A DNA stretch of 58,820 bases from an uncultured Lachnospiraceae bacterium. Its GTDB lineage: Bacteria; Bacillota; Clostridia; Lachnospirales; Lachnospiraceae. Within the stretch, counting starts at the first letter, position 1, and every line of letters begins with the position of its first letter. The position numbers and the translations under genes were made by a program. Positions 1 to 58,820 of the stretch are shown in pieces. The notes under the pieces are model-generated. The model searched no databases and was not told the origin of the DNA. It saw only the letters and a list, made by a program, of their open reading frames with translations. The DNA is taken from contig CADANF010000028.1 of NCBI GenBank assembly GCA_902789175.1, positions 1-58,820 of the forward strand. Reading direction: 5' to 3'.

Positions 1-108
1 GATGATAAATTGAAAAACATCCAGGAAGCGATGGAATCAGAGATGAAAAAATACACTCTTAATGATTTAAGATCCGGAATGCAGGAACTGTTGGCAAAAG
101 AAGCTTAA
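1..108 (+). CDS. 3' end of an unidentified gene
   Basis: An open frame enters from the left edge and ends at TAA 106-108. The 35 visible residues are charged and helical (ending LRSGMQELLAKEA) and carry no recognisable motif. A hairpin terminator follows directly, so this gene ends its own transcript before the macrodomain gene. SirTM/macrodomain cassettes in other Firmicutes sit next to lipoate-ligase, GcvH-like or oxidoreductase genes, but the visible tail is too short to test for any of these. Confidence 0.6.
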   Translation, partial: DDKLKNIQEAMESEMKKYTLNDLRSGMQELLAKEA

Positions 109-116
109 CAATGAGA

Positions 117-147
117 CTCTGAGGTGTTTACTTCAGAGCCTTTTTTT
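117..147 (+). terminator. Intrinsic terminator after the left-edge gene
   Basis: CTCTGAGGT (117-125) pairs with ACTTCAGAG (130-138) around a GTTT loop, with one G-T pair, followed by CC and seven T. It separates the left-edge gene from the macrodomain gene, so the latter needs read-through or a promoter that I could not locate. Confidence 0.75.
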
Positions 148-162
148 AGAAGGATGTGGAAT

Positions 163-969
163 ATGTCAAAGAATATTACACAGGAAGAACGTCTAGATTA
201 TCTTGTAGAAGGATTCAAGGCAGATTCTGCTGAATATAAGGAATTACAGACTCCAAATAGTACGGAAGATAAAAGACAAATCTTAAGGTCGCTTATGAAC
301 ATCCGTATGCCAAAAGAATTGTCCTCTGAAGTAATGAAAGTACAGGATGAATATCTGACAGAAAGAGCGGCTGAAAAGGGTGTGGTGAATCTATCAGACA
401 TCCCGGTTATCAGGGATGGACTTTCTATCTGGAAAGGAGATATCACAAGACTTTCGGTGGATGCTATTGTTAATGTGGCTAATTCGCAGATGCTCGGTTG
501 TTTTGTCCCGATGCATACATGCATAGATAACTGTATCCATACTTTTGCAGGAGTGCAATTAAGAGCTGAGTGCAACAGGCAGATGAATGAACTTCGAATC
601 AGATATGGAAGAGACTATGAACAGCCTACTGCCGTTCCAATGCTCACTGAAGCGTATAATCTTCCGGCAAAGAAAGTAATTCATATAGTAGGCCCAATCG
701 TGCAGTACAAACTTACTCAGGGATTGGAAAAGGATTTGGAGAACTGCTATAGAAACACTTTGGACATGTGTGCTGAAAATGGCTTGAAGAGCGTTGCTTT
801 TTGTTGTATTTCGACAGGGGTATTTCATTTTCCTAACAAAAAAGCAGCTGAGATTGCCGTTAAAACTGTATCAGAATGGCTCCGTGATAATCCTGGTAAG
901 GTAGAAAGGGTGATATTCAATGTTTTTAAAGACGAAGATGAGGCCATTTATGAAAAACTTATATGCTGA
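163..969 (+). CDS. Zinc-type macrodomain protein (ADP-ribosyl hydrolase)
   Basis: 268-residue protein with an N-terminal helical region of about 80 residues and then a macrodomain. Visible signatures are WKGDITRLSVDAIVN, the loop NVANSQMLGCF, a Cys/His cluster (GCFVPMHTCIDNCIH) matching the zinc site of the macrodomains paired with SirTM, AYNLPAKKVIHIVGP and CCISTGVFHFP. Family knowledge: these remove ADP-ribose placed by the neighbouring SirTM on lipoylated carrier protein. I chose ATG 163, nine bases after AGAAGG; an earlier in-frame GTG at 124 lies inside the terminator hairpin and is rejected. The next gene overlaps its 3' end, so the two are translationally coupled. NVANS replaces the usual NAANS. 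Substrate assignment is inference. Confidence 0.85.
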   Translation: MSKNITQEERLDYLVEGFKADSAEYKELQTPNSTEDKRQILRSLMNIRMPKELSSEVMKVQDEYLTERAAEKGVVNLSDIPVIRDGLSIWKGDITRLSVDAIVNVANSQMLGCFVPMHTCIDNCIHTFAGVQLRAECNRQMNELRIRYGRDYEQPTAVPMLTEAYNLPAKKVIHIVGPIVQYKLTQGLEKDLENCYRNTLDMCAENGLKSVAFCCISTGVFHFPNKKAAEIAVKTVSEWLRDNPGKVERVIFNVFKDEDEAIYEKLIC

Positions 970-1894
970 TATGACTTCTTGTTTTAGTAGAAATATGTCC
1001 TATGGTAAGGGAAGCAAAGAAGAGCAAATAAAAAGGCTTTTGCATGAAATCAAGGAAGCAGACGCAATTGTCATTGGAGCAGGACTATCAACATCTGCTG
1101 GCTTAACATATAGCGGCAAGCGTTTTGAAAAATACTTCTGTGACTTTGCCAAAAGATTTGGAATAAGAGATATGTATTCAGGTGGTTTCTATCCGTTTCC
1201 GAGCGAAGAAATACGCTGGGCCTGGTGGGCGAGACATATTTATTTTAACAGATATATTGATGCTCCGAAGCCTGTGTATAGGAATCTTCTTAAGATGGTT
1301 TCCGATAAGGATTATTTTGTGATTACAACAAATGTAGATCATCAGTTTCAAAGAGCAGGTTTTGACAAGAAAAGACTGTTCTACACCCAGGGCGATTATG
1401 GTTTATTTCAGAGCGTGAATCCGGCTATTCAGAAAACCTTCGATAATGAAGAGTGGGTAATGAAAGCCATGGAAGCACAAGGTTTTGTAAGAGATGATCA
1501 GGGAGTATTTCAGGTACCGGTTGATGGTAAGCTACTGATGGAAATTCCTTCTAAAATGATTCCAAAGTGTCCTGATGACGGCTCTGATATGACTATGAAT
1601 TTGAGAGCAGATGATTCTTTTGTTGAAGATGAAGGATGGCATAGGGCATCTGCGTCATATTCGGATTTTATCCGCAGACATGAAAATCTTCATGTTCTTT
1701 ATCTTGAACTTGGAGTTGGAGCCAATACGCCCGTAATAATAAAGTATCCGTTCTGGCAGATGACGCTGGCAAATGAGAAAGCGGTATATGCCTGCTTAAA
1801 TTATGGTGAATCATTCTGCCCAGAGGAAATTGCAGATAGAAGTATATGCATTGATGGTGATATAGGAGAAGTATTTGAGACGCAGATTTCTTAA
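950..1894 (+). CDS. SirTM-class sirtuin (protein ADP-ribosyltransferase)
   Basis: 314-residue macrodomain-linked sirtuin. The NAD-binding motif is GAGLSTSAG (residues 43-51), followed by GLTYSGKRFEKYF. The usual TQNID is TTNVD (126-130), and the usual catalytic-His site reads TQGDYG with Gln147. These are the changes that mark class M sirtuins, which ADP-ribosylate rather than deacetylate. The zinc-ribbon Cys residues of ordinary sirtuins are largely missing; IPKCPDDG is the main remnant. Start chosen at ATG 950, after GAGG at 939-942, giving a 20-base overlap with the macrodomain gene; ATG 920 would overlap by 50 bases and has a poorer ribosome site. No GcvH-L or LplA gene is seen between here and 7 kb. 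Confidence 0.87.
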   Translation: MKNLYADMTSCFSRNMSYGKGSKEEQIKRLLHEIKEADAIVIGAGLSTSAGLTYSGKRFEKYFCDFAKRFGIRDMYSGGFYPFPSEEIRWAWWARHIYFNRYIDAPKPVYRNLLKMVSDKDYFVITTNVDHQFQRAGFDKKRLFYTQGDYGLFQSVNPAIQKTFDNEEWVMKAMEAQGFVRDDQGVFQVPVDGKLLMEIPSKMIPKCPDDGSDMTMNLRADDSFVEDEGWHRASASYSDFIRRHENLHVLYLELGVGANTPVIIKYPFWQMTLANEKAVYACLNYGESFCPEEIADRSICIDGDIGEVFETQIS

Positions 1895-2020
1895 GTGTCT
1901 GCAAAATGTCCGCATTATGTCCGCTTGATGTCTGTATTCAAGCGATTTTGGGTGTGTTATATTTACAATGGACAAAGAAATGAGGAAAGCAAACAATCTA
2001 ATAGCAAGTTATATCGGAAG

Positions 2021-2908
2021 TTAAAGCGGGAAAGCCACTGCATCTTTGTACAGCTTCTGAAGTGTTAGTATAAATTCAGCAAGGCTCTCTCGGTTATCCA
2101 TCTTGTGAGTGCAGAGAACGCAGTGAAAGCATTCCCTGCAGTCATAAGGAATCCATGCAAACTGTCCGCTGTGGTCGTTCAAAAATCCGGGAGCAAGGCA
2201 GATGCCTTTGCCGGATGCAACATTCACAAGAGTAGTGTCGTGATCGGGACTATTGAAAAATTCTATTTTCCCGGAAGAGATGAGCTTTTGTTGAACTGAT
2301 CGTAACGCATTCGGAGAACCGCCACCTACCATGAGAGTGCGTCCGTAGATGTCTTCATCTGTGATGATGTTTTTCTCTGCCAGGGGATCATTTTTATCAG
2401 TAATAAGATAGATTCCGGAGTCAAAAAGCTTGTGGACGTTGATCCCTGGGATATGTTTCGTTTGTTCGATGAGCGCAAAGAGGACATCAGACTCATCCTT
2501 TAAAAAACTTTCCACGCCGTTATCGTACTGAAATAGAGGAGTAACTTGAACACCGGGGTGCTCCTTTTCTAGATTGCGGATCGCCTCAGGCAGGAAATAT
2601 ATAGCCTGTCTGACCATCATGGAAACTGTTATTTTGTCAGTATACCTGGCGCTGAAATTCTGTCCCTGTTCTATCGCTCTCTTCATATCCTCACGCATAC
2701 CGGAAAGATACGTTACGAACTGCTGACCGGCAGGAGTGAGTGCGGCTCCCTTGCCGTTCCTTTCAAATATCTTAAAGCCGACCTCATCTTCCAGCAGTTT
2801 TATCTGATAGGAAAATGTGGGCTGGCTTACAAAGGCATTCTCTGCGGCACGGCTGAAGTTAAGCGTACGTGCCAGTTCTATACAATAATCAATCTGTTTG
2901 GTGGTCAT
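2021..2908 (-). CDS. LysR-family transcriptional regulator
   Basis: 295-residue LysR regulator. The N-terminal winged helix-turn-helix is plain (NFSRAAENAFVSQPTFSYQIKLLE, residues 17-40, then VGFKIFERNGKGAALTPAG). The rest fits a periplasmic-binding-protein-like effector domain. It is divergent from the flavodoxin gene at 3052, and the 143-base gap holds a TTGAA/TTCAA inverted repeat. By family habit it probably controls the flavodoxin/aldo-keto reductase genes and itself. The ligand cannot be told from sequence. Confidence 0.9.
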   Translation of the reverse strand: MTTKQIDYCIELARTLNFSRAAENAFVSQPTFSYQIKLLEDEVGFKIFERNGKGAALTPAGQQFVTYLSGMREDMKRAIEQGQNFSARYTDKITVSMMVRQAIYFLPEAIRNLEKEHPGVQVTPLFQYDNGVESFLKDESDVLFALIEQTKHIPGINVHKLFDSGIYLITDKNDPLAEKNIITDEDIYGRTLMVGGGSPNALRSVQQKLISSGKIEFFNSPDHDTTLVNVASGKGICLAPGFLNDHSGQFAWIPYDCRECFHCVLCTHKMDNRESLAEFILTLQKLYKDAVAFPL

Positions 2909-2960
2909 CGAAAAATCCCCCAGAATCAGTTATTTAAAAATTAAATCAATTATAGGATAT

Positions 2961-2978
2961 TTGAATTGGAAATTTCAA
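2961..2978. promoter_or_regulatory. Candidate LysR operator in the divergent promoter region
   Basis: TTGAA (2961-2965) and TTCAA (2974-2978) form an inverted repeat with an 8-base centre, compatible with the T-N11-A LysR box. It lies between the divergently transcribed LysR and flavodoxin genes. The arms are short and AT-rich, so chance is possible. Confidence 0.4.
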
Positions 2979-3051
2979 GCGTTTTGTGTGATGATTTTAT
3001 CAACGAAGGGAATAAACACAGTTCACGAAAACTATAACGGAGGATAACACG

Positions 3052-3573
3052 ATGGCTAAAACACTGATAGCATTCTTTTCAAGAGCAGATGAGAACTATT
3101 TTGGCGGAGCAATGAGATACGTAAAGATTGGGAACACCGAGATTGTAGCAGGAATCATGAAGGAGCTGGTCAATGCGGATACATATAAGATTGAGATGAA
3201 GGATCCTTATTCACCGGTGTACATGACCTGTATCGATGAAGCGAAGAAAGATAAGCAGAATAATGCAAGACCCGAGCTTACCGGATACTTAGACAGTATC
3301 GATGAGTATGACACAATCGTTCTTGGTTACCCGAACTACTGGGGGAGTATCCCGATGGCAGTCGCAACTTTCCTGGAAAGATATGATTTCACCGGAAAGA
3401 CCATCCTTCCACTTTGCACCAATGAAGGAAGCGGAATGGGATCCAGTGAGAGTGATATAAAAAAGTCTGCCAAAGGAGCAACAGTAAAGAACGGACTTGC
3501 AATCACTGGTTCTAAAGCGGAAGATTCCAAGGATGCGGTAAAGAATTGGTTTGTAGCTAACGGCTTGATCTAA
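3052..3573 (+). CDS. Flavodoxin-family protein
   Basis: 173-residue FMN-binding flavodoxin-like protein. It starts with a beta strand and phosphate loop (KTLIAFFSRADENYFGG), has the second FMN-contact region around DTIVLGYPNYWGSIPMAVATFLE, and ends with LPLCTNEGSGMGSSESDIK, the layout of the short flavodoxins often paired with LysR regulators and aldo-keto reductases. Ribosome site CGGAGGA lies 9 bases upstream of ATG. Probably an electron carrier or small quinone/nitro reductase in the cytoplasm; partners unknown. Confidence 0.85.
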   Translation: MAKTLIAFFSRADENYFGGAMRYVKIGNTEIVAGIMKELVNADTYKIEMKDPYSPVYMTCIDEAKKDKQNNARPELTGYLDSIDEYDTIVLGYPNYWGSIPMAVATFLERYDFTGKTILPLCTNEGSGMGSSESDIKKSAKGATVKNGLAITGSKAEDSKDAVKNWFVANGLI

Positions 3574-3580
3574 AAAAAGG

Positions 3581-3980
3581 ATGGTGACAGAGATGGATTA
3601 CGAAAAGGGATATGTTTTTGGTCTGATGGAACAGGGTGAAGTTTGGAAAGGGAGTTTTCATCAACCATTCAGCGATACTGTCTGCGTCCGGGGGGATTGA
3701 ATTCGAAGACGGCTCTATGGCAGCGCCGGGGCTTCGAATCGCAACCATCAATCATGATATGAATGAACGTCATGCGATCTATACCTATGGAAAAGTAACA
3801 GTAAAGAAGAATGCCTGGATCGGAATGAATGTGACTATCTGTCCGGGTGTGACAATAGGTGAATATGCAGTTGTAGCTGTAGGTGCTGTAGTTACCAAGG
3901 ATGTACCTGACTATGCCGTAGTCGGTGGCGTACCTTCCAAAGTGATCAGGATGCAGGATCCGTCTGAGCAGAGGGAATGA
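3581..3980 (+). pseudogene. Truncated hexapeptide-repeat O-acetyltransferase (LacA/Maa type)
   Basis: The C-terminal left-handed beta-helix part is intact in one frame (GTG 3636 to 3980): KFGKGVFINHSAILSASGG, an INHDMNERH segment in the place of the active-site His, AWIGMNVTICPGVTIGEYAVVAVGAVVTKDVPDYAVVGGVPSKVI. Family members have 55-70 more N-terminal residues. Upstream of 3636 this frame stops at TGA 3624. A short frame from ATG 3581/3593 (DYEKGYVFGLMEQGE) runs in a different phase and ends soon after. I read this as a gene that lost N-terminal sequence and suffered a frameshift. A shortened protein starting at GTG 3636 is possible but has no good ribosome site. Confidence 0.6.
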
Positions 3981-4008
3981 ATAAACAAACGGAATGGAGG
4001 ATTAAGCA

Positions 4009-4851
4009 ATGGAATATGTAACACTTAATAATAAACTGGAATGTCCTGTAGTTGGGATCGGAACATTTATGCTTTCGCCTGTCGATGCGGAAAACAGTGT
4101 AAGAGAAGCACTTAAGATGGGATATCGTCTCATTGATACTGCCAATGCATATGTAAACGAACGGGCAGTAGGAAGAGGTATGAAGGACAGCGGAGTAAAG
4201 AGGGAAGAAATCTTTCTCTCCACAAAGCTCTGGCCCAGTGAATATGAGAATCCGAATGCTGTGGATGAAACTTTGGAGCGCCTTGGTGTTGACTACGTGG
4301 ACCTTCTTTATATCCACCAGCCTGCCGGCAACTGGCTTGAAGGATACAGACAGCTTGAGAAGGCTTATAAGGAAGGCAAGGTAAAGAGCATCGGTATATC
4401 AAACTTTGAAGGTGAGTACATCGAGGAACTGGAGACAAAGTGGAAAATCGCACCACAGTTTATTCAGGTAGAGGCTCATCCTTATTTCACTCAGAAGGAA
4501 CTTAGAAAGATTCTTGATAAGTATAATATCAAGCTTATGAGCTGGTATCCGCTGGGGCACGGTGATAAGAGTCTTATAAATGAACCGGTATTTGCCGAAC
4601 TTGGAAAGAAGTACGGAAAGTCTCCGGCACAGATCATTCTCCGCTGGCATACACAGATGGGATTTGTGGTGATCCCCGGCAGTAAAACGAAAGATCACAT
4701 CAAAGATAATCTCAACATTCTCGATTTTAAGCTGACGGACGAAGAGGTGGCTAAGATAGCGGAGCTTGATAAAAATGAGAGATATTATCACAGGACAGAT
4801 GAGCAGCTTAATCAGTTCGCAGGCTGGAAACCTGATTTTGAAAAGAGTTGA
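4009..4851 (+). CDS. Aldo/keto reductase
   Basis: 280-residue NADPH-dependent aldo/keto reductase, normal length. The catalytic tetrad is visible: Asp and Tyr in LIDTANAY, Lys in STKLW, His in LYIHQPAG. The family signature (GYRLIDTANAY) and the C-terminal NADP-binding segment (VVIPGSKTKDHIKDNLNI) are intact. Start ATG 4009 follows GGAGG. It reduces aldehydes or ketones in the cytosol; substrate unknown. It is the intact member of a pair: a second aldo/keto reductase survives only as a C-terminal fragment near 6.4 kb. Confidence 0.92.
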   Translation: MEYVTLNNKLECPVVGIGTFMLSPVDAENSVREALKMGYRLIDTANAYVNERAVGRGMKDSGVKREEIFLSTKLWPSEYENPNAVDETLERLGVDYVDLLYIHQPAGNWLEGYRQLEKAYKEGKVKSIGISNFEGEYIEELETKWKIAPQFIQVEAHPYFTQKELRKILDKYNIKLMSWYPLGHGDKSLINEPVFAELGKKYGKSPAQIILRWHTQMGFVVIPGSKTKDHIKDNLNILDFKLTDEEVAKIAELDKNERYYHRTDEQLNQFAGWKPDFEKS

Positions 4852-4862
4852 GATGAAGACCA

Positions 4863-5036
4863 GTGAAGAAAAAAATGAGAATTCTAAGTCTGCTTCTTAC
4901 AGCAATTATGGTAATAGGTCTTGGCGGATGTGGAAGCACAGATAACAGTATAGAAAATACTGTAACGCAAAACAGTACGATCACGAATGAACAAAGTGCG
5001 AAAGCAGATAAAGCTGAAGGTTACAAAGTGGTGTAA
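4863..5036 (+). pseudogene. Remnant of a lipoprotein gene (signal peptide only)
   Basis: GTG 4863 opens a 57-residue frame that is a clean lipoprotein signal: KKKMR, a hydrophobic core ILSLLLTAIMVIGL, lipobox LGGC, then a Ser/Thr/Asn-rich linker ending at TAA 5034. Nothing follows that could be the mature domain, and the next gene starts 36 bases later. Related Clostridia commonly have a lipoprotein-anchored flavodoxin in such clusters, so loss of that domain is my best guess. It might also be a tiny expressed lipoprotein. Confidence 0.5.
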
Positions 5037-5072
5037 TTACAGTTTTGATAACGAAAGATTTCGGAGGTAAAT

Positions 5073-5513
5073 ATGTTTAGAGAAATGGTAAGGAAAAAAC
5101 AGCTGATATCTGAAGAGGAATGCATAGAATTATTAAAAAAAGAACCAAGAGGTGTATTGTCAGTACTTGGAGATGATGATTATCCATATGGAATGCCTCT
5201 AAATCACTATTATTGCGAAGAAGATGGGAAGATATCAATAAAAAAACATAATAAGGCATCTTTCTGTGTATACGATCAGGGCTTTCGTAATGATGGAGAA
5301 TGGGCATTGAATATTCGTAGTGTAATAGTATTTGGCAAAATAGAAATCATAGACGATATGGAAAAAATACTTAATATATCACGATTGCTAAGTTATAAGT
5401 TTACTAAGAATGAAAAATATATAGAACATGAAATTGTCAATGCAGGTCCAAGAACATTTATGTTTGCACTTGTGCCTGAATATATGACCGGGAAAAAAGT
5501 GAAAGAAGCTTAG
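5073..5513 (+). CDS. Pyridoxamine 5'-phosphate oxidase-like flavin protein, probably with an internal deletion
   Basis: 146-residue protein of the split-barrel PNPOx/NimA-like class: KEPRGVLSVLGDDDYPYGMPLNHYYCEEDGK, SFCVYDQG, NIRSVIVFGKIEII, FALVPEYMTGK. In this family the strand after EDGKI normally reads like YFHG..GHKID, an FMN-contact segment. Here the sequence jumps from GKI to SIKKHNKASF, about 12 residues short and still in frame. The family expectation is from memory, not a computed alignment. Ribosome site GGAGG precedes ATG 5073. FMN binding may be impaired. A hairpin terminator follows at 5613. Confidence 0.75.
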   Translation: MFREMVRKKQLISEEECIELLKKEPRGVLSVLGDDDYPYGMPLNHYYCEEDGKISIKKHNKASFCVYDQGFRNDGEWALNIRSVIVFGKIEIIDDMEKILNISRLLSYKFTKNEKYIEHEIVNAGPRTFMFALVPEYMTGKKVKEA

Positions 5514-5612
5514 ATAGGATTATTACAAGTAATCTGTGTTATTAATATACGAGAATAATATAAAAAGGATAGTAAAGTAAAATCTTATATTGGAGATGGA
5601 AAATCCAATACG

Positions 5613-5650
5613 GTGGTTATGAGAGAAATCTTGTAGCCACTATTTTTTTT
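5613..5650 (+). terminator. Intrinsic terminator after the PNPOx-like gene
   Basis: GTGGTTA (5613-5619) pairs with TAGCCAC (5634-5640), one G-T pair, followed by TATTTTTTTT. It ends the LysR-side gene set before the TetR promoter. Confidence 0.7.
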
Positions 5651-5663
5651 ATATAGTAATAAC

Positions 5664-5711
5664 TTGACACTGTGTCAGAATACTGATACAATTCATGTTG
5701 ACACAATGTCA
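5664..5711 (+). promoter_or_regulatory. Sigma-A promoter with two palindromic operators for the TetR gene
   Basis: TTGACA (5664-5669) and TACAAT (5687-5692) are 17 bases apart. TGACACTGTGTCA (5665-5677) is a 13-base palindrome lying on the -35 box, and TGACACAATGTCA (5699-5711) is a second palindrome just after the -10 box. The two share the half-sites TGACA/TGTCA. This is the expected layout for autorepression by the TetR protein encoded immediately downstream. Confidence 0.8.
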
Positions 5712-5736
5712 GAATTTAAATATAGGGAGGAAGGAT

Positions 5737-6354
5737 ATGCCAAAAGGATCACCGGAAAGAACGGCAGCAAGGAAAGAAGAGATAATAAGTGCCTGTGAGA
5801 AATTGTATCAGACCATGAGTTTTAAGGACATTACCCTTAAGGAGATTGGAAGCGAGACATCATTTTCAAGACCGACTATCTACAACTACTTTCAGACGAA
5901 GGAAGAGATCTTTCTGGCACTTTATGAACGCGAGTATGATCGCTGGAATATAGAGCTGACAGACATACTAGAGAATAATGAAACTCTTACGAAAGAGCAG
6001 GTAGCAGAAAAAATAGCAGCCTCAATAGCAAACAGGCAGCAGCTTTTAAAGCTTCTTTCCATGAATAATTATGATATGGAAGCAAACAGCAGATCGGACC
6101 TCCTTACATCTTTCAAAGTGGCTTATGGAGAGTCCATGAAGAACGTATGCAGGATTCTTACTAAGTTCTGTCCGGAGAAATCAGTGCAGGAAATCCAGGA
6201 TTTTATATATGTTTTCTTCCCGTTTATGTTTGGAATATATCCCTACACTGCTGTAACGGATAAACAGCGGGATGCAATGAAGCAGGCAAATGTGGACTAT
6301 GTATACCAGTCCATTTTTGAGATAACCAATAAATGTCTGTTGAAGCTTTTATAA
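5737..6354 (+). CDS. TetR/AcrR-family repressor
   Basis: 205-residue TetR regulator. The N-terminal helix-turn-helix is clear (SFKDITLKEIGSETSFSRPTIYNYFQTKEEIFLALYERE, about residues 28-66). The C-terminal helical ligand domain is of normal length. Start ATG 5737 follows GGGAGGAAGG; longer in-frame starts fall inside the operator. Two TGACA/TGTCA palindromes flank its promoter, so autorepression is likely. Likely targets are the fragmentary aldo/keto reductase and the carboxymuconolactone decarboxylase-cupin gene downstream. Confidence 0.9.
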   Translation: MPKGSPERTAARKEEIISACEKLYQTMSFKDITLKEIGSETSFSRPTIYNYFQTKEEIFLALYEREYDRWNIELTDILENNETLTKEQVAEKIAASIANRQQLLKLLSMNNYDMEANSRSDLLTSFKVAYGESMKNVCRILTKFCPEKSVQEIQDFIYVFFPFMFGIYPYTAVTDKQRDAMKQANVDYVYQSIFEITNKCLLKLL

Positions 6355-6360
6355 AGTTTA

Positions 6361-6507
6361 GCTGACCGATATAAAACAACAATAAGTAGGATAACCGCAA
6401 AGGCAGCAAATATCACTCTTACTGATGAAGAAGTGAAGTCACTTGAAAAGGTTGCCGATAGTTTAGAACTTAATGTGATACGTTTTTGGAAAAAGGAGAT
6501 GAAATAA
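6361..6507 (+). pseudogene. C-terminal fragment of a second aldo/keto reductase
   Basis: Directly after the TetR stop, the frame 6361-6507 reads ADRYKTTISRITAKAANITLTDEEVKSLEKVADSL and ends FWKKEMK. The stretch NITLTDEEVKSLEK matches the end of aldo/keto reductases (compare DFKLTDEEVAKIAEL in the intact gene at 4009). The first 250 or so residues are absent and there is no start codon. It keeps the ribosome site (AAAAGGAG) used by the next gene. I read it as the scar of a deletion that joined the TetR gene to the end of its former neighbour. Confidence 0.65.
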
Positions 6508-6508
6508 G

Positions 6509-7264
6509 ATGGCAGAAAAAATCGTACAGACAGCAGGAAGAGATCAGCTTGGTGAGTTTGCTCCGATGTTTGCACACTTAAATGATGATGTACTCTTTGG
6601 TGAAGTGTGGAATGAGGAAGCGATTGATGTTAAGACCAAATGCATTATTACAGTGGTTTCACTTATGGCTTCAGGTATCACTGATTCTTCCCTGACATAT
6701 CACCTTCAAAATGCAAAGGCTCACGGAGTTACAAAGGAAGAGATTGCAGCGATTATAACCCATGCAACTATGTATGTAGGATGGCCGAAGGGATGGGCAG
6801 TATTCCGTCTTGCAAAGGAAGTATGGAATGAAGAAGTGCCTGAATTTACAGAAAAAGATAGATATCAGAATTCTATATGCTTCCCTATTGGAGATCCTAA
6901 TCCTTATGGAGAGTTCTTTGTTGGACAAAGTTATCTTGCTCCTGTTTCAACGGAACAGGTACCAGTATTTAATGTGACTTTTGAGCCGGGATGCCGCAAT
7001 AACTGGCATATCCATCATGCAAAGAATGGTGGCGGTCAGATGCTGATTTGCATCGGTGGAAGAGGTTACTATCAGGAATGGGGCAAAGAAGCCGTGGAGA
7101 TGACTCCGGGTAAGGTGATTAACATTCCTGCGGATGTAAAGCATTGGCATGGAGCAGCGCCGGATTCATGGTTCTCGCACCTTGCAATCGAGGTTGCCGG
7201 TGAAGAGACGAGCAATGAATGGCTGGAAGCTGTATCTGATGGGGAGTATAGCAAATTGGAATAG
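6509..7264 (+). CDS. Carboxymuconolactone decarboxylase-like domain fused to a cupin
   Basis: 251-residue two-domain protein. Residues about 1-110 are an AhpD/carboxymuconolactone-decarboxylase-like helical domain (VWNEEAIDVKTKCIITVVSLMASG; HLQNAKAHGVTKEEIAAIITHATMYVGWPKG). Residues about 125-240 are a cupin with a metal site (WHIHHAKNGGGQMLICIGGRGYYQEWG; TPGKVINIPADVKHWHGAAPDSWFSHLAIE). The CMD part lacks the CxxC of AhpD peroxidases. Such fusions are common next to aldo/keto reductases and TetR or MerR regulators in gut Firmicutes; the substrate is unknown. Ribosome site AAAAGGAG lies about 11 bases before ATG 6509. Confidence 0.88.
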   Translation: MAEKIVQTAGRDQLGEFAPMFAHLNDDVLFGEVWNEEAIDVKTKCIITVVSLMASGITDSSLTYHLQNAKAHGVTKEEIAAIITHATMYVGWPKGWAVFRLAKEVWNEEVPEFTEKDRYQNSICFPIGDPNPYGEFFVGQSYLAPVSTEQVPVFNVTFEPGCRNNWHIHHAKNGGGQMLICIGGRGYYQEWGKEAVEMTPGKVINIPADVKHWHGAAPDSWFSHLAIEVAGEETSNEWLEAVSDGEYSKLE

Positions 7265-7278
7265 GGGACTGACATAAA

Positions 7279-7383
7279 ATGAAGAGAAAACTATCATTAG
7301 ATCAGAGTCTGGATAGAGAGTATGCAGTAGTGGGGTGGATAAATGAAGATTGCGATACTATAAAATATACTAAGAATTTATAG
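7279..7383 (+). CDS. Possible 34-residue ORF
   Basis: ATG 7279 opens a short frame (starting MKRKLSLDQSLDREYAVVGW, ending TKNL) that stops at TAG 7381. There is only a weak purine-rich site in front of it and no recognised family. It lies between the cupin-fusion gene and a terminator hairpin, in a region with several gene scars, so it may be the start of a deleted gene. Confidence 0.25.
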   Translation: MKRKLSLDQSLDREYAVVGWINEDCDTIKYTKNL

Positions 7384-7428
7384 TAGTTTAAAATCGGAAT
7401 TGAACTTAATAATATATATAGCGATAAG

Positions 7429-7470
7429 GCGTCTATGAGTATATGATATGTACTTGTAGGCGTTTTTCTT
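7429..7470 (+). terminator. Intrinsic terminator
   Basis: A 12-base stem with several G-T pairs (GCGTCTATGAGT 7429-7440 with ACTTGTAGGCGT 7452-7463) is followed by TTTTCTT. It ends the TetR-cupin transcript. Confidence 0.55.
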
Positions 7471-7516
7471 CTATTCAGAGTAAGGGGGTTATGATATATT
7501 GAAAATGTAGAATACT

Positions 7517-7651
7517 TTGGATTTTCTGATACACGCTGAAAGCCCTTCCGATGATAAGAAAACCAATCTGGAAAGGCCGATGTTTGATACGGAGCTTTAT
7601 GTGTCGGGAGCCTATATTAATAAGCTATTAGATGGGGATTGTAAAAAGTGA
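7517..7651 (+). pseudogene. Possible gene remnant
   Basis: The frame from TTG 7517 to TGA 7649 (44 residues: LDFLIHAESPSDDKKTNLER, then PMFDTELYVSGAYINKLLDG) looks protein-like but has no start with a ribosome site and is cut off by a stop just upstream. I do not recognise the family. The 400-base gap between 7264 and 7664 therefore holds a doubtful short ORF, a terminator and this fragment. Confidence 0.3.
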
Positions 7652-7663
7652 AAGGAATTTAAC

Positions 7664-8248
7664 ATGGGACGTTTTAAGATCATTGATATAACAGAAGCTG
7701 ATTTTGGCTGCGAGGAACATTTAGATGGGCCTCATGCAGTTCTTTTATTAGAAGATGGAAGAAAGTTTGAAGTAACAGAAGACTGGATTGCGGCAAACAA
7801 GCTTGAAGAAGGAACAGCAGTCTGGGTCAGTGAAGATGGGCATGTCAGCAAGGCTATCGAAGTTGTGGCTGCGGTAATAAGACATGGCGATAAAATTTTT
7901 GCTACCCAGCGCGGATACGGGGAATTTAAGGATATGTGGGAATTTCCCGGTGGTAAGATGGAAGCAGATGAAGAGCCTCAGTCGGCACTTGTCAGAGAGA
8001 TAAAGGAAGAGCTTGATACTGATATTAAGGTGGGAGAACTGATAAAAACAGTAGATACTGCTTATCCGAATTTTCATATTACCATGCATGTTTACTGGTG
8101 TAGTGTGTTAAGTGGCGAACTTACTCTTCTTGAACATGAAGCTGCCAAGTGGCTTAATATTGATGAAGGACTTGGAAAGGCGGTGGACTGGCTTCCGGCA
8201 GATCTTGAAGTTGTTGATGTGATATCTGGTGAAACCGAGGATATTTAA
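7664..8248 (+). CDS. Nudix hydrolase with N-terminal accessory domain
   Basis: 194-residue protein. Residues about 1-62 form a small beta-rich domain (FKIIDITEADFGCEEHLDG ... VWVSEDGHVSKA) resembling DUF3006-type modules. Residues about 65-190 are a MutT-like Nudix domain. The Nudix box is complete: GGKMEADEEPQSALVREIKEEL fits GX5EX7REUXEE. VVAAVIRHGDKIFATQRGYG and the MHVYWC strand match the 8-oxo-dGTP diphosphatase type. Likely role is removal of damaged nucleoside triphosphates. The two-domain layout is uncommon for plain MutT. Confidence 0.88.
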   Translation: MGRFKIIDITEADFGCEEHLDGPHAVLLLEDGRKFEVTEDWIAANKLEEGTAVWVSEDGHVSKAIEVVAAVIRHGDKIFATQRGYGEFKDMWEFPGGKMEADEEPQSALVREIKEELDTDIKVGELIKTVDTAYPNFHITMHVYWCSVLSGELTLLEHEAAKWLNIDEGLGKAVDWLPADLEVVDVISGETEDI

Positions 8249-8341
8249 AATGTGCTGGAACTTTGAGCAGGCATTTAACTGTTGGAGCTTTAAGAAACGA
8301 TGCAGCCTGATAAGATACATTTGACGTTAAGAGGAAATGAC

Positions 8342-8854
8342 ATGGGATTTACAATTAGAGAAGCAAGACTTAAAGATGCAAAAAGACTGGTGGAAATATA
8401 TTCATATTATGTGGAAAATACAGCGGTATCATTTGAATATAAAGTTCCAACAGTAGAAGAATTTGAAAGACGTATTGAGACTATAAAAAAGAGATATCCA
8501 TATCTTGTTTGTGAAGATGAAGGAAAAGTTGTGGGATATGTATATGCTGATATGTATGGAGTGAGAGAGGCGTTTAACTGGTCAGCTACTACATCCATTT
8601 ATATTGATAAGGATTACCGTAGAAAGGGCATTGGCTCTTTACTTTATGACGCTCTTGAAAAGGCGGCAAAAGAAAGAGGAATTGTTAATCTTTTTGCGGT
8701 GGTTGCATATGCTGATAAAGAGGATGAGAATCTTTCCAAGGATAGCAGTAAATTTCATACCCAGTATGGCTATGAAGAAGTTGGAAGGATGAAGTCCATA
8801 GGAAAGAAATTTGATAAGTGGTATGACCTTATTTATTATCAGAAGAGACTTTAA
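8342..8854 (+). CDS. GNAT N-acetyltransferase, phosphinothricin acetyltransferase-like
   Basis: 170-residue GNAT protein: FTIREARLKDAKRLVEIYSYYVENTAVSFEYKVP at the start, acetyl-CoA loop DYRRKGIGSLLYDALEKAAKERG (R-x-x-G-x-G/A type), and a family-typical end (HTQYGYEEVGRMKSIGKKFDKWYDLIYYQK). The acceptor amine is unknown; relatives acetylate phosphinothricin, methionine sulfoximine or similar amino acids. Start ATG 8342 has GAGG 7 bases upstream; the in-frame ATG at 8300 has no ribosome site. Confidence 0.88.
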   Translation: MGFTIREARLKDAKRLVEIYSYYVENTAVSFEYKVPTVEEFERRIETIKKRYPYLVCEDEGKVVGYVYADMYGVREAFNWSATTSIYIDKDYRRKGIGSLLYDALEKAAKERGIVNLFAVVAYADKEDENLSKDSSKFHTQYGYEEVGRMKSIGKKFDKWYDLIYYQKRL

Positions 8855-8883
8855 GTGTACATAAAAGTGGACCATGGTGCCAG

Positions 8884-8919
8884 GGACTATGGCTCATTTT
8901 TGGACTATGGTTCATTTTT
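8884..8919 (+). repeat. Two tandem 18-bp copies before the next gene
   Basis: The unit GGACTATGGCTCATTTTT (8884-8901) is followed at once by GGACTATGGTTCATTTTT (8902-8919), one mismatch. It lies just upstream of the ribosome site of the C_GCAxxG_C_C gene. Related words occur before it (GGACCATGGTGCC) and inside the gene (GGGACCATGGCTCATTC near 9157). Confidence 0.7.
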
Positions 8920-8934
8920 GAAAGGAGACGAACT

Positions 8935-9318
8935 ATGAATATTGAAGAAATTGCTAATAAGGCTGTTGAATTAAAGAGAAGTGGATATAACTGTGCACAG
9001 GCGGTGGCAGTAGCGCTGGCTGAGGAGACGGATTTGAGTCCGGAAAAATTAGCAAGCATTACGGCAGGTTTTGGAGCCGGTATGGGAACTATGGAAGCTA
9101 CCTGTGGGGCTCTTGTGGGAGTGAGTATTGTTGCAGGTCTTAAGACTGAAGGCAAAGGGACCATGGCTCATTCAAGAAAGCTGCTTCTTAACTTTGCAGA
9201 GAGATGCGGCGCAGTTACATGTAAAGACCTTAAAGGAATAGAAACAGGTAAGGTTCTCTGCCCATGTGACGAATGTGTAAGAAATGCAGTTCTTGCATAT
9301 GCTGATGAGATAAATTAA
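8935..9318 (+). CDS. C_GCAxxG_C_C family protein
   Basis: 127-residue protein of the family named for its Cys pattern. NCAQAVAVALAEE carries the first Cys, GFGAGMGTMEATCGALVG carries the central Gly-rich loop and Cys, and AERCGAVTCKDL and CPCDECVRNAV carry further Cys residues. Proteins of this family are thought to be small redox or metal-binding proteins, sometimes next to transport or redox genes; no enzyme activity is established. Start ATG 8935 follows AAAGGAGA. A tandem 18-bp duplication lies directly upstream. Confidence 0.85.
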   Translation: MNIEEIANKAVELKRSGYNCAQAVAVALAEETDLSPEKLASITAGFGAGMGTMEATCGALVGVSIVAGLKTEGKGTMAHSRKLLLNFAERCGAVTCKDLKGIETGKVLCPCDECVRNAVLAYADEIN

Positions 9319-9458
9319 GTGCTGTAAAATAATAGACTTACAATCGAAAAAATCAATCGGACAAAAAAATAATAAAATCTTAAAAACAAATGCAACAGAT
9401 TGCGGATTATTTGCCACTATATAGTAAAGACATTTGAAAAGGGGAGTAACAAAACATT

Positions 9459-10034
9459 ATGGATAATAATATTTTGAAAGAAGAGATAAGTTTTCTTGTG
9501 CAAAGAGCAAAAAACAAAGATACTGATGCTTTTGCAAAATTGTACGAGATCATTTATAAAGACCTCTACAGAATGGCTTTATATACTTTGGGAAATTCGC
9601 ATGATGCAGAAAATGCTGTAAGTGATGCGGTTGTAGATGCATTTCTTGGGATTGAAAAGCTTCAGGATCCGAACGCTTTTCGTACATGGATGTTCCGTAT
9701 CCTCACTGCAAAATGTGCCCGCCAGATTTCAGAGAATATAAAGTCCAGAAATCTCATAGGAGATATGACTGTAGAGAGAGTGACCGAAACCTTGATTTCC
9801 ACAAATGATGGAATAGGCCAGGTGTTAGACAGGAGTATAGTAGAAATGGCTTTCCTTGCGCTTAACGATGAGGAAAAGCAGATCGTTACTATGACTGTAT
9901 ATGGCCAGATGGATTCGGGAGAAATTGCAGAATGCTTAAATATGAATAGAAATACGGTTCGCAGCATATATCATAGAGCACTCGCAAAGATGAAGAAAAA
10001 ACTTGAAGCAGGAGGGATTTCCTATGGAAGATAA
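9459..10034 (+). CDS. ECF-type RNA polymerase sigma factor
   Basis: 191-residue sigma-70 family protein with region 2 (DAFAKLYEIIYKDLYRMALYTLGNSHDAENAVSDAVVDAFLGIEKL; FRTWMFRILTAKCA) and region 4 (EKQIVTMTVYGQMDSGEIAECLNMNRNTVRSIYHRALAKMKKKL), but no regions 1 or 3. Start ATG 9459 lies after AAAGGGGAG. The next gene starts 11 bases before this one ends and encodes a single-pass membrane protein, the arrangement of a sigma/anti-sigma pair. The signal is unknown. Confidence 0.9.
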   Translation: MDNNILKEEISFLVQRAKNKDTDAFAKLYEIIYKDLYRMALYTLGNSHDAENAVSDAVVDAFLGIEKLQDPNAFRTWMFRILTAKCARQISENIKSRNLIGDMTVERVTETLISTNDGIGQVLDRSIVEMAFLALNDEEKQIVTMTVYGQMDSGEIAECLNMNRNTVRSIYHRALAKMKKKLEAGGISYGR

Positions 10035-12105
10035 AGAACTTGAAAAAAGATTAAAAGAAGAAAATGTAATTATTCCTGAGTCATTAAAACCAGAGAATAT
10101 GAAAACAAAACTTGATGAAGTAAAGATGAAGCAGGCGGCTGGAAATATGGCTCCATCAGAGGATGTGCCTGTAATTACTAAAGAGGAATCAGATAAAAAT
10201 GGATTCTCTAAAGATAATACTTCGAATAGTAATTCTTCAAAAAAGAAATTTTTATATGTATTTGGTATGGCAGCTTCGCTTTTACTGGTATTTGGTCTTG
10301 GATACTTTGTCCGTGGAAATAAACTTACCAATGAAAGAAAAAATCCTGGAGAAGATACAACTGTAGGTAAGTCCAACGAGGATACAACTGCAAGTGATGG
10401 CAAAGAGGAAGGTATCCCTCACATTTCAAATGGATATGAGAAGAGCTATAAGGCTTTATCACGTTTCCAGGATTATTATAATAAGTATGACAGAAATATC
10501 GTTTATGAAGATGCGGTAGCTGAATCTAAAAATTCTGCCAGTGGTGCTGTATCAAAAGGAGATACAAGTAAATTAGCACCTAGTGTAACTCCATCTTTCA
10601 CAGATACAAATGAAAGAACAGAAGGCGTTCATGAGGATGATGTAATAAAGACAGATGGTAAATACATCTATGTATATAATTCTTCAAGAGAAAAGGTAGA
10701 AATATATTCTGCAAAGGATGGAAAGACTGAACTTCAGTCAAAGATAAACCTTGTTTCATTAGACAGTTATGATTCTAATATCTATGTTACAGGAGACAGA
10801 CTTATCACTATTGGATATAGAGAAAAAGAAAGCGCCTATTCTTCTTCAAGATATTCAGATAATACAGAAACAGTTGTAATGATCTATAACATTAAAGATA
10901 GAACAGAACCAGAGCTTATTGAGTCAGTGACTCAGGACGGGGCATATAATGAATCAAGACTTGTAGATGGTTACTTATATGTATTCTCAAATTATTATGT
11001 TAATACAAATGAGATGGATGAAGAAAATCCAGAAACATATATCCCGGCAGCAGATGGAAGTCTTATACCAGAGGATGATATTTATGTAATTGATAACTGC
11101 ATGAGTAAGAGCTATACAGTTGTTAAATCAATTGATATTGAAGATGCAACAGTAGTAAGTAAGAAAGCTTACCTTGGCGGTGCAGATCTCTGCTATGTAA
11201 GTACAGACAATATTTATCTTATAGATTCATATTATAATTCTTCTTCATTTTCAATTACTGACAAGTCAGGTATCGTAAGAGTAAGTTATAAGGATGGAAG
11301 ACTAAGGACAGAAGCTAAAGGTACATTTGCAGGATACGTTAAGGATCATTATTCAATAGATGAAGCAGATGGATATGTAAGAGTCTGCTCAACATACTAC
11401 AGCAATGTCGAGAAAAATGCAGTGTATGTACTTAATATGAACCTTGAAAAGGTTGGCGTATTAAAGGGGATTGCTAAAAATGAAACAATCAAGTCCGTCA
11501 GATTTATGGGGGACACAGCATACATGGTCACATTCAGACGTACAGATCCACTCTTTGCAGTAGATCTTTCAGATCCTGAAAATCCAGAGATCATAGGTTA
11601 CATTAAACTTCCAGGTTTCTCTGATTATTTACAGCCATATGGTGATAACCTCCTTCTTGGAGTTGGATTCTCAGCTGATGAAAAAACAGGAAGAACAACT
11701 TGCATTAAGTTATCAATGTTTGATATCTCAGATCCAACAGAAATAAAGGAATTAGCAACCAAGGAACTTCTTGATTATACTCATTCAGGAGTAATAGATA
11801 ATACAAAGAATTTCATGTTTGATAAGGAAACAGGTCTTTTTGGAACAACTTTCTACTCAGATTATTATGAAAATGAAGAGACTACAGAATATGCAAATTA
11901 TGGTATTTATTCTTATGATGAGAAGAAGGGATTTGAATTAAAGTTAGAAGCAGATATTGGAAATAATACTTCTTATGGTTATGACACTGCACTTTATTAC
12001 ACAAGTGCAGCTACAAGAGGTATGATGATCGGTGACTATTACTACATTGTAACAGCAGACGGAGCTATTCAGACTTTCGATAAGACATTTAAACAGGTTC
12101 AGTAA
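10024..12105 (+). CDS. Membrane-anchored secreted beta-propeller protein, candidate anti-sigma factor
   Basis: 693-residue protein: a charged cytoplasmic N-terminus (about 1-70), one membrane span (KKFLYVFGMAASLLLVFGLGYFV), a Thr/Asp/Lys-rich linker, then an extracellular beta-propeller region (about residues 190-690) with GVHEDDVIKTDGKYIYVYN, SAKDGKTELQSKINL, YNIKDRTEPELIESV, VDLSDPENPEIIGYIKLPGFSDYL, FDISDPTEIKELA. These blocks match the secreted beta-propeller family PF09826. The first 70 residues would be the sigma-binding part, but no named anti-sigma motif is seen. ATG 10024 has GCAGGAGG upstream and overlaps the sigma gene by 11 bases, implying coupled translation. Function as anti-sigma is inference from context. 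Confidence 0.85.
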   Translation: MEDKELEKRLKEENVIIPESLKPENMKTKLDEVKMKQAAGNMAPSEDVPVITKEESDKNGFSKDNTSNSNSSKKKFLYVFGMAASLLLVFGLGYFVRGNKLTNERKNPGEDTTVGKSNEDTTASDGKEEGIPHISNGYEKSYKALSRFQDYYNKYDRNIVYEDAVAESKNSASGAVSKGDTSKLAPSVTPSFTDTNERTEGVHEDDVIKTDGKYIYVYNSSREKVEIYSAKDGKTELQSKINLVSLDSYDSNIYVTGDRLITIGYREKESAYSSSRYSDNTETVVMIYNIKDRTEPELIESVTQDGAYNESRLVDGYLYVFSNYYVNTNEMDEENPETYIPAADGSLIPEDDIYVIDNCMSKSYTVVKSIDIEDATVVSKKAYLGGADLCYVSTDNIYLIDSYYNSSSFSITDKSGIVRVSYKDGRLRTEAKGTFAGYVKDHYSIDEADGYVRVCSTYYSNVEKNAVYVLNMNLEKVGVLKGIAKNETIKSVRFMGDTAYMVTFRRTDPLFAVDLSDPENPEIIGYIKLPGFSDYLQPYGDNLLLGVGFSADEKTGRTTCIKLSMFDISDPTEIKELATKELLDYTHSGVIDNTKNFMFDKETGLFGTTFYSDYYENEETTEYANYGIYSYDEKKGFELKLEADIGNNTSYGYDTALYYTSAATRGMMIGDYYYIVTADGAIQTFDKTFKQVQ

Positions 12106-12116
12106 CCTTTAAAATG

Positions 12117-12161
12117 ACTCTCCCAAAGGGCTTGGAAAAAAGCCTTGCGGGGGAGTTTTTT
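12117..12161 (+). terminator. Intrinsic terminator after the sigma/propeller operon
   Basis: ACTCTCCC (from 12117) pairs with GGGGGAGT (to about 12155), with an inner AAGGGCTT/AAGCCTT stem and a run of six T. A strong rho-independent terminator. Confidence 0.85.
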
Positions 12162-12233
12162 AGTGCATTTTTACCAATAAAATGATAAGATACATATATC
12201 AGAATGTAAAAAATGCAGGAGGGTTAGTTTTGT

Positions 12234-13739
12234 ATGGATGAAAAAATAGCCGGAATTAAGCCGGGATATGGCCTGGGGAGGCAGATGATGTATGGCATGG
12301 CCGAGTTTTTTAACGGTGGAGCCTTTGTTATCATCGGAACTTATTTTACAGTATTTCTTTCTAATGCTTTTGGTATGCCAACAGCGCTGGCTGGCAGTAT
12401 CCCGTTGGTAGGCAAGATATGGGATGCCATAACGGATCCTATCATGGGAAATATTACTGATAGAACAAGATCTAAATTTGGCCCTAAGCGTTTTTTTATG
12501 CTGATAGGTGCGATACTTTCAGCAATCACCTTTGTCCTGCTTTGGACAGCCCTTCCAACAAAAAATATGACAGCACTTTATATTTATTATCTATTTATGT
12601 TCTGTCTTTTTTCAACTGGATTTACAGTGCTGGTGGTGCCATATAACGGACTTCTTCCAGATATGATGGATGACTATAAATTAAGATCAAAATTTTCAAA
12701 TGTAAGAATGATCTGGTCGACCTTAGGTTCTATGGCAGCTGGCATTGTACCTACTCTTTGCATTAAAGAAACTAATAATAAAATGCAGTATTTTGAAGTT
12801 GCGATTCTTTTTGGAGCATTGTTCTTTATTACTTCCATGGTTACCTTCCTTGGAACCTGGGAAAAGCAAAAAGAGCCGGTTAAGTCCAGTACAAAAGACG
12901 CTTTTGAACAGGCTATCAGTGTATATAAGAACCGTTCTTTCAGACTTTTTATAGGAATCTACCTTTCAGGTCAGTGTGCTACAGATTTTGTATCAGGTAT
13001 GGCGGTTTATTATGTAACAGAAGTTTTAAACGGATATCAGAATAATTATTTTGTTTATCTTATGGGAGTTCTTCTTATCACTCAGCTTATTGGTATGCTT
13101 ATATGGGGACCGGTCATGGCCCGCACATCAAAGAGAACTACTATTCTTATAGGAGCACCGATAAGACTTGTGGGAACTCTGGGGCTTTTGTTCTTTTCTT
13201 ATGAAGGCGCCAGTATAATCATCATCCTTATACTTACAGGACTTATCGGTATAGGAAATGCTGCCACACTTACCAGTATTTTTGCTATAATGGCAGATAT
13301 GGCAGATGTGGATCTTCTTATCACATCTATATCAAGACCGGGAACAGTATCTGGAATGGCTACATTTGCAAGAAAGGTATCTGCCGGATTATCAGTTGGT
13401 GTAATCGGAATACTGTTGGGGGTAGCAGGCTATGATTCAAACCTTGCCAATGCAGGGATAAGACAGGCCGCATCAACAGCTAAGGGGATTGGACTTATAT
13501 ATGTTATAGCGCCAGCGGTACTGATAGTGGTATTATTGCTTCTGGGATATGTTTTTCCTCTTTCAGCTAAGGAATTTGCTGTTATAAAGACTGAAATCCT
13601 CAGAAGAAAAGGGGAAGACAAGTCTATTGTGACTGAAGAAGAAAAGCGTATCTGTGAAAAAGTAACTGGATTTAAGTTTGATAAACTTTGGAATATAGAT
13701 AATGCCAAGGTTTTTGTAAATAAAAAAGTAAATGGATAG
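12234..13739 (+). CDS. GPH/MFS_2-family transporter
   Basis: 501-residue transporter with about 12 hydrophobic segments. The family signature after helix 2 (GKIWDAITDPIMGNITDRTRSKFGPKRFFMLIGA) marks the glycoside-pentoside-hexuronide:cation symporter group, which also contains the animal lysolipid carrier MFSD2A. The downstream genes encode a glycerophosphodiesterase and a lysophospholipase-like hydrolase, so a lysophospholipid, glycerophosphodiester or glyco-glycerol substrate is a reasonable guess beside a sugar. Start ATG 12234 follows GGAGGG. Substrate identity is inference. Confidence 0.85.
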   Translation: MDEKIAGIKPGYGLGRQMMYGMAEFFNGGAFVIIGTYFTVFLSNAFGMPTALAGSIPLVGKIWDAITDPIMGNITDRTRSKFGPKRFFMLIGAILSAITFVLLWTALPTKNMTALYIYYLFMFCLFSTGFTVLVVPYNGLLPDMMDDYKLRSKFSNVRMIWSTLGSMAAGIVPTLCIKETNNKMQYFEVAILFGALFFITSMVTFLGTWEKQKEPVKSSTKDAFEQAISVYKNRSFRLFIGIYLSGQCATDFVSGMAVYYVTEVLNGYQNNYFVYLMGVLLITQLIGMLIWGPVMARTSKRTTILIGAPIRLVGTLGLLFFSYEGASIIIILILTGLIGIGNAATLTSIFAIMADMADVDLLITSISRPGTVSGMATFARKVSAGLSVGVIGILLGVAGYDSNLANAGIRQAASTAKGIGLIYVIAPAVLIVVLLLLGYVFPLSAKEFAVIKTEILRRKGEDKSIVTEEEKRICEKVTGFKFDKLWNIDNAKVFVNKKVNG

Positions 13740-13771
13740 AAAAAATATAAAGAAAAGATAGAAAGAAGGAT

Positions 13772-14509
13772 ATGGATATGAAAAAGCCTTTAGTTTGGGC
13801 ACACAGAGGTGCCAGTGGATATGCACCAGAAAATACACTTCCTGCTTTTAAGATGGCAGCAGATATGAAGGCGGATGGAGTTGAATTAGATATTCAGCTT
13901 ACTAAAGACGGTGAGATTGTTGTATGTCACGATGAAACTATTGACAGGACAAGTAACCACAAGGGACTTGTTATGGATTATACCCTTGAAGAATTAAAAA
14001 AAATGGATTTTTCCTATGGGAACTCTGCTTTTGAAGGAACAAAGATCCCTCTTATGAGCGAAGTCTTTATGCTTTTAAAGGAGACAGGACTTACTATCAA
14101 TATAGAGTTAAAGACAGGAATCATTTTCTATGATATTGAGGAAAAGATAATAGAAATGACACATAAATATGGTTTTAATGACAGGGTTATCTATTCTTCA
14201 TTTAACCATAGCTCAGTGTTAAAGATAAAAGAGATAGATCCATCTGCAAAGATAGGATTTCTCTATGCAGATGGACCTGTAGATGCGCCGGGATACGGAA
14301 AGAGATATAATGTGGATGCTCTTCATCCGGCAGGATATAATCTGCGATTTCCTGGTTTTATGGAACAATGCAGGGAAAATAATCTTGATGTAAATGTTTG
14401 GACTATTAACAAAGAGTGTGATATAAAAGAGTGCATTACAAGGGGAGTAAATGCCATTATCACAAATTATCCAGAGAAGGCGAGAAAGATAATAGATGGA
14501 ACAGTTTAA
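13772..14509 (+). CDS. Glycerophosphodiester phosphodiesterase
   Basis: 245-residue GDPD TIM-barrel enzyme splitting glycerophosphodiesters to glycerol-3-phosphate and an alcohol. Signature residues: AHRGASGYAPENT (catalytic His and Glu site), GVELDIQLTKDGEIVVCHD (Glu/Asp metal ligands and second His), IDRTSNHKG, INIELK, and the C-terminal VNVWTINKE. No signal peptide, so cytosolic. It ends inside the start of the next gene (14-base overlap), consistent with one operon with the transporter and the hydrolase. Confidence 0.93.
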   Translation: MDMKKPLVWAHRGASGYAPENTLPAFKMAADMKADGVELDIQLTKDGEIVVCHDETIDRTSNHKGLVMDYTLEELKKMDFSYGNSAFEGTKIPLMSEVFMLLKETGLTINIELKTGIIFYDIEEKIIEMTHKYGFNDRVIYSSFNHSSVLKIKEIDPSAKIGFLYADGPVDAPGYGKRYNVDALHPAGYNLRFPGFMEQCRENNLDVNVWTINKECDIKECITRGVNAIITNYPEKARKIIDGTV

Positions 14510-15512
14510 GGTTATAAAGGAAAGTGATCTGGAATTTAAGGAGTACCTTCCGAATGGTATTAAGATCTACTCTGAGAGTGAATTCTTAGACAGAATGGAA
14601 AAAGATAATAAATTCTGGAGAGATACATTTGTAAAAGGGGGCTATTTTACCAGCTTTAATAAGGCTAAGTTAAGGTTTTATTATGCTGTCCCAAAGGAAG
14701 CAAAAAAGGTAGTGGTTATAGTGCATGGTTTCTGTGAATTCTGGGGAAAATATCACGAACTTGCAGAATATCTCTATAAGGGAGGATATGGCATTTTCTT
14801 TTTGGAACAAAGAGGTCATGGCCTTTCAGAGAGAGAAGTTGAAGATATTGATACAGTCCATATAAATAATTTCAAGGATTATGTAAAAGATCTGAAATGC
14901 TTTATGGATAAGGTGGTATTACCTAAAGCTGATGGAAGAGAGACAGTGCTTTTTGCTCATTCTATGGGAGGAGCGGTAAGTACTCTTTTTATGGAAAAGT
15001 ATCCGGATTATTTTAAGAAGGCGATACTTTCTTCTCCAATGATGAAGCTGCGTACTGGAAAGATACCGATGGCGGCTATAGATGCTCTTAGTGTTTATGT
15101 TAAAGCAAGAAAGAAGCAGGATGAGCTTGCATTTAATCAGTCACATTTTGATCCGACTCCTATATTCGAAAAGAGCTCAACTCTTTCAAAGCCAAGATAT
15201 GACTATCTGTTTGAACAAAGGCTGAGGGATGATCATTATAAGACTTATGGTGGAACCTATATGTGGGAGTTTGAAAGTATTAAGGCAGGAAAAATGCTTT
15301 TAAAATATCTTCCAAGGATAAAGACGGAAGTGGTGATCATTCAGGCAGGAAAAGACCATCTAGTTGACGTGGAAGGATATACAGATACAGTTTTAAAGAA
15401 TCTTAAAGGGGTAAGGATCATAAGATATGAAGATTCAAAACATGAGGTATTTAATTCTACTCCTAAGATGATATATGATTTTTATAAGAGATTCTTTGAG
15501 GAACTTAACTAA
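14496..15512 (+). CDS. Alpha/beta hydrolase, lysophospholipase (PldB)-like
   Basis: 338-residue serine hydrolase. The oxyanion segment VVVIVHGFCEFWGKYHELAEYL, the nucleophile elbow AHSMGG, the acid in IQAGKDHLVD and the His in DSKHEVFN form a full catalytic set. YGIFFLEQRGHGLSER is the typical PldB/monoglyceride-lipase strand. It likely releases a fatty acid from lysophospholipid or monoacylglycerol, producing the substrate of the GDPD encoded just before it. No signal peptide or membrane span is apparent. It overlaps the GDPD gene by 14 bases. Confidence 0.85.
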   Translation: MEQFKVIKESDLEFKEYLPNGIKIYSESEFLDRMEKDNKFWRDTFVKGGYFTSFNKAKLRFYYAVPKEAKKVVVIVHGFCEFWGKYHELAEYLYKGGYGIFFLEQRGHGLSEREVEDIDTVHINNFKDYVKDLKCFMDKVVLPKADGRETVLFAHSMGGAVSTLFMEKYPDYFKKAILSSPMMKLRTGKIPMAAIDALSVYVKARKKQDELAFNQSHFDPTPIFEKSSTLSKPRYDYLFEQRLRDDHYKTYGGTYMWEFESIKAGKMLLKYLPRIKTEVVIIQAGKDHLVDVEGYTDTVLKNLKGVRIIRYEDSKHEVFNSTPKMIYDFYKRFFEELN

Positions 15513-15579
15513 AAATATTGCTTTAAATACGTTTTTAGGATAAACTAAAACGTGGGTGTATCCAGGGAGGATTTTCAAG

Positions 15580-16578
15580 ATGAATTTTAAAAGATGGTGG
15601 AACAGGCTTCATCATATTTATAAGATAGTTTTCGTTGTTGCATGTATATGCGTTTTTTCAATATTTATGCTTTTGATAATAAATGCAGCGGGGCATGGTG
15701 CTTCCAAGGATGAAAGAATAAAGGCTGCAAATGAAAAGAAAGAAAATACAGAAAAAAAAGAAGAGATTTCTGTGACAGAAGAAGTTACTTCTGAAAAAGA
15801 AACTACTGTTGATGTATTACTTGCCAGCAGTACAGATTCAGAGCTTATCAAAAAAGTTAATTCACGTTCAAGTGAACTTGAATGGATCAGGAATAACAGC
15901 AACATGTTCCCAGAAGGAACTTATGAGAGAGCTTCTAATAATCCTGAATTTATAGCATTCTTATATGAATATGGAACAACAAATAATCCAGGAACTCCTG
16001 ATACATCAATTCAGGAAGAGGATTATGATCCATATAATGATATAAGACTTTATCAGTGGGATAAGAGATGGGGATATAAGCCTTATGGAGATCCTAATAA
16101 TAAGACTGATATCATAGGAATCAAAGGAAGTGCGCCAACAGCACTTTCCATGGCGATCATTGATCTGTCAACAGATACTTCAGTTACACCGGATGTGATA
16201 GCTAAGTTTATAGTAAGTGAAAATGGATATAATCAGTTCCTTGGAACAGATCTTACAATGATAGAAGGTGTAGCTCTTAATTATGGACTTACTTGTGAGA
16301 CATTAGAAATTTCAGATAAAGCTTTTAAAGAAGCGCTTGGTGCAGGAAAAGATATCATCCTTCGACTTGGGGATGGAAATACAACAGATGGCGGACATTT
16401 TGTGATCATTACAAGTGTAAATGAAGAGAATGAAGAAAACTTTTATACTATCCATGATCCATATAGTCAGGCCAACAGCATGAAGCAGTGGAAGTTTAAG
16501 GAGTTTTCACAGAGTATAACAGGTAGCTGGACCTTATCTAAAAACACAGGAAACTCTGAGAGTAGTTCAGAGGAATAG
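15580..16578 (+). CDS. Membrane-anchored C39-like protein lacking the catalytic Cys
   Basis: 332-residue protein: short basic N-terminus, one membrane span (HIYKIVFVVACICVFSIFMLLII), a Glu/Lys/Thr-rich linker, then a papain-fold Peptidase_C39_2-like domain from about residue 150. Family members read GCGPT at the active site; here it is GSAPTALSMAI, with Ser184 where Cys is expected. The His (GGHFVIITS, His273) and Asp (IHDPYS, Asp293) sites are kept. It is therefore probably a binding pseudo-enzyme, or an unusual Ser variant, outside the cell membrane. ATG 15580 lies 9 bases after GGGAGG. It follows the lipid operon by 67 bases without an obvious terminator. Confidence 0.82.
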   Translation: MNFKRWWNRLHHIYKIVFVVACICVFSIFMLLIINAAGHGASKDERIKAANEKKENTEKKEEISVTEEVTSEKETTVDVLLASSTDSELIKKVNSRSSELEWIRNNSNMFPEGTYERASNNPEFIAFLYEYGTTNNPGTPDTSIQEEDYDPYNDIRLYQWDKRWGYKPYGDPNNKTDIIGIKGSAPTALSMAIIDLSTDTSVTPDVIAKFIVSENGYNQFLGTDLTMIEGVALNYGLTCETLEISDKAFKEALGAGKDIILRLGDGNTTDGGHFVIITSVNEENEENFYTIHDPYSQANSMKQWKFKEFSQSITGSWTLSKNTGNSESSSEE

Positions 16579-16696
16579 AAATGATGTATAACACGGTATT
16601 GCAAAGAGAATTTTTGTGAATGTTGTGCAAAATGATTCCAAAATACGTGCAAATTCAATCTTTTATAGTGTAAAAAAGAGAAAATTATTGATTTTC

Positions 16697-16725
16697 TTGA
16701 AAAAAGTTGAAATTGCGTATAGAAT
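16697..16725 (+). promoter_or_regulatory. Likely promoter of the Lys/Ala-rich protein gene
   Basis: TTGAAA (16697-16702) and TAGAAT (16720-16725) are 17 bases apart in an AT-rich stretch. They lie 68 bases upstream of the start codon, so there is a short 5' leader. The rest of the 16579-16793 gap shows nothing else I recognise. Confidence 0.55.
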
Positions 16726-16793
16726 CTGATACATAAAAGACTATTTAATTTTTACAGCGTGGGTAACAGTATTTTTTTTGGAGGAATGGTAAA

Positions 16794-17264
16794 ATGACAG
16801 TTAAAAAGACTAGTGTAGACGACCTTGCAAAGAAAGTTGCAGCAGCAACAGCTCCTAAGGCAGAAGAAAAGAAGATTGTTGAGCCAAAGGTAGAGAAAAA
16901 AGAGGAAGTAAAGGCAGAGGCTCCTAAGGCAGAGACAAAGAAGGTAGCAGCTAAGAAGGAAGCGGCAAAGGCTGAAAAGAAGGCTCCAGCTAAGGCTGAG
17001 AAGAAGACTTCAGCAAAGAAGGAAGCAGCAAAGACTGAGAAGAAGGCAGCTCCAGCAAAGAAGGCGGTAGCTAAGAAGGCTGAGCCAAAGGTTGAATTAC
17101 ACATTCAGTATCAGGGTGGAGATGTTAATATGAGCGATATCGAGGCAAGAGTTATCGAAGACCTCGGTGGAAAGAAGCCAACTCAGCTTAATATTTATTA
17201 TCAGCCAGAAAATGGTATGGTATATTACACAGCAAATGATGTTAAGGGAGAGATCCGTTACTAA
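16794..17264 (+). CDS. Lys/Ala-rich protein with C-terminal DUF6465-like domain
   Basis: 156 residues. The first 100 are low-complexity Lys/Ala/Glu (repeats such as KKEAAKAEKKAPAKAEKK), like the tails of bacterial histone H1-like proteins. Residues about 102-156 form a small alpha/beta domain (VELHIQYQGGDVNMSDIEARVIEDLGG; LNIYYQPENGMVYYTANDVKGEI) matching a family widespread in Lachnospiraceae with no known function. Strong ribosome site (GGAGGAA) and uniform codon choice suggest good expression. DNA or RNA binding by the basic tail is inference. Confidence 0.8.
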   Translation: MTVKKTSVDDLAKKVAAATAPKAEEKKIVEPKVEKKEEVKAEAPKAETKKVAAKKEAAKAEKKAPAKAEKKTSAKKEAAKTEKKAAPAKKAVAKKAEPKVELHIQYQGGDVNMSDIEARVIEDLGGKKPTQLNIYYQPENGMVYYTANDVKGEIRY

Positions 17265-17302
17265 TTTGAATAAAGATCCGGATATAGATCATCTGGAAAA
17301 AA

Positions 17303-17343
17303 ATAAGACCTGGATGCTTATCGCATCTGGGTCTTATTTTTTT
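17303..17343. terminator. Bidirectional terminator between convergent genes
   Basis: AAGACCTGGATGC and GCATCTGGGTCTT form a 13-base stem (two G-T pairs), with AAATAAG on the left and TATTTTTTT on the right. T-runs are present in both directions, so it serves the Lys/Ala-rich gene on plus and the ClpX paralogue on minus. Confidence 0.85.
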
Positions 17344-17405
17344 GCTTCAGGTGTTGATCGTCTGAAAACTTTTTTTGTGCGCCCTAAGGCGCATGTTAAT
17401 TAGTT

Positions 17406-18806
17406 TTATTCTTCAGTCTGTCCGCGGAATTCGATTATAGGAGAACCTGTTCCTTTGATATAGTCTCCTGTAATTGTTACTCTTCCGATATTATCATCCT
17501 TAGGTATCTGATACATGATATCTAACATGAATTTTTCTATTATAGATCTGAGAGCTCTGGCTCCGGTCTTTCTCTTGGCAGCTTCTTCTGCGATAACTTC
17601 ATAAGCTGACTCATCGAATAAAAGATCAACTTCATCCATACGAAGAAGTTTCTGATACTGCTTTATTATAGAATTCTGAGGCTCTTTTAAGATCCTGATA
17701 TACATATCTTTATCAAGTGCATCCAGTGAGAAAAGAACTGGAAGTCGGCCGATAAATTCAGGTATCATACCAAATTCACGTAAGTCCTCAGTTGTAACTT
17801 TTGAAAGGATGTGTGGATCATTATCATATTCATCTTTAAGTGGAGCGCCGAACCCGATAGATGATTCATGGGTAAGTCGCTGCTTTATTATTCCTTCTAA
17901 GTCTGGGAAAGCACCACCACAGATGAATAGTATTCCTGAAGTATCCATCATTGTTGTTGGAGTCATGGCATTTTTAGAACCGGATCCAATTGGGACTTCC
18001 ACTTCGCTTCCTTCCAATATCTTAAGAAGACCCTGCTGTACTGATTCACCACTTACATCACGGGAACGCTGTTCCTGCTTCTTTGCTAACTTATCGATCT
18101 CATCGATAAATACGATACCTTTTTCAGCTTTTTCTACATCATTTCCTGCAGCTGAAAGAAGCTTTGATAATACACTTTCAACGTCATCACCGATATAACC
18201 TGCTTCTGTAAGAGAAGTAGCATCTGTTATAGCAAGAGGTACCTTAAGTAATTTAGCAATGGTCTTTACGATGTAGGTTTTACCTGAACCGGTAGGTCCT
18301 ACCATCAGCATGTTTGATTTCTCAATCTCTACTCCGTCTTCAACCTTACCTTTTTCTTTTTCAGAAAGAACTCTCTTGTAATGGTTATATACTGCTACAG
18401 AGATGACCTTCTTTGCATATTCCTGTCCGACTACGTGTTTATCAAGTTCTGCCTTGATCTTATGAGGAGCAGGAATATCTTTTAAAGTAAGTGGAGTCTC
18501 TTCTTTATCAGCTTTTTCTTCTTTAGACTTTTTCTTTTTAACCTTATGTTTATCAGAAATGTCATTTGCCTGGAACATATTTCCAAAATCAAAATTTGAA
18601 AGACTGTTAAGGTCAAACATCTTAAATGGATGACTCTGAAATGAATTGAGTGTCTTCTGAAGACAGTCATTACATACATATAAGCCTTTTGAAAATTCAA
18701 TCAATGGTCCTGTTTCTGATTCAGGACGACGACACATATAGCAATATCTTTCGAATTCTTCGTTGTCGTGAGATGAATCATTTATCTTATCATTTATATC
18801 AGACAT
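17406..18806 (-). CDS. ClpX-like AAA+ unfoldase, divergent paralogue
   Basis: 466-residue second ClpX (the standard one is at 49737). It has a zinc-binding N-domain (CYMC 22-25, CNDC 45-48), a Lys-rich linker (about 87-105), Walker A GPTGSGKT (170-177), pore loop GYIG (203-206), Walker B VFIDEID (232-238), and IGF (317-319), the tripeptide by which ClpX docks on ClpP. The RKH substrate loop of normal ClpX (GGRKHPQQ in the partner here) is replaced by GSGSKNAMTP (274-283). I infer a ClpP-competent unfoldase with altered substrate choice. It stands alone on the minus strand behind its own sigma-A promoter and a structured 5' leader. Confidence 0.9.
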   Translation of the reverse strand: MSDINDKINDSSHDNEEFERYCYMCRRPESETGPLIEFSKGLYVCNDCLQKTLNSFQSHPFKMFDLNSLSNFDFGNMFQANDISDKHKVKKKKSKEEKADKEETPLTLKDIPAPHKIKAELDKHVVGQEYAKKVISVAVYNHYKRVLSEKEKGKVEDGVEIEKSNMLMVGPTGSGKTYIVKTIAKLLKVPLAITDATSLTEAGYIGDDVESVLSKLLSAAGNDVEKAEKGIVFIDEIDKLAKKQEQRSRDVSGESVQQGLLKILEGSEVEVPIGSGSKNAMTPTTMMDTSGILFICGGAFPDLEGIIKQRLTHESSIGFGAPLKDEYDNDPHILSKVTTEDLREFGMIPEFIGRLPVLFSLDALDKDMYIRILKEPQNSIIKQYQKLLRMDEVDLLFDESAYEVIAEEAAKRKTGARALRSIIEKFMLDIMYQIPKDDNIGRVTITGDYIKGTGSPIIEFRGQTEE

Positions 18807-18822
18807 ATAATCCTCCGTATCA

Positions 18823-18871
18823 GTCGGCTGATAACCGACATAAAAATCCTTATGGTTCTAAATCCATAAGG
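18823..18871 (-). promoter_or_regulatory. Two hairpins in the 5' leader of the ClpX paralogue
   Basis: CCTTATGG (18848-18855) pairs perfectly with CCATAAGG (18864-18871), and GTCGG (18823-18827) with CCGAC (18835-18839). Both lie in the roughly 85-base leader between the minus-strand promoter and the GGAGGA ribosome site. No T-run follows, so these are not terminators. They may affect translation or RNA stability. Confidence 0.5.
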
Positions 18872-18897
18872 TGAAAATCTGTAAAAAACACCTAGAT

Positions 18898-18927
18898 ATT
18901 ATAACAGAAGCTTATACTTTTGTTCAA
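18898..18927 (-). promoter_or_regulatory. Sigma-A promoter of the ClpX paralogue
   Basis: On the minus strand TTGAAC (18927-18922) and TATAAT (18903-18898) are separated by 18 bases. No CtsR or CIRCE-like repeat is seen, so control by the classical heat-shock repressors is not evident. Confidence 0.75.
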
Positions 18928-18991
18928 TATGGTGGTTTGATTTTAGAGGGATAAGTGTTAATCTTTATATATATTCAGGAGGCATTGATTT

Positions 18992-19696
18992 ATGGTAGAG
19001 ATTATTGCCCATAGAGGGGCAAGTGCGATTACGAAGTTTGAAAATTCCATAGAAGCATTTGAGGTGGCGATAAAGTTAAATGCTGATATGGTAGAATTTG
19101 ACGTAAGACAGACGAGAGATAAGGAGCTGATAGTATTTCACGATAGTATTTTTAATGATGCGCCTATCGAGTATCAGACTCTTAAAGAAATAGAGGATGC
19201 AGCAGAAGTAATAGGTTTTCATATCCCGCTTTTCGAAGAAGTTCTTAAGCTTTGTCATGGAAAGATAAAGATGGATATTGAGTTTAAGGAGGCAGGATTT
19301 GAAAAAAAGGCGGTTGAGTTACTTCACAAGTATTGCAGCTATGAGGAATACAGTATCAAGTCATTTTTTGATAAGGTTCCTTACAAGATAAAGAAAATAG
19401 ATCCTCTGATCATAACAGGACTTCTGGTTGGTAGAAGACATCTTAAGATAAGAGATAAGATAAATGATTACTTTCCAGGAAGAAGGCTAAAAAAATGTAA
19501 GGCAGATTTTATATCTCCCCACTTTTCATTTTTAACGCCAGGTTTCAGGCTTAGAATGAAGAAAGAAGGATATAAGATATATGCCTGGACTGTTAATGAT
19601 GAAAGACGTATGAGGAAGCTGGCTGATAGGGTTGACGGTATCATAACCGACAGACCGGATTTAGGAGTTTATGTAAGAAATCGTTACAGCTTTTAG
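18992..19696 (+). CDS. Glycerophosphodiester phosphodiesterase-family protein (second copy)
   Basis: 234-residue GDPD-fold protein, more divergent than the copy at 13772. It keeps AHRGASAITKFENSIEAFEVAI, MVEFDVRQTRDKELIVFHD, KMDIEFKE, AWTVNDERRM and GIITDRPD, so the catalytic His pair and the Glu/Asp metal ligands are present. No signal peptide. It stands between the ClpX paralogue and a small membrane protein. Starting ATG 18992 follows CAGGAGG. Substrate headgroup unknown. Confidence 0.88.
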   Translation: MVEIIAHRGASAITKFENSIEAFEVAIKLNADMVEFDVRQTRDKELIVFHDSIFNDAPIEYQTLKEIEDAAEVIGFHIPLFEEVLKLCHGKIKMDIEFKEAGFEKKAVELLHKYCSYEEYSIKSFFDKVPYKIKKIDPLIITGLLVGRRHLKIRDKINDYFPGRRLKKCKADFISPHFSFLTPGFRLRMKKEGYKIYAWTVNDERRMRKLADRVDGIITDRPDLGVYVRNRYSF

Positions 19697-19720
19697 ATGA
19701 TTATTAGGAAAGGGGACATT

Positions 19721-20074
19721 ATGAAAAAACGTATAATATCTTATGTTAACTATATAGATAATATGTTGGAAGATGAAACGGAAAGGGACTGGGACCTTGA
19801 AATAAAGAGGCATCTGGATCAGATCGCCTTCTTTAGTCATGAGAGGCTGGTACATCTTCTGGTCTTTATGCTTGTAGCAATATGCACAGTTCTATCAATC
19901 CTTGCTTTTGTGATCTGTAATGAGATCATGTTGCTTCCCCTTATAGTACTTCTGTTTGTTTTACTGGTGCCTTATTGCATGCATTATTATCTGCTGGAAA
20001 ATAGTGTCCAGAAAATGTATAGTCAATATGACAAAATGAACAATAAAAGGGGCAAATATTTTATAGTCCCATAA
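19721..20074 (+). CDS. Small two-span membrane protein of unknown function
   Basis: 117 residues: an N-terminal amphipathic part (MKKRIISYVNYIDNMLEDE, then ERDWDLEIKRHLDQIAFFSHE), two adjacent membrane spans (LVHLLVFMLVAICTVLSILAFVI and IMLLPLIVLLFVLLVPYCMHYYLL) and a basic tail. I do not recognise the family. ATG 19721 follows AAAGGGG; the in-frame ATG at 19697 directly abuts the GDPD stop and has no ribosome site. It is probably cotranscribed with the GDPD gene. Confidence 0.7.
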   Translation: MKKRIISYVNYIDNMLEDETERDWDLEIKRHLDQIAFFSHERLVHLLVFMLVAICTVLSILAFVICNEIMLLPLIVLLFVLLVPYCMHYYLLENSVQKMYSQYDKMNNKRGKYFIVP

Positions 20075-20076
20075 CC

Positions 20077-20106
20077 TTGACAGTAAACTTAAAAGTGATT
20101 TATAAT
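20077..20106 (+). promoter_or_regulatory. Strong sigma-A promoter upstream of the deacetylase
   Basis: TTGACA (20077-20082) and TATAAT (20101-20106), both perfect, are 18 bases apart. Transcription would begin near 20113, giving a leader of about 113 bases before the deacetylase start. Confidence 0.85.
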
Positions 20107-20112
20107 TCATCC

Positions 20113-20180
20113 GCGCTCTGGTAACAGGGCGCATTTCTTAGTTATAGGGCATGTTGTGGTCAGGGGTTTTTAGACCACAA
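20113..20180 (+). promoter_or_regulatory. Two hairpins in the 5' leader of the deacetylase
   Basis: GCGCTCTGGTAACAGGGCGC (20113-20132) folds on itself right at the expected transcript start, which would shield the 5' end. TTGTGGTC (20154-20161) pairs exactly with GACCACAA (20173-20180). It does not match a riboswitch I know, and lacks a terminator T-run after the second stem. Confidence 0.5.
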
Positions 20181-20225
20181 GATGGTGTTAGATAGAAAAT
20201 AATACTTGCTTTAGGAGACATCAAA

Positions 20226-21221
20226 ATGGATGAAGATTACAACAGAGATAATGTAAATAAAATTAAAAAGTTGATAATTGCTGTGTTTTTTATCATGTTT
20301 ATAATTCCAACAGCACTTTGTATCATTCTTCTTTTTAAGATAAACAGACTTGAGTCTAAATTAGATGAAAAGTTAAAGGAAAACGAGATCAAGATAGAAG
20401 AGTTTAAGAAAGAAGAGTTTAAGGAAGATTCAAAGGTTGCTACATCTTCTGATGCAAAGATGAGTATTAAAGATGAAGATATGAAAGCAACAGATCTAAT
20501 TGAGAAGGATACAACAGCAAAGAACTTGCTTACTGTTCGTGAGGCAACTCCAACAAATGCAGAGAAAGCTTCACAGGAAAGCAATGTGAAATCAAATGGC
20601 AAGAAGGTTTATCTTACATTTGATGATGGTCCATCGGCTTATACTGATGAGATATTAGATATATTAAAAGAAGAAAATGTTAAGGCATCATTTTTCGTTG
20701 TAGTTAATGATGACAGCAATAAGGATCAGTTAAGAAGGATCGTTTCAGAAGGGCATACTATAGCTATACATTCAGCTTCTCATAACTATAAAAAGATTTA
20801 TAAAGATATAAGAGCTTTTATGAATGATGTGGAAACTGCCGGAAGGTGGATCTATGACATCACTGGTGTTAAGACTAAGTATTACAGGTTTCCGGGCGGA
20901 TCCAGTAATACAGTATCAGATGTTCCTATTAAGGACTGCATTGATTATCTAAATAAACAGGGTTATACTTACTATGACTGGAACGCGATGAATGATGATG
21001 CGGAAACTACGTATCATACGGCAGATGAATTAAAAGAAACGGCCCTGGGATATATAAGAAACAATGGAGGAGACTCTATGGTTCTTATGCATGATCTTGA
21101 AGGACATCATGAAACTGTGGAAGCTCTTAAGAGCCTTATTGAAACTCTTAAGGCAGAAGGATATACTATCCTTCCTATCACTGATGAGACTACACCTGTA
21201 CAACACGTTTCAGCGGACTAA
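20226..21221 (+). CDS. Membrane-anchored polysaccharide deacetylase (NodB domain)
   Basis: 331-residue protein: cytoplasmic start, membrane span (LIIAVFFIMFIIPTALCIILLF), a Glu/Lys-rich coiled stalk, then a NodB domain (about 125-325). The catalytic motifs are all present: TFDDGPS (base and metal Asp), HSASH (metal His pair), RFPGGSS (MT3), DWNAMNDD (MT4) and LMHDLEGH (MT5). It likely removes N-acetyl groups from peptidoglycan or another surface glycan outside the cell. ATG 20226 has AGGAGA upstream. It is the first gene after a consensus promoter and runs closely into the folate genes. Confidence 0.92.
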   Translation: MDEDYNRDNVNKIKKLIIAVFFIMFIIPTALCIILLFKINRLESKLDEKLKENEIKIEEFKKEEFKEDSKVATSSDAKMSIKDEDMKATDLIEKDTTAKNLLTVREATPTNAEKASQESNVKSNGKKVYLTFDDGPSAYTDEILDILKEENVKASFFVVVNDDSNKDQLRRIVSEGHTIAIHSASHNYKKIYKDIRAFMNDVETAGRWIYDITGVKTKYYRFPGGSSNTVSDVPIKDCIDYLNKQGYTYYDWNAMNDDAETTYHTADELKETALGYIRNNGGDSMVLMHDLEGHHETVEALKSLIETLKAEGYTILPITDETTPVQHVSAD

Positions 21222-21242
21222 AAAGTATCGTCCGGAGGGAAT

Positions 21243-22547
21243 ATGAATTACGGGGAAACATTAAATATAATAGATGAAAAAACTAAGAATCTCGGTATCA
21301 CACCGGGGCTTGATAATATCAGGGAACTTTTGAAGAGGCTGGGAAATCCTCAGGATAAAGTTCCTGCGATACATATTGCCGGCACCAATGGTAAAGGCAG
21401 TATCATGGCCTACGTGGAAGAGGTTCTTGTTCTTTCTGGACTTAAAGTGGGCAGGTATATATCACCTGCCATTTTTGATTATAGGGAAAGATGGAAGATA
21501 AATAAAAAAGAAGTTACTGAAAATGATGTTGCTGAAACATTAACAGACATACTTAAGGCAATAGATGAAATGGCACGAGATGGCTTTACAAGTCCTTCAG
21601 CTTTTGAAATTGAGACTGCAGCAGCATTTTATATGTTTGAAAAGAATCAGTGCGACGTAATGCTTATCGAGTGCGGCATGGGTGGCAGGCTGGATGCTAC
21701 CAATGTGATGAAGAATAAGATTGTTGATGTTTTAGCTTCTGTAAGTCTTGATCATATGGAGTATCTTGGAAATACCATTGGAGAGATCACAAAAGAGAAG
21801 TTAGGGATAATAAATGAAGGGGATACTCTTGTAACCTATCCTACAACAGAAGAAGTAAATGAAGCTATTTTTAAATATATAACAGATCATGAGTTTTTCT
21901 GGAGAAAAACTGAGATTAATGCCTTGGATATAATAAAATCGAATGTAGAGGGCAGTGAATTCTATTATAGAGGCACGAGATTTTCTATATCTATGGCAGG
22001 AGAGTATCAGATCTACAATGCCATATGTGCGGTTGAAGTTATACATGCTTATAACAGATATGCAATTAAGAATGGAAAAGATGCAGTACAATATGATATC
22101 ATTCGAAAAGGACTGAGTCAGACTTTCTGGCCAGGAAGATTCAGTGTGATCTATAGGGGGCCATATATAATAGCTGATGGAGCGCATAATAAGGATGCGT
22201 GGAGAGTTCTTGCTGAAAGCATTGAGAAATATTTTCCCTCAAAGAAGGTAGTGTTTATTCTGGGAGTTTTCAAGGATAAGCAGTATGATGATATGATTAA
22301 GATCCTTTCTCCTCTTATGAAATGTTGCTTTACAGTAACTGCTCCCGGGCCAAGAGGACTTGATGCAGAGTATCTTGCAACTAAGATGTGCTACGGGGGA
22401 TGCAGGGCTGTTTCCTGCAAGACTATAAGGGAAGCTTTGGCTAAGGCTAAAGAGGCTGCAGGAAAGAACGGAGTTGTAGTTGCAACTGGATCTCTTTCGT
22501 ATATAGGAAGATTGATCGAGATAAGTTATGAGATAGATAATGATTAA
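21243..22547 (+). CDS. folC: Folylpolyglutamate/dihydrofolate synthase
   Basis: 434-residue Mur-ligase-family enzyme that adds glutamate to dihydropteroate and folates. Visible: ATP loop IAGTNGKGSIMAYVEE, SPAIFDYRERWKIN, the IECGMGGRLDATNV segment, SLDHMEYLGNTIGEITKEKLGI, and DGAHNKDAW in the C-terminal domain. Length is normal. ATG 21243 follows GGAGGGA. First gene of the folate cluster folC-HD-folP-folBK/pheA. Confidence 0.95.
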   Translation: MNYGETLNIIDEKTKNLGITPGLDNIRELLKRLGNPQDKVPAIHIAGTNGKGSIMAYVEEVLVLSGLKVGRYISPAIFDYRERWKINKKEVTENDVAETLTDILKAIDEMARDGFTSPSAFEIETAAAFYMFEKNQCDVMLIECGMGGRLDATNVMKNKIVDVLASVSLDHMEYLGNTIGEITKEKLGIINEGDTLVTYPTTEEVNEAIFKYITDHEFFWRKTEINALDIIKSNVEGSEFYYRGTRFSISMAGEYQIYNAICAVEVIHAYNRYAIKNGKDAVQYDIIRKGLSQTFWPGRFSVIYRGPYIIADGAHNKDAWRVLAESIEKYFPSKKVVFILGVFKDKQYDDMIKILSPLMKCCFTVTAPGPRGLDAEYLATKMCYGGCRAVSCKTIREALAKAKEAAGKNGVVVATGSLSYIGRLIEISYEIDND

Positions 22548-22582
22548 AGTGAAGAAATAAAAAGATGACAGGATGGCTTTAG

Positions 22583-23068
22583 ATGGACAAGATAGATAAT
22601 ATCTTAAATGATAAGGAATATCAGAGCAGAATGAAGACGATCATTACTTCAGAGTATATGAGAAAATTCTGCAGACATGGACTCGGACATGCACTTTCAG
22701 TGGCACGTATTGCGTATATCATTGCCTTAGAAGAGAATATTGAACTTGATAAAGAGATAATTTATGGAGCGGCTCTCCTTCATGATATAGGTAGATATAC
22801 CGATTTAGAAAAAGAAGAAAAAATGTCTCATCACCTGGCTGGTGCTATAACAGCAGAGCCGATACTTAAAAGATGTGGCTATGCCAAAGAAGATGTGGAA
22901 CTGATATGCGCTGCTATCAGTAAGCATAAGGAAAGAACTAAAGAAGTTAATACTCTTGCAGATATTTTATTCAGAGCTGATAAGCTTTCACGTAACTGCT
23001 TTATGTGTGATGCTAAAGATGAATGTTACTGGGACGAAAGCTTAAAAAATAAATCTATATTCAGATAG
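22583..23068 (+). CDS. HD-domain phosphohydrolase in the folate cluster
   Basis: 161-residue HD protein: the first His in FCRHGLGHALSVARIAY, the HD pair in ALLHDIGRYTDLE, then HHLAGAITAEPIL, AISKHKER and ADILFRADKLSRNC. Near the C-terminus a Cys cluster appears (NCFMCDAKDECYW). HD proteins of this size hydrolyse phosphate esters or diesters. Its place between folC and folP suggests a folate-linked substrate, perhaps a pterin phosphate, but this is only inference. ATG 22583 follows AGGATGG. Confidence 0.8.
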   Translation: MDKIDNILNDKEYQSRMKTIITSEYMRKFCRHGLGHALSVARIAYIIALEENIELDKEIIYGAALLHDIGRYTDLEKEEKMSHHLAGAITAEPILKRCGYAKEDVELICAAISKHKERTKEVNTLADILFRADKLSRNCFMCDAKDECYWDESLKNKSIFR

Positions 23069-23092
23069 ACTAAAAAGAAAGGCGAAAAAGAG

Positions 23093-23950
23093 ATGAAGAT
23101 AGGAAACAGAAATTTTGAACTTGAAAAGTTTAAAAAACCGGTTATCATGGGCATTTTAAATGTAACCCCTGATTCATTTTCAGATGGGGGAAAGTTTAAT
23201 GATCTGGACAGAGCCTTAAAGCATACAGAAGAAATGCTCAGCCAGGGAGCAGATATCATTGATATTGGTGGAGAGTCAACCCGTCCGGGAGCGATCAAAG
23301 TAACTGCTGATGATGAGATTGAAAGAGTATGTCCTATCATTGAAAAGATAAAGGAGAGATTTGATACAGTTATTTCTCTTGATACATATAAGCCACAGAC
23401 AGCAAAGGCGGGTATTGAAGCTGGGGCAGATGTAATAAATGATATCATGGGTCTTAGATATGACGTTGATAGTGATTCCTTCCTTCCTCGAGGTAAGGCG
23501 TCTCTTATGGCTGAAGTAGCTGCAGAAAAGAATACTCCGGTTATTATTATGCATAACAGACCTTCTGTATTAGAAAATGTTACAGAAGAGGAATATTTAA
23601 AAGCAATTGAAGATGATCTTTCAATTTCTCTTGCTTTAGCTAAAGAAGCAGGAATTAAGGATGAAAATATAATCCTTGATCCGGGTGTCGGTTTTTCAAA
23701 GACTGTAAAGCAGAATCTCATTTCCATAAGGGAAGTAGAAAGACTTGAGAAATTTGGTTATCCTATCCTCTTAGGAATTTCAAGAAAGTCTTATATTGGT
23801 AAGACATTTAATCTCACAGAAGATGACAGACTGGAGGGAACAATAGCGTCTAATATCTATGGATATATGCATGGATGTTCTATCTTAAGAGTGCACGATG
23901 TTAAAGAGAATAAGAGAGCTCTTGATATGATATATAAGATTATGGAGTAG
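23093..23950 (+). CDS. folP: Dihydropteroate synthase
   Basis: 285-residue DHPS that condenses hydroxymethyl-dihydropterin pyrophosphate with p-aminobenzoate; the sulfonamide target. Signatures: MGILNVTPDSFSDGGKF, DIIDIGGESTRPGA, DVINDIMG, IIMHNRPS, DENIILDPGVGFSKT, PILLGISRKSYIG, and the C-terminal HDVKENKRALDM. Length normal. It is followed after 4 bases by the fused folB-folK gene, whose ribosome site lies in the last codons of folP. Confidence 0.96.
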   Translation: MKIGNRNFELEKFKKPVIMGILNVTPDSFSDGGKFNDLDRALKHTEEMLSQGADIIDIGGESTRPGAIKVTADDEIERVCPIIEKIKERFDTVISLDTYKPQTAKAGIEAGADVINDIMGLRYDVDSDSFLPRGKASLMAEVAAEKNTPVIIMHNRPSVLENVTEEEYLKAIEDDLSISLALAKEAGIKDENIILDPGVGFSKTVKQNLISIREVERLEKFGYPILLGISRKSYIGKTFNLTEDDRLEGTIASNIYGYMHGCSILRVHDVKENKRALDMIYKIME

Positions 23951-23954
23951 TATT

Positions 23955-25646
23955 ATGGATAAGATTAGAATTGATGACCTTAAGATATACGCTTATCATG
24001 GCGTCTTTGATGAAGAGAAAGAGAAGGGGCAGATATTTAAAGTTTCTGCCGAACTTCTTCTTGATCTTTATGAGGCAGAGACAGGTGATGACTTGGATAA
24101 GACGGTAAGTTATGATGAAGTTGCGCATCTTATTTATGATACAGTAACAAAGGAAAAGTGCGATCTTATAGAAGCTGTAGCTGCAAATGCGGCAAATGAG
24201 ATACTTGTTAATTTTAAAAAGGTTAATACTGTCACAGTTAAGGTAAGCAAGCCGGATGCACCTATTAAGCTGGATTTTAAAAATGTATCTGTATCTATCA
24301 CAAAGAAAAGGCATATAGTATATCTTGGCATAGGTTCTAATTTAGGCGATAGAGAGGGAAATCTTAAATTTGCCATTGAGCAGTTGGGTAAAGATGAGCT
24401 TATCAATGTAAGAAAAGTTTCTGGCTTTATAAATACAGAGCCTTATGGCCCGGTGGAACAGCCGGATTTTTTAAATGGGGTTGTGGAGATAGAGACAATA
24501 TACAGCCCTGAAGAGCTGCTCCATGTTGTGAATGATATAGAGAAGGAAGCAAAAAGAGAGAGGCTGGTTCATTGGGGGCCTAGAACTTTAGATATTGATA
24601 TTCTTTTATTTGATGAAAAGATAATAAGAAGTAAAGAGCTTATCATTCCTCATAGAGAAATGCATAAGAGAATGTTCGTATTAGAGCCATTTAAAGAGAT
24701 AGCTCCTGATGCGATCCATCCTGTATATAGAAAGACTATAGAAGATCTATATGATGAGCTTATAAGAAACAGCGAGAATCCAAGGGAAGAACTTCCTTTT
24801 GTTCTTCCTGAGATAGTGGATGATCTCTGGATAAAAGAAAAGAAGATAGTATATGCCGGTGTACCTGGCGCTTATGCAGAAGCGGCTGCCATTAAATACT
24901 TCGGAGAAAATGCGGATATTCATAATGTTAAATCATTTGACAAGGTTGTAAGGGAAGTTTCGGAAGGAATTTCAGATTATGGTGTTATTCCTATTGAAAA
25001 TAGTTCTGCAGGTTTTGTAAGTGGTAATTATGATATCATTAAAAATGGAAATGTTCATATCGTAGATGAGGTTGTTATAGATATTGAGCATGCACTTCTT
25101 GGAGTTCCCGGGGCAGCTATCGATGATATAAAGAAAGTAATATCTCATGATCAGGGACTTATGCAGTGCAAGGATTTTATTGAGGATTATGATCTTAAGA
25201 AGGAAGCTGTAAGTAATACTGCTGTTGCTGCCAAGAAGGTAATGGAGATGCAGGATAAAACTCTTGGAGCCATAGCCAGCGAAAGAGCAGCGGAACTTTA
25301 TGGGCTTACAGTTCTTAAGAAAAAGGTGAATTTCTCAAGAGAAAATGCAACAAAGTTTGTTATCCTTACTCATAAGAATATAGCACTTTCAAAATCCAAC
25401 AGGATCAGCATATGCTTTAATGCGGCACATAGGGTTGGTGCACTTTACAGGATCATGGGTCTTTTTAATGAGAATATGATCAATATGACAAGTATTGAAT
25501 CGAGACCATCCCAACTTAGAAAATGGGAATATACATTTTATGTAAGTTTTGAGGGAAAATTCAGAGATAAGAATGTCATAAAGACTTTAGAAGAGATTTA
25601 TGCAGATTGTGATGAACTTTGTTTCCTTGGAACATTTTCTTCTTGA
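23955..25646 (+). CDS. Three-domain FolB-FolK-prephenate dehydratase fusion
   Basis: 563-residue single open frame with three enzymes in a row. Residues 1-117 are dihydroneopterin aldolase (RIDDLKIYAYHGVFDEEKEKGQ; KVSKPDAP). Residues 119-275 are hydroxymethyl-dihydropterin pyrophosphokinase (YLGIGSNLGDREGNL; GPRTLDIDILLFD; IIPHREMHKRMFVLEP). Residues 297-475 are prephenate dehydratase (VYAGVPGAYAEAAA; GVIPIENSSAGFV; NATKFVIL, with Lys in the usual TRF motif), followed by a phenylalanine-binding ACT domain (483-560, RVGALYRIMGLF, TSIESRPS). FolB-FolK fusions are known; adding prephenate dehydratase is unusual. It joins two consecutive folate steps to a step leading to phenylalanine. No chorismate mutase domain is seen. 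The next operon's promoter overlaps its stop codon. Confidence 0.9.
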   Translation: MDKIRIDDLKIYAYHGVFDEEKEKGQIFKVSAELLLDLYEAETGDDLDKTVSYDEVAHLIYDTVTKEKCDLIEAVAANAANEILVNFKKVNTVTVKVSKPDAPIKLDFKNVSVSITKKRHIVYLGIGSNLGDREGNLKFAIEQLGKDELINVRKVSGFINTEPYGPVEQPDFLNGVVEIETIYSPEELLHVVNDIEKEAKRERLVHWGPRTLDIDILLFDEKIIRSKELIIPHREMHKRMFVLEPFKEIAPDAIHPVYRKTIEDLYDELIRNSENPREELPFVLPEIVDDLWIKEKKIVYAGVPGAYAEAAAIKYFGENADIHNVKSFDKVVREVSEGISDYGVIPIENSSAGFVSGNYDIIKNGNVHIVDEVVIDIEHALLGVPGAAIDDIKKVISHDQGLMQCKDFIEDYDLKKEAVSNTAVAAKKVMEMQDKTLGAIASERAAELYGLTVLKKKVNFSRENATKFVILTHKNIALSKSNRISICFNAAHRVGALYRIMGLFNENMINMTSIESRPSQLRKWEYTFYVSFEGKFRDKNVIKTLEEIYADCDELCFLGTFSS

Positions 25647-25671
25647 CAGGATATGATTTACATGGTATCCT
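25643..25671 (+). promoter_or_regulatory. Sigma-A promoter of the infC-rpmI-rplT operon
   Basis: TTGACA (25643-25648) and TATCCT (25666-25671) are 17 bases apart. The -35 box contains the stop codon of the preceding fusion gene. A leader of about 165 bases follows before infC. Confidence 0.8.
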
Positions 25672-25677
25672 ATTCTG

Positions 25678-25841
25678 CGTGTAAAAAGAAAGAAGAGTAT
25701 CCACTCTCACCTTGAGAGCTCTTAAATGCAGCTCCGGGTATGATAAAGATTTAATAAGGGCTTATTGCTTATGCCCTTTGTAACTTTTTATTGTAAGTGG
25801 ATATCCTAGGGTTTCCACTTATTTTTTTGGAGGTAAGAACA
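25678..25841 (+). promoter_or_regulatory. L20-type leader RNA upstream of infC
   Basis: The untranslated region contains ACTCTC/GAGAG and AAGGGC/GCCCTT hairpins, then a terminator hairpin immediately before the infC ribosome site. Firmicutes infC-rpmI-rplT operons are controlled by such a leader, where ribosomal protein L20 binds and promotes termination. The match rests on position, stems and operon; I cannot run a covariance model. Confidence 0.7.
25794..25828 (+). terminator. Attenuator hairpin in the infC leader
   Basis: TAAGTGGA (25794-25801) pairs exactly with TCCACTTA (25814-25821), followed by seven T. It sits just before the GGAGG of infC, so it can switch the operon off. Confidence 0.85.
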
Positions 25842-26345
25842 ATAGACTACTTAATTAACGAACAGATCAGAGACAAAGAGGTCCGCGTAATCGGAGCAGA
25901 AGGCAATCAGCTCGGTGTAATGACTGCTAAGGAAGCTCAGCATCTTGCGGATGAGGCAGGGCTTGATCTGGTTAGGGTATCACCTAATGCACAACCACCT
26001 GTATGCAGAATTATTGATTACAGTAAATTCCGCTATGAGCAGACTCGTAAGGAAAAAGCAGCAAAAAAGAAACAGAATATTGTAGAGATCAAGGAAGTGA
26101 GACTTTCACCTAATATAGAGGAAAATGATCTTAATACCAAGATTTCGCAGGCACGTAAGTTCCTTACAAAGGGAAATCGCGTTAAAGTTACTCTCCGTTT
26201 CAGAGGAAGAGAGCTTGCATATGTAAATCAGAGCAAGGTAATTCTTGACAGTTTTGCAGAAAAGCTTTCAGACATTTCAGTAGTTGATAAGCCTGCAAAA
26301 TTTGAGGGAAGAAGCATGATCATGTTTCTTGCGGTTAAACGTTAG
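25842..26345 (+). CDS. infC: Translation initiation factor IF-3, apparent AUA start
   Basis: 167-residue IF-3: N-domain ([23 protein letters not shown]), linker ([20 protein letters not shown]) and C-domain ([37 protein letters not shown]). The only start consistent with the ribosome site is ATA 25842: GGAGG at 25829-25833 is 8 bases before it. The next candidate, ATT 25854, is 20 bases away, and the upstream GTG 25797 lies in the terminator stem. IF-3 rejects AUU/AUC/AUA starts, and infC genes use them to limit their own synthesis, so this is probably autoregulatory. Confidence 0.93.
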
Positions 26346-26371
26346 TAAGAGCATTTAAGGAGGATAAAAAA

Positions 26372-26569
26372 ATGCCAAAGTTAAAGACAAAGAGAGCAGC
26401 AGCAAAGCGCTTCACAAAGACAGGTACAGGAAAGTTAAAGAGAAATAAGGCTTATAAGCGTCACATCCTTACAAAGAAGTCAACAAAGAGAAAGAGAAAC
26501 TTAAGAAAAGCAGCAATGACAGATAAGACAAACTCAAAGGTAATGAGCAAGATTTTACCTTACATGTAA
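26372..26569 (+). CDS. rpmI: Ribosomal protein L35
   Basis: 65-residue, very basic protein of the large subunit: [43 protein letters not shown]. Length is normal. ATG follows AAGGAGGA. Middle gene of infC-rpmI-rplT, expected to be under the L20-type leader. Confidence 0.97.
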
Positions 26570-26603
26570 GATTTGGATAGTAAGGATCAGGAGGATTAAA
26601 TAA

Positions 26604-26960
26604 ATGGCAAGAATTAAAGGTGGCGTTGGTGCCAAGAAGAGACATAACAAAGTTTTAAAAGCAGCTAAGGGATATGTAGGTGCTAGATCAAAACAGTACA
26701 GAGTTGCTAAGCAGTCAGTTATGAGAGCTGAAGCTACAGCTTTCGCTGGAAGACGTGAGAAGAAGAGAGATTTCCGTTCACTCTGGATCGCTCGTATCAA
26801 TGCAGCAGCTAGACAGAATGATATTTCATACAGCGTACTTATGCACGGTCTTAAGGCAGCTAATGTTGATATCAACCGTAAGATGCTTGCTGAGCTTGCA
26901 GTAAATGATGCTGAAGCTTTCGCTAAACTTGTTGAAGTTGCTAAGTCAGCACTTAACTAA
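26604..26960 (+). CDS. rplT: Ribosomal protein L20
   Basis: 118-residue large-subunit protein: [59 protein letters not shown]-like block (here [20 protein letters not shown]), ending with the conserved [10 protein letters not shown]. It assembles early on 23S rRNA and by family habit represses its own operon through the leader. ATG follows CAGGAGGA. Operon ends at the terminator 26986. Confidence 0.97.
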
Positions 26961-26985
26961 TTTTAGATAAGACTTTGAAATTATG

Positions 26986-27012
26986 ACCCAGGTGTTGTGC
27001 ACCTGGGTTTTT
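26986..27012 (+). terminator. Intrinsic terminator after rplT
   Basis: ACCCAGGTG (26986-26994) pairs perfectly with CACCTGGGT (27000-27008) around a 5-base loop, followed by a T-run. Confidence 0.9.
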
Positions 27013-27159
27013 GGGTATGAGATGGTATATCCTTTTGAAATGATTTAAAAAAATTTACGGAAGGTTTAAATTCTGCGGTTGTGTATGACCTGAAAAATCA
27101 CGCAAATACAAGGAAAATACAGGCTTTTAAAAAAAATAAAAAATTTTTTTAAAAAAGTG

Positions 27160-27188
27160 TTGACACTAAGTACACACCGTGATAATAT
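27160..27188 (+). promoter_or_regulatory. Promoter of tRNA-Leu with an A/T-rich upstream element
   Basis: TTGACA (27160-27165) and TAATAT (27183-27188) are 17 bases apart. The 30 bases upstream are nearly pure A and T tracts, like an UP element of a stable-RNA promoter. Confidence 0.75.
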
Positions 27189-27246
27189 AATACCTGCGCT
27201 GAGGGAAACGGCAAACACGAAGAACACAGCGAACACAAGTAAATAT

Positions 27247-27330
27247 GCGGGAATGCTGGAATTGGCAGACAGGCTAGACTAAGGATCTAGTGATGGTTTC
27301 GTCGTGAGGGTTCAAGTCCCTTTTCCCGCA
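27247..27330 (+). tRNA. tRNA-Leu, anticodon AAG
   Basis: 84 bases. Acceptor GCGGGAA (27247-27253) pairs with TTCCCGC (27323-27329), discriminator A at 27330. The anticodon stem CTAGA/TCTAG encloses the loop CTAAGGA, giving anticodon AAG (reads CUU). The long variable arm and the GGTTCAAGTCC T-arm fit a class II leucine tRNA. CCA is not encoded. An A at position 34 is uncommon in bacteria outside tRNA-Arg(ACG). Confidence 0.92.
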
Positions 27331-27377
27331 CTATACTTTGAAAGGGATTGCATCGTTGATGTGATCCCTTTATTTGC

Positions 27378-27565
27378 GTAGGCAACGAGCCAAGGTTTCT
27401 GCATTGTGCTTGCACAAAATGCAGAAACTTTGGCGACTGCCCGACATCGAGCCGCCAGGCGAGAGGAAAATGTAGGCAACGAGCCAAGGTTCCTGCATTG
27501 TGCTTGCACAAAATGCAGAAACTTTGGCGACTGCCCGACATCAAGCCGTCAGGCGAGAGGAAAAA
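27378..27565 (+). repeat. Two tandem 94-bp palindromic repeat units
   Basis: Units at 27378-27471 and 27472-27565 begin GTAGGCAACGAGCCAAGGT and end GGCGAGAGGAAAA, differing at only a few bases. Each contains a long imperfect palindrome: CCAAGGTTTCTGCAT pairs with ATGCAGAAACTTTGG, with GTGC-TT-GCAC at the tip. A 19-base piece of the unit start recurs exactly at 54721. It lies between tRNA-Leu and the O-antigen-ligase-like gene. Apparent ORFs across it on both strands are repeat artefacts. Confidence 0.88.
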
Positions 27566-27574
27566 GGAGCGATC

Positions 27575-29143
27575 ATGAAAAACAAGGAAAATTTTCTTTA
27601 TAAAAAATATGATGACCTGGGTCAGGGGGAATTTGTAGATAATATTGCCGCTGCGACGTTCGCATTGGTTTCATTTGTATTTTCAAATAAGTACTTTGAT
27701 ATTACTGCGACAAGAGCATCAACCTTTTTATATGTTTTTGGCGCGTTTATTATTTTTAAGCTGGTTATTGCTGTAATTGATGTATGTTCCTGCCGGTATT
27801 ATAAAATTGATAAACCATGGCTTTATACCGAACGTTTTTCTATAGAGTGGCCTGATTTTTGGGCACTGCTGTTTTTGATTGCTAATGTGATATCCTGTAT
27901 CCATTGCATAAGTCCGGGACTTGCTTTTTCCGGAGCTATGGGAAGAGGTATGGGAGCAGGATTTATGATCATCCTTTGTCTTGGGGTTATCGTCATTGGA
28001 AGAGTGTGTTGGGTAGGAGATGTAAATTATTATTTCTTTATGGCACTTTCTGCTGTGTCAGTTATAATGGCTATACTTCAGCATTTTAAGTTTGATGTTT
28101 TTTATCTTAGAAAAGATATTGCAAAAGGACAGGGGGAGAAATTTATTTCCTTATTTGGAAATATGAATACCTATGGATCTTTCCTTGCTTTTGCAATCCC
28201 GATCTTCTTTGCTTTATTTATCTTTGCGGTAGCAGATTGGGTAAAGATTTCATCTGGTATAATGCTCTTTCTTATGGCTCTTGGTGTTATTCCTGCAAAG
28301 AGTGATAATGTTTACCTGGGAGCAGGGGTTGCTTTGGTAGTGCTTTTTTATATTTCTATATATTATAGGAAAGTGCTGGAGTTTATGATAAGTGTTACCA
28401 TCTTTACGGTAGGGCTTTACGTAATGGCAGTTATGAGCCGAGCCTTTGGTGGAAGTAAGAAGGCTATCAATGGTATTGCGGGATTTGTTGAAAATCCTAA
28501 GATGATGCTTATCCTTCCGATTACAATGATGGTTATAACTATAGCAGTGCTGATCTTTAAAATTCGTCATAGAGCGCTTTATAAGATGGTTCAGTGTAAG
28601 AAGACTCTCTGGATCATTACGGTCTTAGGGACTTTTTGTGTAGCTCTTGTTATATATATCGGATCAAAGGGAAGCCACACACAGATATTTAGATTTGACG
28701 ATGACTGGGGTACCTATAGAGGCTTCATATGGAAGAGAAGTTGGAGAGCATTCCTTGCAGGAAGCCCATTGGATAAGATCTTTGGATATGGAAATGATAT
28801 GCTGCTTCCGGTTATGAAAGACATGTACTATGATGAGATGATCGCTCTTACTGGAAAAGTATATGACAATGCTCATAACGAAGTGCTTCAGTATCTTGTT
28901 ACTTTAGGGATTTTTGGAGCTGTGTCATATATCGGACTTTGTGTTTCGACATTTATATACATTATAAGGAGACTCGATAAGGATCCTATCCTTATTGCTT
29001 TACTGGTGGGAATTGTTGGTTATTTAGGTGCAGGCCTCGTATATCTTAACCAGCCGATAACAACACCTTATTTATTTGTGATGATCGCATTTGCTATAGG
29101 TTATGTAAGATATAAAGGTTGGAAAAAACATTTTAATTTGTAA
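27575..29143 (+). CDS. O-antigen ligase/polymerase-like membrane protein
   Basis: 522-residue integral membrane protein with about 11-12 hydrophobic spans. The long outer loop carries the Wzy_C/WaaL-type pattern: WGTYRGFIWKRSWRAF, then KIFGYGNDM, then DNAHNEVLQYLVTLGIFGAVSYI. Family members transfer or polymerise lipid-linked glycans at the membrane surface. It stands alone, without other surface-glycan genes nearby, so its donor and acceptor are unknown. ATG 27575 follows AAAGGAG; in-frame ATG/TTG codons further upstream lie in the tandem repeat. Confidence 0.85.
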   Translation: MKNKENFLYKKYDDLGQGEFVDNIAAATFALVSFVFSNKYFDITATRASTFLYVFGAFIIFKLVIAVIDVCSCRYYKIDKPWLYTERFSIEWPDFWALLFLIANVISCIHCISPGLAFSGAMGRGMGAGFMIILCLGVIVIGRVCWVGDVNYYFFMALSAVSVIMAILQHFKFDVFYLRKDIAKGQGEKFISLFGNMNTYGSFLAFAIPIFFALFIFAVADWVKISSGIMLFLMALGVIPAKSDNVYLGAGVALVVLFYISIYYRKVLEFMISVTIFTVGLYVMAVMSRAFGGSKKAINGIAGFVENPKMMLILPITMMVITIAVLIFKIRHRALYKMVQCKKTLWIITVLGTFCVALVIYIGSKGSHTQIFRFDDDWGTYRGFIWKRSWRAFLAGSPLDKIFGYGNDMLLPVMKDMYYDEMIALTGKVYDNAHNEVLQYLVTLGIFGAVSYIGLCVSTFIYIIRRLDKDPILIALLVGIVGYLGAGLVYLNQPITTPYLFVMIAFAIGYVRYKGWKKHFNL

Positions 29144-29223
29144 TTATTTAAAAAATGACTATTAAATTTAAAAGGTCAATGTTATAATGACCACTGAATA
29201 AAAAATATTAAAGGAGAAATAAT

Positions 29224-30450
29224 ATGGGAGTATATGAAGAGTTAGTCGAAAGAGGACTTATAGCTCAGACAACTGATGAAGATGATATCAGAAATTTAAT
29301 TAATTCAGGAAATGCAACATTTTATATAGGCTTCGATCCTACAGCAGATTCTCTTCATGTTGGACATTTTATGGCACTCTGCCTTATGAAGAGACTTCAG
29401 ATGGCAGGTAATAAGCCAATCGCTCTTGTTGGTGGTGGAACTGGTATGATAGGTGATCCATCAGGAAGAACTGATTTAAGATCAATGATGACAATTGAAC
29501 AGATTGACCATAACTGCGAGTGCTTTAAAAAGCAGATGAGCCGCTTTATCGAGTTTGGTGAAGGCGAAGGCAAGGCTATGATGGTTAATAATGCTGACTG
29601 GCTTCGTGACCTTAATTTCCTTGATTTCATGAGAGATATCGGATCATGCTTCTCTGTTAATGATATGCTTCGTGCAAGAGCTTACGTTAACAGAATGGAG
29701 AGAGGACTTACTTTCCTTGAGTTTTCTTACATGCTTATGCAGGGTTATGATTTCTACATGCTCTACAATAGATATGGCTGTAACATGGAATTTGGCGGCG
29801 ATGACCAGTGGTCAAATATGCTTGCCGGTACAGAACTTATCAGAAAGAAGCTTGGTAAGGATGCATATGCCATGACAATAACACTTCTTACAAATTCAGA
29901 AGGTAAGAAGATGGGTAAGACAGCTAAGGGAGCTGTATGGCTTGATGCAGAGAAGACTTCTCCATTTGAATTCTACCAGTACTGGAGAAATGTAAGCGAT
30001 GCCGATGTAATCAAGTTTATTAAACTCCTTACATTTATTCCTCTTGATGAGATAAAGAAGATGGAAGAGTGGAAAGATGAGCAGCTCAACCGTGCAAAAG
30101 AAATTCTTGCATTTGAACTTACAAAGATGGTTCATGGTGAGGAAGAGGCAAAAAAAGCAGAAGCAGGAGCTAAGGCTTTCTTCGGAGCAGGAAATGCTGA
30201 GAATATGCCAGTATTCGAACTTTCAGCTGACCTTTTCACTGATGATAAGATTGACTGCATCTCAGTTCTTACTGCTTCAAATCTTGTTAAAACAAGAAGT
30301 GAAGGAAGAAGAGCTATAGAGCAGGGCGGTGTATCTGTAAATGGTAATAAGATCACAGATGTAAAGGCAGAATTTACAAAGGCGGATTTTGCAGAAGAGT
30401 TCCTTATCCAGAGGGGTAAGAAGAATTTCCGTAAGATTGTTATCAAATAA
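29224..30450 (+). CDS. tyrS: Tyrosyl-tRNA synthetase
   Basis: 408-residue class I synthetase: YIGFDPTADSLHVGHF (HIGH motif as HVGH), GGGTGMIGDPSGRTD, MQGYDFYMLY with GGDDQWSNM (tyrosine recognition), LLTNSEGKKMGKT (KMSKS motif as KMGKT), and a C-terminal S4 RNA-binding domain (KTRSEGRRAIEQGGVSVNGNKI). Ribosome site AAAGGAGA. The 80-base upstream gap has a TATAAT at 29183-29188 but is too short for a T-box leader, so tRNA-sensing attenuation is not expected here. Confidence 0.96.
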   Translation: MGVYEELVERGLIAQTTDEDDIRNLINSGNATFYIGFDPTADSLHVGHFMALCLMKRLQMAGNKPIALVGGGTGMIGDPSGRTDLRSMMTIEQIDHNCECFKKQMSRFIEFGEGEGKAMMVNNADWLRDLNFLDFMRDIGSCFSVNDMLRARAYVNRMERGLTFLEFSYMLMQGYDFYMLYNRYGCNMEFGGDDQWSNMLAGTELIRKKLGKDAYAMTITLLTNSEGKKMGKTAKGAVWLDAEKTSPFEFYQYWRNVSDADVIKFIKLLTFIPLDEIKKMEEWKDEQLNRAKEILAFELTKMVHGEEEAKKAEAGAKAFFGAGNAENMPVFELSADLFTDDKIDCISVLTASNLVKTRSEGRRAIEQGGVSVNGNKITDVKAEFTKADFAEEFLIQRGKKNFRKIVIK

Positions 30451-30502
30451 TAGATATCGTAAGAGCTTTGTAAAAGCAAAGTGAGATGTATCTTTAAAAA
30501 AA

Positions 30503-30532
30503 TGTCCGGTGTGCACTGACCGGGCATTTTTT
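30503..30532 (+). terminator. Intrinsic terminator after tyrS
   Basis: TGTCCGG (30503-30509) pairs with CCGGGCA (30520-30526), followed by six T. Near the 3' end of the minus-strand HTH gene. Confidence 0.8.
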
Positions 30533-30542
30533 ATTTTACTTT

Positions 30543-30803
30543 TTAACGTAATTTTTTCCTGAAGGATAACTGTTCAATCTTGTAGCATTTAGGCATGCAT
30601 TGATCGATATGATCTGTCAGGTTTACGTCGAAAATAATTGAATATGCTTGGATCAATTCTGGAGTGGGATGCTTTCTTCCTCTTTCCAGATTGCTGATTT
30701 CCTGTCTGGAGGTGTGGAGAAGAAGAGCAAGATCCTTCTGCGTGACGTGGTTTTGCAGCCGAAGGCTTCTTAATATGGAACCCCAGAATATTTTTGGGTA
30801 CAT
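30543..30803 (-). CDS. Small XRE-family HTH regulator
   Basis: 86 residues, almost entirely one HTH_3 domain: ILRSLRLQNHVTQKDLALLLHTSRQEISNLERGRKHPTPELIQAYSIIF. No ligand domain follows. It is divergent from thyA, and the gap between them holds a pair of 12-base inverted repeats, a possible binding site. It may control itself and thyA-folA, though no link between such regulators and thymidylate synthase is established. Confidence 0.85.
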   Translation of the reverse strand: MYPKIFWGSILRSLRLQNHVTQKDLALLLHTSRQEISNLERGRKHPTPELIQAYSIIFDVNLTDHIDQCMPKCYKIEQLSFRKKLR

Positions 30804-30840
30804 ATCTGGTTTTCTTGTTCCTTTCTCTTTTATTATTTCG

Positions 30841-30918
30841 TTCGAACGCTATTTATGATATCATATTTATATTCAAAAAAGGGTTTTTGCGTCTATCTTG
30901 CATCAGATAGCGTTCGAA
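30841..30918. promoter_or_regulatory. Paired inverted repeat upstream of thyA
   Basis: TTCGAACGCTAT (30841-30852) and its exact reverse complement ATAGCGTTCGAA (30907-30918) flank 54 bases. The first copy also contains the 10-base palindrome CGTTCGAACG (30839-30848). Placement between the divergent HTH gene and thyA suggests operators, possibly with looping. Confidence 0.6.
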
Positions 30919-30950
30919 AAGATGCTCTTATTTTTAAGGAGGAAGAAATT

Positions 30951-31781
30951 TTGAGTCTTGCTGATAATCTTTTTATCTCAATGTGCCAGGATATAATTGA
31001 AAATGGAGTTAGTACAGAGGGCGAGAAAGTGCGTCCTAAATGGGAAGATGGCACATTTGCATATACCATTAAAAAGTTTGGCGTTGTAAACAGGTATGAT
31101 CTTTCAAAGGAATTTCCTGCTATAACTTTAAGAAAAACATATATAAAATCTGCGGTTGATGAGCTTCTCTGGATCTGGCAGAAAAAGTCTAATAACATTC
31201 ATGATCTTAAGAGTCATGTGTGGGATGAGTGGGCTGATGAAAATGGATCTATTGGAAAAGCTTATGGATATCAGATGGGTAAAAAGCATATTTACAAAGA
31301 GGGAGAATTTGATCAGGTAGACAGAGTTATTTTCGATCTTAAGAATAATCCATATTCAAGAAGGATCATGACCAATATGTATGTACATGAAGATCTTCAC
31401 GAGATGAATCTTTATCCGTGCGCTTACGGTGTTACATTTAATGTAACGGGTGACAGACTTAATGCAATACTTAATCAGCGTTCTCAGGATGTGCTTGCAG
31501 CAAATAACTGGAACGTAGTTCAGTATGCAGCTCTTGTTATGATGATGGCTCAGGTTACAGGATTTAAACCGGGAGAATTAGTGCATGTCATAGCGGATGC
31601 ACATATTTATGACAGACATGTGGATATTATAAAAGAACTTATCCAAAGACCTACTTATCCGGCTCCAAAGGTTACACTTAACCCGGATATTAAGAATTTT
31701 TATCAGTTCACACCTGATGATTTTTTAGTCGAAGATTATGTAACAGGGCCACAGGTTAAGAATATTCCAATCGCAGTTTAA
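30951..31781 (+). CDS. thyA: Thymidylate synthase
   Basis: 276-residue folate-dependent dTMP synthase. Features: LADNLFISMCQDIIENG at the start, the nucleophile in MNLYPCAYGVTF, QRSQDVLAANNWNVVQYAALV, and HVIADAHIYDRHVDII for dUMP binding. TTG 30951 is the likely start: AAGGAGGA lies 7 bases upstream and the protein then begins where relatives do. The longer frame from ATG 30855 would include the inverted-repeat operator and is rejected. Forms an operon with folA, which recycles the dihydrofolate it produces. Confidence 0.93.
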   Translation: MSLADNLFISMCQDIIENGVSTEGEKVRPKWEDGTFAYTIKKFGVVNRYDLSKEFPAITLRKTYIKSAVDELLWIWQKKSNNIHDLKSHVWDEWADENGSIGKAYGYQMGKKHIYKEGEFDQVDRVIFDLKNNPYSRRIMTNMYVHEDLHEMNLYPCAYGVTFNVTGDRLNAILNQRSQDVLAANNWNVVQYAALVMMMAQVTGFKPGELVHVIADAHIYDRHVDIIKELIQRPTYPAPKVTLNPDIKNFYQFTPDDFLVEDYVTGPQVKNIPIAV

Positions 31782-31793
31782 GGAGGATGAGAC

Positions 31794-32303
31794 ATGATAC
31801 TTATTGCATCAGCAGATAATAATTGGGGAATTGGAAACCAGGGAAGTCTCCTTGTGAGAATCTCCAATGACATGAAGAATTTCAGAAGATTAACAACTGG
31901 AAATGTAATTGTTCTTGGACGAAAGACACTTGAAACATTTCCAAATGGACTTCCTCTCGCGCAGCGTACCAATATAATCCTTACTCATAATAAGGATTTT
32001 AAGGTGAAGGATGCTGTTATAGTTCATGATCTTAAGGAACTTTTTAAAGAGCTTAGTTATTACAAGAAGGATGAGATATTCATCGTGGGTGGTGAGTCGG
32101 TTTACAACCTGCTTGCTCCATATTGTGATAAAGCGATAATTACAAAGATTGATTATAAATATCAGGCAGATGCTCATATACCTGATTTTGATGAGCTTCC
32201 AAACTGGGAAATGGTTGAAGAATCTGAAGAAGAAACATGCTTTGATATCATTTATACTTATAGAACTTATATAAATCATGATCCGCTTCCTATGGAAATC
32301 TAG
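31794..32303 (+). CDS. folA: Dihydrofolate reductase
   Basis: 169-residue DHFR: ILIASADNNWGIGNQGSLLVRISNDMKNFRRLTTGNVIVLGRKTLETFP (substrate and NADPH sites), IFIVGGESVYNLLAPYCDKAIITKID (cofactor GG motif). It regenerates tetrahydrofolate after ThyA. ATG follows AAGGAGGA 12 bases after thyA. Its stop codon TAG is part of the left terminal repeat of a palindromic element (32300-32421), so the C-terminus may have been set by that insertion. Confidence 0.94.
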   Translation: MILIASADNNWGIGNQGSLLVRISNDMKNFRRLTTGNVIVLGRKTLETFPNGLPLAQRTNIILTHNKDFKVKDAVIVHDLKELFKELSYYKKDEIFIVGGESVYNLLAPYCDKAIITKIDYKYQADAHIPDFDELPNWEMVEESEEETCFDIIYTYRTYINHDPLPMEI

Positions 32304-32421
32304 TATAACGTCACTTAAATAACTGGACCGAATGCTTGCCTGCTTACATCGATAGCACGCCTCAAAAATCCTCAGCGTAGCCCGCTACGCCTACGCAGTT
32401 ATTTTGCGAACGTTATACTAG
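32300..32421. mobile_element. Palindromic MITE-like element abutting folA
   Basis: CTAGTATAACGT (32300-32311) and ACGTTATACTAG (32410-32421) are perfect 12-base inverted ends. After 5 unpaired bases, AAATAACTG (32317-32325) pairs with CAGTTATTT (32396-32404), so the ends form a 26-base imperfect repeat. Inside, GCGTAG/CTACGC makes a further hairpin. It has no coding capacity. The left end supplies the folA stop codon. CTAG at both tips could be a target duplication. Whether it is mobile or a structured RNA is open. Confidence 0.6.
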
Positions 32422-32506
32422 TGATAATGAGTGAAAGCGAATTTGGAAACTGAATAATAATGCACAATTTTCCTTCGATAAATGCGCTAGAATGCACAAA
32501 AACAGT

Positions 32507-32534
32507 TTGATTTATAGCGCTGATATGCTATAAT
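32507..32534 (+). promoter_or_regulatory. Promoter of the UPF0145/TPR/coiled-coil operon
   Basis: TTGATT (32507-32512) and TATAAT (32529-32534) are 16 bases apart, 58 bases before the first gene of the cluster. Confidence 0.6.
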
Positions 32535-32591
32535 TTTAAAGGGTATGTTATTTTGCACACATACAGTGCTTGTTATGGAGGGGGTTAATCT

Positions 32592-33686
32592 ATGTCAAAA
32601 CAAATTTTAGTAACTACCGGTTCAACTTTTCAGGATTATGAGATTGCTGAATATCTTGGCATTATAACAGGACAGGGTGTCTTGGGAAGTAACTTTATCA
32701 AGAGTCTTACAGCCACCGTTTCTGATGCTTCAGAACGTGAGGATAAGAAGCTTGAGAAGTGTAGAGAAGATGCTTGTGAAAAGATTGAGGCTGCGGCTGA
32801 AAAACTTGGAGCTGATGCTATAATCGGTATGAGACTTACGTATGCGTCCTGTGAAGGCGGTTCTTATGGAATCATTGCTTCAGGAACTGCAGTAAAGATC
32901 AAAAAGAAGGTCTGCCTTGAGAAGACAAGACATAAAGAACTTGTGGTAACAAATTATTATCTCAGGGTTGTGCCAAAGCCGGTCAAGGTAATTCTTGATG
33001 GAAACGTAAGAGAAGTTTTGATGAAGGTGCAGTTCTTTAATTACAATTTAGAGAACATACTTGCTATCAGAGCAAATCTGGAATTTACAAATCTTTATGA
33101 TGAGAGATTAGTCATAAGAGATATCGATTTTACATTTGAAAAGGGAAATGTATCCCTTATCGAAGCGGAAGCCACAGATGCAAAGATCTCAATGAATGAC
33201 ATGCTCCTTCTTAAAGATGCTAAACTTACGATAAATAAATATGCTACTCCTAATGGAGTGTTTGCAGTAAATGATACTCCTGTAGATGTTACAATGTCAG
33301 TTAAGAGACTTATGGCATTTAAGGAGAAACATGGAATAGATGCAGTTGAGAAATATAAGAACGATGGAATGATCTGGACATGTATGTGCGGACACATTAA
33401 TGAAGGCGGTTCTGAAGAATGCCAGATTTGTGGACGTAAACAGTCGGACATGAGAACTGAGGTTAATTTCAATTATGATGATATGATCAGAAGAATGAGA
33501 GCCAGAAAATCAGTTACTGAGATCAAAGATGTTCTTATGGATTACATTAAAGAGATTGATTCAAAATATAGACTTGAACTCCTTGAGATAATGGAGTCAG
33601 GCATACAATATGAAAAAACCAGAGGTAATATGACAGACACAGTAATAGAAAAGGTTGAGAAAGTCCTTGAAGACTGTCTTGCATAG
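32592..33686 (+). CDS. UPF0145/YbjQ-domain protein with C-terminal zinc ribbon
   Basis: 364 residues. The first 105 match the UPF0145 (YbjQ-like) fold: ILVTTGSTFQDYEIAEYLGIITGQGVLG, a helical EREDKKLEKCREDACEKIEAAAEKLGADAIIGMRLTY-type block, and a Gly-rich IIASGTAVKI strand. The middle (about 120-240) is beta-rich and unrecognised (RVVPKPVKVILDGNVREVLMKV). Around 262-284 is a four-Cys ribbon (WTCMCGHINEGGSEECQICGRK), RanBP2/zinc-ribbon-like. A helical tail follows. First gene of a three-gene operon with strong GGAGG site. Confidence 0.75.
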   Translation: MSKQILVTTGSTFQDYEIAEYLGIITGQGVLGSNFIKSLTATVSDASEREDKKLEKCREDACEKIEAAAEKLGADAIIGMRLTYASCEGGSYGIIASGTAVKIKKKVCLEKTRHKELVVTNYYLRVVPKPVKVILDGNVREVLMKVQFFNYNLENILAIRANLEFTNLYDERLVIRDIDFTFEKGNVSLIEAEATDAKISMNDMLLLKDAKLTINKYATPNGVFAVNDTPVDVTMSVKRLMAFKEKHGIDAVEKYKNDGMIWTCMCGHINEGGSEECQICGRKQSDMRTEVNFNYDDMIRRMRARKSVTEIKDVLMDYIKEIDSKYRLELLEIMESGIQYEKTRGNMTDTVIEKVEKVLEDCLA

Positions 33687-33725
33687 TAATCTGGAAATGA
33701 TAGAAATGTAAAGGTGGATAAGGTT

Positions 33726-36029
33726 TTGAGTGCTGGACTTAGTATGGCAAGTGTAAATAAAATAAAAGAACTGGCTTCAAGACATGAATATAATGTCGCA
33801 GTTGATATTCTTGATTCACAGGAATTAGAAAAGTCTCTCAATCCGCAGTTTTTACGTGTATGTGCAGAAGTATACGAAAATGTAGGAAGAATGAGAGAGG
33901 CCAGAGATCTATATGTTAGGGCTCACTCCATAGCACCAGAAGCTAATATGATCATTCTCAGTCTTATAAATTTCTATTTAAAGAGAGGTTTCTATAAGCT
34001 GGCTGAGAATTATAAAGAACAGTTTATTGCCACATCATCATCTGAACGCGGTCAGATCAATGGACAATATATCTTTGATAAGGCAAATGGCGCTGACCTA
34101 AAGGATCTTTATAATATGCTTTTCCCATATTATAGAGACAATATGGATGAGAAATATAGTTTTGAACTTTATCTTGTTGCGAAATTAGCCGGAGAAAAAG
34201 AAACAGAAGATATAGTATATAGTGATTACCTTGCTACATTTAAAAGAGGAGAATTTACTGATACTATAAAGAATATAAAAGAAGGCAGGGAAAAGGCTGA
34301 GGATTATTTTTATATCTATTCTACTGAGAGGAGAATGGATGATGATCCTTCAGAAGAAAATATTCGAATTCTTGAAAAAGAACAACTTGAGAAGGATTAT
34401 CTTAGGATGTATCCGCCAGAAGAGGAAGCTATCATTCTTGAGGATGTTGTAGAAGAGCCAAAACCTAAAGCTGCAAAGAAGAAAAAGAAAAATTCTAAAA
34501 ATGCTTCTGACAATGCAGATGATTCGGATGATGAAACAGATGAAGACGCTGAATCAGCAGATAACGGCGTTGAAAATAGATTAAAATCATTTATCAAAGA
34601 TAAATTTAAGAAGAAGGCAGCTGATAATGAGGCCGATGCTACTGACGATGAAGAGATTGGCTTAGAGGAACTTGAGGAAGGACAACCTGTAAATGAGTCG
34701 GATCCTGAAAGTGACAGCTTTGTTGCCAGCATGGAAGAAAGCATTAAGAGAGGTCAGGCTAAAGAGGTTAAAGAGACCAGTGATAGTGGATCTATACTTG
34801 ATGCAATCCTTGGATCAAAAAGTAAGAATTCAGATGTTCAGACTGCTTCATTTACTGCGGAAGGCGGTAAGGGAAGACAGGAGATGCGTGAATTAAAACC
34901 TGAATTTACACAGGATGATGTTCTTTCATTTGATTTTGATAATGGTTTTGCTCCTGAATCGGAAAGTATTTCAGAAATGAGAGAAAGAGATACAGAGGAT
35001 TACACAAATCCATTTGACATCATAAATGCTTATAAGATTGATGAGCAGGAAAGAAGAGAATCTGCTGAAGCTCTTGGAAGAAAGTCTCCTGAGGATATCA
35101 GAATAGAGCTTGAGATAAATAATGTAGATGAGCAGTCTACTCCTGATGAAACTATTAAAGAGCAGACATATTCAGATCCTAGCGATATCGCCGAACAGAC
35201 TCAGAGAGAAATCGATGAGAAGAAGGATGAGCAGGATATTAAGAATGCTGCTGACAGGATCAGTGGAGAAGCTTCTGCAGAAGATATGTACCCAGACGAC
35301 TTAAAGGTTGAACAGATGGAGACATATTTCAGACCTGAAGCTGAAAGCAAAACAGAGGCAGCAGGCGAAGAAACTGAAGAGTCATCGGAATTTGCAGCAG
35401 AAGAGACTGTATCAGAAGAGACTGTATCAGAAGAGACTGTATCAAAAGAGACTGTATCAGAAGAGACTGTATCAGAAGCTGCAGAGACATCGATAGAAGA
35501 GTCGGTAGAAGAGTCGGTAGTAAATACAGTAAAAGAGACAGCAAAAGAAGTTACATTAGAAAATGAGACAGCAGAGGATACATTAGAAGATACATTAGAA
35601 GAGATGCCGGGTGTGGAAGTTGCAGAGACAGTTGAAACATCAGGATCAGAAGAAGAATCAATGACTGCCTGTGAGACAGTTGATGATAGATATGAAACAC
35701 AAGCTGTTGAGGAGACTGTAGAAGCTCCTTATACAGAAGAAGTTCCAGATGCAGTTGAGAAAGCACTCAACAAGGCAAAAGAATCATTTTCCAGCAGTTT
35801 TGAAGAAGAGATCAGATCTGAAAGAGCTTATGAAGAAGAGCATTTTGGAAATATCACTTTCCCAGAATTTAAGACAGATCTTTTCAATCTTCCAAGCCAT
35901 GAGAAAATTGAGAATAAGTTTGATGATATAGCCGAAGTTAAGAAGGAAGCTCTTGCCGAGAAATTAGAAGAGGAAGAGAGACTTCAAAGAGAAGCTGAAG
36001 AACTGCTTAGATCACTTGGAATTAAGTAG
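33726..36029 (+). CDS. TPR protein with long acidic disordered tail
   Basis: About 767 residues. The N-terminal 220 are helical with tetratricopeptide-like repeats (FLRVCAEVYENVGRMREARDLYVRAHSIAPEANMIILSLINFYLKRGFYKLAENY). From about 230 the protein is low-complexity and acidic, with a KAAKKKKKNSKN patch and five tandem EETVS-type repeats. The last 70 residues become structured again (FGNITFPEFKTDLFNLPSHEKIENKFDDIAEVKKEALAEKLEEEERLQ). The start is uncertain: TTG 33726 has AAAGGTGG 8 bases upstream; GTG 33714 and ATG 33744 are alternatives. Probably a scaffold for the coiled-coil protein encoded next. Function unknown. Confidence 0.72.
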   Translation: MSAGLSMASVNKIKELASRHEYNVAVDILDSQELEKSLNPQFLRVCAEVYENVGRMREARDLYVRAHSIAPEANMIILSLINFYLKRGFYKLAENYKEQFIATSSSERGQINGQYIFDKANGADLKDLYNMLFPYYRDNMDEKYSFELYLVAKLAGEKETEDIVYSDYLATFKRGEFTDTIKNIKEGREKAEDYFYIYSTERRMDDDPSEENIRILEKEQLEKDYLRMYPPEEEAIILEDVVEEPKPKAAKKKKKNSKNASDNADDSDDETDEDAESADNGVENRLKSFIKDKFKKKAADNEADATDDEEIGLEELEEGQPVNESDPESDSFVASMEESIKRGQAKEVKETSDSGSILDAILGSKSKNSDVQTASFTAEGGKGRQEMRELKPEFTQDDVLSFDFDNGFAPESESISEMRERDTEDYTNPFDIINAYKIDEQERRESAEALGRKSPEDIRIELEINNVDEQSTPDETIKEQTYSDPSDIAEQTQREIDEKKDEQDIKNAADRISGEASAEDMYPDDLKVEQMETYFRPEAESKTEAAGEETEESSEFAAEETVSEETVSEETVSKETVSEETVSEAAETSIEESVEESVVNTVKETAKEVTLENETAEDTLEDTLEEMPGVEVAETVETSGSEEESMTACETVDDRYETQAVEETVEAPYTEEVPDAVEKALNKAKESFSSSFEEEIRSERAYEEEHFGNITFPEFKTDLFNLPSHEKIENKFDDIAEVKKEALAEKLEEEERLQREAEELLRSLGIK
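35401..35475 (+). repeat. Five tandem 15-bp repeats inside the TPR protein gene
   Basis: Unit AAGAGACTGTATCAG occurs five times in succession (one copy ends CAA), encoding EETVS/KETVS. Being in frame and identical, it is prone to copy-number change by slippage. Confidence 0.92.
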
Positions 36030-36092
36030 GGTATTCAATTGGGGGATCCTTATTATAATTGGCACGTATAGAAGGAGGTACTAGAGAGAGTT

Positions 36093-38936
36093 ATGGACCA
36101 GAGAGAAGCACTTATCGCTGCTGTTAGAGCGCAGGTAGAGAAGGAGCGTCAGGAAAAAGAGGAAAAACTTAAAAAGCAAAAGGAGGCTGAGCTTCTTGCA
36201 GGCAAGGGAAAAGCTGAAGCAAAGGCAGAGGATGATAAGCCGAAATATAAGACACTTTCAGCTGAAGAACTTGCAGAAATTGAAAAGAAGAAGCGTCAGA
36301 AGAGAGCCGAAGAGCTTGGCGTATCGCTTGAGGAACTTGAAGGTGGCTTAGGTGGAGCATCAAGCACAGGAGGCGGACTTGGAAGCACAAGTACAGGAGG
36401 CGGCCTTGGATCTGTTCCTTCAGGTGGACTTGGAAGCACAAGTACAGGAGGCGGCCTTGGACTTAATCTTGATGACAAGGTTAAGGTGGTAGATGGCAGT
36501 ACTTCTAAGTGGGAGTCTGGGCAGAAGACAGATGTTGCAAAGAAGACACAAGATGATCTTGATAGCATACTTCCTGAACATAAAGAAGGCGAAGCAAATA
36601 TGTATGACCTCGAGGATGAGGCTAATACATCATTTGATGCTCAGTTAGGAAAGCTTGCGGATGAAACTCCAATTGAAACTGCACCAGCTGAAGAAAATAA
36701 AGAAGAAGCTACTGACAATAATAAGAAGAAAGAAAATGGCGTAGACAGAGCAGACGAAGAGCGCCGCAGAATTGAAGCTGCGCGTGAGAAGGCAGCAGCT
36801 AAGAAGCGCGAAGAAGAAGATGCTCATAAGAAAGCTGAAAATGAAGCTAAGGCTAAAGCAGAAGCTGAAAAGAAGAAGAAAGAAGAAGAAGCTAAGGCTA
36901 AAGCATTAGAAGAAGAGAGAAAGAAACGTGAAGCTGCGGCTGCTAAGCGTGAGGCTGCGGCTGCTAAGCGTAAAGCCCGCAATGACGAAAGAAGAAAGGC
37001 GTCGGCCGGAAATACTGCTAAGAAGAAAGTAGATAATGAAGAGGCTAAGAAAGCAAAAGAGGCAGCATTAAAGGCTGTTGAAGAAGCTCATAAGAAGGTT
37101 ATTGAAGCAGAAGAGAAGTTAAGTAAGGCTGGAGCTGCAGGAACAGCAAAGGTAGACTTCAATGCATTACTTATGCAGCAGGCTAAGGAAGCTGCTGAGT
37201 GTCAGGCTGCTTTACAGAAGAAAAAGGATGATATAGCTAACCGCGAAGAAGAGGCTAAGGCTTCTGGAGCTGCTGCTAAGACAAAGATTGAAGAAGCTGC
37301 AGCTTTAAGAAAGAAGTCAGAAGAAGACAAGATGGCAGCTCTTCTTAAGAAGCATCAGGACAATGCTGCTTCAAGAAAAGAAAAGGCAGCTGAAACTGCA
37401 GCTGCTGCTAAGACAGAGGCTGAAAAGCAGGTTGCTATCGTAGATAAAGCCAAGGAAGAACTTGTTGCAAGACGTGTTGAAGAAGATAAAGCTTCAGATG
37501 CTGCAAAGGCAGCTCAGCAGCAGGTTATTGCAACTGCAGAACAGGGCGTAAAGAAAGAAGAATTAAATGTAGTAGCTGCTAACGAAAATGTTAAGACAGC
37601 TGAAGATAAGGTAAAAGAACTTCAGGCTCTTGTTGAAGAAGCTAAGAAGAAAGTAGAAGCAGCCAAGGGCGTTGCACTTGATGCGGTTAAGGTTAAAGAT
37701 TCGGCAGTTAAGGTTGTTGAAGACGAAAAGAAGAAGTTAGCGGATCTTGAGAAGAAGGATCAGGAAGTAGCTTCAAAACGTAAGACTGAAGATGATAGTC
37801 TTGCTAAGAAGAGAGATGAGGCTGTAAAGAATATTCCTCTTGCTGTAGCTAAGTCAGAGCAGGACGCAAAGGCAATAGAGAAGGAAGCTATCAAGGCTGA
37901 GGAAGAAGAAAAGAAAGCTCTTAATGCTGAATTTGAGAAGGCTGCTCTTAAGGATGCTGAAGATATCAAGAAAGTCGAAGCAGATATAAAGGCAAGTCTT
38001 GACTCACTTAAGGCTGAACTTATTAAAGCAGAAGAAGATTTTAAGAAGGCTACTGAAGCCAGAGAAGAAAAAGCTAAGGCTGTTTTATTAGGCGGAGGTG
38101 CGGATCAGTCAGCTGATGATGCGAAGAAAGAAGTTGAAGAAGCTCGTAAGGCTGAAGAAGAAGCTCGTAAGAAGGCGGATTCGATTGAAGTTGGTAAGGA
38201 AGAGGAAACTCCAGCTATTGAAGAAGGAAAACTTCCTCTTGCAGCTTATTATCTTGAGAAATACCTTGGATTTACAGATGCAGCTGATGATGTGATCACA
38301 GCATTTAATGATATTGCTTCATTACCTGAACTTCCAAAGAATGTTGTTATCCTTGGACTTCATGGATTTGGTTCTGTTGCAGTTGGTGAAGATTATGCCA
38401 GATCATTCTATGATATGGGACTTATCAAATCAAAGACTATTGCAAAGATCAAAGCTCAGGGCCTTAACAAGGTATCAGAAGAGAAACTTGTAGAAAGTAT
38501 GAAGAAACTCTCAGGCGGATGCCTTGTAGTAGAAAATGCTGGTCTTCTTGAAGAGAATAGATTAAAGAAGGTTGTTGAACTTTCAAAGAAAGATAAAGAT
38601 GGATTCGGTATTATCCTTACAGGTGAGAAGGAAAGACTTGTCGACCTTCTTATCAGTAAGCCAGAACTTGATGATGCATTCCAGTATCATGTAGACTTCT
38701 CATCTATGACAGATGATGATATGAAGACTATCGGTCTTGCATATGTAATGCAGAGAGGTTTCACATGGGATGACTCAGTTGATAAGAACCTTCGTAATAT
38801 GCTTCTTGCTATGGAAACAGGTAATGTTGACCGTATGATCGCAGACCTTGACACCGTTATTGATAAGGCAGAAGCTAGAGAAAAGTCAGCTGGTAAAGAG
38901 AATGTTAGAAAGATCATGGGAGATGACTTTAAGTAA
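36093..38936 (+). CDS. Giant coiled-coil protein with a C-terminal AAA+-like pseudo-ATPase domain
   Basis: 947 residues. Order: a charged helical start; a Gly/Ser-rich repeat (GGLGSTSTGGGLG, about 83-125); a linker; about 480 residues of Lys/Glu/Ala coiled coil (about 225-715); then a globular domain from about 735. That domain follows the CbbX/SpoVK AAA+ pattern: VVILGLHGFGSVAVGEDYARSFYDMGLI, LSGGCLVVENAGLL, IILTGEKERLVDLLISKPELDDAFQYHVDF. The Walker A Lys/Thr are missing (GFGSVAV instead of GTGKTT) and Walker B IDEA is VENA, so it cannot hydrolyse ATP in the usual way. ATG 36093 follows AGAAGGAGG at a rather long 14 bases. A filament or tether role is inference. Confidence 0.8.
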   Translation: MDQREALIAAVRAQVEKERQEKEEKLKKQKEAELLAGKGKAEAKAEDDKPKYKTLSAEELAEIEKKKRQKRAEELGVSLEELEGGLGGASSTGGGLGSTSTGGGLGSVPSGGLGSTSTGGGLGLNLDDKVKVVDGSTSKWESGQKTDVAKKTQDDLDSILPEHKEGEANMYDLEDEANTSFDAQLGKLADETPIETAPAEENKEEATDNNKKKENGVDRADEERRRIEAAREKAAAKKREEEDAHKKAENEAKAKAEAEKKKKEEEAKAKALEEERKKREAAAAKREAAAAKRKARNDERRKASAGNTAKKKVDNEEAKKAKEAALKAVEEAHKKVIEAEEKLSKAGAAGTAKVDFNALLMQQAKEAAECQAALQKKKDDIANREEEAKASGAAAKTKIEEAAALRKKSEEDKMAALLKKHQDNAASRKEKAAETAAAAKTEAEKQVAIVDKAKEELVARRVEEDKASDAAKAAQQQVIATAEQGVKKEELNVVAANENVKTAEDKVKELQALVEEAKKKVEAAKGVALDAVKVKDSAVKVVEDEKKKLADLEKKDQEVASKRKTEDDSLAKKRDEAVKNIPLAVAKSEQDAKAIEKEAIKAEEEEKKALNAEFEKAALKDAEDIKKVEADIKASLDSLKAELIKAEEDFKKATEAREEKAKAVLLGGGADQSADDAKKEVEEARKAEEEARKKADSIEVGKEEETPAIEEGKLPLAAYYLEKYLGFTDAADDVITAFNDIASLPELPKNVVILGLHGFGSVAVGEDYARSFYDMGLIKSKTIAKIKAQGLNKVSEEKLVESMKKLSGGCLVVENAGLLEENRLKKVVELSKKDKDGFGIILTGEKERLVDLLISKPELDDAFQYHVDFSSMTDDDMKTIGLAYVMQRGFTWDDSVDKNLRNMLLAMETGNVDRMIADLDTVIDKAEAREKSAGKENVRKIMGDDFK
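36375..36461 (+). repeat. Duplicated 36-bp segment in the coiled-coil gene
   Basis: A 36-base sequence starting GGACTTGGAAGCACAAGTAC occurs identically at 36375-36410 and 36426-36461. It encodes the Gly/Ser linker repeat and looks recent, since even third positions agree. Confidence 0.88.
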
Positions 38937-38975
38937 ATCCCGGGTACTTAATTAAATCTTTAGTTTACAAATTAC

Positions 38976-39014
38976 CCCCTGGTACATATAATTTATGTGC
39001 TAGGGGTTTTATTT
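38976..39014 (+). terminator. Intrinsic terminator after the coiled-coil gene
   Basis: CCCCTGGTACATA (38976-38988) pairs with TATGTGCTAGGGG (38994-39006), with some G-T pairs, followed by TTTTATTTT. It separates the three-gene operon from the MreB-like gene, although the latter starts only 50 bases on. Confidence 0.8.
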
Positions 39015-39063
39015 TACCCTGGTCCAGTTCCTTGGGTGAAAAAGATATTAAAGGAGTTTAACT

Positions 39064-40077
39064 ATGTATCGCATAGATATGGGTATAGATCTTGGCACAT
39101 CAAATGTGTGTATATATATGAGAGATAAAGGTATTGTAATAAGCCAGCCGGCGGTGGTCGCTTATCAGCCGAAGGAGAAAAAAATTCTGGCTGTAGGAAC
39201 AAAGGCAAAGAAGATGTTAGGAAAGACTCCGGAGGGCATTACTGTTGAAAAACCTTTAACTCACGGGGTAATCTCTAGTTATACATTAACAGAAAGAATG
39301 ATCAAAGCCTTTGTAAAGAATGCCTTAAAGAAAAGAAAAATCTGGGGAAGACCTAATATCTGCGTATGCGTTCCGTCGGGTATAACTGAAGTTGAAAAAC
39401 AGGCAGTGGAAGATGCGGTAGTGAGAACAGGCGCAGGTCAGGTGTTTGTATTGGAAGCGCCTATTGCTGCAGCCATCGGAACCGGAGTTGATATAATGGA
39501 AACTGTGGGACATATGGTAGTTGATATCGGAGGTGGAACCACAGATATAGCAATCCTTTCTTCTGGAAATATAGCTGCCGGGACTACGATAAAAACTGCA
39601 GGAAATGAATTTACAGAAGCACTTCAGAAATATGTAAGAAGAAAATATAATATAGAACTTGGTGAACTTACAGCAGAAGATGCCAAGATGGAAGTTGGAT
39701 CAGTTTATCAGAGAAAACAGGATGTTTCATACCAGATAAAGGGAAAGAACCTGCTGAATGGTCTGCCGGTACGTCTTGATCTTACTGCAAATGAGACAGT
39801 AGAAGCATTTGCGGAGGAATCCGCAAAGATCGTGGAAGCTATAACCTCTGTTCTTGAAACTGCACCTCCTGAACTTGTGTCAGATGTAGCTAAAGAAGGA
39901 ATATTCCTTTCAGGTGGGGAAAGTGAAATATATGGAATGGATAAGCTTATAGCAGAAAAGACTGGTCTTAGAGTAACAAAATCCGATGAACCAGAAAATG
40001 TAGTGGCCGCTGGAGCCGGAATGGCAGGCGAATACATAATGGTTGTAGATGAAGATAAAAGAGAAAAAAATCTGTAA
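39064..40077 (+). CDS. MreB/Mbl-family bacterial actin
   Basis: 337 residues. Actin-fold signatures: MGIDLGTSNVCIYMRDKGIV (phosphate 1), ICVCVPSGITEVEKQAVEDAV, VLEAPIAAAIGTGVDI, VVDIGGGTTDIAILSSG (phosphate 2), GIFLSGGESEIYGMDKLI (adenosine site), and ENVVAAGAG near the end. It assembles as membrane-associated filaments guiding wall synthesis in rods. No mreC/mreD/minD follow, so it is a free-standing paralogue. It sits between a scaffold-like operon and the butyrate genes with its own terminator. The GGESE sequence in place of GGGAL is a divergence from typical MreB. Confidence 0.9.
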   Translation: MYRIDMGIDLGTSNVCIYMRDKGIVISQPAVVAYQPKEKKILAVGTKAKKMLGKTPEGITVEKPLTHGVISSYTLTERMIKAFVKNALKKRKIWGRPNICVCVPSGITEVEKQAVEDAVVRTGAGQVFVLEAPIAAAIGTGVDIMETVGHMVVDIGGGTTDIAILSSGNIAAGTTIKTAGNEFTEALQKYVRRKYNIELGELTAEDAKMEVGSVYQRKQDVSYQIKGKNLLNGLPVRLDLTANETVEAFAEESAKIVEAITSVLETAPPELVSDVAKEGIFLSGGESEIYGMDKLIAEKTGLRVTKSDEPENVVAAGAGMAGEYIMVVDEDKREKNL

Positions 40078-40096
40078 CGTTTCACACCAAAACTAT

Positions 40097-40134
40097 AAGC
40101 CCGTAGCCTAGTTTTTATTGCTATGGGCTTTAAT
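40097..40134 (+). terminator. Intrinsic terminator after the MreB-like gene
   Basis: AAGCCCGTAGC (40097-40107) pairs with GCTATGGGCTT (40120-40130), one G-T pair, then a short T-rich tail. Confidence 0.8.
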
Positions 40135-40224
40135 TTATGGTATTATTTTAACGATATTGTGGCCTGATGGCCAAGATGAAAAAATAATTAATTTTTTTTT
40201 AATAAATGAATGGAGGATTATTTC

Positions 40225-41406
40225 ATGGCAAACAAGAAAGTTGTTTTAGCTGGCGCTTGCCGTACAGCAATCGGAACTATGGGAGGCGGACTTAGCACAA
40301 CTCCAGCTCCAGTACTTGGATCAATCGTTATAAAGGAAGCTCTTAAGAGAGCAGGCGTTCCTGCAGATCAGGTTGACCATGTATACATGGGTTGCGTTAT
40401 CCAGGCTGGTCAGGGACAGAACGTAGCACGTCAGGCTTCACTTAAAGCTGGACTTCCTGTTGAGACACCTGCAGTTACTGTTAACGTTGTTTGCGGATCA
40501 GGTCTTAACTGCGTTAATATGGCAGCTCAGATGATTCAGGCTGGTGATGCTGATATCGTAGTTGCTGGTGGTATGGAAAATATGTCAATGGCTCCATATG
40601 CTATGATGCAGGGACGTTATGGATATAGAATGGGCAACTCAAAGCTTGTTGATACAATGGTAAATGATGCTCTTTGGGATGCATTTAACGATTACCATAT
40701 GATCAAGACTGCTGATAATATTGCAGAGCAGTGGGGACTTACAAGAGAAGAGCTTGATCAGTTCGCACTCAGATCACAGCAGAAGGCTGAAGCTGCTCAG
40801 AACTCTGGAGCATTTAAGGATGAAATCGTTCCAGTTGAAGTTAAGCAGAAGAAGAATACAGTAGTTATCGATACAGATGAAGGACCACGTCATGGTTCAA
40901 CAATCGAAGCACTTGCTAAGCTTAGAACAATCAACCCAGGTGGCTTTGTTACAGCTGGTAACGCTTCAGGTATCAATGATGGTGCTGCTGCAATCGTTGT
41001 TATGTCAGAAGAAAAGGCTAAGGAACTTGGCGTTAAGCCTATGGCTACATTCGTAGCTGGTGCTCTTGGTGGATGCGATCCTTCAATCATGGGTATCGGA
41101 CCTGTTCCAGCAACAAAGAAGGCTATGGCTAAGGCTGGTTACAAGATTGAAGATTTCGATATCATTGAGGCTAACGAAGCTTTCGCTGCACAGTCAGTTG
41201 CTGTTCAGAAGGAACTTGGCTTTAAGGATGAAGTTCTTAATCCAAATGGTGGTGCTATCGCTCTTGGACATCCAGTTGGAGCATCAGGAGCTCGTATCTT
41301 AGTTACACTTCTTCATGAGATGGAAAAGAAGGATGCTAAGAAGGGACTTGCAACACTTTGTATCGGTGGCGGTATGGGATGCGCTACTATCGTAGAAAGA
41401 GACTAA
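40225..41406 (+). CDS. thl: Acetyl-CoA acetyltransferase (thiolase)
   Basis: 393-residue biosynthetic thiolase condensing two acetyl-CoA to acetoacetyl-CoA, the first step to butyrate. Catalytic residues: Cys90 in [13 protein letters not shown], His in [16 protein letters not shown], second Cys in [17 protein letters not shown] is also present. ATG 40225 has GGAGG 9 bases upstream; the earlier ATG 40210 overlaps that site and is rejected. First gene of thl-crt-hbd-bcd-etfB-etfA. Codon choice is strongly biased, as expected for an abundant catabolic enzyme. Confidence 0.96.
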
Positions 41407-41420
41407 TAGGAGATTAAAGA

Positions 41421-42215
41421 ATGGAATTCATTACATATGAGCAGGAAGGTTATGTAGGTGTTATCACTATCAACCGTCCAAAGGCTTTAAATGCACTTAA
41501 CTCACAGGTTCTTGATGAGCTTAAAGAGGCTTTTGAAGCAGTAGATCTTGAAACAACAAGAGCACTTGTACTTACAGGTGCTGGTGATAAGTCATTTGTT
41601 GCAGGTGCTGATATCGCTGAAATGTCAACACTTTCAAAGGCTGAAGGCGAAGCATTCGGTAAGAAGGGAAATGATGTTTTCCGTATGATCGAGACATTCC
41701 CAATCCCAGTTATCGCTGCAATTAATGGATTCGCTCTTGGTGGTGGATGCGAGATCTCTATGAGCTGTGATATCAGAATCTGTTCTGATAATGCAGTATT
41801 TGGTCAGCCAGAAGTTGGTCTTGGTATTACACCTGGTTTTGGCGGAACACAGAGACTTGCAAGAACAATCGGTGTTGGTATGGCTAAGCAGCTTATTTAT
41901 TCAGCAAGAAATATCATGGCTGATGAAGCTCTTCGTATCGGTCTTGTAAATGCAGTTTATACACAGGAAGAACTTCTTCCAGCAGCTAAGAAGCTTGCTG
42001 CAACAATCGCAAGCAATGCTCCTATCGCTGTACGTGCATGTAAGAAAGCAATCAATGAGGGCATCGAAACAGATATCGACAATGCTATCGTTATCGAAGA
42101 GAAGCTCTTTGGAAGCTGCTTTGAATCTTATGATCAGAAAGAAGGAATGGCAAACTTCCTTCGTAAGAAAGATGATCCAGCAAAGGTAAAGAAAGTAGAT
42201 TTTCAAAATAAGTAA
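41421..42215 (+). CDS. crt: 3-hydroxybutyryl-CoA dehydratase (crotonase)
   Basis: 264-residue crotonase-fold enzyme forming crotonyl-CoA. The oxyanion hole segments KSFVAGADIAEM and INGFALGGGCEISMSCDIRI, and the two active-site Glu regions FGQPEVGLGITPGFGGTQRL are intact. Normal length. It lies 14 bases after thl and is followed by a GC-rich hairpin before hbd. Confidence 0.95.
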   Translation: MEFITYEQEGYVGVITINRPKALNALNSQVLDELKEAFEAVDLETTRALVLTGAGDKSFVAGADIAEMSTLSKAEGEAFGKKGNDVFRMIETFPIPVIAAINGFALGGGCEISMSCDIRICSDNAVFGQPEVGLGITPGFGGTQRLARTIGVGMAKQLIYSARNIMADEALRIGLVNAVYTQEELLPAAKKLAATIASNAPIAVRACKKAINEGIETDIDNAIVIEEKLFGSCFESYDQKEGMANFLRKKDDPAKVKKVDFQNK

Positions 42216-42229
42216 TTAATCTGACTTTA

Positions 42230-42257
42230 GGCAGGACGTGAGATTTCGCGGCCTGCC
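42230..42257 (+). promoter_or_regulatory. Intercistronic hairpin between crt and hbd
   Basis: GGCAGG (42230-42235) pairs with CCTGCC (42252-42257) with further weak pairs inside. There is no T-run, so it is more likely an RNA-processing or stability element than a terminator. Confidence 0.55.
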
Positions 42258-42303
42258 CGCTGTCGGTTATAAATAATAAAATGTTTTCTAGGAGGAATAA
42301 AAT

Positions 42304-43143
42304 ATGATAGTTGGCGTTATCGGTGCCGGAACAATGGGTTCAGGTATTGCACAGGCTTTCGCTATGACAGATGGTTACGAAGTTCGTCTTTGTGATATCA
42401 AGGAAGAGTTCGCTGAAGGCGGAAAGAAGAAGATTGAGAAGAATATCAACTTCCTTGTAAGCAAGGAAAAGATCTCAGCTGATAAAGGTGCTGAAATTCT
42501 TGGCAAGATAAAGACAGGCCTTAAGGAAATCTGCACAGACTGCGACCTTGTTGTAGAAGTTTGTCCTGAAGTTATGGCTATTAAGAAGCAGACATTTAAG
42601 GAATTAATGGAGATCGTTCCAAAGGATTGTATCTTCGCTTCAAATACATCATCACTTTCAATCACAGAGATCGGTGCTGGTCTTGACAGACCACTTATCG
42701 GTATGCACTTCTTTAACCCAGCTGACAGAATGAAGCTTATTGAAGTTATCGCTGGTGGTGCTACACCTGATTCTCTTGTTGAGAAGATCAAAGAGATCTC
42801 AGTAGAGATCGGTAAGGTTCCTGTACAGGTTAACGAAGCTGCAGGTTTCGCTGTAAACAGACTCCTCATTACAATGATCAATGAAGCTTGTTATGAAGTT
42901 ATGGAAGGTGTTGCATCAGTTGAAGATATCGATACAGCTATGAAGCTTGGATGTAACCACCCAATGGGACCACTTGAGCTTGGCGATTACATCGGTCTTG
43001 ATATCTGCCTTGCTATTATGGATGTTCTTTACAATGAGTTCGAAGATTCTAAGTATCGTGCATGCCCACTTCTTCGTAAGATGGTTCGTGCTGGTAAGCT
43101 TGGACGTAAGACAGGTGAAGGATTCTATAACTACAATAAATAA
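42304..43143 (+). CDS. hbd: 3-hydroxybutyryl-CoA dehydrogenase
   Basis: 279-residue NAD(P)H-dependent enzyme reducing acetoacetyl-CoA. Rossmann motif VIGAGTMGSGIAQAF, catalytic His in GMHFFNPADRMKLIEVI, then EAAGFAVNRLLITMINEA and NHPMGPLELGDYIGLD. Length normal. ATG follows TAGGAGGA after an 88-base gap that holds the crt-hbd hairpin. In pathway order it acts before Crt, although its gene lies after it. Confidence 0.95.
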   Translation: MIVGVIGAGTMGSGIAQAFAMTDGYEVRLCDIKEEFAEGGKKKIEKNINFLVSKEKISADKGAEILGKIKTGLKEICTDCDLVVEVCPEVMAIKKQTFKELMEIVPKDCIFASNTSSLSITEIGAGLDRPLIGMHFFNPADRMKLIEVIAGGATPDSLVEKIKEISVEIGKVPVQVNEAAGFAVNRLLITMINEACYEVMEGVASVEDIDTAMKLGCNHPMGPLELGDYIGLDICLAIMDVLYNEFEDSKYRACPLLRKMVRAGKLGRKTGEGFYNYNK

Positions 43144-43157
43144 GTTAAAGAATAGCG

Positions 43158-43175
43158 GCGCCGCAAAAGCGGCGT
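43158..43175 (+). promoter_or_regulatory. Intercistronic hairpin between hbd and bcd
   Basis: GCGCCGC (43158-43164) pairs with GCGGCGT (43169-43175) around AAAA, one G-T pair. GC-rich and without a T-run, like the crt-hbd hairpin; likely affects RNA stability. Confidence 0.55.
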
Positions 43176-43207
43176 CTGCATTATAAAATAAATGGAGGAT
43201 CAAATTC

Positions 43208-44386
43208 ATGGATTTCACTTTAAGCAAAGAACATGAGATGGCTAGAGGCCTTTTCAAAGAGTTCGCTGAAAATGAAGCAAAGCCTCTCGCACAGGAAATT
43301 GACGAAACAGAAAGATTCCCAAGAGAGACAGTTGACAAGATGGCTAAGTATGGTTTCCTCGGAATTCCAGTACCAAAGGAATACGGTGGACAGGGATGTG
43401 ATATCCTTACTTATGCTATGTGTGTAGAAGAACTTTCAAAGGTTTGTGGTACAACAGGTGTTATCGTATCAGCTCATACATCACTCTGTGTTGACCCGAT
43501 TCTTACATATGGTACAGAAGAGCAGAAGCAGAAGTATCTTCCTGACCTTGCTTCAGGACGTAAGTTAGGTGCTTTCGGCCTTACAGAGCCAGGTGCTGGT
43601 ACAGATGCTCAGGGACAGCAGACAAAGGCTGTTTTCGATGAAGCTACTCAGGAATGGGTACTTAATGGATCAAAGTGCTTCATTACAAATGGTAAAGAAG
43701 CTGACGTATATATCGTAATCGCTGTTACTGGTAAGGTAGAGAAGCGTGGTAAGACAATGAAAGAAATCTCAGCTTTCATCGTTGATAAGGGTACACCTGG
43801 TTTCACATTCGGAACAAAGGAAAATAAGATGGGTATCCGTGGTTCATCAACATATGAACTTATCTTCTCTGACTGCCGTATACCTAAGGATGCACTTCTT
43901 GGTGTTAAGGGTAAGGGATTCAATATCGCTATGCACACTCTTGATGGTGGACGTATCGGAATCGCTGCTCAGGCTCTTGGTATTGCAGAAGGTGCTCTTG
44001 AGAGAACAGTAGAATATGTTAAGGAAAGAAAGCAGTTCGGACGTGCAATCGGAGCATTCCAGAATACACAGTTCCAGCTTGCTAACATGAAGACAAAGGT
44101 TGATGCTGCCAGAGCACTCGTTTACAGAGCAGCTCTTAAGAAGGATGAGTACAATAAGGATCCTAAGCATCAGGTTTCTTATAGCATGGAAGCTGCAGAA
44201 GCTAAGCTTTTCGCTGCAGAAGTTGCTATGGATGTTACAACTAAGGCAGTTCAGCTTCACGGTGGATATGGTTACATTAGAGAGTATGATGTAGAGCGTA
44301 TGATGCGTGATGCTAAGATCACAGAGATCTATGAGGGAACCAGCGAAGTAATGCGCATGGTTATCTCAGCTAACTTATTAAATTAA
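43208..44386 (+). CDS. bcd: Butyryl-CoA dehydrogenase
   Basis: 392-residue FAD acyl-CoA dehydrogenase reducing crotonyl-CoA to butyryl-CoA. Signatures: GAFGLTEPGAGTDAQGQQTKA (FAD/substrate loop), KCFITNGKEADVYIVIAV, RKQFGRAIGAFQNTQFQLA, QLHGGYGYIREYDVERMMRDAKITEIYEGTSEV, the last holding the catalytic Glu. With EtfBA in Clostridia it forms an electron-bifurcating complex using two NADH, one hydride going to crotonyl-CoA and one electron pair to ferredoxin; that is family knowledge. Confidence 0.96.
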   Translation: MDFTLSKEHEMARGLFKEFAENEAKPLAQEIDETERFPRETVDKMAKYGFLGIPVPKEYGGQGCDILTYAMCVEELSKVCGTTGVIVSAHTSLCVDPILTYGTEEQKQKYLPDLASGRKLGAFGLTEPGAGTDAQGQQTKAVFDEATQEWVLNGSKCFITNGKEADVYIVIAVTGKVEKRGKTMKEISAFIVDKGTPGFTFGTKENKMGIRGSSTYELIFSDCRIPKDALLGVKGKGFNIAMHTLDGGRIGIAAQALGIAEGALERTVEYVKERKQFGRAIGAFQNTQFQLANMKTKVDAARALVYRAALKKDEYNKDPKHQVSYSMEAAEAKLFAAEVAMDVTTKAVQLHGGYGYIREYDVERMMRDAKITEIYEGTSEVMRMVISANLLN

Positions 44387-44399
44387 GGAGGGTACATTC

Positions 44400-45185
44400 G
44401 TGAAAATAGTTGTTTGTGTAAAGCAGGTACCTGATACAAAAGGTGGAGTTAAGTTCAAACCAGACGGAACTCTTGATAGAGGAGCAATGCTCACAATCAT
44501 GAATCCAGATGATAAGGCAGGTCTTGAAGCTGCCCTTCGTATTAAGGATGAAATTGGTGCAGAAGTAACAGTAGTAACAATGGGTCTTCCAAAGGCAGAG
44601 GAAGTTCTTCGTGAAGCAATCGCAATGGGCGCTGACAAGGGAATCCTTGTAACAGACCGTGTTCTTGGTGGAGCTGATACATGGGCTACATCTCAGACAC
44701 TTGCAGGTGCTATCAGAAATCTTGACTATGATCTTATCATCACAGGTCGTCAGGCTATCGATGGTGATACAGCTCAGGTTGGACCTCAGCTTTCAGAGCA
44801 CCTTAACATTCCTGTTATTTCATATGCAGAGGATATTAAAATCGATGGCGATTCAGTAATCGTTAAGCGTCAGTTCGATGACAGATATATGAATTTAAAG
44901 GCTAAGATGCCTTGCCTTATTACAGCTCTTTCAGAATTAAATGTTCCACGTTACATGACACCAGGTGGAATATTCGATGCTTATGCAGCTGATATTACAG
45001 TTTGGGGCAGAGATGACTTAAAAGATACTCTTGATTCTAACCTTGGTCTTAAGGGATCACCAACACAGATCGCTAAGGCATCAGATAAGGTAAGAAAAGG
45101 TGCTGGAGAAAAGGTTACACTTGATAGCCCTGAAGAGTCTGCAAATTACATCGTTTCTAAATTACAGGAAAAGTTCGTAATATAA
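44400..45185 (+). CDS. etfB: Electron transfer flavoprotein, beta subunit
   Basis: 261-residue EtfB: KIVVCVKQVPDTKGGVKFKPDGTLDRG, AVTVVTMGLPKAEEVLREAIAMGADKGILV-type block (here EVTVVTMGLPKAEEVLREA), TGRQAIDGDTAQVGPQLSEHL, and the recognition-loop end of the protein. Start is GTG 44400, 7 bases after AGGAGGG. It binds the bifurcating FAD and NADH in the Bcd-Etf complex of butyrate producers. Confidence 0.95.
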   Translation: MKIVVCVKQVPDTKGGVKFKPDGTLDRGAMLTIMNPDDKAGLEAALRIKDEIGAEVTVVTMGLPKAEEVLREAIAMGADKGILVTDRVLGGADTWATSQTLAGAIRNLDYDLIITGRQAIDGDTAQVGPQLSEHLNIPVISYAEDIKIDGDSVIVKRQFDDRYMNLKAKMPCLITALSELNVPRYMTPGGIFDAYAADITVWGRDDLKDTLDSNLGLKGSPTQIAKASDKVRKGAGEKVTLDSPEESANYIVSKLQEKFVI

Positions 45186-45206
45186 TTTGAAGGAGGGTAA
45201 CTTAAA

Positions 45207-46259
45207 ATGGCATTAGAAGATTACAAGGGCGTTTATATATTTGCCCAGCAGGTTGATAATGAAATTAGTAATATAGCATTCGAGTTACTTGGTAAAGGTA
45301 AAGACCTTGCAGAAGCTCTTAACACAGAACTTACAGCAGTTTTAGTTGGTTCAAATGTTAAGGATCTTGCAGACAGCCTTGCTGAGTACGGTGCAGATAA
45401 GGTAATCGTTGTTGATGATCCAGAACTTAAGGATTACAGAACAGAGCCTTATACACATGCACTTGCATCAGTTATTGAGAAATATAAGCCAGATGTATTC
45501 CTTATCGGAGCTACAGCAATCGGTCGTGACCTCGGTCCTCGTGTTTGCGCTCGTATCCATACAGGTCTTACAGCTGACTGTACATCACTTGAGATCGGTG
45601 ATTTCCCACTCGTAGCAATCCCAGGCAGAGAGCAGAAGCACAATCAGCTTCTTATGACTCGTCCTGCATTCGGTGGTAACACAATCGCTACAATCGCTTG
45701 TCCTGATTTCCGTCCACAGATGGCAACTGTTCGTCCGGGTGTTATGCAGAAGAAGGCAAAGGTTGCTGGTGCTAAGGCTGTTGTTGAAGAGTTCAATCCA
45801 GGATTTACACCTGATAACAAGTACGTTGAGATCCTTGACATCGTTAAGGAAGTTTCAGACGTGGTTGATATTCAGGACGCTAAGGTTCTTGTTGCTGGCG
45901 GACGTGGTGTTGGATCAGCTGAGAACTTTGCTATCCTTGAGGAGCTTGCAAAGGCTCTTGATGGTGAAGTGGCTTGCTCACGTGCAGTTGTTGATTCAGG
46001 CTGGAAGCCAAAGGAACTTCAGGTTGGTCAGACAGGTAAGACTGTTCGTCCACACCTTTATTTCGCAATTGGTATTTCAGGTGCTATCCAGCATGTAGCT
46101 GGTATGGAAGAGTCTGATATCATCATTGCTATCAATAAGGATGAGACAGCTCCAATCTTCGACGTAGCTGATTATGGTATCGTTGGAGACTTAAATAAGA
46201 TTGTTCCAGAACTTACAAAGCAGATCATCGCTGCTAAGGCTGCTAAGTCAGAGAACTAA
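45207..46259 (+). CDS. etfA: Electron transfer flavoprotein, alpha subunit
   Basis: 350-residue EtfA, last gene of the butyrate operon. The C-terminal FAD-binding domain is typical: VLVAGGRGVGSAENF, SRAVVDSGWKPKELQVGQTGKTVRPHLYFAIGISGAIQHVAGM, INKDETAPIFDVADYGIVGD. N-terminal domain has FLIGATAIGRDLGPRVCARI and GLTADCTSLEIG. It carries the second FAD that shuttles electrons to Bcd. No ferredoxin-like extension is present. A strong terminator follows. Confidence 0.95.
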   Translation: MALEDYKGVYIFAQQVDNEISNIAFELLGKGKDLAEALNTELTAVLVGSNVKDLADSLAEYGADKVIVVDDPELKDYRTEPYTHALASVIEKYKPDVFLIGATAIGRDLGPRVCARIHTGLTADCTSLEIGDFPLVAIPGREQKHNQLLMTRPAFGGNTIATIACPDFRPQMATVRPGVMQKKAKVAGAKAVVEEFNPGFTPDNKYVEILDIVKEVSDVVDIQDAKVLVAGGRGVGSAENFAILEELAKALDGEVACSRAVVDSGWKPKELQVGQTGKTVRPHLYFAIGISGAIQHVAGMEESDIIIAINKDETAPIFDVADYGIVGDLNKIVPELTKQIIAAKAAKSEN

Positions 46260-46281
46260 TCTATAAAAAAAGTTTTTTCGG

Positions 46282-46316
46282 GCCTCAGATGTTTTAAACC
46301 ATCTGGGGCTTTTTTT
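46282..46316 (+). terminator. Terminator of the butyrate operon
   Basis: GCCTCAGATG (46282-46291) pairs with CATCTGGGGC (46300-46309), one G-T pair, followed by seven T. Confidence 0.9.
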
Positions 46317-46323
46317 AATGCTC

Positions 46324-46352
46324 TTGCCACTATATATATGATGATATATAAT
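46324..46352 (+). promoter_or_regulatory. Promoter of mtnN-luxS
   Basis: TTGCCA (46324-46329) and a perfect TATAAT (46347-46352) are 17 bases apart. Start codon lies 54 bases downstream. Confidence 0.75.
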
Positions 46353-46405
46353 GAAACCGGTATGCCTAAAAGGGTTATAAGAATAAAAGATTTAGGAGAA
46401 TTGTT

Positions 46406-47098
46406 ATGATAGGTATCATTGGTGCCATGGATAAAGAAGTAGAAGAACTTAAAGCTTCTATGGATGCAGTAAGTGTTTTTGAGAAGGCTGGCATGGAATT
46501 CTATAATGGAATACTTGAAGGAAAAGGAGTTGTAGTGGTTAGATCAGGAGTAGGTAAAGTAAATGCTGCTGCCTGTACACAGCTTCTTATTGATAAATAT
46601 GATCCGGATGTAATAGTAAATACAGGAATTGCAGGAAGTCTTGATGCAAAGATCAATATTGGAGATATTGTTCTTTCAACAGATGCTTTGGAACATGATA
46701 TGGATGTAACAGGCCTGGGATATAAGAAGGGGATTATCCCTGATCAGGATGTATCGATCTTTATAGCGGATGAAAAAACAAGAAAGATTGCAAAGGAATC
46801 CTGTGAAAAGGTAAATACAGATATTTCTGTTTTTGAAGGAAGAGTTGTAAGTGGAGATCAGTTCATTTCTGGAAGAGAAAAGAAAGATATGATAAAGGAA
46901 GAATTTGATGGCCTTTGTACAGAAATGGAAGGCGCTTCAATAGCACATGTATCATATTTAAACAAGGTACCATTTCTTATCATAAGAGCAATATCAGATA
47001 AGGCTGATGATTCTGCTAATGAGGATTATCCTTCATTTCAGAAGAAGGCTATAAGACATAGTGTTGCACTGGTTAAAGAAATGATAAAGAATATGTAA
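46406..47098 (+). CDS. mtnN: 5'-methylthioadenosine/S-adenosylhomocysteine nucleosidase
   Basis: 230-residue Pfs enzyme that removes adenine from methylthioadenosine and S-adenosylhomocysteine. Motifs: GIIGAMDKEVEELK (catalytic Glu), SGVGKVNAAACTQLLID, VNTGIAGSLD, GDQFISG, CTEMEGASIAHV and FLIIRAISDKADD (catalytic Asp). Length normal. It makes S-ribosylhomocysteine, the substrate of LuxS encoded 19 bases downstream. Confidence 0.95.
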   Translation: MIGIIGAMDKEVEELKASMDAVSVFEKAGMEFYNGILEGKGVVVVRSGVGKVNAAACTQLLIDKYDPDVIVNTGIAGSLDAKINIGDIVLSTDALEHDMDVTGLGYKKGIIPDQDVSIFIADEKTRKIAKESCEKVNTDISVFEGRVVSGDQFISGREKKDMIKEEFDGLCTEMEGASIAHVSYLNKVPFLIIRAISDKADDSANEDYPSFQKKAIRHSVALVKEMIKNM

Positions 47099-47116
47099 CT
47101 ATAAAAGGAGTGTCCG

Positions 47117-47593
47117 ATGGAAAAAATCTCAAGTTTTACTGTTGATCATCTTAAGTTAAAGACAGGTCTTTATGTTTCCAGAAAAGATAAGGTGGGAAAT
47201 GAGACGATAACTACTTTTGATCTTAGAATGACAAGACCAAATTTTGAGCCTGTAATGAATACTGCAGAAATCCATACATTAGAACATTTAGGGGCAACAT
47301 TTCTTAGAAATGACAGTGAATGGAAAGATAAAGTAATCTACTTTGGACCTATGGGTTGCAGAACCGGTTTTTATATGGTTTTGGCAGGGGATCTTACTTC
47401 GGAGGATGTGCTTGATCTTACAAGAAGACTTTTTAAATTCTGCACAGAGTTTGAGGGTGATGTGCCGGGACAGGCAGCTAAAGATTGCGGAAATTATCTT
47501 GATATGAATCTTGATATGGCGAAATACAGGGCGTCTAAATATCTTGATGTACTTATGAATATCACTGAAGACAGGCTCGCTTATCAGGATTAA
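47117..47593 (+). CDS. luxS: S-ribosylhomocysteine lyase, AI-2 synthesis
   Basis: 158-residue LuxS. Metal ligands His-His in EIHTLEHLGATFLRN and the third ligand Cys in AKDCGNYLDMNLDMA; the general-base Cys in YFGPMGCRTGFYMVLAG. It cleaves S-ribosylhomocysteine to homocysteine and the AI-2 precursor DPD. Together with mtnN this completes the activated-methyl recycling route, so AI-2 release is expected; no Lsr or other uptake genes are nearby. Confidence 0.96.
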   Translation: MEKISSFTVDHLKLKTGLYVSRKDKVGNETITTFDLRMTRPNFEPVMNTAEIHTLEHLGATFLRNDSEWKDKVIYFGPMGCRTGFYMVLAGDLTSEDVLDLTRRLFKFCTEFEGDVPGQAAKDCGNYLDMNLDMAKYRASKYLDVLMNITEDRLAYQD

Positions 47594-47638
47594 GTAATAG
47601 GAAAGACTAGGAAATGAGCCATTTATCGTTAAAAATTC

Positions 47639-47667
47639 TAGACTTTCACATTAAGATATGTTATCAT
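47639..47667 (+). promoter_or_regulatory. Likely promoter of tig
   Basis: TAGACT (47639-47644) and TATCAT (47662-47667) are 17 bases apart, 65 bases before the tig start. No CtsR direct repeat (GGTCAAA type) is seen nearby. Confidence 0.5.
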
Positions 47668-47732
47668 GTTAGAACTAGTGCGTAAATGTTCATTGCACCA
47701 AAGTAGGCAATGTTTTAAGGAGGAAATAATAA

Positions 47733-49043
47733 ATGAGTTTTACAGTTGAGAAGTTAGAAGGCAGCATGGCTGAACTTACAATCACAGTTCCTGCAGCAGA
47801 TTTTGATGCAGCAATTAAGGAAGCTTACCAGAAGAATAAGGGAAGATTCCAGCTTAACGGATTCCGTAAGGGAAAAGTTCCAATGGCTGTAGTTGAAAAA
47901 GTTTACGGAACAGAAGTATTCTTTGAAGACGCTGCTAATGACCTTATCAACAAGACTTATCCTGAAGAGTCAGAGAATTGTGAGTTAGATATCACATCAA
48001 GACCTGAAATTTCAGTTGAACAGATTGGCAAGGGTAAGGATTTTATCTATAAAGCTAAGGTTGCTGTTAAGCCAGAATTTACACTTGGTGAGTATAAGGG
48101 AATTGAAGTAGAGAAGCAGGATGTAACTGTAACTGATGAAGAAGTTGATGCTGAGATTAAGAAGGCTCAGAAGGAAAACGGACGTAAGGTTGAAGTTACA
48201 GATAGAGCTGCTAAGCTTGATGATGAAGTTAAGATCGACTTCGAAGGTTTTGTTGATGATGATGCTTTTGAAGGTGGAAAGGGCAAGGATTACAGCCTTA
48301 CACTTGGATCACACTCATTCATTGATACATTTGAAGATCAGATTGTTGGAAAGAATGTTGGAGATGAGTTTGACGTTAATGTTACTTTCCCAGAAGATTA
48401 TCAGGCAGAGAATCTTAAGGGTAAGCCAGCAGTATTCAAGGTTAAGCTTAATAAGATCACAGAGACAGTTCTTCCTGAATTAAATGATGAATTTGCATCA
48501 GATGTTTCAGCATTTGATACATTTGATGAGTATAAGCTTGATACAAGAAAAACTCTTGAATTAAGAAAGAAAGATGCAGCTGAAAGAGCTAAAGAAGCAG
48601 CTGTTCTTAATAAACTTATTGAAGTAACAGAGATCGACATTCCTGAACCAATGATCGAGTTACAGCAGGAGAGAATCCTTGATGATTTTGATCAGAGACT
48701 TCGTTACCAGGGTGTAACTCTTGACCAGTACTTAAAGATGGCGAAGATGGATAAGAACGTTATGATGGAGCAGGTTAAGCCTGAAGCTATCCAGAGAATT
48801 AAGTCAGCTCTTATCATTGAAGCTGTTGCTAAGGCAGAAGGTGTAGATGCATCTGATGAAGAAGTTGATGCAGAAGTTCAGAAGATAGCTGATCAGTACC
48901 AGCTTGAGATTGAAAAGTTCAAGGAACTTGCTGGTGAGAAGGAAGTTGAAGCTATCAAGGAGCAGGTAAAGAATCAGAAGGCTATTAAGATCCTTGCAGA
49001 GAATGCTAAAGAAGTGGAAGCTGCAAAGAAGGAAGAGGCTTAA
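47733..49043 (+). CDS. tig: Trigger factor
   Basis: 436-residue ribosome-bound chaperone. N-domain with ribosome signature NGFRKGKVPMAVVEKVYG, FKBP-type PPIase domain in the middle (DEVKIDFEGFVDDDAFEGGKGKDYSLTLGSHSFIDTFEDQIVG) and a long helical C-domain. Length normal. First gene of tig-clpP-clpX-engB, a conserved Firmicutes order in which lon, often present, is missing here. Confidence 0.96.
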   Translation: MSFTVEKLEGSMAELTITVPAADFDAAIKEAYQKNKGRFQLNGFRKGKVPMAVVEKVYGTEVFFEDAANDLINKTYPEESENCELDITSRPEISVEQIGKGKDFIYKAKVAVKPEFTLGEYKGIEVEKQDVTVTDEEVDAEIKKAQKENGRKVEVTDRAAKLDDEVKIDFEGFVDDDAFEGGKGKDYSLTLGSHSFIDTFEDQIVGKNVGDEFDVNVTFPEDYQAENLKGKPAVFKVKLNKITETVLPELNDEFASDVSAFDTFDEYKLDTRKTLELRKKDAAERAKEAAVLNKLIEVTEIDIPEPMIELQQERILDDFDQRLRYQGVTLDQYLKMAKMDKNVMMEQVKPEAIQRIKSALIIEAVAKAEGVDASDEEVDAEVQKIADQYQLEIEKFKELAGEKEVEAIKEQVKNQKAIKILAENAKEVEAAKKEEA

Positions 49044-49084
49044 TTCTATAATAGGTCTCTAAATCGAAAGAGAGGTTTTTTGAT

Positions 49085-49669
49085 ATGGCATTAGTGCCTA
49101 CAGTCATTGAAACAAGTAGTAGGGGCGAGAGAGCATATGATATATACTCAAGACTCCTTAAAGAAAGAATTATATTCCTGGGGGATGAAGTAAATGATGT
49201 TACAGCAAGTCTTGTTGTAGCACAGCTTCTTTTCCTTGAATCAGAAGATTCAACAAAGGATATTAACCTTTATATAAACAGTCCTGGAGGATCAGTTACT
49301 GCAGGAATGGCAATATATGACACAATGAATTACATCAAGTGTGATGTTTCAACTATTTGTGTTGGTATGGCAGCCAGTATGGGAGCATTTCTTCTTAGCG
49401 GTGGTGCTAAGGGAAAGAGATTTGCTCTTCCAAATGCAGAGATCATGATTCATCAGCCACTTGGTGGTATGCAGGGACAGGCAACTGATATGCAGATTGC
49501 TGCTGAACATATTCAGCGTACAAAACATACTCTTTATCAGATCATGGCAGATAACTGCGGCAAGTCATATGAAGAGATCGCTGCTGACTGTGAACGCGAT
49601 AACTGGAAGTCAGCTGCTGAGGCTATGGAATATGGGCTTATTGATAAGGTTGTAACAAATAGAAAATAA
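49085..49669 (+). CDS. clpP: ATP-dependent Clp protease proteolytic subunit
   Basis: 194-residue serine peptidase. Catalytic Ser in [13 protein letters not shown], His in [18 protein letters not shown], Asp in [10 protein letters not shown]. Length normal. It pairs with ClpX encoded next and probably also with the ClpX paralogue at 17.4 kb, which keeps the IGF docking loop. The AGAGAGG ribosome site lies in the 3' arm of a small hairpin (TCTCT/AGAGA) followed by a T-run, which may slow or couple translation. Confidence 0.96.
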
Positions 49670-49682
49670 TTATTATTTGAGG

Positions 49683-49711
49683 CCCGCAAATTCTGATTTT
49701 GCGGGTTTCTC
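49683..49711 (+). terminator. Weak terminator or attenuator between clpP and clpX
   Basis: CCCGCAAA (49683-49690) pairs with TTTGCGGG (49698-49705), followed by TTTCTC. The T-run is interrupted, so partial read-through into clpX is likely. Confidence 0.55.
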
Positions 49712-49736
49712 TATATAAAGAAGACGAGGGTTTATT

Positions 49737-51089
49737 ATGGCAGAACATACACAGGAAAAGGGCAAACAGTTAAAATGCTCTTTCTGCGGTAGAGCACAGG
49801 ATGAGGTTCATAAACTTATTCAGGGACCAAATGTATATATTTGTGATGAATGTATCCGACTCTGTGCAGATATTGTTGATCAGGAATTATCAAGGGAAGA
49901 ACTTGAGACAGAGATCAATCTTCTTAAACCAAAGGAGATAAAGGAATTTCTGGATGAATATGTTATAGGACAGGATGAAGCAAAGAAAGTACTTTCAGTT
50001 GCTGTTTATAACCATTATAAGAGAATACTTGCAAACAGAACACTTGATGATGTAGAGCTTCAGAAGAGTAATATCATAATGGCAGGACCAACAGGTTCAG
50101 GTAAGACTTATCTTGCACAGACACTTGCCAAGCTTCTCAATGTACCATTTGCTATTGCAGATGCTACAACTCTTACAGAAGCTGGTTATGTTGGTGAAGA
50201 TGTAGAAAACATCCTTCTTAAGCTTCTTCAGGCTGCGGATTTTGATGTAGAACGCGCTGAAAAAGGTATCATTTACATTGATGAGATAGATAAGATCACA
50301 AAGAAATCAGAAAATGTATCTATTACAAGAGATGTTTCTGGCGAAGGTGTACAGCAGGCACTCCTTAAGATCATTGAAGGTACTATTGCATCTGTACCTC
50401 CTCAGGGAGGACGTAAGCATCCGCAGCAGGAATTCATTCCAATGGATACAACTAACATACTGTTTATCTGTGGTGGTGCATTTGAAGGACTTGATAAGAT
50501 CATCGAAAACCGCGTTGGTAAAAAATCTATCGGATTTAATGCTGACATCGAAGATAAGAAGATCGGTGATAATCAGGGCGAAGTATTAAAACATATAGAG
50601 CCACAGGATTTCGTTAAATTTGGTATCATACCTGAATTTGTTGGACGTGTACCTGTTGTTGTTACACTTGACCAGCTTGATGAGAATACACTTGTTAATA
50701 TTCTTACAAAGCCAAAGAATTCAATTGTTAAGCAGTATGAAAAGATGCTTGACCTTGATGGTGTTAAGCTTAAATTTACAGATGATGCACTAAAAGCTGT
50801 GGCACACCTTGCGACTGTCAGAAATACAGGAGCCAGAGGACTTCGTGCTATCATGGAAAAGACAATGCTTAATATCATGTATGAGATTCCATCTGACGAA
50901 ACTATTGATAGTTGCCTTGTAACAGAGGATACAGTATTAAATGGTTCTGATCCTGAGGTGACACGTTTTGATGAGGAGCCACAGGAGACTTCAAAGAAGC
51001 AGAAGACAAAGAAGGCAAAAAAAATGATGTCTGATGCTGCTGAAACTGATGAAACCGATGAAACCGATGAAGAGGGCGTAACAGCGTAA
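49737..51089 (+). CDS. clpX: Clp protease ATP-binding subunit ClpX
   Basis: 450-residue AAA+ unfoldase. Zinc domain (CSFC 14-17, CDEC 36-39), Walker A GPTGSGKT (117-124), pore GYVG (150-153), Walker B IYIDEID, RKH loop (GGRKHPQQ, 226-228 are RKH), IGF (265-267), and an extra Lys-rich then acidic tail ([14 protein letters not shown], then TDETDE repeats). Compared with the paralogue at 17.4 kb this is the canonical copy. Its last base is the first base of the next start codon (TAATG). Confidence 0.97.
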
Positions 51090-51670
51090 TGATTATAAAG
51101 AATTCTGAATTAGAAACAGTATGTGGCATCACAAGTAAATTTCCGGTTCATGATGAGGTTGAGATAGCATTTGCGGGAAAATCCAATGTTGGTAAATCAT
51201 CTCTTATCAATGGGCTTATGAATAGAAAGAATCTGGCAAGAACATCAGCTCAGCCAGGTAAGACTCAGACTGTTAATTTTTATAAGATAAATAATGAATT
51301 CTATTTTGTGGATCTTCCAGGTTATGGATATGCAAAGGTATCTGAGGAGGAGAAAGTTAAATGGGGAAGGATGATAGAGAATTATCTTAGTTCATCTGAG
51401 ACTCTTAAACAGGTTTTCCTTCTTATCGATATCAGGCATGAGCCTGGAGAAAATGATGTTCTTATGTACGACTGGATTAAATCTAACGGTTTTGAGCCGG
51501 TCATAATTGCTACAAAGCTTGATAAGATAAAGAGAAGTCAGATTCAGAAGTGTATATCTGTCATCAAAAAAAAGTTGAAGCTTTCAGCTGAGAGTATCAT
51601 AATTCCTTATTCTGCAGTAACAAAGCAGGGCAGGGATGAGATCCTTAATCTTATTGAAAAAACATTATAA
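51089..51670 (+). CDS. engB: Ribosome biogenesis GTPase YsxC/EngB
   Basis: 193-residue small GTPase for large-subunit assembly: G1 FAGKSNVGKSSLIN, G2 region ARTSAQPGKTQTVNFY, G3 VDLPGYGYAKV, G4 IATKLDK, G5-like IPYSAVT. Start ATG overlaps the clpX stop by one base, so the two are translationally coupled. Ribosome site is inside the clpX tail. Confidence 0.96.
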   Translation: MIIKNSELETVCGITSKFPVHDEVEIAFAGKSNVGKSSLINGLMNRKNLARTSAQPGKTQTVNFYKINNEFYFVDLPGYGYAKVSEEEKVKWGRMIENYLSSSETLKQVFLLIDIRHEPGENDVLMYDWIKSNGFEPVIIATKLDKIKRSQIQKCISVIKKKLKLSAESIIIPYSAVTKQGRDEILNLIEKTL

Positions 51671-51678
51671 TGTGTAAT

Positions 51679-51718
51679 AAAAAAACTACTTCTGAAATTA
51701 ATCAGCAGTAGTTTTTTT
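51679..51718. terminator. Bidirectional terminator between engB and the DUF4364 gene
   Basis: ACTACTTCTGA and TCAGCAGTAGT form the stem, with A-runs left and seven T right, so it works in both directions. On the minus strand the last codons of the DUF4364 gene form one arm. Confidence 0.8.
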
Positions 51719-52279
51719 GTTTTCATAATTGATGCTGTCATCATGGTTATTATCAGCACATAATTTCTGAGTGATAAAGGCATAAATACTTGAACTTGCG
51801 CCTCTCCAATTGTCACAGGCTTTTTTTGCTGTCTGTTCATCTAAAACAGCAATCTTTACATTGAATAAGGTATCTTTATTTTCTTTGACAAAGCCTTCTA
51901 CAATGTATTCTCCCGGGATTGAACTTGGATAGTAATCTGCATAAGTCTGAGACTCATATTTAAGCTTGATCTTTTCTGTTTTAAAATAATCCAGCACGTC
52001 TTTTTTGATAAGATCTGGAATCCTGTTTTCGAAGAAAAGAAGTGCTTCCTCGCCGGTGTTGGTTATCTTATAATGAGGTATATTTCTTATCGTATCAACG
52101 GAAATAAATTCTTTTGCAAGTAATTCATCTAACGTATCATAAACAGTGATATAATCAGTATATTTCCTTTCTACAATGAAATTAGCAATCTGATCATTTG
52201 TAAGCATATATTCATTTACGCGATCGAGCATATATAGAATTATCAATTTATATAAAAAGTTGCTTTTATTGTTTTCCAT
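51698..52279 (-). CDS. DUF4364 family protein
   Basis: 193 residues. The N-terminal half looks like a winged helix (LYKLIILYMLDRVNEYMLTNDQIANFIVERKYTDYITVYDTLDELLAKEFI; YKITNTGEEALLFFENRI), the rest is an alpha/beta region (VEGFVKENKDTLFNVKIAVLDEQTAKKACDNWR). This family is common in Lachnospiraceae and of unknown function, possibly a transcription regulator by its fold. Start ATG at 52279 has GGAGG close by (4 bases); a longer frame to 52321 lacks a site. Its 3' end runs into the shared terminator. Divergent from rho. Confidence 0.8.
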   Translation of the reverse strand: MENNKSNFLYKLIILYMLDRVNEYMLTNDQIANFIVERKYTDYITVYDTLDELLAKEFISVDTIRNIPHYKITNTGEEALLFFENRIPDLIKKDVLDYFKTEKIKLKYESQTYADYYPSSIPGEYIVEGFVKENKDTLFNVKIAVLDEQTAKKACDNWRGASSSIYAFITQKLCADNNHDDSINYENKKTTAD

Positions 52280-52354
52280 GAGGCCTCCAATCCAAAAATA
52301 CCATGAAATAGAATAAAACAAAATGTGAAAAAAATCAATAAATGCGATATTTTT

Positions 52355-52383
52355 TTGACAAGAAAAAAATTTGATGATATAGT
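52355..52383 (+). promoter_or_regulatory. Promoter of rho
   Basis: TTGACA (52355-52360) and TATAGT (52378-52383) are 17 bases apart, giving an AT-rich leader of about 90 bases. Confidence 0.75.
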
Positions 52384-52477
52384 AAGACTATCTAAGAAAA
52401 ATGAAAAAGATTTCGATTCTATTTATTCAAATATTTTTTCCAAAAGATAAACAAGTAAAATCATTAAAGGAGTGTTT

Positions 52478-54346
52478 ATGGATTATAGCAAGCTTAAAAT
52501 AGCTGAGCTTAGAGTAATCGCTAAGGAAAAAGGATTAAGAAATATCACAGGAACAAAGAAAAAAGAGCTTGTCGAATTATTAACAAATGTAGACAAGATG
52601 CTTAATAGGGATGTTCAGTCTGCTCCTTCACCGGTTACTAATTTAAGTGAAAATACTAAAGAGGCAGAGGGACCTCGTAAAAGAGGAAGAAAGCCTAAGA
52701 ATCAGTCTGTTGAAACAGTAAATACAGTGCCAGCTGCATCAGTGGAATCTACAGCTGCAGAAGTTCAGCCTGTTAAGAGAAAAAGAGGAAGACCACGTAA
52801 AAATCCATTACCTGAGACAAGTGGTAATGTTGAGGTTAAGAAAGAACGTGAAGAGGCGGTAGTTAAGGAACAGCCGGAAAGAGCTGAACGTGAAGAAAAA
52901 ACTGACAGAATTGACAGAACAGAAAGAACAGACAGAAGCGAAGGAAGATTTGATCAGGCAAGAAATAACCATTCAAATGGACATGATATTCAGGTAAGAA
53001 AACAGCAGCCTCCAATGAAACAGGGACAGAAGCTTCCTCAGAGACAGCAGTCTGGTAAAACACAGCTTTCAGTAAGACAAAGTAATCAGCCGTTAGTTAA
53101 GACTAAGACACAGACACCTGCAGTTCAGGATAATAATACTCAGCTGGTTGATACTGGGGCAGAAGAAGTTAAGCTTAAGGTTTTTGATGGTCAGGAATAC
53201 AATCCTGCATTAATGTCAGATGAGAGAGCTTATGGTATCTTAGAGGTTATGCCTGATGGATACGGCTTTCTTAGATGCGATAATTATATGCCTGGTGACA
53301 GAGACATTTATATGGCGCCAGGGCTTATAAGAAAATTTGGGCTTAAGACTGGTGATATGGTCCGTGGTCCTGTCAAGATGAAGTCAGGAAACAATGAGAA
53401 ATTTGGTGCTCTTCTTTATATTGAATCTGTAAATGGAATGTTCCCTTCACAGATAGGTACAAGAAAGAATTTTGAAGAACTTACACCAATTTTCCCAAAT
53501 GAAAGAATCAAGCTTGATTATGATAATGCGCCAGCATCTCTTCGTATGGTAGATTTCTTCTCACCAATAGGTAAGGGACAGAGAGGTATGATCGTATCTC
53601 CTCCTAAAGCTGGTAAGACAACGCTTTTAAAGCAGATCGCAAAGAGGATAAGTGTTGCATATCCAGATACAAATCTTTTAGTTCTTCTTATCGATGAAAG
53701 ACCAGAAGAAGTAACAGATATCAAGGAATCGATTGAAGGACCAAACGTAGAAGTTATCTATTCTACATTTGATGAGCTGCCAGAACATCATAAGAGAGTA
53801 TCTGAGATGGTTATCGAGAGGGCCAAGAGACTGGTTGAAAGTTCAAAGGATGTAGTTATCCTTATTGATAGTATCACACGTCTTTCACGTGCATATAACT
53901 TAACGGTTCCGCCAAGTGGACGTACTCTTTCTGGTGGTCTTGATCCTGCTGCTCTTCATATGCCAAAGCGCTTCTTTGGTGCAGCAAGAAATATGCGTGA
54001 AGGCGGAAGCCTTACAATCCTTGCTACAGCTCTTATCGAGACTGGAAGCCGTATGGATGATGTTGTATTTGAAGAATTCAAGGGTACAGGTAATATGGAA
54101 TTAGTTCTTGATAGAGAACTTTCTAATAAGAGAGTATTCCCTGCCATAGATATCGTTAAGTCAGGTACAAGAAAAGATGATCTTTTACTTGATTATGATG
54201 AGCAGGAAGCTCTTAACCTTATACATCAGCAGTTAGGTGGGCCTAAGAGTGATGATATCACTGAAGAGATCATTAAATTATTTGGTAAGACAAAGAATAA
54301 TAAAGAATTCATTTATTATGTAACAAAGCTTTTAGGTAAGAGATAA
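52478..54346 (+). CDS. rho: Transcription termination factor Rho with large disordered insert
   Basis: 622 residues, about 200 longer than E. coli Rho. Residues 1-43 are the Rho_N/SAP-like domain ([31 protein letters not shown]). Residues about 44-236 are an insert rich in Lys/Arg/Glu/Gln with two AT-hook-like words (KRGRKPKN and [11 protein letters not shown]) and an ERTDRSEGR stretch. The RNA-binding cold-shock domain follows ([22 protein letters not shown]), then the ATPase ([61 protein letters not shown]-type block). ATG 52478 lies 5 bases after AAAGGAG; GTG 52472 is too close to it. Upstream promoter present. Confidence 0.95.
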
Positions 54347-54354
54347 AAATCTGC

Positions 54355-54383
54355 TTGCACTTATATAAATGCTATGCTAAAAT
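54355..54383 (+). promoter_or_regulatory. Promoter of rpmE
   Basis: TTGCAC (54355-54360) and TAAAAT (54378-54383) are 17 bases apart, just after the rho stop codon. Confidence 0.65.
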
Positions 54384-54387
54384 CTTT

Positions 54388-54448
54388 AACGTTACTGGTA
54401 TGAGATCGAGATATACAGACTCGCTGTATATGGTGTCTTATATACGTT
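54388..54448 (+). promoter_or_regulatory. Structured leader of rpmE, possibly L31-type
   Basis: AACGT (54388-54392) pairs with ACGTT (54444-54448), and inside it ATATACAG (54411 on) pairs with CTGTATAT around ACTCG. Together they form a long stem-loop beginning at the expected transcript start. Firmicutes rpmE genes often carry an autoregulatory L31 leader; the assignment here is by position and shape only. Confidence 0.6.
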
Positions 54449-54467
54449 ATTTAAAGGAGAATCAATT

Positions 54468-54668
54468 ATGAAGTCAGGAATTCATCCAGAGTACTTTGAG
54501 ACAAAGGTAGTTTGCAACTGCGGTAATGAGTTCGTTACAGGTTCAACAAAGAAAGAAATCCATGTAGAAATCTGTTCTAAGTGCCATTCTTTCTACACAG
54601 GCCAGCAGAAGGCTGCTAAGGCTCGTGGACGTATCGAGCAGTTCAACAAGAAATACGGAACACAGTAG
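54468..54668 (+). CDS. rpmE: Ribosomal protein L31, zinc-binding form
   Basis: 66 residues: [45 protein letters not shown]. The CNCG and CSKC pairs form the zinc site, so this is the Zn-containing (C+) paralogue used when zinc is sufficient. Ribosome site AAAGGAGA. Followed by a terminator. Confidence 0.97.
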
Positions 54669-54680
54669 TAAGTATTTGAA

Positions 54681-54716
54681 AAAACAGGTTGGGGCTTATC
54701 TCGACCTGTTTTTCTT
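54681..54716 (+). terminator. Intrinsic terminator after rpmE
   Basis: AAACAGGT and ACCTGTTT (54682-54689 with 54704-54711) form the stem, followed by TTTTC and a further T-rich tail. Confidence 0.8.
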
Positions 54717-54720
54717 TTAT

Positions 54721-54739
54721 GTAGGCAACGAGCCAAGGT
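54721..54739 (+). repeat. Partial copy of the 94-bp palindromic repeat
   Basis: GTAGGCAACGAGCCAAGGT is identical over 19 bases to the start of the tandem units at 27378 and 27472. What follows (CGGATATAAATCGCCGGGGG) is unrelated, so it is a truncated or ancestral copy of a dispersed element. Confidence 0.75.
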
Positions 54740-54766
54740 CGGATATAAATCGCCGGGGGTAAAATA

Positions 54767-55747
54767 ATGAAGAAGATCAGTATCGGTGGTCAGGCGGTAT
54801 TAGAAGGCATAATGATGAAGGGAAAAGATAGTTATGCCCTTTCCATAAGAAAGCCTGATGGTGAGATAGAAGTAGAAGTAACAGATTATGTATCATTTAA
54901 TGAAAGGTGCCATACAACTAAAATCCCTATTGTAAGAGGTGTTATAGCTTTTGTAGAGTCTCTTTATATTGGACTGGGAACGCTTATGAGATCTTCGGAA
55001 TTTATGGAAGATGAAGAGGAAAAGAATAAAAAATCCAGCACCAAAGTAGAAAATGACTTAAAGAAAGAAAATGACCCGAAAAAATCAGAGAAAAAAGAAA
55101 AGGACGATGGAGATAAGGCTTATATAATAGGAACACTTGTACTTTCGCTTATCTTTGCTATTGGTCTTTTCATGCTTCTGCCTGCTTTTATTTCAAATCT
55201 TTTATATAAAGTAACAGATAGACACTGGATAGTTAATTTAGCAGAAGGATTAATACGTATGGGAATATTCCTTTTATATGTATTAGTCATCTCAAAGATG
55301 CCGGATATTAAAAGAACATTTATGTATCATGGAGCAGAACATAAGGCTATAAATTGTATGGAGGCCGGGGATGATCTCACTCCTGAAAATGTCTTAAAGC
55401 ATACGAGATTTCACAGAAGATGTGGAACAAGTTTTTTATTTATAGTAATGTTTGTAAGCATCATAGTATTCATGTTTGTAAAGACTGACGTAATCTGGCT
55501 CAGACTCCTTTCAAGGATACTGCTTATTCCTGTGATTGGTGGAATTTCCTATGAATTCATCAGATATGCAGGCGCCCGAGATAATGTTGTTTCAAGAATC
55601 TTAAGCGCGCCAGGTCTTTGGATCCAGAGACTTACCACAAAAGAACCGGACCTTGAAATGGCTGAAGTTGCAATAAAGTCAGTTGAGGCGGTTATTGACT
55701 GGAGAGAATATGTAAGATGCGTCCGTGAGGATTCATTTGAAGACTAA
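54767..55747 (+). CDS. DUF1385 family membrane protein (YqhQ-like)
   Basis: 326 residues. N-terminal domain GGQAVLEGIMMKGKDSYALSIRKPDGEIEVEV; then a charged Lys/Glu linker; membrane spans (AYIIGTLVLSLIFAIGLFMLLPAFI; LIRMGIFLLYVLVIS; TSFLFIVMFVSIIVFMFV; LLSRILLIPVIGGISYEFI); and MYHGAEHKAINCMEAGDDLTPENVLKHTRFHRRCGTSF, the family core with conserved His and Cys. The place between rpmE and prmC-prfA is the usual one in Firmicutes. Function is not settled. Confidence 0.88.
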   Translation: MKKISIGGQAVLEGIMMKGKDSYALSIRKPDGEIEVEVTDYVSFNERCHTTKIPIVRGVIAFVESLYIGLGTLMRSSEFMEDEEEKNKKSSTKVENDLKKENDPKKSEKKEKDDGDKAYIIGTLVLSLIFAIGLFMLLPAFISNLLYKVTDRHWIVNLAEGLIRMGIFLLYVLVISKMPDIKRTFMYHGAEHKAINCMEAGDDLTPENVLKHTRFHRRCGTSFLFIVMFVSIIVFMFVKTDVIWLRLLSRILLIPVIGGISYEFIRYAGARDNVVSRILSAPGLWIQRLTTKEPDLEMAEVAIKSVEAVIDWREYVRCVREDSFED

Positions 55748-55772
55748 AGTTATTCTTAAAGAGGACTTATAA

Positions 55773-56630
55773 ATGACATTCAGAGAGAAGTTAATAAAAG
55801 CAACAAATGAATTGAATGAGGCGGGAATTGACGCCCCTGGATATGAGGCAAAAGTATTAATGGAATATGTGACTAAAATGTCATCAACAGAACTGATCCT
55901 TAATGCCAGGGATGAGTTTCCATCTGAACTTGAAGAACGATATGATTCATTGATAGAAAAAAGAAAAGAGAAATATCCGCTTCAATATATTACAAATGAA
56001 GCTCCGTTTATGGATTATATTTTTACTGCCAGGGAAAATGTACTTATACCAAGGTTTGATACGGAGATCCTTGTAATAGAGGCATTAAAGAAAGCGAAAG
56101 AAAAGGGTAAGAAGCTTAAAGTCCTTGATATGTGCTGTGGCAGCGGATGTATCGGGATAAGTTATTATCTTGAGAGGAAAAAAGAAGATTTTAAAGACGA
56201 GGTTACGCTGGTAGATATTTCAGATCATGCCATAGCGCTTTCGAATGAAAATAAGGAAAAACTTAATGCCGACGTGAATATTATAAAATCAGATTTATTC
56301 ACAGAACTGGAATATGAAAAGTTTGATCTTATTTTATCTAATCCGCCATATATAAGGACGGCGGACATAGAAGAGCTTATGGAAGAAGTAAAGGATCATG
56401 AGCCTCATCTTGCACTTGACGGAACTGAAAATGGGCTGTATTTTTATAAAAGAATAATTGAGGGCTTAAAGGAGCATTTGAATGATAATGGTAGTGTCAT
56501 ATTCGAGATCGGCTGCAATCAGTATGAAGCAGTTAAAGGACTTCTTGTAGAGGCTGCATTTAAATCTGAAAAAGTAAAAATTGTAAGAGACCTGGCGGGT
56601 CTTGATAGAGTGATAATAGCAGATAGATAA
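55773..56630 (+). CDS. prmC: Release factor glutamine methyltransferase
   Basis: 285-residue SAM-dependent enzyme that methylates the Gln of the GGQ motif in RF1/RF2. Helical N-domain, then [36 protein letters not shown] loop [13 protein letters not shown], and catalytic [13 protein letters not shown]. Length normal. Directly followed by its substrate gene prfA (13-base gap). Confidence 0.95.
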
Positions 56631-56643
56631 AGGAGTTTTTATA

Positions 56644-57720
56644 ATGTTTGATAAGTTAGAAGATCTTGTAAAAAAATTAGAAGAAATAATGGAACAGCTT
56701 TCTCAGCCTGATGTTGTTAATGATCAGCAGAAATTTAGAGAACTTATGAAGGAGCAGAGCAATCTTACTCCTATCGTTGAAAAATATAACGAATATAAGG
56801 CGGCAAAGCAGGCAGAAGAAGACAGCCTTATGATCATCGATGAAGAGTCTGATGAAGAGATGAAGGAAATGGCTCGTGAAGAGCTGGCTGAAGCTAAGAA
56901 GAACATTGAAAAGTGTGAGCAGGAGCTTAAGATACTTCTTCTTCCAAAGGATATCAATGATGATAAGAACGTAGTAGTAGAAATAAGAGCTGGCGCAGGT
57001 GGTGACGAGGCAGCGCTTTTTGCTGGTGAGCTTTTCCGTATGTATCAGAAGTATGCAGACAGCAATAGATGGAAAACAGAGATTGAATCATCAGATGAAA
57101 CAGGTCTTGGTGGATTTAAGGAAGTTGCATTTACTATCAGTGGTAAGGGAGCTTATGCTAAGCTTAAGTATGAAAGTGGTGTACATCGTGTACAGCGTGT
57201 ACCTGAGACAGAATCAGGCGGACGTATCCACACATCAACTGCAACAGTTGCGATAATGCCTGAAGCTGAAGAAGTAGACGTAAAGATTGATGAGAAAGAT
57301 ATCCGTATCGATGTAATGCGTGCATCAGGAAATGGTGGTCAGTGCGTAAATACAACTGACTCTGCTGTACGTCTTACACATATCCCTACAGGCATTGTTA
57401 TCTACTCACAGACGGAGAAGTCTCAGCTTCAGAACAGAGCTAAGGCTTTCAATCTCCTTCGTACAAAACTCTATGATATCGAGCTTCAGAAGGCACATGA
57501 TGCAGAGGCAGAAGCAAGACGAAGCCAGATTGGTACTGGTGACAGATCTGAAAAGATCAGAACATACAACTTTCCTCAGGGACGCGTAACAGATCATAGA
57601 ATCAAGCTTACATCATACAGATTACTTGATGTAATGAATGGAGACATAACAGAATTTATCGATGCCCTTACAGCAGCTGACCAGGCGGCAAAGCTTGCTA
57701 AGATGGGGGATCAGGAATAA
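56644..57720 (+). CDS. prfA: Peptide chain release factor 1
   Basis: 358-residue RF1 terminating at UAA/UAG. Helical domain 1, [22 protein letters not shown], the codon-recognition tripeptide region [14 protein letters not shown] (PxT type of RF1), and the catalytic [22 protein letters not shown] with the GGQ methylated by PrmC. The residue after GGQ is Cys where many have Hx or N; the rest is standard. Followed by a strong terminator. Confidence 0.96.
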
Positions 57721-57737
57721 TCTAAGTTAAATTAATC

Positions 57738-57785
57738 ATCCCTTTAAGTAGAGATTATAAAAAACTACTTAAGGGGATTTTTTTA
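57738..57785 (+). terminator. Intrinsic terminator after prfA
   Basis: ATCCCTTTAAGTAG (57738-57751) pairs with CTACTTAAGGGGAT (57765-57778), one G-T pair, followed by seven T. Confidence 0.9.
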
Positions 57786-57941
57786 TTGCTTAAAATTGGT
57801 TATACTGCTAGATTCAGGATTATTGTTGTGGAATAAAAAATACGATAAGAAACAAATTTTGATAGAAATAAATCTCTGTGATAAGAGGTAAATCGGAGCA
57901 TGAAATGTTAGCCGCGATAAGAGATAATATGGAGGGGGAGT

Positions 57942-58589
57942 ATGGCAGATAAGTGCAATATTTGCGGGAAGAGATCCGGAAATTATAAAGTAAAAGACGG
58001 GGCAATCTGTGGAAAGTGTTATGATAAGTATACTAATGCAGGTTATGAGTTTAAGAAGAAACTTACAATCGAAGAAATAAAGGGAGTTATTACTAAAGAA
58101 GAGGAAAAGGAAGAGCAGCGTGAATTTAAAGAAGAGGATCTATCAGAGGCTAAAGGACGTTTAAAATTATTTGCAGCGGGATTTTTAATCGGGATTGTTG
58201 CATTTATAATCCTTTGGTCAGATTTCCTTACATATGCAACTGCAAAAGAAAGGCGAGTTGTAGATGCAAAGTTAGTAGATGGATATGAAATTGAGGACTA
58301 TAAGGAGAATGAAAAAGGTGAAAAGAAAACCAGTGTATCAGCAAAATATGAATATGAGATAGACGGGAAAAAGTATACAATTCAAATTTCTACAGGAAGC
58401 TATGTGTATATTGCGAGAATAAAGGTCTATAAAAAAGGCAATGGAGAATGGAAATGCTATTTAAAAAATCCTAAGAGACATTTTGCAAGTCTGGGATTTG
58501 TGCTGTTATCTATTATTTGCTGCTGGCTTGGAAAGGATGACCTTAAAAAATATATAACAGTGGTAAAAAGAAAAAAACATAAGGCCTAG
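57942..58589 (+). CDS. Zinc-ribbon membrane protein of unknown function
   Basis: 215 residues: an N-terminal four-Cys ribbon (CNICGKRSGNYKVKDGAICGKC), a charged linker (KEEEKEEQREFKEEDLSEA), a membrane span (LKLFAAGFLIGIVAFIILWSDFLTY), an outer beta-rich region about 85 residues long (VSAKYEYEIDGKKYTIQISTG, DUF3592-like) and a second span (FASLGFVLLSIICCWLG) with a basic tail. No named function. ATG follows GGAGGGGG. It stands alone between prfA and the probable rRNA promoter. Confidence 0.75.
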   Translation: MADKCNICGKRSGNYKVKDGAICGKCYDKYTNAGYEFKKKLTIEEIKGVITKEEEKEEQREFKEEDLSEAKGRLKLFAAGFLIGIVAFIILWSDFLTYATAKERRVVDAKLVDGYEIEDYKENEKGEKKTSVSAKYEYEIDGKKYTIQISTGSYVYIARIKVYKKGNGEWKCYLKNPKRHFASLGFVLLSIICCWLGKDDLKKYITVVKRKKHKA

Positions 58590-58640
58590 ATGGGTTTGCA
58601 AATTAAATTCTAAAATAATGAGAATTTTTCAATTTTTTTG

Positions 58641-58669
58641 TTGACAGAAAGAAGGCAAAGTGGTAATCT
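58641..58669 (+). promoter_or_regulatory. Probable ribosomal RNA operon promoter
   Basis: TTGACA (58641-58646) and TAATCT (58664-58669) are 17 bases apart, preceded by a T/A tract. It is followed by a long noncoding leader with a boxA-like word and a CCGAAAA/TTTTTCGG hairpin, and by no ORF to the window end. The 16S gene would lie beyond the edge. Confidence 0.65.
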
Positions 58670-58723
58670 ATAAAAGCTGTCGCTGATGACAACAAATGAG
58701 TCAAAACAAGCGACGATGAATAA

Positions 58724-58738
58724 CGATCTTTAACAATT
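58724..58738 (+). promoter_or_regulatory. boxA-like antitermination site
   Basis: CGATCTTTAACAATT resembles the rRNA-leader boxA (TGCTCTTTAACA core) with about one mismatch in the core. boxA binds NusB/S10 and protects rRNA transcripts from Rho. This supports an rRNA operon starting to the right of the window. Confidence 0.6.
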
Positions 58739-58820
58739 TAATAACATGACAACCCCGAAAATTCTTTTAATAAGTTTTTTCGGAATCGTAAATAAGATTT
58801 CTTATTTAGAACGAATCCAA

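Follow-up and report, generated by a model that had tools for sequence, protein, structure and literature searches.

The DNA analysed here, referred to as the window, is a stretch of 58,820 nucleotides (contig CADANF010000028.1, forward strand) from an uncultured Lachnospiraceae bacterium with a 2.75 Mb genome. Four genes and two putative regulatory sites were located in it:

32507 to 32534, plus strand: promoter-like site upstream of ORF1, TTGATT-16-TATAAT with TG before the -10, identified by consensus match only
32592 to 33686, plus strand: ORF1, 364 aa; YbjQ/UPF0145 domain (about 5-105), beta-rich domain (about 113-225), zinc ribbon with four cysteines (264-280), helical C-terminus (about 295-363) rich in invariant residues
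33726 to 36029, plus strand: ORF2; TPR-like N-terminal domain of about 240 aa, then a long acidic linker and a conserved C-terminus, EAEELLRSLGI
36093 to 38936, plus strand: ORF3, 947 aa; conserved N-terminus (MDQREALIAAVRAQVEKER), helical middle part rich in charges, CbbX-like pseudo-AAA+ C-terminal domain (about 707-947)
38964 to 39006, plus strand: terminator-like hairpin with promoter-like site in the ORF3-mreB gap, identified by sequence scans only
39064 to 40077, plus strand: module mreB, 337 aa; the second MreB of the genome, with actin ATP-site motifs

As the original prediction held, the four reading frames are open at these positions, and mreB begins 127 nt after ORF3. The other gaps measure 27 nt between ORF1 and ORF2 (39 nt with the TTG start) and 63 nt between ORF2 and ORF3. 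An alignment of six orthologues favoured TTG at 33726 as the ORF2 start over GTG at 33714, which is still possible and would give a protein of 771 aa. The upstream genes are presumably thyA and folA and the downstream ones thiolase, crotonase, hbd and bcd genes, judging by their translations. A single promoter had been proposed for ORF1 to ORF3; the site at 32507-32534 agrees with this, although sites of this type are frequent, with 35 counted where shuffled sequence gave 26.6.

The domains assigned to ORF2 and ORF3 were supported to differing degrees. The TPR match of ORF2 was weak (E 0.14) and below the Pfam cut-offs, and TPR_8 reached 25.6 bits (E 1.1e-5) against a cut-off of 25.7 in a relative in which the two proteins are fused. 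The long acidic tail was evident, with a linker net charge per residue of -0.20 in the window and a mean of -0.285 in 39 orthologues. Neither this linker nor the charged middle of ORF3 was conserved in sequence, and ORF3 had no match in Pfam or NCBIfam. Its middle, described earlier as a coiled coil, showed a heptad-like hydrophobic periodicity that exceeded that of shuffled sequences, with z scores of 3.8 and 4.7 (four orthologues, 2.1 to 8.8; the ORF2 linker as control, 1.4 and -0.2), which suggests a helical structure, but this is a crude test of our own with shuffles as the baseline and not a coiled-coil predictor. The C-terminal 240 aa of ORF3 were modelled as an AAA+ domain with a lid, closest to CbbX. 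With the CbxX-like protein of the same genome as the reference for the active site, S, N, and A were found at the positions of the Walker A lysine, the Walker B glutamate, and the arginine finger, in line with the proposed pseudo-AAA+ domain.

ORF1 matched YbjQ_1 above the gathering cut-off (E 5.9e-21, 75.5 bits, cut-off 23), and YbjQ/UPF0145 (PF01906) matched all 36 aligned ORF1 sequences at E 0.1 or better. Proteins of this family form rings in crystal structures. The proposed zinc ribbon was supported by C264, C266, C277, and C280, which were invariant in 36/36 aligned sequences, but its Pfam matches were weak (Zn_Ribbon_1 in 2/36, Zn_ribbon_RanBP in 1/36, best E 0.07). In the tail (residues 327-360), 29 of 34 positions were invariant or nearly so among the 36 sequences, which points to the helical tail as a putative binding surface. 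ORF1 differs from the YbjQ/UPF0145 proteins of known structure (PDB 1vr4, 1y2i, 2gtc) by its added beta-rich domain, its CxC...CxxC ribbon, and its highly conserved helical tail. The full-length form was present in 2 of 398 phylum genomes and in only 5 of 120 family genomes, so the set does not extend across the Lachnospiraceae as a whole. ORF1-like proteins with YbjQ and part of the middle domain, lacking the full tail, were seen at L051:5839-6813 (genome G027) and G419:C41:153656-154231; the region around the G027 gene has recombinase-like neighbours.

The family sample comprised 120 genomes, each of another genus. The ORF3 C domain was matched in 103 of them, and 73 of these were examined. 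A single ORF encoded both the N-terminal domain of ORF2 and the AAA+ domain in 64 of the 73, whereas the two lay on two separate genes in five genomes (G000, G040, G070, G002, and G106); four ORFs were cut at contig ends. The N domain of ORF2 and the N-terminal part of this fused Lachnospiraceae protein are homologous. By homology, ORF2 and ORF3 correspond to the halves of a single-chain protein (TPR-like domain, acidic linker, CbbX-type AAA+ domain) of many Lachnospiraceae, and the earlier suggestion that the two are partners is thereby strengthened. No Pfam family was found above its cut-off in the fused members scanned. In a tree of the C domain (36 rows), the fused rows lay on one side (98/93) and the split rows together with a short stand-alone paralogue on the other (92/96, not starred). 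This tree does not show the age order of the fused and split forms; we infer that the two-gene form derives from the fused one. ORF3 C domain matches were also obtained in 32 of 146 genomes in an order sample (15 in the family, own genome included) and in 36 of 196 genomes in a class sample (6 in the family), with best E values outside the family of 6.8e-19 and 3.9e-16, respectively, and 3.7e-112 at best inside it.

In 33 of 64 loci (for example, L045, L048, L049, L052, and L053), the fused gene lay directly upstream of the glycogen-branching gene glgB in the same orientation, with a median gap of 28 nt, suggesting that ORF2 and ORF3 may work near carbohydrate storage. No mreB was detected beside the fused gene in the fetched regions of the 64 loci, indicating that the one-chain form does not need mreB as a neighbour. 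Both observations favour an alternative in which ORF2 and ORF3, perhaps joined by ORF1, make up a two-subunit complex with a task that does not involve MreB, such as organising or regulating carbohydrate storage or another enzyme cluster, and mreB is a separately transcribed neighbour. In 18 of the 64 loci, rsmA/tatD was seen within three genes of the fused gene.

The fused and split forms also differ at the active site. The Walker A lysine was kept in 47/64 fused and 2/4 cut sequences, but in 0/5 split, 0/52 module, and 0/27 short sequences. The Walker B glutamate was kept in 6/64 fused and 1/4 cut sequences and the arginine finger in 4/64 and 0/4; both were absent from all 84 split, module, and short sequences (two of the 52 module rows duplicate two split rows in these counts). 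An aspartate at the Walker B position was kept in 4/52 module rows and in no other group. The fused form is therefore not clean itself, since its Walker B and arginine-finger residues are missing in most copies. In the split clade, the altered positions are conserved in themselves, a pattern expected of a pseudo-enzyme with a binding role in place of hydrolysis, and the residue comparison supports the AAA+ domain of this clade as a putative pseudo-ATPase binding module. Compared with AAA+ proteins of the CbbX/CbxX/SpoVK type (PDB 3zuh, 3syl), the split forms differ in having no Walker A lysine, Walker B glutamate, or arginine finger. They differ also in what the domain is joined to, which is a long charged helical stretch in the split form and a TPR-like domain with an acidic linker in the fused relatives.

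Short stand-alone relatives of the ORF3 C domain (334-443 aa) were found at 27 loci (L171-L197; for example, L192:9437-10705) and branch from within the split clade in the C-domain tree. A basic, amphipathic-looking start (KPFxxAYxxIK...) was present in 26/27, the exception being L195; nine were counted by a strict pattern and 17 more by eye from the sequence starts. DPVTGE was present in 25/27. The amphipathic start hints at a possible membrane site for the scaffold system. In four of the seven loci viewed, the short paralogues adjoin purE/purC-like genes.

Long coiled coils and AAA+ domains are known in defence and conflict systems such as CoCoNuTs, and the four genes could on that ground be read as a system of this kind. 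However, none of the four proteins matched PADLOC-DB at E 0.01, no nuclease domain was matched above the Pfam cut-off, the ATPase site is dead, and the genes keep a constant place beside metabolic genes. A role in defence is highly improbable.

A scan of named genomes gave 102 relatives, of which 80 were kept, namely 53 module loci (L118-L170) and the 27 short paralogues; the relatives in named contigs belong to Lachnospiraceae and Eubacterium ruminantium. L123 and L126 were taken as the same loci as those of G040 and G070. ORF1, ORF2, ORF3, and mreB lay in this order on one strand in 38 of the 53 module loci (tblastn), and the remaining 15 were cut by contig ends, 14 upstream (less than 2 kb before ORF3) and one downstream. 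The main check proposed beforehand, that the four genes are neighbours in related genomes, thus gave a positive result for this clade. ORF3 and mreB were adjacent in 52/53 module loci, and the last one is cut there. Within the genus, module-type mreB (58% identity or more) was detected in 33 of 61 genomes, and in all of these but one (32; exception G462) the adjacent sequence of that contig encodes the ORF3 C domain. Of the 28 assemblies without module-type mreB, 14 were examined, and their contigs end in ORF2 (12) or just after it (2); of the other 14, three (G871, G884, and G890) are at least 90% complete. MAG contigs of the genus recurrently end in or just after the low-complexity ORF2 tail (window positions about 34450-35900), implying that MAG surveys under-count the module.

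Two outlying genera showed other layouts. G106 keeps ORF2-ORF3-mreB-ygiQ as one block, but three ORFs separate ORF1 from ORF2. In G002, the genes occupy three places: ORF1 is found by thyA at a contig end, the ORF2-ORF3 pair next to an argG-like gene on a second contig, and mreB-ygiQ on yet another. These layouts indicate that ORF2-ORF3 is the invariant pair and that mreB and ORF1 are companions in the genome that are not always in place.

Conserved order need not mean a shared function, and thyA-folA-ORF1-ORF2-ORF3-mreB-thl-crt could simply be a stable arrangement in this clade. The flanking genes thyA, folA, thl, crt, and hbd hold their places too, and shared descent within the clade may account for part of the synteny. 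The split was probably a single event, and the co-occurrence counts are then not independent. Control-corrected mirror-tree correlations were highest for ORF2N-MreB (0.72) and ORF1-MreB (0.68), but the controls were close (ORF1-Crt 0.65, MreB-ThyA 0.59), and this signal is not decisive. In contrast, the mean between-species distances of ORF1 (0.46), MreB (0.52), ORF3C (0.66), and ORF2N (0.83) exceeded those of ThyA, Thl, Crt, and Hbd (0.17-0.29), with FolA as variable (0.49), yet the module genes remain together. Other genes are inserted between mreB and thl, G106 keeps ORF2-ORF3-mreB joined with ORF1 three ORFs off, and ORF2 and ORF3 are one protein elsewhere. A stable order with no functional link is improbable in our view.

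The fourth gene was confirmed as an actin homologue by its match to PF06723 (MreB_Mbl; E 4.9e-113, 377.7 bits, cut-off 27) and its ATP-site motifs, DLGT and DIGGGTT, which aligned with those of 1jce and 7zpt. It resembles the MreBs of these structures over its full length (E 1e-81 to 1jce) and differs from them in being the second paralogue of its genome, in forming a branch of its own, and in lying next to the scaffold genes. The two MreBs of the genome are 46% identical, and the module MreB is 48% identical to the other MreBs of G040, G070, and G106; the neighbourhood of the genome's other mreB is common to G070, G040, and G106. MreB was present in all 101 good-quality family genomes. When 29 family MreB loci (the best-scoring of 117 genomes matched) were compared, the module profile scored higher only in the four other split genomes, with narrow margins in G106 (480 vs 464) and G002 (457 vs 439). 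In a tree of 30 rows, 18 of the 19 module rows formed one branch (100/100), while G106 and G002 grouped with the housekeeping rows, outside the tight branch of those rows. By these comparisons, the module MreB is a separate lineage. Among its direct neighbours there was no mreC or mreD; these neighbours are ORF3 and what we take to be a thiolase gene, or ygiQ in relatives.

The gap between ORF3 and mreB contains a terminator-like hairpin (38976-39006) with a T run after it. The hairpin holds a -10-like TATAAT, and a -35-like TTTACA lies at 38964, 17 nt upstream. Among 56 homologous ORF3-mreB gaps, 22 had a TATAAT-type box within a hairpin whose stem has 8 pairs or more, compared with a mean of 1.2 and a maximum of 4 for shuffled gaps. 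Only some of these 22 hairpins are trailed by a T run, and 34 gaps had no such box. The box-bearing hairpins differ in stem sequence (for example, L122, L130, L141, L160, L166, and L169). The hairpin probably ends the ORF1-3 transcript and starts that of mreB, which would have a separate promoter embedded in the scaffold-gene terminator. On this evidence mreB is probably not simply part of the ORF1-3 transcript.

This arrangement, together with the separation of mreB-ygiQ from the other module genes in G002, is what the alternative of a two-subunit complex unrelated to MreB would lead one to expect. However, mreB adjoins ORF3 in nearly all module loci and in nearly all genus genomes with module mreB, and among the family MreB loci compared the module lineage is confined to split genomes. 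We consider this alternative, the main rival, doubtful but still a substantial possibility.

The reading that we favour treats the four-gene set, carried by a group of gut and rumen bacteria, as what it looks like from its sequences, an undescribed cell-organising scaffold. The module MreB would form ATP-dependent filaments, probably at the membrane. ORF2 and ORF3 would be a long tethered scaffold, with the TPR-like domain on a long acidic tether, the pseudo-AAA+ domain capping the long charged helix of ORF3, and the two proteins docking through the conserved ORF2 C-terminus and ORF3 N-terminus. Clients would be held by the TPR-like and pseudo-AAA+ ends, and ORF1 would serve as a multivalent hub through its YbjQ ring, zinc ribbon, and helical tail. 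The cellular role may be the spatial organisation of the envelope or of protein clusters. That scaffold, hub, and filaments act as one system is plausible, at not quite an even chance. It is less likely, though a fair possibility, that they amount to a new kind of spatial-organisation machine. In it, a dedicated MreB filament would be served by a two-part pseudo-ATPase scaffold, the split form of the family's TPR-AAA+ protein, and by a YbjQ ring hub bearing a zinc ribbon, with a dead AAA+ domain or ring acting as the structural adaptor for the actin filament. MreB/RodZ/MreCD and MamK/MamJ systems likewise have an actin homologue encoded beside dedicated partners; the module partners match none of these in the family libraries searched, and contact with MreB is something that we infer here. 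All recognised domains belong to known folds, and a literature search found nothing on this gene combination.

The fused protein occurs in at least 64 of the 120 sampled Lachnospiraceae genera, has no Pfam or NCBIfam family of its own among the members scanned, and is linked here with a clade-specific extra MreB. The fused and split pair yields the testable prediction that ORF2 and ORF3 act together. The mostly Walker-A-positive fused form and the fully dead split form offer a natural experiment in the passage from AAA+ ATPase to scaffold, and YbjQ, a widespread domain of unclear function, gains a concrete genetic context. If contact with MreB were shown, the module would count as a new actin partner system.

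A gene for a putative YgiQ-like radical SAM protein follows the module mreB in many species (L044:17522-19456, L248:8708-10708) and remains with mreB in G002, although ORF2-ORF3 lies elsewhere in that genome.
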